A model generated the notes under the pieces. The model was not told the origin of the DNA. It saw only the letters and a list, made by a program, of their open reading frames with translations, and did not search any database. Shown piece by piece: positions 1 to 23,730 of a DNA stretch of 23,730 nt; position 1 is the first letter of the stretch; the number at the start of each line of letters is the position of its first letter. The DNA lies in NCBI GenBank assembly GCA_029779375.1, contig JAKPAR010000297.1:1-23730 (forward strand), given 5' to 3'. The translations under genes and the position numbers were made by a program. This DNA comes from Bacillota bacterium (lineage in GTDB: Bacteria > Bacillota > Clostridia > Tissierellales > Sporanaerobacteraceae).

Positions 1-1
1 T

Positions 2-1189
2 GTTAGAACCCCTAGACCAGTAAAGGAAAGACTCCCTATAGATAGATTGCTTGTCACTGGTCAAAGAGTATTGGATATATTTTTTCCTATAGCTAAAGGT
101 GGAACTGCTGCTATTCCAGGAGGATTTGGTACAGGAAAGACTATGACTCAACATCAATTGGCAAAATGGTCTGATGCAGATATCATAGTTTATATTGGAT
201 GTGGAGAAAGAGGAAATGAGATGACAGAAGTTCTTGAGGATTTTCCTAAACTTATAGATCCTAAAAGCAATAAACCTATTATGGAAAGAACTGTACTTAT
301 AGCAAATACTTCAAATATGCCTGTAGCTGCAAGGGAAGCTAGTATTTATACAGGTATAACTATAGCTGAATATTTTAGGGATATGGGCTATCATGTAGCT
401 ATAATGGCTGATTCCACATCTAGATGGGCTGAAGCATTGAGAGAAATATCAGGGAGACTTGAGGAGATGCCAGCAGAAGAAGGCTATCCTGCTTATCTTC
501 CTACAAGACTTGCTGAATTTTATGAAAGAGCAGGTTATGTGACTACATTGGATGGGAAAGAGGGTTCTGTAACTATTATAGGGGCAGTATCTCCAGCAGG
601 AGGAGATTTTTCAGAGCCAGTTACGGAAAACACTAAAAGATTTGTAAATGTATTTTTAGCTCTTGATAGAGAGTTGGCTTATTCAAGGCACTATCCTGCT
701 ATAAATTGGCTTACAAGTTATAGTGGATATGTAGAAATGCTTAGGGATTTTTATGAAAGGGAATTAGAAGAAGATGTAATTGCTTTGCGTGGTAAGATGT
801 TGAAATTATTGTATGAAGAAGATAAATTGAAAGATTTAGTTTTGCTTGTAGGAGAAGATGTACTTCCAGATGAACAAAGACTTATACTTGAAATTGCCAA
901 AGTAATAAAGATTGGATTTTTACAACAAAATGCTTTTCATAAAGAGGACACTTTTGTTCCGCTAAAAAAGCAATTTGAGATGCTAAAAACCATATTTAAA
1001 CTTTATGAAAGAGGTTTTATATGTATTAAAAAAGGTATTCCTATTTCTCAAGTCAAGGAAAATGAACTCTTTGAAGATGTCATAAAGATGAAATATACTA
1101 TTCCAAATGACAATTTAGAGGGTATAAAAGTTTTAAATGAAAAGATAGATAATTATTATGATGTATTAGAGGAAAAATACTCTAAATAG
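2..1189 (+). CDS. atpA: V-type ATP synthase catalytic subunit A, 5'-truncated
   Basis: This is the catalytic, ATP-hydrolysing or ATP-synthesising subunit of a V/A-type rotary ATPase, in the soluble V1 head. The open frame runs back to the window edge ([16 protein letters not shown] before the first internal TTG at 47), so the gene is cut by the window and no start is visible. About 396 residues are seen against roughly 590 for the family. The Walker A loop reads GGFGTGKT, followed by MTQHQLAKW, then GCGERGNEM and [15 protein letters not shown], all typical of A subunits. The C-terminal helical domain is complete. The B subunit gene follows after 14 nt and D after that, so this is the end of an A-B-D operon. 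Whether the enzyme moves H+ or Na+ cannot be judged because the membrane ring gene is outside the window. Confidence 0.97.
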
Positions 1190-1203
1190 AGAGGTAGATA
1201 TAT

Positions 1204-2583
1204 ATGAGAAAAGAGTATTTACAGCTAGATAAAATAGAGGGAGCAATAGTTGAGCTTTCAAACATTCATGATGCTCGTTATGGGGAAATAGTAGAAGTAG
1301 AAGATGAAAGAGGAGATAAGAAATTAGGAAGAGTTATAAAAATTGAAAATGAAAGAGTTATAATTCAAGTTTTTGGTTCTACTGTAGGGATGTCTACTCA
1401 TGGCACTAAGGTTCGTTTTCAAGGGAAACCTTTTGAAATACCTTTGTCTAAAGATATTTTAGGTAGAACTTTTAATGGAGTTGGAAAGCCTATCGATGGT
1501 GGAGGAGAAATATATTCAAAGGAGACTTTCAATATAAATGGGAGGCCAATAAATCCTGTAGCAAGGGAATATCCAAGAGATTATATACAAACAGGGATTT
1601 CGTCTATAGATGGTCTTATAACATTGATACGAGGACAAAAATTGCCTATATTTTCAGCAAGTGGGCTTCCACACAATGAATTGGCAGCACAAATTGTAAG
1701 ATATGCAAAAATAAAATCTAAAGATGGGGAAAAGACAAATTTTTGTATAGTATTTGCTGCTATGGGTGTTAAACATGATGAGGCTCATTTTTTTAGAGAT
1801 ACATTTGAAAAATCTCATGTTTTAGATAGAGTTGTCATGTATGTAAACTATGCGGATGATCCCATAATGGAAAGAATTATTTCACCTAGATGTGCACTGA
1901 CTGCTGCTGAATATTTAGCATTTGAAGAAAACATGCATGTATTAGTCATAATGACGGATATTACAAGCTATGGAGAAGCTTTAAGGGAAATTTCATCTTT
2001 AAGAGAAGAAGTTCCAAGTAGAAGGGGATATCCTGGATATCTATATTCAGATTTGGCTAGTTTATATGAAAGAGCTGGGATGTTAAAAAACAAAGAAGGA
2101 TCTATAACTCTCATACCAATTCTTACTATGCCAAATGATGATATTACTCATCCTATACCAGATTTGACAGGATATATAACAGAAGGGCAAATAGTTCTTT
2201 CAAGAGAATTGTATCAAAAAAATATTTATCCACCTATAAATGTACTACCTTCACTTTCAAGACTTATGAAAGATGGAATAGGAGAAGGATTTACAAGAAA
2301 AGATCATCCAGATGTGGCAAATCAACTTTTTTCATCTTATTCAAAAGTTCAAGAAGTAAGGGCTCTTGCACAAATAATAGGAGAAGATGACTTGTCAGAT
2401 AATGACAAAAAATATCTAGAGTTTGGAAGGCAATTTGAAGAAGTATTTATAACTCAAGGATTTAATGAAAATAGAGATATATTAGATACTTTAAATTTAG
2501 GATGGGAAATCCTTAAAATACTTCCTAAAGAAGAATTGGATAGATTAGATTCGAAATTGATAGAAGAGTATCTAGGGAAATAG
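1204..2583 (+). CDS. atpB: V-type ATP synthase regulatory subunit B
   Basis: This is the non-catalytic nucleotide-binding subunit that alternates with A in the V1 hexamer. The 459-residue length is normal for the family. As expected for B, the P-loop position is degenerate ([15 protein letters not shown] instead of GxxGxGKT), while the family stretches [12 protein letters not shown] and [13 protein letters not shown] are intact. The ATG at 1204 follows a GAGGTAGA ribosome binding site at 1190-1197. It lies 14 nt behind atpA and 8 nt ahead of atpD, so the three are cotranscribed. Nothing looks broken. Confidence 0.97.
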
Positions 2584-2591
2584 GTGATTTT

Positions 2592-3206
2592 ATGGCTGTA
2601 TATAAAATGACTCCAACAAAAGCTAATTTGATGAAAGCTAAAAGTTCTCTTGAATTTTCTAAAAAAGGGTATGATCTTTTGGACAAAAAGAGGACTGTTC
2701 TTATAAGAGAAATGATGGCTTTAATTGATGAAGCCAATAAAATAGAAGAAGAAATAAATGAAGGTTTCAAAGAGGCATATGAAAAACTTAAATATGCTAA
2801 TATAACTATGGGCTCAGAAAACATTGAAGAAATAGCTATGTCATTGGGGAAAGAAGAGGAATTTGAGATTTTATTTAAAAGTGTTATGGGGGTTGAAATA
2901 CCTTATATAAAATATGAAGAGAGGCCATTTTCTACGGAGTATGGATTTTTTAGAACAAATCCAACATTTGATATGGCAGTACTAAATTTTATAAAAATAA
3001 GATATTTAGTTTATAGATTGGCAGAAATAGAAAACTCTATTTATAAATTAGCTATGGAAATAAAAAAGACTCAAAAAAGAGCCAATGCTTTAGAGAAAAT
3101 TCAAATTCCTAAATATACAAGAGAGATAAAATCCATACAAGAAGTATTGGAAGAAAAAGAACGGGAAGATTTCTTTAGACTAAAAAGAGTAAAGGGCAAA
3201 AAATAA
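2592..3206 (+). CDS. atpD: V-type ATP synthase subunit D (central stalk)
   Basis: Subunit D is the long helical hairpin of the rotor shaft, turning inside the A3B3 head. The 204-residue product starts with the family's MTPTKANLMKAKSSLEFSKK stretch, has long charged helices at both ends, and ends with KYTREIKSIQEVLEEKEREDFFRLKRVK, the usual C-terminal coiled coil. It starts 8 nt after atpB. The stop codon at 3204-3206 lies inside the left arm of the terminator, so D is the last gene of the operon. Confidence 0.95.
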   Translation: MAVYKMTPTKANLMKAKSSLEFSKKGYDLLDKKRTVLIREMMALIDEANKIEEEINEGFKEAYEKLKYANITMGSENIEEIAMSLGKEEEFEILFKSVMGVEIPYIKYEERPFSTEYGFFRTNPTFDMAVLNFIKIRYLVYRLAEIENSIYKLAMEIKKTQKRANALEKIQIPKYTREIKSIQEVLEEKEREDFFRLKRVKGKK

Positions 3207-3240
3207 GGCTAGCAAATTGTAGCCTTATTTTTGTTAATTT
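3202..3240 (+). terminator. Intrinsic terminator of the V-ATPase operon
   Basis: A perfect 10-bp stem (AATAAGGCTA at 3202-3211 with TAGCCTTATT at 3220-3229), an 8-nt loop and a T-rich tail to 3240. The left arm overlaps the atpD stop codon. Confidence 0.9.
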
Positions 3241-3338
3241 TTTTGTATTTAGAATATTAAGATAATTTAATAAACATATAAAGGTAAAAATTTTCTTTTG
3301 TCGAATTAATATATATTATTGTATTTAGAGGTGATTGG

Positions 3339-4283
3339 ATGGACACGAGTGTTTTTGTAGATTTTAAAGAAAAGATAATAGAAAATGTTTCAAAAGTAAT
3401 AGTAGGGAAAAGTGATGTCATTGAACTTTTGATAGTCTCTTTTATATCAGGAGGTCATGTACTATTAGAAGATATTCCTGGAGTGGGAAAGACCATGCTT
3501 GTCAAGTCTTTTTCAAGGACATTGGGATTACCTTTCAAGAGAATTCAATTTACTCCAGATTTGCTTCCATCAGATCTTACAGGGATAAATTTTTACAATC
3601 AAAAGATAAATGAATTTGAATACAGAGAAGGTCCACTGTTTGCAAATATAGTATTGGCAGATGAGATAAACAGAGCAACTCCAAGAACTCAGTCAAGTTT
3701 GCTAGAGGCCATGGAGGAAAAGCAAATAACAGTAGATGGCGAAACTAGAAGATTAAATATTCCTTTTATGGTATTGGCTACTCAAAATCCAGTAGAATCT
3801 TATGGAACTTTTCCACTTCCAGAAGCTCAATTGGACAGATTTTTTATGAGAATAAATATGGGATATCCTACTAGAGAAGAAGAAAAGAAGATTATACATA
3901 AAAATACTTCCTTTAATATTGTAGATAGTCTTTCCAAAGTAATTCAAGAAGAAGAGCTAGAATATGTTTTAGAAAATTATAGCAAAGTAACTATTTCAGA
4001 AGATGTCTTAAATTATATCATGGATATAGTAGAGGCTACTAGAAATGATATAAAAATTCAGCTTGGTGTAAGCCCAAGGGGAACAATAGCACTATATAAA
4101 GCTTGTCAATCCTATGCAGCAATAAATGGTAGGGACTATATAATTCCAGAAGATATAAAGAAAATGGCACCTCACGTATTCAATCATAGAATACTTGTAA
4201 AAGGCATAAGTAAAATGGAAGATGGAGAAAAAGTGATAAAGGATATACTTGAAAAGATAAATGTTCCTACAGAGGAGATTTAG
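3339..4283 (+). CDS. MoxR-family AAA+ ATPase
   Basis: MoxR proteins are AAA+ ATPases thought to act as chaperones that activate or assemble partner complexes, commonly encoded beside DUF58 proteins. The 314-residue protein has Walker A IPGVGKT (lysine at residue 51), Walker B LADEINRA (D108, E109), the sensor-type stretch ATQNPVE and the lid-domain stretch VSPRGTIALYKACQSYA. The ATG at 3339 is preceded by AGAGGTGAT at 3327-3335. The DUF58 gene begins 2 nt after the stop, so translation is probably coupled. The 100 bases upstream are very AT-rich and I see no convincing sigma-A promoter there. The exact client is unknown. Confidence 0.93.
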   Translation: MDTSVFVDFKEKIIENVSKVIVGKSDVIELLIVSFISGGHVLLEDIPGVGKTMLVKSFSRTLGLPFKRIQFTPDLLPSDLTGINFYNQKINEFEYREGPLFANIVLADEINRATPRTQSSLLEAMEEKQITVDGETRRLNIPFMVLATQNPVESYGTFPLPEAQLDRFFMRINMGYPTREEEKKIIHKNTSFNIVDSLSKVIQEEELEYVLENYSKVTISEDVLNYIMDIVEATRNDIKIQLGVSPRGTIALYKACQSYAAINGRDYIIPEDIKKMAPHVFNHRILVKGISKMEDGEKVIKDILEKINVPTEEI

Positions 4284-4285
4284 CT

Positions 4286-5398
4286 ATGATCTGGTTTTAT
4301 ATTATATTGGTAGTCTTGACTTTTTCATTAAATAAATTAACTATAAAATATGGATTTAACAAAATTAATTATAAAAGAGAAATATCCAAGAAAAATGTAG
4401 AAATAGATGAAGAGTTTGATATAACTACAATATTAGAAAATAACAAGAGACTTCCAGTTACGTTTTTACAAGTAAATGAAAGGTTTCCTGATAGTTTCCA
4501 TTTTAAATTTAAGACCAATTCTACAGAAACACCTGGATATGTAGTTCATACAGTAGACTTTTTTCTTATGCCTTATCAAAGAGTAAAAAAGACTTATACC
4601 ATGCTATCAAAACAACGTGGTGTATATATGTTTAGAAATGTCTCTTTATCTTTAGGGGATTTTATAGGTTTTGAAAGTATAGACAAAGAAATTGAATATC
4701 TGCAGGAATTGGTTGTCCTTCCAAAACCTCTTTATTTGGAGGACTCTTTGGTTCCCTATGGGAACTATATGGGAGATATTTCTGTTAGAAGATGGATAAT
4801 TGATGACCCATTGATGACTTTAGGAATTAGGGAATACACTGGAAGAGAACCTCAAAAACATATTCACTGGAATTCATCCATTAGATATGGAAAACTCATG
4901 GTTAAAAATTTTGATTTTACTACAGATAATAGTTTAGTGTTTATTTTAAATATAGAATCCCATAAACCTTTCTGGTCTTTTATAGATAAAGAAAGTATAG
5001 AAGAGTGCATATCACTATCTAGAGGGATACTTGAAGAAATCGAAGAGGCAAAAATACCTTATGGATTTACTACAAATTCTCAAATATATGGTTTTTATAA
5101 TGGAGAAAATATAACATATCCAGGAGTAGGCTCAAGCCATTTGGAATATTTGTTGGAAATGCTAGGTAGGGTTTCTTACAGCATAACAGTACCCTTAGAA
5201 GAACTCATTGAAAATATCATGAATAGAAGTGAAAAGTACACTACTTATGTAATTGTTACCCCGAGAGTATTTAAATCATATATAGAGCCAATAGAAAACT
5301 TCAGTAGACAAGTAAATAGTTTGATTTTAATTTCTTTAGAAGAAGAAAATTTAGATTGTTTAAGTGAATCTATTATCAAATATGTGAGGAGAAAATAG
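4286..5398 (+). CDS. DUF58 domain-containing protein
   Basis: DUF58 proteins are widespread partners of MoxR ATPases; their biochemical role is not firmly known. The 370-residue product starts with one hydrophobic helix (about residues 2-18), continues with a beta-rich extracytoplasmic-looking stretch, and has the DUF58 signature around residues 175-210: IREYTGREPQKHIHWNSS followed by RYGKLMVKNFD. Only one clear membrane segment is seen; many relatives have two. The ribosome binding site GAGGAGAT lies inside the end of the moxR-like gene. The next gene starts at the base immediately after this stop. Confidence 0.9.
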   Translation: MIWFYIILVVLTFSLNKLTIKYGFNKINYKREISKKNVEIDEEFDITTILENNKRLPVTFLQVNERFPDSFHFKFKTNSTETPGYVVHTVDFFLMPYQRVKKTYTMLSKQRGVYMFRNVSLSLGDFIGFESIDKEIEYLQELVVLPKPLYLEDSLVPYGNYMGDISVRRWIIDDPLMTLGIREYTGREPQKHIHWNSSIRYGKLMVKNFDFTTDNSLVFILNIESHKPFWSFIDKESIEECISLSRGILEEIEEAKIPYGFTTNSQIYGFYNGENITYPGVGSSHLEYLLEMLGRVSYSITVPLEELIENIMNRSEKYTTYVIVTPRVFKSYIEPIENFSRQVNSLILISLEEENLDCLSESIIKYVRRK

Positions 5399-6616
5399 AT
5401 GGTAGGATTTAAAATTTTAGAAATCATGATGAATTTTTCCTTTGTATTTGCCATAACTACATACTTTTTGCCCTATAGTACTCTTGTAGGAAATTCTAAT
5501 GGCCTTTTTAACTATATGCTTATATATATATGGACTGTATTTGTAACTTATATAGGCTGCAAGTTAAAAGAACAGAAGAAATTCTATTTTTTAGTCATTC
5601 TTCTTATGTTGCCAATTCTTCTATTTTATAAAAATGCCAATTTCACAATGCTTACATCTATTGCCATGGGTTTTTATCTATATAAATATAAAGATTTATC
5701 TTCATCTTCTTCTGTAAAATTAAGTTTTAAGAAAGGAATTGGAATTTTCACTGCCGTAATTGCATTATCTTTGGTGACAATGACTTATTCTTTTATAAAT
5801 AGAGTATCAGGTTTTTTCATGATTATATATTTTATGACTGGAGTCATACTGATTAGAAGTTTAAGATATTTAGAGCATAACAAGGATATGGAAAAAATAA
5901 ATGGACAAAACATAAAATATTCAGTTTTTATAGTAGCATTTTCCCTTATATTGAGTACAGAGAAAGTTTTAAATGCAATATTACATGGTTTGAAAGTCAC
6001 ATATGATTTTTTAATAGATATGATATTTAAATTGTTTTATTGGGTTTTTATTGGTGCAGGATATATAGCTATGTTCTTGATAAAGATATTTCAAAAGTTT
6101 TTAAGGAATGGCAAATTTGAAATGCAAGAACAAAAACCTCCTGAGGAAACCTTAGAAGAGTTTATGAAAACAAATCAAGGTGAAATTTCTCCTGTATTTT
6201 TAGCAATAATAGACTGGGTATTCAAAATACTATTTATGGCTTTGATATTGTATATAATATGGAGAGTATTTAAAAGGAATATGTCTAAAAATATTATAGA
6301 AGAAGAATATATAGAGGAAAAGGAATATATTGGAGAAAAGAAGAAAAACAAGAAGAGAATTAGGATATTTAGACCTAAAAATGAAAAAGAAGCCATAAGG
6401 TATTATTATAGAAAATTTTTAAACAAATGCTTAAAAGATGATATAGCTATAGAAAGTCATGATACTACTATGGAAATAAACAAAAAAGCTGAAGCCCATT
6501 ATGCTCATGAATCTCTTGAAAGTTTGAGAAACACTTATATAGACGTGAGATATGGAGAAGTAGAAGTAAACAAAGATATAGTAAAAGAATTTAAAGAAAA
6601 CTACAAGAAAATATGA
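5399..6616 (+). CDS. Polytopic membrane protein with DUF4129-like C-terminus, no transglutaminase core
   Basis: This third gene of the MoxR/DUF58 operon encodes 405 residues. I see about seven hydrophobic segments between residues 8 and 235, another at about 268-288, a lysine/glutamate-rich linker (about 300-325), and a C-terminal soluble domain (about 328-405) with YYYRKFLNKCL and a later YIDVRYGEVEV, resembling DUF4129. In many Firmicutes this operon position holds a TgpA-type protein with a transglutaminase core between the membrane segments and the DUF4129 tail. Here the GxC, H and D core motifs are absent and the extracytoplasmic part is only a short stretch (about 240-265). The ATG has zero spacing to the upstream stop and a TGAGGAGA ribosome binding site. 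The DUF4129 assignment rests on pattern alone. Confidence 0.75.
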   Translation: MVGFKILEIMMNFSFVFAITTYFLPYSTLVGNSNGLFNYMLIYIWTVFVTYIGCKLKEQKKFYFLVILLMLPILLFYKNANFTMLTSIAMGFYLYKYKDLSSSSSVKLSFKKGIGIFTAVIALSLVTMTYSFINRVSGFFMIIYFMTGVILIRSLRYLEHNKDMEKINGQNIKYSVFIVAFSLILSTEKVLNAILHGLKVTYDFLIDMIFKLFYWVFIGAGYIAMFLIKIFQKFLRNGKFEMQEQKPPEETLEEFMKTNQGEISPVFLAIIDWVFKILFMALILYIIWRVFKRNMSKNIIEEEYIEEKEYIGEKKKNKKRIRIFRPKNEKEAIRYYYRKFLNKCLKDDIAIESHDTTMEINKKAEAHYAHESLESLRNTYIDVRYGEVEVNKDIVKEFKENYKKI

Positions 6617-6645
6617 AAAGCACCGCTTTGCGGTGCTTTATTTAT
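6617..6645. terminator. Bidirectional terminator between the DUF4129-like gene and pncB
   Basis: A perfect 10-bp stem (AAAGCACCGC at 6617-6626, GCGGTGCTTT at 6630-6639) with a 3-nt loop directly follows the plus-strand stop. The minus-strand pncB stop codon lies in its right arm, and both flanks are A/T-rich, so it can serve both convergent genes. Confidence 0.88.
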
Positions 6646-8092
6646 GTTCTTCCAACAAATTGTGTTTGATTGTCCACAAAGGCTTGGACAAATCTACAAA
6701 ATATTCATGAGGACTTTCTAAACGAGTGACTTCTTCCCACAAAGTATTTATTTGTTCATTGCAATAATTTTTTATTTCATTTATATTTGGGCTTGTATAT
6801 ACAGGTTCTCCTTTGTCAAATATCTGAACTAATAGTTTTCTTGCATAAAAGTTTGTAACTGTTTTTTTCTTCCATGTGTACAGAGGATGAAATATTTCAT
6901 AGGGCTTGGAATTGTCAATTTCTTCATCATGTAGAGTAACTACATCGGCAATGGCTTTGCCAGTTTTTTTGTCATACAATCTTTGAACTTGTTTGAATCC
7001 TGGCACAGTTATTTTTTCTACATTTTCACTTACTTTTATTTTTGGTACAATTTGACCATTTTCTTCAATGGCGGCCAATTTATATACTCCACCAAATACT
7101 GGTTCGGATTTAGCTGTGATGAGTCTTTCACCTACTCCAAAGGAGTCTATTTTTGCTCCTTGGTTTAGTAAATCCCTTATGACATATTCATCAAGAGCAT
7201 TGCTGGCTACAATGGAACAATCCTCAAAGCCTGCTTCATCTAGCATTTTTCTAGCTTCTTTTGACAGATAAGCTATATCTCCGCTATCTATACGAACTCC
7301 CTTTGGTCTAAATCCTTTTGGAATGAGCTCTTCATTGAAAGCCTTTATGGCATTTGGAATTCCTGATTTTAATACATTGTATGTGTCTACTAACAATACA
7401 CAATTGTCAGGATAAAGTCTTGCATAAGCTTTAAAAGCATCTAGTTCAGAAGGAAATACTTGAATCCAACTATGTGCCATAGTTCCCAAGGCCGGTACAT
7501 CAAAATCTCTATCTACAATAGTACAAGCTGTACCTACGCAACCTCCGATATAAGCTGCTCTGGCTCCCAAAATAGCACCTTCATATCCTTGAGCTCTACG
7601 AGAACCAAATTCCATTACAGCTCTTCCATTGGCGGCTCTAACTATTCTATTAGATTTTGTTGCAATAAGACTTTGGTGATTAATAGTCAATAGCACCATG
7701 GTTTCTATTATTTGTGCTTGAATAATTGGTCCTCTCACTGTAACTATAGGTTCTTGAGGGAAAATAGGAGTTCCTTCAGGAATAGCCCATACATCACATT
7801 CAAACTTAAAATTTTTCAAATACTCAAGGAAATCTTCACTAAATATGTTTTTGCTTCTAAAGTACTCAATATCATCTTCATCAAATCTTAAGTTTTTTAA
7901 GTATTCAATTAGTTGTTCTACTCCAGCCATTATTGCAAAACCGCCATCATCTGGGATGTCTCTGAAAAACATGTCAAAATAAGCAATCCTGTCTTTCATT
8001 CCACATTCAAGGTAACCGTTTGCCATAGTGAATTCATAGAAATCAGCTAGCATGGACAAGTTTTTTTTATCTTTCCAATCAATATTGGTCAT
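6638..8092 (-). CDS. pncB: Nicotinate phosphoribosyltransferase
   Basis: It converts nicotinate plus PRPP to nicotinate mononucleotide, coupled to ATP hydrolysis, in the Preiss-Handler NAD salvage pathway of the cytosol. The 484-residue protein is of normal length for the Firmicute type. Visible family features are DFYEFTMANGYLE near the N-terminus, EFGSRRAQG, the GTMAHSWIQ stretch whose His207 matches the transiently phosphorylated histidine, the RIDSGD ribose-phosphate site, and SFGVGERLITAKSEPVFGGVYKLAA. The ATG at 8092-8090 has an AAGGAGAA ribosome binding site at the usual distance. It is monocistronic: its own promoter lies at 8129-8157 and a terminator follows it. No nicotinate-repressor site was recognised. 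Confidence 0.96.
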   Translation of the reverse strand: MTNIDWKDKKNLSMLADFYEFTMANGYLECGMKDRIAYFDMFFRDIPDDGGFAIMAGVEQLIEYLKNLRFDEDDIEYFRSKNIFSEDFLEYLKNFKFECDVWAIPEGTPIFPQEPIVTVRGPIIQAQIIETMVLLTINHQSLIATKSNRIVRAANGRAVMEFGSRRAQGYEGAILGARAAYIGGCVGTACTIVDRDFDVPALGTMAHSWIQVFPSELDAFKAYARLYPDNCVLLVDTYNVLKSGIPNAIKAFNEELIPKGFRPKGVRIDSGDIAYLSKEARKMLDEAGFEDCSIVASNALDEYVIRDLLNQGAKIDSFGVGERLITAKSEPVFGGVYKLAAIEENGQIVPKIKVSENVEKITVPGFKQVQRLYDKKTGKAIADVVTLHDEEIDNSKPYEIFHPLYTWKKKTVTNFYARKLLVQIFDKGEPVYTSPNINEIKNYCNEQINTLWEEVTRLESPHEYFVDLSKPLWTIKHNLLEEHK

Positions 8093-8128
8093 TGCTAATT
8101 CTCCTTTTATAATTATAATGTTACATTC

Positions 8129-8157
8129 ATTATATTTCTAATTGTGAAAAATTTCAA
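8129..8157 (-). promoter_or_regulatory. Sigma-A promoter of pncB
   Basis: Read on the minus strand, TTGAAA (8157-8152), a 17-nt spacer and a perfect TATAAT (8134-8129). It sits about 40 nt ahead of the pncB start. Confidence 0.85.
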
Positions 8158-8164
8158 TACAATT

Positions 8165-8448
8165 GATATATATAAACAGGTGACCCCAATATTGTCTTAT
8201 TGAAGCCACCTGTTATTTAGAATAGAACCTATAGAAATTATCCCAACCATTTGAAAAACCAAAAGCTATACTTTCCAAACTTCTTATCAACTCTCCCTTT
8301 TACAATTTATTTTTAGTCTACAACCATTTGAAAATGCACATAATGCTTAAAACTTAAATACTACCAACTATACCAACTACATAAACAAATTCTGGATTTG
8401 AATGAACAAACAATGGTTGGTATAAATCTACTAGTTCTATTTACTTTA
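8165..8448 (-). ncRNA. Candidate small RNA or small-peptide locus between feoC and pncB
   Basis: This 470-base gap between feoC and pncB holds no annotated gene, but on the minus strand it has a near-consensus promoter (8449-8477) and, about 230 nt downstream, a two-part hairpin: AACAGGTG (8175-8182) pairs with CACCTGTT (8207-8214) and CAATA (8187-8191) with TATTG (8198-8202), followed on the minus strand by TTTATATATAT. In between are a perfect 9-bp inverted repeat (8369-8377 with 8416-8424) and a 14-bp direct repeat (8244-8257 and 8321-8334). A 25-codon frame starting with TTG at 8290 and stopping at 8213, right at the hairpin, follows AAAGGGAGAG, but the spacing is short and 25 open codons are not statistically unusual. 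I do not recognise any known RNA family here. It could equally be a decayed gene. Confidence 0.4.
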
Positions 8449-8477
8449 ATTATATACTATGCTAAAGTAAATGTAAA
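8449..8477 (-). promoter_or_regulatory. Near-consensus sigma-A promoter pointing into the feoC-pncB gap
   Basis: On the minus strand TTTACA (8477-8472), 17-nt spacer, TATAAT (8454-8449). No annotated gene starts within 350 nt downstream, and pncB has its own promoter. Confidence 0.7.
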
Positions 8478-8513
8478 GACTTTTTTCGAAATTTTTCAAA
8501 TATTTTTAAATTT

Positions 8514-8554
8514 TATTTTTAAAATAAAAGAGAATAGCTAAATAGCTATTCTCT
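8514..8554 (-). terminator. Intrinsic terminator of the feo operon
   Basis: A perfect 11-bp stem (8529-8539 with 8544-8554, AGAGAATAGCT and its complement) with a 4-nt loop, followed on the minus strand by TTTTATTTT. It starts about 10 nt after the feoC stop. Confidence 0.9.
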
Positions 8555-8563
8555 ACGATAAAA

Positions 8564-8818
8564 TCAATTGGAGGAAAGTAGTTTTTCTCCTTTTGGTGTT
8601 ATAACCATGGTATTGAGTGAAGAACTGCTACAGTTGAAGCTACAAAACTTACAATTTCTACTACAATGGCTTGGTTTTTCTTCTTCAAGATAACCCATTC
8701 TTTTTAATTGTTCTAAAGCATTTCCTACCATGTCTTCACTTACGTTTAATTTGTCAGCTAAAGATTTTTTAGAAAATATAGGCTGACGTTTTATTTCTCT
8801 TAATGTTTCAACCAACAT
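8564..8818 (-). CDS. feoC: FeoC-like winged-helix protein with Cys cluster
   Basis: This small 84-residue protein pairs a winged-helix N-terminus (about residues 1-47, with LADKLNVSEDMVGNALEQLK as the recognition-type helix) with a cysteine cluster C52-x3-C56-x2-C59-x3-C63, which could bind an iron-sulfur cluster. That is the FeoC pattern, and its position directly after feoB supports it. FeoC proteins are thought to regulate or stabilise FeoB. The ATG at 8818-8816 follows an AAGGAGC ribosome binding site that overlaps the end of feoB, so the two are cotranscribed. The family is divergent, so the symbol rests mainly on context plus the Cys cluster. Confidence 0.8.
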   Translation of the reverse strand: MLVETLREIKRQPIFSKKSLADKLNVSEDMVGNALEQLKRMGYLEEEKPSHCSRNCKFCSFNCSSSSLNTMVITPKGEKLLSSN

Positions 8819-8833
8819 AATATCAGCTCCTTT

Positions 8834-10843
8834 TTAGCTAAATCCCAATAGTGTTCCTATTTGGTAAACAAGAACTGCTCCTATCCATCCCACTAGAAAA
8901 GTATATAGGGCAGCAAAGAGAGCCCACTTGCTTGAATTGGTTTCTTTTCTTATAGTAGCTATAGTAGCTGCACAAGGTGTGTACAATAAGGTCATGACCA
9001 TAAATGAAATAGCGGACAGAGGAGTAAAAGCATTTTGTACTGCGGATATAAGAGCTGCTCCTTCTCCTACACCTGTATATACCATGCCTAGAGTAGCTAT
9101 GACAGCTTCTTTGGCCGCTAATCCTGCAAACAATCCTACAGCTGCTTGCCAAGTTCCAAATCCAGCGGGTTTAAATATAGGCGCTATAAAAGTGCCTATT
9201 TGTCCTAATATACTATTTTTGCTATAAGGTTCAACTCCAAGAGGTAGAACTGCTAGAATCCAAAGTATTGTCACTACAGCAAATATAGTAGTTCCAGCTC
9301 TTTTTAGAAATCCTGATACATTGTCCCACATATTTCTTAATACATTTCTAAAAGAAGGCAATCTATAAGGGGGAAGTTCCATGATAAAATAGGATGTTTC
9401 ACCTTTAAATAGAGTTTTGCTAAAAATTTTGCCCATCAACAATGCCACAAGAATTCCCAAAAAATAAAGCAAAAACAAAACTAGTCCACCTTTGTCAGGG
9501 AAAAAGGCAGCAATAAATACTAAATAAACGGGAATTCTAGCACCACAAGACATAAAAGGATTTATGAGAGTGGCAATCATCCTATCTTTTTTACTGTCTA
9601 AAGTCCTTGTAGCCATGATCCCAGGTACATTGCAGCCAAAACCTACTATCATGGAAATAAAAGTTTTACCTTGAAGTCCCAGTGCTCTCATGATATTGTC
9701 CATTACATAAGCAGCTCTAGCCATATATCCACTATCTTCCAATATACCCATAAGCATATATAATACCACTATCAATGGTATGAATTCTAAAACGGCTCCA
9801 ACTCCGCCTATAATTCCTTCTGAAACAAAAGAAACAAGCCACTTAGGAGAATTGGTTTTAACAAGGGAGTTTTTTATGATTTCGCCCAAAGCACCCATGG
9901 CCTCAGACATAAGTCCTCCAAGCAAATCTTCTCCCACAGCAAAAGTTAATTGAAATACTAATAGCATAATCAATGCGAAAATAGGAATACCTAGCCATTT
10001 ATTTGTAACTATTTTATCTATCTTATCCGTTTTGGTTTCTACATCTTCTTTAGGCCTTTTCACAGCTTTTTTAACTACATTGTTGACAAATTCATATCTT
10101 TTATCTACAATTTTCAACTCATAATCATCTATATTATCTTTTATTCTGTCAATAGTATCTTTAAATTCAGTAGAGGAATTTAAAGATTCATCATTACTTA
10201 ATAGTTCATATATATATTTATCTCCTTCTAAAAGTTTTATAGCAATCCATTGGGAAGGATATTCAAAATTTTTGTTATTTAAAAGTCTTTCTAAATTTTT
10301 TATTTCTCTGTCAATATCTTCTCCATAGCTTATTTTAACATTAGGTTTTATATCTTTATCAATCAATTCAATGGACATTTTAATCAATTCATCAATACCT
10401 TTTCTTTTAGATGCAATGGTTGGAACAATAGGCACACCTAGCTCTTTTGAAAGAGCTTCAATATCGAAATTGATATTTCTTTCTTGTGCTTCATCTATCA
10501 TATTTAATGCCACAACTACTTTAGCTTTCATTTCCAATAGTTGAGTAGTTAAATACAAATTTCTTTCAATATTTGTTGCATCCACTACATTTATGACCAC
10601 ATCTGGATTTCCTTTAAGAATAAAATCCCTTGCAACTATTTCATCTTCTGAAAAAGCTCCAAGGCTATAAGTTCCAGGTAAATCTACTACATTGTATGTT
10701 TTCCCGTTAAATTTAAATTTTCCTTCTTTTTTTTCCACAGTAACACCGGGCCAATTGCCTACATGCTGATTTGAGCCTGTAAGAGCATTAAAGACCGTGG
10801 TTTTACCACTATTTGGATTACCTACCAAAGCTAAAGTATTCAC
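8834..10843 (-). CDS. feoB: Ferrous iron transporter FeoB
   Basis: FeoB is the inner-membrane Fe2+ importer with a cytosolic G-protein domain. The 669-residue product has G1 GNPNSGKT (residues 8-15), the switch region around GNWPGVTVEKK, G3 DLPG (54-57), VDATNIERNLYLT, G4 NMID (114-117) and a G5-like ASKRKG, then a helical insertion (about 180-265) and a transport domain of about eight or more membrane segments from residue 285, including GFGCNVPGIMATRT and the matching SCGARIPVY half. The start is GTG at 10843-10841 with AAGGAGGG at 10850-10857. It lies between feoA and feoC in one operon under a Fur box. The gene looks intact. Confidence 0.97.
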   Translation of the reverse strand: MNTLALVGNPNSGKTTVFNALTGSNQHVGNWPGVTVEKKEGKFKFNGKTYNVVDLPGTYSLGAFSEDEIVARDFILKGNPDVVINVVDATNIERNLYLTTQLLEMKAKVVVALNMIDEAQERNINFDIEALSKELGVPIVPTIASKRKGIDELIKMSIELIDKDIKPNVKISYGEDIDREIKNLERLLNNKNFEYPSQWIAIKLLEGDKYIYELLSNDESLNSSTEFKDTIDRIKDNIDDYELKIVDKRYEFVNNVVKKAVKRPKEDVETKTDKIDKIVTNKWLGIPIFALIMLLVFQLTFAVGEDLLGGLMSEAMGALGEIIKNSLVKTNSPKWLVSFVSEGIIGGVGAVLEFIPLIVVLYMLMGILEDSGYMARAAYVMDNIMRALGLQGKTFISMIVGFGCNVPGIMATRTLDSKKDRMIATLINPFMSCGARIPVYLVFIAAFFPDKGGLVLFLLYFLGILVALLMGKIFSKTLFKGETSYFIMELPPYRLPSFRNVLRNMWDNVSGFLKRAGTTIFAVVTILWILAVLPLGVEPYSKNSILGQIGTFIAPIFKPAGFGTWQAAVGLFAGLAAKEAVIATLGMVYTGVGEGAALISAVQNAFTPLSAISFMVMTLLYTPCAATIATIRKETNSSKWALFAALYTFLVGWIGAVLVYQIGTLLGFS

Positions 10844-10860
10844 AAAAGTCCCTCCTTAAA

Positions 10861-11085
10861 TCAAATAGCAATCATTATTTTTTCCGCCAATCCACGACCT
10901 ACAGCAATTTTATTTCCAAATAAGGAAACTATTACAGGTCCAGTATCATTTTTTACAACTTTAACTTCAGTTCCTGTATTTAAGCCCATTTCATATAGGC
11001 GTTTAGTGGCACAATTTCCTGCAACAATTTCTTTTATTACGCCTCTGTCGCCAGGTTTTAAATGAGTTAAAGCTTTAGTTTTCAT
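10861..11085 (-). CDS. feoA: Ferrous iron transport accessory protein FeoA
   Basis: FeoA is a small cytosolic SH3-like protein that supports FeoB. The product is 74 residues with the usual KPGDRGVIKEI opening, the middle RLYEMGLNTGTEVKVV, and a NKIAVGRGLAEKI end. A longer frame opens with TTG at 11109, but its first codons contain the ribosome binding site GGGGAGG. That site is 7 nt from the ATG at 11085-11083, which I take as the true start. The gene starts the feo operon; feoB follows after 17 nt. Confidence 0.93.
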   Translation of the reverse strand: MKTKALTHLKPGDRGVIKEIVAGNCATKRLYEMGLNTGTEVKVVKNDTGPVIVSLFGNKIAVGRGLAEKIMIAI

Positions 11086-11128
11086 GTCCATTCCTCCCCT
11101 ATGTTGCAAGATATATTAGAAATATTCA

Positions 11129-11157
11129 AATATATCGAAACTGATAATCATTATCAA
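11129..11157 (-). promoter_or_regulatory. Sigma-A promoter of feoABC
   Basis: On the minus strand TTGATA (11157-11152), a 17-nt spacer and TATATT (11134-11129), about 44 nt ahead of the feoA start. The Fur box covers the -35 and most of the spacer. Confidence 0.8.
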
Positions 11158-11161
11158 TATC
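11142..11161. promoter_or_regulatory. Fur box of the feo operon
   Basis: TGATAATCATTATCA at 11142-11156 is a perfect 7-1-7 inverted repeat of the Fur type. Read on the minus strand from 11161, GATATTGATAATGATTATC matches 17 of 19 positions of the classical Fur consensus. It overlaps the feo promoter, so iron-bound Fur would block RNA polymerase; this fits repression of iron uptake when iron is plentiful. Confidence 0.9.
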
Positions 11162-11243
11162 ATGATAGTATATTATGACACAAAAAGCAATAGCTTTGGT
11201 GAAAAACTTTTTATACATTTAGAACAAGGTAAATAGATACTAG

Positions 11244-11272
11244 TTTGTAATTGGTTTGTAACTGCTTTGTAA
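11244..11272 (+). promoter_or_regulatory. Three TTTGTAA direct repeats at 11-bp period
   Basis: TTTGTAA occurs at 11244-11250, 11255-11261 and 11266-11272, so the repeat starts are exactly 11 bp apart. Such spacing is typical of tandem binding by OmpR/PhoB-family response regulators on one DNA face. A TATTAT at 11295-11300 lies 22 bp beyond the last repeat and could be an activator-dependent -10. The likely target is the secreted-protein gene at 11343. The regulator is not in the window. Confidence 0.6.
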
Positions 11273-11342
11273 CCAAGTATTACTAATATGATGATATTAT
11301 ATATTCAAGAGGACAGGGAAAAATATTTAAGGAGTGGTGAAT

Positions 11343-12149
11343 ATGAATAAAAAAATTACAACATTATTTTTAACAGGTGTATTGGCTGTTTCTTCTTTGA
11401 GCATTGTCTATGCAGCACCAAAGAAAGCAGGTCAAGGAAAGGGGCTTGTTCTTTCTAAAGGACAATATGTTATAGAACAAAAACAAGCGGATGTAAATGG
11501 AGATAAAATAAAAGACACTGTATTTTTAATAGGAGAAAAAGATAAAAAAGAAGACATATACAATAAAAATATAATGGTTAAAGTAGTAGATGGAAAGAAA
11601 AATCAAGTAAAGGATATAAAATTTAAAGATTTTGGTGGATATGAAGGTGAATTGTTTTTAGGAGATTTTACAGGAGATAAGGTTTCAGATATAATGGTTA
11701 CTGCATCAACAGGAGGTAGTGGTGGTATAGTAAATACTAGAATAGCAACTATAAAAGATAACAAGGTTAAAGAAATATTTAAAGAAGAAGATAAACAAGG
11801 TTTGAATTTTACTGGGAAATTTGTTGATGGATTTAAAGCAGAACTTAAAGATCCTAAAAACAACAAGGAAATAATTTTAGATGTAAGTGCTTTTAAAGAT
11901 ATGTATGTAGAAGGAAAAATATATGATAAAGATGGAAAACTTCTAGAAAAAGTTGAACCATGGACAGATCCATTTTCTATGATTGATGCTGTAGATATGG
12001 ATGGAGATGGAGTATATGAGTTGAAGGGATATCAAAAAATATCTGGTTCATGTCATGCAAATACTATATCAAGAATAAACACAATTTGGAAATATGAAAA
12101 TGAAAAGTGGAATATAAAAGAAGCTGATTATTCAACTTTCTTAAAATAA
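11343..12149 (+). CDS. Secreted protein with FG-GAP/VCBS-like Asp-rich motifs
   Basis: The 268-residue product starts with a clear Sec signal peptide (MNKKI, hydrophobic stretch, probable cleavage after VYA near residue 25). The mature part holds three calcium-binding-loop-like Asp motifs: DVNGDKIKD, GDFTGDKVSD and DMDGDGVYE, each followed by a hydrophobic strand, as in FG-GAP/VCBS beta-propeller blades, although there are too few for a full propeller. There is no cell-wall anchor or lipobox. A longer frame opens with GTG at 11334, but this overlaps the AAGGAG at 11329-11334; that site is 8 nt from the ATG at 11343, which I chose. It is divergent from feoA and monocistronic, with a strong terminator. 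The function is unknown; the repeat array at 11244-11272 suggests control by a two-component system. Confidence 0.8.
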   Translation: MNKKITTLFLTGVLAVSSLSIVYAAPKKAGQGKGLVLSKGQYVIEQKQADVNGDKIKDTVFLIGEKDKKEDIYNKNIMVKVVDGKKNQVKDIKFKDFGGYEGELFLGDFTGDKVSDIMVTASTGGSGGIVNTRIATIKDNKVKEIFKEEDKQGLNFTGKFVDGFKAELKDPKNNKEIILDVSAFKDMYVEGKIYDKDGKLLEKVEPWTDPFSMIDAVDMDGDGVYELKGYQKISGSCHANTISRINTIWKYENEKWNIKEADYSTFLK

Positions 12150-12166
12150 GAATAAACCCCTTTACG

Positions 12167-12203
12167 AAAAATTGTCTATCTAAATGATAGACAATTTTTT
12201 ATT
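12167..12203. terminator. Bidirectional terminator behind the secreted-protein gene
   Basis: A perfect 14-bp stem (12167-12180 with 12186-12199) with loop TAAAT and T-rich flanks on both strands. It serves the plus-strand secreted-protein gene and the convergent minus-strand small membrane peptide gene, whose stop codon lies at its edge. Confidence 0.9.
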
Positions 12204-12306
12204 TGTTATAAAATTTTTTTATAACAAATATTATTAGTATTATTGTCAATATAGCAAAGAATACAGGCATCCATGTAAGAATAACATTTTTTATAGCAAA
12301 TTTCAT
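12199..12306 (-). CDS. 35-residue single-pass membrane peptide
   Basis: A short frame on the minus strand starts with ATG at 12306-12304 and stops at 12201-12199. The product opens MKFAIKNVILTWMPVFFAIL, continues hydrophobic to about residue 29 and ends in a basic tail, IKKFYNK. That is one membrane helix, with the basic end probably in the cytosol. An AAGGGGGA ribosome binding site precedes the ATG by 8 nt, and a terminator hairpin follows the stop directly. A weak promoter (TTTAAA, 18 nt, TATAAT at 12350-12345) lies upstream. It has no cysteine, so it is not the Cys-rich FeoB-associated peptide. I do not recognise the family. Possible roles are a small transporter subunit or regulator, or a toxin-like peptide; these are guesses. 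Confidence 0.7.
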   Translation of the reverse strand: MKFAIKNVILTWMPVFFAILTIILIIFVIKKFYNK

Positions 12307-12344
12307 AGATAAAATCCCCCTTTTGAACAAATTTATCTATTTCC

Positions 12345-12374
12345 ATTATATCCTAACAACTAGATGAATTTAAA
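12345..12374 (-). promoter_or_regulatory. Possible promoter of the small membrane peptide gene
   Basis: On the minus strand TTTAAA (12374-12369), an 18-nt spacer and a perfect TATAAT (12350-12345). The -35 is poor. It is divergent from the copA promoter, with 6 bp between them. Confidence 0.45.
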
Positions 12375-12380
12375 GTTATC

Positions 12381-12409
12381 TTTACAAAAATAAGAAGAAG
12401 TGTTATTAT
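12381..12409 (+). promoter_or_regulatory. Sigma-A promoter of copA-copZ-csoR
   Basis: TTTACA (12381-12386), a 17-nt spacer and TATTAT (12404-12409), about 50 nt ahead of the copA start. Confidence 0.7.
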
Positions 12410-12417
12410 AAATATAA

Positions 12418-12436
12418 CCCACCGGTAGGGGGTGGG
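12418..12436. promoter_or_regulatory. Probable CsoR operator
   Basis: CCCACC (12418-12423) and GGTGGG (12431-12436) form a GC-rich inverted repeat with a 7-nt centre in otherwise AT-rich DNA, just downstream of the copA -10. The CCCACC...GGTGGG arms resemble known CsoR sites, and csoR is the last gene of the operon, so copper-relieved autorepression is expected. Confidence 0.7.
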
Positions 12437-12458
12437 GTACATTGGAGGTGAAATTAGA

Positions 12459-14621
12459 TTGGGGAAAATAGTTCTTCGTATAGATGGAATGAGCTGTGCT
12501 GCTTGTTCTCAAAGGGTAGAAAGGGCTTTAAAGAAAGTGGAAGGTGTTGTGAATGCCAATGTAAATTTGACTACCAACAAGGCAACAGTTTTTACTGCAT
12601 CTGATGATTTAAGAGCAGAAGAACTCATAAAAGCTGTAGAAAAAGCGGGATATCATGCAGAAGTGGAAGTAAATAGAAATCCTTACAAGGAAAAAGAAAT
12701 AAGAGAAAAAGAGATAAAAACTTTAAAGACTCTTTTTATTTTTTCAGCTATTTTAAGTATTCCACTATTTTCAGCTATGTTTTTTCATATGGCAGGAGTT
12801 CATACTATACTTTCCAATGGTTATTTTCAATTGGTTTTAGCTACAATAGTGCAGTTCACAGCTGGCCTTAAATTTTACAAAGGAGCTTTCAACTCTATAA
12901 GAGGTGGAGGAGCCAATATGGATGTGCTTGTTGCTATGGGTACTAGTGCGGCCTATTTCTATAGTGTATATAATTTGCTTTCAGGAGTAGAAGAATATTA
13001 TTTTGAATCTTCCGCTATGATCATTACATTGATACTTCTAGGGAAAACTTTTGAGGCAGTGGCTAAAGGGAAAACCTCTGAAGCCATAAAGAAATTGATG
13101 AAATTGCAACCAAAAGTAGCAAGAGTACTAAAGGATGGCGTAGAAGTTGATATTCCTATAGAAGATGTAGAAGTTGGAGATATTGTTGTAGTAAGACCTG
13201 GTGAAAAAATTCCTGTAGATGGAATAATAGTTGAAGGAAGTTCTTCTATAGATGAATCAATGCTTACAGGAGAAAGTATTCCAGTAGATAAAGGTGTAGG
13301 AGATGAAGTTATAGGTGCTACTATAAATAAATATGGTACATTTAAATTTGAAGCTAAAAAAGTAGGAAATGATACAGCTCTTGCTCAAATAATAAAACTA
13401 GTAGAAGATGCTCAAGGCTCTAAAGCTCCAGTCCAAAGACTTGCAGACAGGATTTCAAGTATATTTGTACCAACGGTACTTTTTATAGCATTGGGAACAT
13501 TTCTCATATGGTATTTTGTCAGAGGAGATTTTAGTCATGCTCTCCTAAGTGCCGTGGCGGTATTAGTTATAGCGTGTCCATGTGCATTGGGATTAGCTAC
13601 ACCTACAGCTATTATGGTGGGGACAGGAAAGGGAGCAGAAAAGGGAATTCTCATAAAAGGTGGGGAATATCTAGAAAGAACTCAAGAATTAGATACTATA
13701 GTTTTCGATAAAACTGGTACTTTGACTAAAGGAGAACCAGAAGTTACAGATATAATCTCTTTTGGTGAAAATAAAGAAGACATTCTTAAATTGGCAGCTA
13801 TTTCTGAGAAAAATTCTGAGCACCCTTTAGGTCAAGCAATAGTTAATAGAGCTAAAGAAAAAAATTTGATATTAAAAGAAGCAGAGAAATTTCTTGCTAT
13901 ACCAGGAAAGGGAATTCATGCAATCATAGAAGGAAAAGATATATATTTAGGAAACAAAAAACTTATGGAGGAAAACTCTATAAATATAGCTATTCAAGAA
14001 AATGAACTTCTAAGACTAGAAGATGAAGGCAAAACTGCAATGCTATTAGCTGTAGATGGAAAGATAGAGGGAATCATAGCTGTGGCAGATAAATTAAAGG
14101 ATAATTCAAAAAAGGCAATTAGTGAGCTAAAGGATATGGGACTGTCTATATATATGATTACTGGAGACAATGAAAGAACAGCAAGAGCTATAGCAAGTGA
14201 AGTTGGAATTGAAAATGTATTTGCAGAAGTTCTCCCTGAAAACAAGGCAGAGGTAGTAGAAAGTATAAAAAGTACAGGAAAGAAAGTTGGAATGGTTGGA
14301 GATGGCATAAATGATGCACCAGCTCTTGTGGCAGCTGACATAGGATTTGCCATAGGAACAGGAACTGATGTGGCTATAGAAGCTGCTGATATAACTCTTA
14401 TGAGTGGAGATTTAATGGGCATAGTTACAGCTATAAAATTAAGTAAAAGAACTATGAGAACTATAAAGCAAAATTTGTTTTGGGCTTTCTTTTACAATTC
14501 TATAGGTATTCCTTTTGCGGCTCTAGGATTTTTAAATCCTATGATAGCAGGAGCTGCTATGGCCTTTAGCTCTGTATCTGTAGTTAGCAACTCTTTAAGA
14601 CTTAAAAATTTCAAAGAATAA
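12459..14621 (+). CDS. copA: Copper-exporting P1B-type ATPase CopA
   Basis: This membrane pump exports Cu+ from the cytosol. The 720-residue product has one N-terminal heavy-metal domain (GMSCAAC, Cys 13 and 16), eight expected membrane helices, the TGES actuator motif, the transport-site CPC (C373-P374-C375), the phosphorylation motif DKTGTLT (Asp417), EHPLGQ in the nucleotide domain, and GDGINDAP (614-621). CPC plus the CxxC domain indicates monovalent copper rather than zinc or cadmium. The longest frame opens with GTG at 12432, inside the operator, but GGAGGTG at 12444-12450 is 8 nt from a TTG at 12459, giving [14 protein letters not shown] prefer that TTG. The copZ frame follows almost directly. 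Confidence 0.96.
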
Positions 14622-14643
14622 AATGAAAGGAAGGATTGATAGT

Positions 14644-14850
14644 ATGAAAAAAACTATAATGATTGAAGGAATGTCATGCAATCACTGTACAAAAGCAGTA
14701 GAAAATGCATTGAAAGGATTAAATGAAGTTTCAAAAGTAGAAGTAAGCTTAGAAGAGAAAAAAGCTGTGGTTGAAGGTGAAAAATTGATTGATGATAAAT
14801 TAAGAGAGGCAATAGAAGAAGAAGGTTACAACGTGGTAGAAATAAAATAG
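14644..14850 (+). CDS. copZ: Copper chaperone CopZ
   Basis: This 68-residue cytosolic protein is a single heavy-metal-associated domain that carries Cu+ to CopA. The metal site is GMSCNHC (Cys 12 and 15). A frame opens at an ATG at 14623, but the codons from there contain the ribosome binding site AGGAAGG (14628-14634), which is 9 nt from the ATG at 14644; the latter gives the standard MKKTIMIEGMSC start. It lies between copA and csoR in one operon. Confidence 0.94.
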   Translation: MKKTIMIEGMSCNHCTKAVENALKGLNEVSKVEVSLEEKKAVVEGEKLIDDKLREAIEEEGYNVVEIK

Positions 14851-14865
14851 AAGTGGTGATTTTTT

Positions 14866-15138
14866 ATGATGAATGAAGAAAAGAAAAAGGCCATGATACT
14901 TTTAAAAACTGCTAGAGGACAGATAGATGGCATAATTAAAATGATAGAAGATGATAGATACTGTGTAGATATTTCTACACAAATACTGTCTGTCATAGGT
15001 ATACTTCAAAAGGCTAATTTAAATATATTAGATCAACACCTTAAACACTGTGTGAGAACTGCTATACTTGAAGGCGAAACTCAAGGAGACGAAAAAATTG
15101 ACGAGATAATTAATATAATAGATAAATATATAAAATAA
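14866..15138 (+). CDS. csoR: Copper-sensing repressor CsoR
   Basis: CsoR is an all-helical repressor that leaves its operator on binding Cu+. The 90-residue product carries the C-H-C ligand set: Cys33 (DRYCVDI), His58 and Cys62 (QHLKHCVRTAI), with the family spacing of 25 and 4 residues, and the RGQIDGIIKMIEDD opening. It is the last gene of the copA-copZ-csoR operon, 15 nt after copZ, and should control its own operon through the site at 12418-12436. Two tandem ATG codons (14866, 14869) are possible starts. Confidence 0.95.
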   Translation: MMNEEKKKAMILLKTARGQIDGIIKMIEDDRYCVDISTQILSVIGILQKANLNILDQHLKHCVRTAILEGETQGDEKIDEIINIIDKYIK

Positions 15139-15147
15139 GAGCAAAAT

Positions 15148-15186
15148 AAATAGGAAGGGTATTTATAAATACTTTTCCTATTTTTT
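15148..15186 (+). terminator. Intrinsic terminator of the cop operon
   Basis: A long stem in which AAATAGGAA (15148-15156) pairs with TTCCTATTT (15175-15183), continuing through two G-T wobbles into GTATT/AATAC around a small loop, followed by TTT. Confidence 0.85.
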
Positions 15187-15196
15187 CATATAGGTA

Positions 15197-15225
15197 TTGA
15201 TTTTTGGTCAAAAAGAATTTATAAT
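15197..15225 (+). promoter_or_regulatory. Sigma-A promoter of dnaJ-clpB
   Basis: TTGATT (15197-15202), a 17-nt spacer and a perfect TATAAT (15220-15225). An extra GGTCAAA half-site (15206-15212) lies in the spacer. Confidence 0.8.
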
Positions 15226-15234
15226 ATTATTGAA

Positions 15235-15251
15235 GGTCAAAGAAAGTCAAA
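15235..15251 (+). promoter_or_regulatory. CtsR operator
   Basis: GGTCAAA-GAA-AGTCAAA at 15235-15251 matches the CtsR heptad direct repeat (RGTCAAA-NAN-RGTCAAA) exactly. It covers the expected transcription start, about 7 nt after the -10, so CtsR binding would block the promoter until heat or protein stress. The ctsR gene is not in the window. Confidence 0.9.
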
Positions 15252-15338
15252 GTTTAATTTGAGTTAAAGTTGGAGTTTAACTTAAAGTTAATATAAAGTA
15301 TTATTAAGTATCACTCCAGTATAAAGGAGGATGTGAAA

Positions 15339-16298
15339 ATGGAGTATAAAGATTATTATGAAATATTGGGTGTTGATAAAAATGCAACTCAGGATGAGAT
15401 CAAAAGTGCATATAGAAAACTTGCAAAGAAATATCATCCAGATTTAAATAGTGGAAATGAAAGTGCACAGGAAAAGTTTAAGGAAATAAATGAAGCTTAT
15501 GAAGTTCTTGGGGATGAGGAAAAGAGAAAAAAATATGATGCTTTTGGGAATAGTTACAATTTTAGAAATGGACAAAATTTTGATCCTTCCCAATTTGGCT
15601 TTGATGATTTTGGGAAAGGATTTACCTATACCTATACTACCAGTGGAGATTTTGGAGGATTTAGTGACTTCTTCAATATGTTTTTTGGTGGAGGAGATTT
15701 TGAGAATCAATCATTTAAAGGTAATGGCTTTGATATAGGAGATCTCTTTGGCAGAGGAAGAAAAAGGGAAACTTATGAAAAGCCATCTAGAAAGATTGAA
15801 AGTGAAATAAATATTACATTGGATGAAGCTTACAATGGAACTACAAAAGAAGTGTCAATTAGAACAGGGAATGAAATAAAAAGGGTATCTGTGAAAATTC
15901 CAAAAGGAATTCTTCCTGGGAAAAAAATAAAAATCAAGGGAAGTAGTATAGGAATTGCAGGAGATTTATATATAAAGGTAAATATACTAGATAATCCTAA
16001 ATATAAACTAGAGGGACTAAATTTATTTACAAAGGTAAAATTGCTTCCTTGGGAAGCAGTCTTTGGAACTGAGGTTTTGGTTGAGACACCTTCAGGTAAA
16101 ATAAAAGTAAAAGTGCCTAAAGGCATAGAAGGTGGCCAAAAGATAAGAGTACCTAGAAAAGGATATAGAGATATGAAAGGAAATGAAGGGGATTTGTATA
16201 TAGAAATAGTTATAGTCAATCCTCCTCATTTGAGTAGAGAAGAGAAAAAACTTTATGAAAAATTAAAGGATATTTCAAAATACAATCCTAGAGAATAG
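15339..16298 (+). CDS. DnaJ-family co-chaperone without zinc finger (CbpA-like)
   Basis: J-domain proteins stimulate the ATPase of DnaK and deliver substrates. The 319-residue product has an N-terminal J domain (residues 5-68) with HPD at 33-35, a Gly/Phe-rich region (about 70-145) and two C-terminal substrate-binding domains (about 150-310). It has no cysteine at all, so the CxxCxGxG zinc finger of canonical DnaJ is missing; this is the class II (CbpA) layout. A frame opens with GTG at 15333, but AAAGGAGG at 15323-15330 is 8 nt from the ATG at 15339, which I chose. clpB follows after 11 nt, consistent with joint action in disaggregation under CtsR control. dnaK is not here. Confidence 0.93.
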
Positions 16299-16309
16299 GG
16301 GGGAAAAAT

Positions 16310-18892
16310 ATGAATATTGAAAAGTTTACTCAAAAAAGTCAAGAAGCTATACAAAGATCTCAAGAATTAGCTATAAAATATGAAAATCCACAAGTAGATG
16401 ATTTACATTTGTTTTTAGCTCTCATGGAGGATGATGAAGGACTTATTCCAAAACTCATAAACTTGATGGGAGAAAAGAGTGAATTAGTTAGAAATGATGT
16501 GGAAAGGGAAGTAGAAAGGCTTCCTAAACAATTGGGAGGAGGTTCTCTTTACAATAGCAGAACATATACAAAGATACTTTTAAAAGCTGAAGATGAAGCT
16601 AAAAAAATGAATGATGAATATATAGGAGTTGAACATTTATTTATAGCATTGTTAAAAGAAAGGGGAATACCTTCTGAAAGAATACTACAAAAACATAATA
16701 TAAATCTTGAAAGATTTATGGATGTTTTAAGAAAGGTGAGAGGAAATCAAAATATAAATTCTGACAATCCAGAAGGCACCTACAATGTACTAAAAAAATA
16801 TGGACGAGATTTAGTGGATGAGGCAAGAAGTGGAAAGCTTGATCCAGTTATAGGAAGAGATGAGGAGATACGAAATGTCATAAGAATTCTTTCTAGAAGA
16901 ACTAAAAACAATCCAGTTCTTATAGGAGAACCAGGAGTTGGTAAAACAGCTATAGTAGAAGGTCTTGCTCAGAGAATAGTTAATGGAGATGTTCCAGAAG
17001 GACTAAAGGATAAGACAATATTTTCACTAGATATGGGAGCATTGATAGCCGGAGCAAAGTTTAGAGGTGAATTTGAAGAAAGACTTAAAGCAGTTTTAAA
17101 GGAAATAGAGAAATCCGATGGACGTATAATCATGTTTATAGATGAAATTCACAATATAGTAGGAGCAGGAAAGGCAGAAGGAGCTATGGATGCTTCAAAT
17201 CTATTGAAGCCAATGCTTGCAAGAGGAGAGCTTCACTGTATAGGAGCTACTACATTGGATGAGTATAGACAATATATTGAGAAAGATCCAGCACTAGAGA
17301 GAAGATTTCAAAAAGTATTAGTTAGCGAACCAGATGTAGAAGATACTATTGCTATACTCAGGGGATTAAAGGAAAAATATGAAATTCATCATGGTATTCG
17401 TATTTCAGATAGTGCTGTTATAGCTTGTGCTACTCTTTCAGATAGATATATAAGCGATAGATTTTTGCCAGATAAAGCTATAGATTTAATGGATGAAGCT
17501 TCTGCTATGATGAGGACAGAAATAGATAGTATGCCTGTAGAACTAGATGAAATAAGGCGAAAAATCATGCAACTTGAAATTGAAAGGGAAGCCCTAAAGA
17601 AAGAAACTGATGAAGCATCTGCAAAAAGACTTGAAAAGTTAGAAAAAGAATTGTCAGAATTAAGAGAAAGATATGAGCTAAAAAAGGCTAAATGGGAAGA
17701 GGAAAAGAAGAATATAAGAAGAGTAAAAGAAATAAAAGAAGAGATAGATTTTACTAAACATGAAATAGAAGAAGCAGAAAGAAGATATGATTTGGAAAAA
17801 TTGTCACAGCTTAAATATGGAAAGCTTCCAGAACTCATGAAAAAACTAGAAGAAGCAAAGGCTCTAAATGAAGGCCAAGACAGAATGCTCAAGGAAGAAG
17901 TCACAGAAGAAGAAATAGCTGAAGTAGTATCAAAATGGACAGGTATACCAGTGACTAAGCTTGTAGAAAGTGAAAGAGAAAAACTTCTTCATTTAGATGA
18001 AATACTTCACAAGAGAGTCATAGGTCAAGATGAAGCAGTTCAAAGTGTAGTGAATGCAGTCATCAGAGCAAGGGCTGGACTTAAATCTCTAAATAGACCT
18101 GTTGGTTCTTTTATATTTCTAGGACCTACAGGAGTTGGGAAAACTGAATTGGCTAAAACTTTGACAGAAGCCTTATTTGATGATGAAAGAAATATGATAC
18201 GAATAGATATGTCTGAATATATGGAGAAATTTTCAGTATCTAGACTTATTGGAGCACCACCAGGATATGTAGGATATGATGAAGGAGGACAACTTACAGA
18301 AGCTGTAAGAAGAAAGCCTTATTCTGTAATATTATTTGATGAAATAGAAAAGGCTCATCCAGATGTATTTAATATTTTACTTCAAGTACTAGATGATGGA
18401 AGACTTACAGATAACCAGGGAAGAACTGTAGATTTTAAAAACACAGTTATTATTATGACATCTAACTTAGGATCTTCTTATCTACTAGATGGTGTAGAAG
18501 AAGATGGCACTATAAGCGAAGCTGCAAGAGAAAGAGTCATGGAAGAAATGAGAAGAACTTTTAAGCCAGAATTTTTGAATCGTATAGATGAAATAGTCAT
18601 GTTTAAACCACTTAAGAAAGAAGAAGTATTCCGCATTATAGATTTACAAATTGAGGATATCAAATCCAAACTTGAAGATAGGGAAATATCTATAGTTCTT
18701 ACAGATAAAGCTAAAGAATTTGTTTTAGATAGAGCTTACTCAATTCAATATGGAGCAAGACCAGTAAAGAGATTTCTTCAAAGAGAGATAGAAACTCAAC
18801 TTGGAAAGCTACTCATAAGTGGAAAAGTTAAAGACAAAGACAATGTAGTGATAGATGTAGAAAATGGAAGTTTAAGTTTCAAAGTGGAATAA
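16310..18892 (+). CDS. clpB: ATP-dependent disaggregase ClpB
   Basis: ClpB is a hexameric AAA+ machine that, with DnaK and a J-protein, pulls proteins out of aggregates. The 860-residue length is typical. Domains: Clp N-terminal repeats (1-145), first nucleotide domain with GEPGVGKT (Lys212) and FIDEIHN, the coiled-coil M domain (about 405-530) that distinguishes ClpB from ClpC/ClpA, and second nucleotide domain with GPTGVGKT (Lys611) and FDEIEKA, then the C-terminal D2-small domain. The pore loop [13 protein letters not shown] and the second GYVGYDEGG are present. There is no IGF-type ClpP-docking loop, as expected. The start is ATG after AGGGGGGAA. It is cotranscribed with the J-protein gene under a CtsR box. 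Confidence 0.97.
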
Positions 18893-18900
18893 AGACAAAA

Positions 18901-18936
18901 TAAAAGTCCCTAGTTTTTAAAACTAGGGACTTTTAT
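18901..18936. terminator. Bidirectional terminator between clpB and the ABC1-kinase gene
   Basis: A long near-perfect stem (AAAAGTCCCTAGTTT from 18902 with its complement ending at 18934) and T/A-rich flanks; the minus-strand stop codon follows directly on the other side. Confidence 0.92.
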
Positions 18937-20517
18937 TTACAATTTTCCTGATTGCAATATAGATATGAGGAGCCAAAATCCTGCTACTGCAGCTCCCAAA
19001 TATCCAGTTATGCCTATGATAGATATGCCATGAATTTTGGGCCCTATATTGGCATTTAAAACTATTGAAGAGCTAACAACTAGTCCTACTACTACCATAC
19101 CAAATATCAATCTATTGACCATTTTGTTTAACTCATTTATGCTTTCTTCTGTTTTTTTAAATTCCAATTGGAGCTTTATTTTTCCATTTAATGCTTGATT
19201 GACTAAATCTAGCACTTTGACAGATAATTTCATATTTGCTCTAATTGATATATATAGTTTTTCTAGTACATCCATTATATTTAAATTTTTAATAGTTTCA
19301 TTGGCAAGACGATTTTTCATATATGGTAGAGCCACATCCATAATATTTATTTCTGTATCCAATTTAGCTATGACACCTTGAATAGTCAATAGACCTTTTA
19401 GCAACAAGGTTATATCTTTGGGCATGTGTATATTGTTGTTTTTGCATACTTTAAATACTTCTTCCATTATTTGAGGTATGTCAAAGTCATATAGAGATTC
19501 TTCGATGTATTGATCATACATTATTTCAATATCTCTATACAATTGCCTACCATTTACATCTCCTCTTTTTTGCCCAATTTTTAAAACTGCTCTAGTCATT
19601 TGATTTACATCTCTATCGACTACTGCTTCTAGCAATTCATTGAACTTTTTTCTCATATTGTTGTCTAGTTGTCCCATAAGTCCAAAATCAATATAGGCAA
19701 TTTTATTTTCATGAATAAGAATATTTCCAGGATGAGGATCCGCATGGAAAAAGCCATCTTCAAATATTTGTTTAAAATAATTGTAAATTAGTTTAGTAGC
19801 TATGTCTTTTAAATCATAACCTTCTTCTTGCAAAGTAGTCATATTGTCAATTTTTATTCCATCTATATAGTCCATTACAATTACTTTATCAGTACAATAT
19901 TTGCTGTATACTTTTGGGCACAATATGAAGTTTATATTTTCATTGTTTTCACAAAACTTTTCAATATTTTTCATTTCATTTTCGAAGTCTAATTCTTTTT
20001 CAGTGGCATTTGAAAGTTCTTCCACTACTTCTCTAGCATCCATGGCACTTCCAGTAGGAGTAAGGTTGATAAATGGAGCTAGTTTTTTAAGTATAGCTAT
20101 ATCTGCCATCATCTTTTCTTCTACAAGTGGTCTTTGAACTTTGACTACAACTTTTTCTCCGGTTTTTAGCATAGCAAAATGAACTTGGGCTAATGAAGCA
20201 GAGGCTATAGGTTCTTCTTCAAAATATAAAAAGATTTCTTCTAGTGGTTTTCCCAATTCATTTTCTACAACATTTTTTACAATATTGTATTCTTCAGGTT
20301 TTACATCGTCTTGCAATTTTTGAAGTTCCAAAATATATTCATTGGGAAAGATATCCGGTCTTGTAGAGAGTATTTGACCAATTTTGATGAAAGTAGGTCC
20401 CAATTCTTCCAAAGTAAGACGAAATTCTCTTGGGTCACTTACACCTTTTTTGAGTCCATGCTTTATGGACACAGAAGCTATTTCTTTAAATCTTTTTTTA
20501 GTATAATTTGTATCCAT
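18937..20517 (-). CDS. ABC1/AarF/UbiB-family atypical kinase
   Basis: These atypical protein-kinase-like ATPases support isoprenoid-lipid metabolism (ubiquinone in Proteobacteria); the substrate in Gram-positive anaerobes is unknown. The 526-residue product has the family KxGQ motif (KIGQ, residues 45-48), the Ala-rich loop as ASASLAQVH, the invariant VVKVQRP lysine, HADPHPGN and DFGLMG, and two C-terminal hydrophobic helices (about 465-485 and 500-522) that anchor it in the membrane. The ATG at 20517-20515 has no ribosome binding site next to it. The nearest AGGAGG (20566-20561 on this strand) is separated from it by a hairpin. It follows the phasin-like gene, a pairing I believe is common in Clostridia. 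Confidence 0.9.
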   Translation of the reverse strand: MDTNYTKKRFKEIASVSIKHGLKKGVSDPREFRLTLEELGPTFIKIGQILSTRPDIFPNEYILELQKLQDDVKPEEYNIVKNVVENELGKPLEEIFLYFEEEPIASASLAQVHFAMLKTGEKVVVKVQRPLVEEKMMADIAILKKLAPFINLTPTGSAMDAREVVEELSNATEKELDFENEMKNIEKFCENNENINFILCPKVYSKYCTDKVIVMDYIDGIKIDNMTTLQEEGYDLKDIATKLIYNYFKQIFEDGFFHADPHPGNILIHENKIAYIDFGLMGQLDNNMRKKFNELLEAVVDRDVNQMTRAVLKIGQKRGDVNGRQLYRDIEIMYDQYIEESLYDFDIPQIMEEVFKVCKNNNIHMPKDITLLLKGLLTIQGVIAKLDTEINIMDVALPYMKNRLANETIKNLNIMDVLEKLYISIRANMKLSVKVLDLVNQALNGKIKLQLEFKKTEESINELNKMVNRLIFGMVVVGLVVSSSIVLNANIGPKIHGISIIGITGYLGAAVAGFWLLISILQSGKL

Positions 20518-20566
20518 ATTGTTTAAAAAATACCTTGATATTGTATATCAAGGTATTTTTCCTCCT
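20518..20566 (-). promoter_or_regulatory. Shine-Dalgarno, hairpin, start-codon arrangement before the kinase gene
   Basis: On the minus strand AGGAGG (20566-20561) is followed immediately by a perfect 15-bp hairpin (20560-20546 with 20540-20526, loop of 5 nt, TACCTTGATA core with A/T ends), then 8 nt (TAAACAAT), then the ATG at 20517. If folded, the hairpin brings AGGAGG to a normal 8-nt distance; unfolded the distance is 43 nt. The stem followed by a T-run is also a terminator-like shape, so it may also reduce transcription from the upstream gene. Confidence 0.65.
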
Positions 20567-20573
20567 ATGCTAA

Positions 20574-20867
20574 TTATTTTTTTTCTAAATTATCAATTCT
20601 AGTTTTTAATTCATCAATATCAGCTTTTGTAGGTAAGTTTAATTCTTGCAAAACACTCTTTAGAGTTTCAGCATCTACATTTTGAGATTTTTTTTCAGAT
20701 TCTTGAGATTTTACTACTCTTTTTAGTTCTTCATTTAACTCTTTCCCTTGATTTACAGTTAGTTCTCCTTTTTTAACTAGAGTATCAATCATTTCATTAG
20801 CTTTTTCATAAGTAAGAGCCATACTGCCTATTCCTGCCAATAGCAAAGTTTTTAAATTTGTATCCAT
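20574..20867 (-). CDS. Phasin-like coiled-coil protein
   Basis: This 97-residue protein has a hydrophobic N-terminal helix (LKTLLLAGIGSMAL), a linker helix with TLVKKGELTVNQGKELNEEL and a charged C-terminal coiled coil (LPTKADIDELKTRIDNLEKK). The layout resembles the small phasin/PhaF-like proteins often annotated as polyhydroxyalkanoate-synthesis regulators, but no polymer-synthesis gene is near, so that function is doubtful. A frame opens at 20888, but its first codons contain the ribosome binding site (a run of seven G at about 20880), which fits the ATG at 20867. The ABC1 kinase follows; the two probably form an operon, possibly with yaaR upstream. Confidence 0.78.
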   Translation of the reverse strand: MDTNLKTLLLAGIGSMALTYEKANEMIDTLVKKGELTVNQGKELNEELKRVVKSQESEKKSQNVDAETLKSVLQELNLPTKADIDELKTRIDNLEKK

Positions 20868-20903
20868 TGTTTTCCCCCCCAATTTCAATTAGAATTTAAT
20901 TTA

Positions 20904-20931
20904 ATCATAGCATACAATACAGTTTCGTCAA
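20904..20931 (-). promoter_or_regulatory. Probable sigma-A promoter of the phasin-like gene
   Basis: On the minus strand TTGACG (20931-20926), a 16-nt spacer and TATGAT (20909-20904). It starts just after the yaaR stop codon, so the phasin-kinase pair can be transcribed on its own. Confidence 0.65.
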
Positions 20932-20935
20932 CATT

Positions 20936-21385
20936 TTAAGTAAGAATATCTAAAAGCAAACCTTTTATACTGTCTAGTTTCTTTAAGATTTTTAGTCTGT
21001 TTCCTTCTATATCTAGAAAATCTTTAGTTAGTTCGTCTAGTTCACTATCTACTTGTTTCACTATAGAATATACCCTGTGGCGACCTCTTCTATCCAAAGA
21101 ATTTTCTTTATAGAATACATGAGAATTGTTAACGGAAACATTTAAAAATTCTTTTACAAGTTTTTTGTATTCAACTAAATCTTCAATAAATAGTCTATCT
21201 TGAATTTTTGTAGTTTGAGTTTCTATTTTGTCAAATAGAATTTTTAATTCTTCTCTTATTTGTTCTTGCTGAATATTTTCTAATTTTTCTTTAAATGTAG
21301 TATTTACAACATTTTTATTGTTGTTTTCTATTTTTTCTACTCTAGAGATATTATTGTTCGTATTTATAGAATCTATTCTAACCAA
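20936..21385 (-). CDS. YaaR family (DUF327) protein
   Basis: DUF327/YaaR proteins are small helical proteins of unknown biochemical role in Firmicutes. The product matches the pattern: a low-complexity Asn-rich start (about residues 8-30), KIQDRLFIEDLVEYKKLVKEFL, RRGRHRVYSIVKQVDSELDELTKDFL, and the typical end KILKKLDSIKGLLLDILT. A GTG at 21394 would be only 1 nt from the AAGGAG, so I favour the TTG at 21385 (149 residues, 10-nt spacing). A GCCGATAA element (21425-21418 on this strand) upstream resembles a SigD -10. It is divergent from the large helical gene, and no terminator separates it from the phasin-like gene. Confidence 0.82.
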   Translation of the reverse strand: MVRIDSINTNNNISRVEKIENNNKNVVNTTFKEKLENIQQEQIREELKILFDKIETQTTKIQDRLFIEDLVEYKKLVKEFLNVSVNNSHVFYKENSLDRRGRHRVYSIVKQVDSELDELTKDFLDIEGNRLKILKKLDSIKGLLLDILT

Positions 21386-21417
21386 AGAGATCACTCTCCT
21401 TCATTTTCTATTATATA

Positions 21418-21425
21418 TTATCGGC
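21418..21425 (-). promoter_or_regulatory. GCCGATAA, possible SigD -10 for yaaR
   Basis: Read on the minus strand, GCCGATAA is within one base of the flagellar-sigma -10 consensus GCCGATAT. No TAAA is found 14-16 nt upstream (TTTT there), so it is weak. A TATAAT lies just downstream (21416-21411) and may instead serve sigma A. Confidence 0.3.
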
Positions 21426-21454
21426 AGGAAATTAGAAATAAAAAGTGCAATATT

Positions 21455-21481
21455 TAAAGAAAATTTACTATTGGACGATAA
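21455..21481 (+). promoter_or_regulatory. SigD-like (flagellar sigma) promoter of the large helical gene
   Basis: TAAA (21455-21458), a 15-nt spacer and GACGATAA (21474-21481) differ from the TAAA-N15-GCCGATAA pattern at one position. It is about 30 nt upstream of the ATG, at the distance expected for a short leader. Confidence 0.55.
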
Positions 21482-21512
21482 AAGTAATAGAAAAAAGATA
21501 AGGATGGTATAT

Positions 21513-23666
21513 ATGAACTCAATAGGAATTGTAGGAAAAGAAAAATTAATAGATGCTTATTGCTTAAAGCCTACATTATTTTTTGGTGTAGAAGGAAAAT
21601 TGATAGAATGCCAAGGGAAAAATGTAAAAATAGAGTCTCAAGTTGGAGGTAAAGTAGTTAACTATACATTGAAGTTAAAGGAAGAATTAGAAGAGGAAAT
21701 TGGCGAAGATGTAAAAATAGACAAAGAAAATATAGTATCCTTAAAGATTGAAGAAAAAAAAGAAGTAGAAGAAAAGGAGATTAGGAAGACTGAAGATTTT
21801 CTTGTCAAATTGGGGATAGAGCCTACAGCTGAAAATATAGAAATATGTCAAATTCTTTTGGAAAATGGTCTTCCCATTACATTGGACAATATCAAATCTT
21901 TTCAAATGAGCAAGGAATATTTAAATGAAATAATAGAGAAATTGGACTATGATTCCATTACAAAACTTATGAAAAAAGATATAGATTTAGGGGAAGCTAC
22001 ACTGCAAAAGGTGTATGAGTCCATAGATGAAATTGAACTTATGGATGAATTTTCTATTGTTAAATTTTTAGGATTAAAAAGAGATTTAAGCTATGAAGAG
22101 GCAGAAAAAATTTCTGTAGAAATTTACGGAAGAAAAATGGGAAAAGATATTTATGATAGTATCATAGCTCTTCATAGAGAAAAAATTGAAATAAACAAAG
22201 AAAATATAGAAAAGGTAAGAGAAATTGTCCAAAAACTTCATGATTTGAAAAATGTAGAAGATATAACTTTTATAAAAACTGTAAAAAATCATCTAACTGT
22301 CAATATAGAAAATTTGTACAAGATGAAGTATTCCTATGATGCATCAAAACTGAAAGAAAATTTAGTATCGGGTATATATGATGAATATTCAATAAAGGCA
22401 GAAACTACTCGTGAGGATATACTTTATATACTTGAAAATTTAGAACTTAAGGCTTCAGAAGAAAATATATCCTTGGTAGAAAAATTCATACTAAATGATA
22501 TGGATATAAACAAGGGAAATATTTCAGAAATACTTAATATGAAAGAGGCTTTATCCCAGTTGAGAAGCCTTTTAGATGAAGAAAGTGTTGCTAAACTTCT
22601 ATCTCATGATATAGACCCATTGAAAGAAGATATAAGAGAAATTGTGGATATTCTAAAAAAAGACGATTTATCTCAAAGAATAGATAAAAAAGACGAAAAA
22701 GTAGCTAAAATACTTGAAAAGATAGATTCATTGGGAAAAGTAAGAGATGAAGACTTGATATATCTTTTGAAAAAGAAAGAAGATTTTAAAATTGAGAAAT
22801 TAAAAGACATATCCACAGAAACAATCAACAAAAACAGTGGAAATCCTAACAAAATTGTGGATAAAATCATAAGAATATCAAATGTTATCAACAGTTTGGG
22901 CGAATTAAATCAAAACACCATAGCATTGGCTTCAAAAAAGTATTCAAGTATTAGTTTGAATAGCTTATACGAAAGTGAAATACAATTAAATAAAAACTAT
23001 ATTCCAGTAGAGCCTGTAGAAAAATCAATGGAAAGTTTCATAAGACAAGAATATATGAAGGCAAGAGAAAACTTATCTATAAATATAATCAAGGAAAGTA
23101 TATCAGATGGGGTAGAAGTAGAATATATGCCACTTACAGAACTTAATGAATATATAGATAAAAAGCTAAATAAGCATGAAGAAATCGAAAAGACATTGAA
23201 AGAAATAAAAGCATTGAGGGGAAAAGAATATGACTTGATTTCTTTGGCAATGAAAAATGGTATGGATATGTCTTTAAAGCAACTAACGGAGCTTAATTAT
23301 TTTAGGGAAAACAGCGTGGGATTGGGAAACGGTATTGAAAAACTCAAGAGTGAAAGAGAGCATATAAACAATGAAGAACTGAGACAAGCCATAAGTCAAG
23401 TTGAAGAAAAGGCAAAGGAAGTTTCTAGAAATATTAAAAATGGAGATGCAAAGATAAAAGGTGAATATAAAGAATTCATAAGGGGTCTAGAAAATTTGAC
23501 AAACTCTTTTGAATCAGGTGAAGACAGAGAAAAAAGAGAGAAATACAGGGAAATTGAGGAAAGCTTGAAACTTCAAAAGGCCTTATCTAAAGAAGATTTA
23601 ACTTTACAGTTTCCAATACTTATGGATGATAGCTTTGAGAATTTGCAAGTCATCATCAGGCAGTAA
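21513..23666 (+). CDS. Large repetitive helical protein, possibly DUF6240-like, function unknown
   Basis: The 717-residue product has a short N-terminal beta-rich part (residues 1-75, with KLIDAYCLKPTLFFGVEGKL), then about 630 residues of charged helices with recurring units of the type T/NxENIxxxxxLLxxGLxIxxxNI, for example PTAENIEICQILLENGLPIT, INKENIEKVREIVQKL and ASEENISLVEKFILNDMDIN. It has no signal peptide or membrane helix. The open frame extends upstream over yaaR, but the AAGGAT ribosome binding site at 21500 and the ATG at 21513 mark the start. A SigD-like promoter and the divergent YaaR gene suggest a link to motility or hook-length control; this is inference. The family name is from memory of the pattern and unsure. 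The frame stops at 23666 while another frame opens (see findings). Confidence 0.75.
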   Translation: MNSIGIVGKEKLIDAYCLKPTLFFGVEGKLIECQGKNVKIESQVGGKVVNYTLKLKEELEEEIGEDVKIDKENIVSLKIEEKKEVEEKEIRKTEDFLVKLGIEPTAENIEICQILLENGLPITLDNIKSFQMSKEYLNEIIEKLDYDSITKLMKKDIDLGEATLQKVYESIDEIELMDEFSIVKFLGLKRDLSYEEAEKISVEIYGRKMGKDIYDSIIALHREKIEINKENIEKVREIVQKLHDLKNVEDITFIKTVKNHLTVNIENLYKMKYSYDASKLKENLVSGIYDEYSIKAETTREDILYILENLELKASEENISLVEKFILNDMDINKGNISEILNMKEALSQLRSLLDEESVAKLLSHDIDPLKEDIREIVDILKKDDLSQRIDKKDEKVAKILEKIDSLGKVRDEDLIYLLKKKEDFKIEKLKDISTETINKNSGNPNKIVDKIIRISNVINSLGELNQNTIALASKKYSSISLNSLYESEIQLNKNYIPVEPVEKSMESFIRQEYMKARENLSINIIKESISDGVEVEYMPLTELNEYIDKKLNKHEEIEKTLKEIKALRGKEYDLISLAMKNGMDMSLKQLTELNYFRENSVGLGNGIEKLKSEREHINNEELRQAISQVEEKAKEVSRNIKNGDAKIKGEYKEFIRGLENLTNSFESGEDREKREKYREIEESLKLQKALSKEDLTLQFPILMDDSFENLQVIIRQ

Positions 23667-23730
23667 TTTTGAAGTTAAGAAGCAAGGCAATGTACTGCTA
23701 GTGCAAAGCGTTGAGGTTACTACAAATGTG
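23626..23730 (+). other. Open frame running off the window end; possible next gene or frameshifted continuation
   Basis: In the +1 frame relative to the large helical gene, an open stretch starts at an ATG at 23626, overlaps the last 41 bases of that gene and runs off the window edge (35 codons; ends NFEVKKQGNVLLVQSVEVTTNV when read from about residue 14). No good ribosome binding site precedes the ATG. It may be the continuation of the large protein after a one-base shift, or an overlapping new gene. Its codons (CTG, GTG, AGC) are a little unlike those of the genes before it. Confidence 0.3.

Follow-up and report, generated by a model that had tools for sequence, protein, structure and literature searches.

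In the thrS gene of Escherichia coli, the Shine-Dalgarno (SD) sequence and the start codon lie downstream of a hairpin. This hairpin spans positions -48 to -14 (PMC3936740) and belongs to a split ribosome-binding site in which the ribosome accommodates the long hairpin without unfolding it (PMC3936740, citing Sacerdot et al. 1998). Another example is that of genes 38 and 25 of bacteriophage T4, where RNA structure has been reported to cut the SD-AUG distance from 22 to 5 nt and from 27 to 11 nt, respectively; the gene 25 structure has been kept among closely related T-even phages, and distant ones lack it (PMC3014915). The cases located in print of a hairpin acting as the SD-start spacer are two genes of one phage, and a literature search for other cellular hairpin-spacer sites surfaced only the T4 and thrS examples, which does not establish absence in print. 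Here, we describe a site upstream of an ABC1-family kinase gene that is very probably a structured-spacer (split) ribosome-binding site, as in T4 genes 38 and 25, in bacterial chromosomes. The likeness to the phage genes lies in an SD too far from the start and an intervening RNA structure that shortens the distance. Unlike them, the kinase site occurs on bacterial chromosomes in members of five families, with stems of 10-18 bp and raw gaps of 35-46 nt, and has a hairpin that is terminator-like in part of its members. The difference from thrS is that the hairpin stands between the SD and the start rather than upstream of both; in addition, no autoregulation is known for the kinase site.

The window (the whole stretch of DNA that was analysed, 23,730 nucleotides) carries on its minus strand a DUF327 gene, a phasin-like gene and the kinase gene, which belongs to the ABC1/UbiB family (Table 1). 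The two genes flanking the site begin with a common 13-mer, since both the phasin-like gene (20867) and the kinase (20517) start, on the minus strand, with ATGGATACAAATT; in a near relative (L002), the phasin protein differs at its start from the fourth residue. Similarity among the kinases of the clade defined below runs from the Met at 20517 onward.

Table 1. Features around the kinase start, with positions in the window.
Feature	Position	Strand	Remarks
ABC1-family atypical kinase, 526 aa	18937..20517	-	PF03109, E 5.4e-78; starts at ATG 20517
Unpaired 8-nt linker TAAACAAT	20518..20525	-	between hairpin and ATG 20517-20515
Hairpin (structured spacer)	20526..20560	-	arms 20560-20545 and 20541-20526, 16 bp; loop 20544-20542
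Shine-Dalgarno AGGAGG	20561..20566	-	directly 5' of hairpin; 7 nt past phasin-like stop codon
Phasin-like gene, 97 aa	20574..20867	-	PF05597, E 1.8e-9; immediately upstream of kinase

Read on the minus strand, AGGAGG stands directly 5' of a perfect hairpin that is followed by 8 nt and the ATG, as the preliminary description of this DNA had it, with the correction that the stem given there as 15 bp with a 5-nt loop has 16 bp and a 3-nt loop (17 bp if the last G of the SD pairs with a U). The SD-to-ATG distance is 43 nt raw and 7-8 nt folded; the figures of 43 and 8 nt given in that description hold, the latter counted after the 16-bp stem. The minus-strand fold of positions 20500-20600 has a minimum free energy of -20.5 kcal/mol (z -6.98), none of 200 shuffles being as stable, and the plus-strand fold of the site gives z -4.68. 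The anti-SD duplex reaches -10.2 kcal/mol just 5' of the stem versus -4.0 kcal/mol in the last 20 nt before the ATG, which bears out the claim that no ribosome-binding site lies within 20 nt of the kinase start; this weaker match sits within the 3' arm of the stem. The folding prediction also gives the window's ATG weak contacts with the bases that immediately precede the SD (probability of an unpaired ATG, 0.09).

Kinase orthologues were found in 34 of 249 genomes of the order (E up to 1e-140) and in 16 cases outside it, 13 from a 391-genome sample and 3 from 88 further genomes. The SD-hairpin-ATG layout is present in 27 of these 50 orthologues. All 27 belong to the order, where the others show the reverse layout, hairpin-SD-ATG, with an SD 3' of the hairpin and none 5' (three, L029-L031, from another genus), a hairpin without a strong SD (two, L051 and L052) or no hairpin (two, L053 and L054). 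Among the 16 out-of-order orthologues, some lack a hairpin and the rest have one, either followed by an SD or with no strong SD. The layouts were classified by eye, with some doubt about where L044 and L106 start, and the inspection took in all but 19 of 53 matches, those at 31-38% identity; the genomes are a sample of species, several of them likely metagenome-assembled, and the evidence is wholly comparative. The 27 layout-bearing kinases make up one side of a branch with support 100/99 in a midpoint-rooted kinase tree that has seven open forks and long branches elsewhere, and the clade spans five families of one order. An SD core, GGAGG or GGGGGG, precedes the stem in 27/27 clade members. 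The preliminary description held that homologues lacking the stem, or having a normal SD, would speak against the proposal; such homologues do exist, but all 23 fall outside the clade and none has a strong SD core (GGAGG or GGGGGG) 5' of its longest stem.

Outside the clade, a hairpin but no strong SD was seen in L032, L035, L041-L043, L051 and L052. Some of these have weaker motifs before the stem, namely GGAG in L032 (-6.4 kcal/mol), L051 (-5.9 kcal/mol) and L052 (-6.6 kcal/mol), and AGGA in L041 (-4.3 kcal/mol), which may reflect chance or stages toward the clade SD. The three GGAG motifs lie inside or near the last phasin codons, 5' of the hairpin. In the class relatives L041-L043, the kinase start is preceded at 8-11 nt by a strong hairpin that is flanked by no strong SD, and in L041 and L043 the phasin stop codon is apparently in the hairpin loop, so that a different start mechanism may operate there. 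L038, which has a hairpin and then an SD, is outside the clade and leaves the clade result unaffected. The upstream regions of L048-L050, covered by the model scan only, gave no match up to E 1.

Conservation of the stem was assessed by a covariation count on the 27-sequence clade alignment with an 11-pair stem, the 23 non-clade orthologues lacking the layout being left out. In this alignment, 98.3% of 293 cells are paired (11 of them as G-U), and pairing drops to 35-56% when the arms are slid out of register. Changes on both sides occur in 6 of the 11 pairs, a number reached by 4 of 500 shuffles, and the double-changed cells amount to 39 versus 13.4 on shuffling, which no shuffle of 500 reached; the count of pair types is not above the shuffles (104/500 reach the observed value). 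Parsimony places only five double changes at ten gap-free pairs, on four branches, and the shuffle control therefore overstates the number of events. The covariation of the stem that the preliminary description had looked for among homologues, together with a conserved SD and a residual spacing close to that of ordinary genes, was found in 27/27 clade members. Stem length varies from 10 to 18 bp across the clade, loop length is also variable, and the predicted unpaired probability of the SD ranges from 0.26 to 0.95. An RNA thermometer in the hairpin itself was considered and rejected, the SD lying outside the core stem and the predicted core pair probability being at least 0.94 at 60 °C in 27/27; the temperature switch once suggested for this site is accordingly unlikely. 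Beyond the hairpin, the SD and the ATG are predicted to pair weakly, to an extent that differs between clade members.

The raw SD-to-ATG gap is 35-46 nt in all 27 clade members, beyond the preferred spacings of S. aureus, which are two to three nt longer than those of E. coli (PMC13009471). With the longest stem removed, the residual gap is 3-12 nt (mean 8.3) and the linker from stem to start 3-10 nt, compared with a mode of 7 and a mean of 7.1 for ordinary AGGAGG-ATG spacing (165 pairs from three relatives, sought within about 20 nt). The residual gap shifts with the point chosen as the end of the A-U base of the stem, and its spread (sd 2.4) is hardly below that of the raw gap (sd 3.1). The ensemble path length is 6.9 versus a mean of 12.3 for shuffled spacers, single loci being mostly unremarkable; shuffled spacers fold too, and depending on the locus, 1 to 37 out of 100 of them bridge just as tightly, which makes the path-length test weakly informative.

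Under the structured-spacer reading, the 30S subunit would pair with AGGAGG and take up the hairpin that adjoins it on the 3' side, still folded, as a side branch. The ATG would then be placed by the base of the stem at 7-8 nt from the SD, close to the usual spacing, and translation of the kinase would depend on the folded hairpin. The comparison establishes the anatomy of the site, its conservation and covariation, a residual gap within the ordinary range, and its retention where the upstream gene is missing. Points against the reading are the weak pairing predicted for the window's ATG, the variable exposure of the SD, the near-equal spread of raw and residual gaps, the bridging by shuffled spacers, the count of pair types, and the TTG and SD-like motif within the stem. 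Bacteria are able to initiate translation without an SD, and relatives exist with a hairpin but no strong SD; it is for these reasons that we infer, rather than observe, the use of the SD. A single origin appears probable, in which an SD arose or was brought in on the 5' side of a hairpin of terminator type downstream of phasin; that hairpin may at first have been a terminator-like element, given that many non-clade relatives have hairpins after their phasin gene.

Intrinsic terminators consist of a G+C-rich hairpin followed by a T-run. In the family of the window, the stem is preceded by an A-run and followed by a T-run that is drawn into the pairing of the stem, and it does look like a terminator there, as pointed out in the preliminary description; in ten clade members the T-run is interrupted or only 1-3 long. 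It is conceivable, although somewhat doubtful, that the hairpin works as terminator and bridge together, a possibility compatible with the structured spacer: the hairpin would stop some transcripts, so that phasin would be made in excess of the kinase, and would serve as the spacer in those that read through. One stem can serve both functions, and a phasin match lies within 900 nt upstream in 24/27 clade members, but the T-run is not clade-wide and termination would be useless where the phasin gene is absent. In fact, no phasin match was found in the 900 nt upstream of the kinase in L017, L027 and L028, and in L021, of the same genus as L017, an in-frame stop codon breaks the phasin-like gene upstream of an intact kinase leader. 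The SD, the hairpin and the ATG are kept in these four, where the association with an upstream gene expected of an intrinsic terminator is thus missing. The element is directly preceded by the DUF327 gene in L027 and L028; L017 has an alcohol-dehydrogenase-like gene (read from the translation) upstream, and then a strong terminator-like site about 240 nt before the element. The combined switch for termination and translation that had been put forward finds no support, as the T-run is not kept across the clade and the element survives where phasin is not found.

A second possibility is that the hairpin does no more than terminate the phasin-like transcript intrinsically or stabilise its 3' end, the SD being incidental and the kinase translated weakly or by coupling. 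This is unlikely. The runs flanking the stem in the window's family, the hairpins behind phasin in many non-clade relatives and the terminator-like look of four other model matches (see below) agree with it, but an SD core lies just 5' of the stem in every clade member, the T-run is inconstant and the element is retained without an intact phasin gene; this last point argues for more than a terminator of phasin. With phasin gone, its terminator would have nothing to keep it in place, and a ribosome-binding site of the kinase would. No other single argument is as strong as INDEPENDENCE from the phasin gene, which among the genomes compared rests on two genera (g49, g54). A site scan for terminators called none at the window hairpin, probably because the T-run was counted into the stem. 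As a separate observation, the phasin frame of L014, L022, L024 and L025 crosses the SD of the kinase and has its stop codon at the stem base, which would put a ribosome terminating on phasin over that SD.

The layout is rare in the genomes scanned. A strict scan (stems of 9 bp or longer, including 2 G-C pairs) of both strands of 400 kb of a same-family genome found 446 hairpins and no SD-hairpin-start case, and in the window it returned this site alone. Among 1,041 ORFs of at least 100 aa in 1,200 kb of three genomes, no gene without a normal SD shows the layout; the four loose matches fell in three ORFs, all with a conventional SD at some start. These stretches exclude the kinase loci of the three genomes; the strict and loose scans do recover the window kinase. 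A loose scan of 383 ORFs gave 33 bridged candidates. Of these, 32 fell in ORFs where one start or another has a normal SD; the remaining one has a TTG start. A repeat family was also considered and rejected: the exact palindrome occurs in a single copy in the window's genome assembly (89% complete), and a covariance model matched once per genome, at the kinase, in 27/27 clade genomes (20 of about 1,800-9,700 candidates scored in each, under strict filters that may miss weaker copies). With the same 20 candidates scored per genome, four other matches appeared in the order (L102, L103, L104 and L148); they look like plain terminators, the kinase is not downstream, and no SD was seen by eye before the stem. 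The L102 site is presumably behind an EF-Tu-like gene and the L103 site behind a regulator-like gene, those of L104 and L148 being flanked, by our reading, by a dehydrogenase-like gene on one side and on the other by a gene that has an SD of its own. Rfam gave no match in the window at gathering score.

The stem also contains start-like signals. A TTG lies inside it, 8-13 nt from the SD, in 26/27 clade members (out of frame with the kinase in 22 of the 26), and in L011 it has been lost through a compensated change. In addition, the 3' arm holds AAGG, AGGG or ATGG, ending 9-18 nt before the ATG, in 27/27. Since the TTG and the 3'-arm motif are both hidden in the folded stem, the stem may also decide which start is used. 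In such a start-site selector, the SD would serve the ATG when the stem is folded; if the stem were opened by a helicase, a protein or a ribosome terminating on phasin, the same SD would serve the TTG, tying kinase synthesis to the state of the stem and to upstream translation, and in the window's family the stem would also set the number of transcripts that reach the kinase. We regard this extension as improbable. Less probable still is a weak conventional SD concealed in the 3' arm, which opening of the stem would expose so as to switch the kinase on. The motif is universal in the clade and reaches -6.5 to -7.3 kcal/mol in five members (L008, L011, L012, L014, at -6.5, and L024, at -7.3 kcal/mol), but it scores only -3.3 to -4.5 kcal/mol in 22/27, against -9.3 to -12.4 kcal/mol for the upstream SD in 27/27; a strong distant SD with none near the start thus characterises the window and 22/27, the five exceptions having the weaker SD-like motif. 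Exposure of the 3' arm would also leave the retention of the upstream core unexplained, and the stem is predicted to be stable. That the SD serves a short leader ORF from the stem TTG, whose translation controls the kinase, is highly improbable: the TTG stands at a suitable place in nearly all members, but the reading frames considered and rejected fall in every frame with respect to the kinase, run for 1 to 26 codons or into the kinase and share no apparent peptide, and L011 has no TTG. Equally improbable is a DNA operator palindrome or other protein-binding site, since inverted DNA repeats covary as well but the G-U pairs suit RNA rather than a DNA operator, the loop varies in length and the place between SD and ATG is fixed.

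If the structured spacer is real, a site of this type has been retained by cellular genes in members of five bacterial families, perhaps through reuse of a terminator hairpin. Start predictors that demand an SD within about 20 nt would misread these genes, and so would operon predictors that cut at terminator-like hairpins. The orthologues, 27 with the layout and 23 without, several of intermediate layout, offer a natural series for studying the acceptance of a spacer helix by the 30S subunit.
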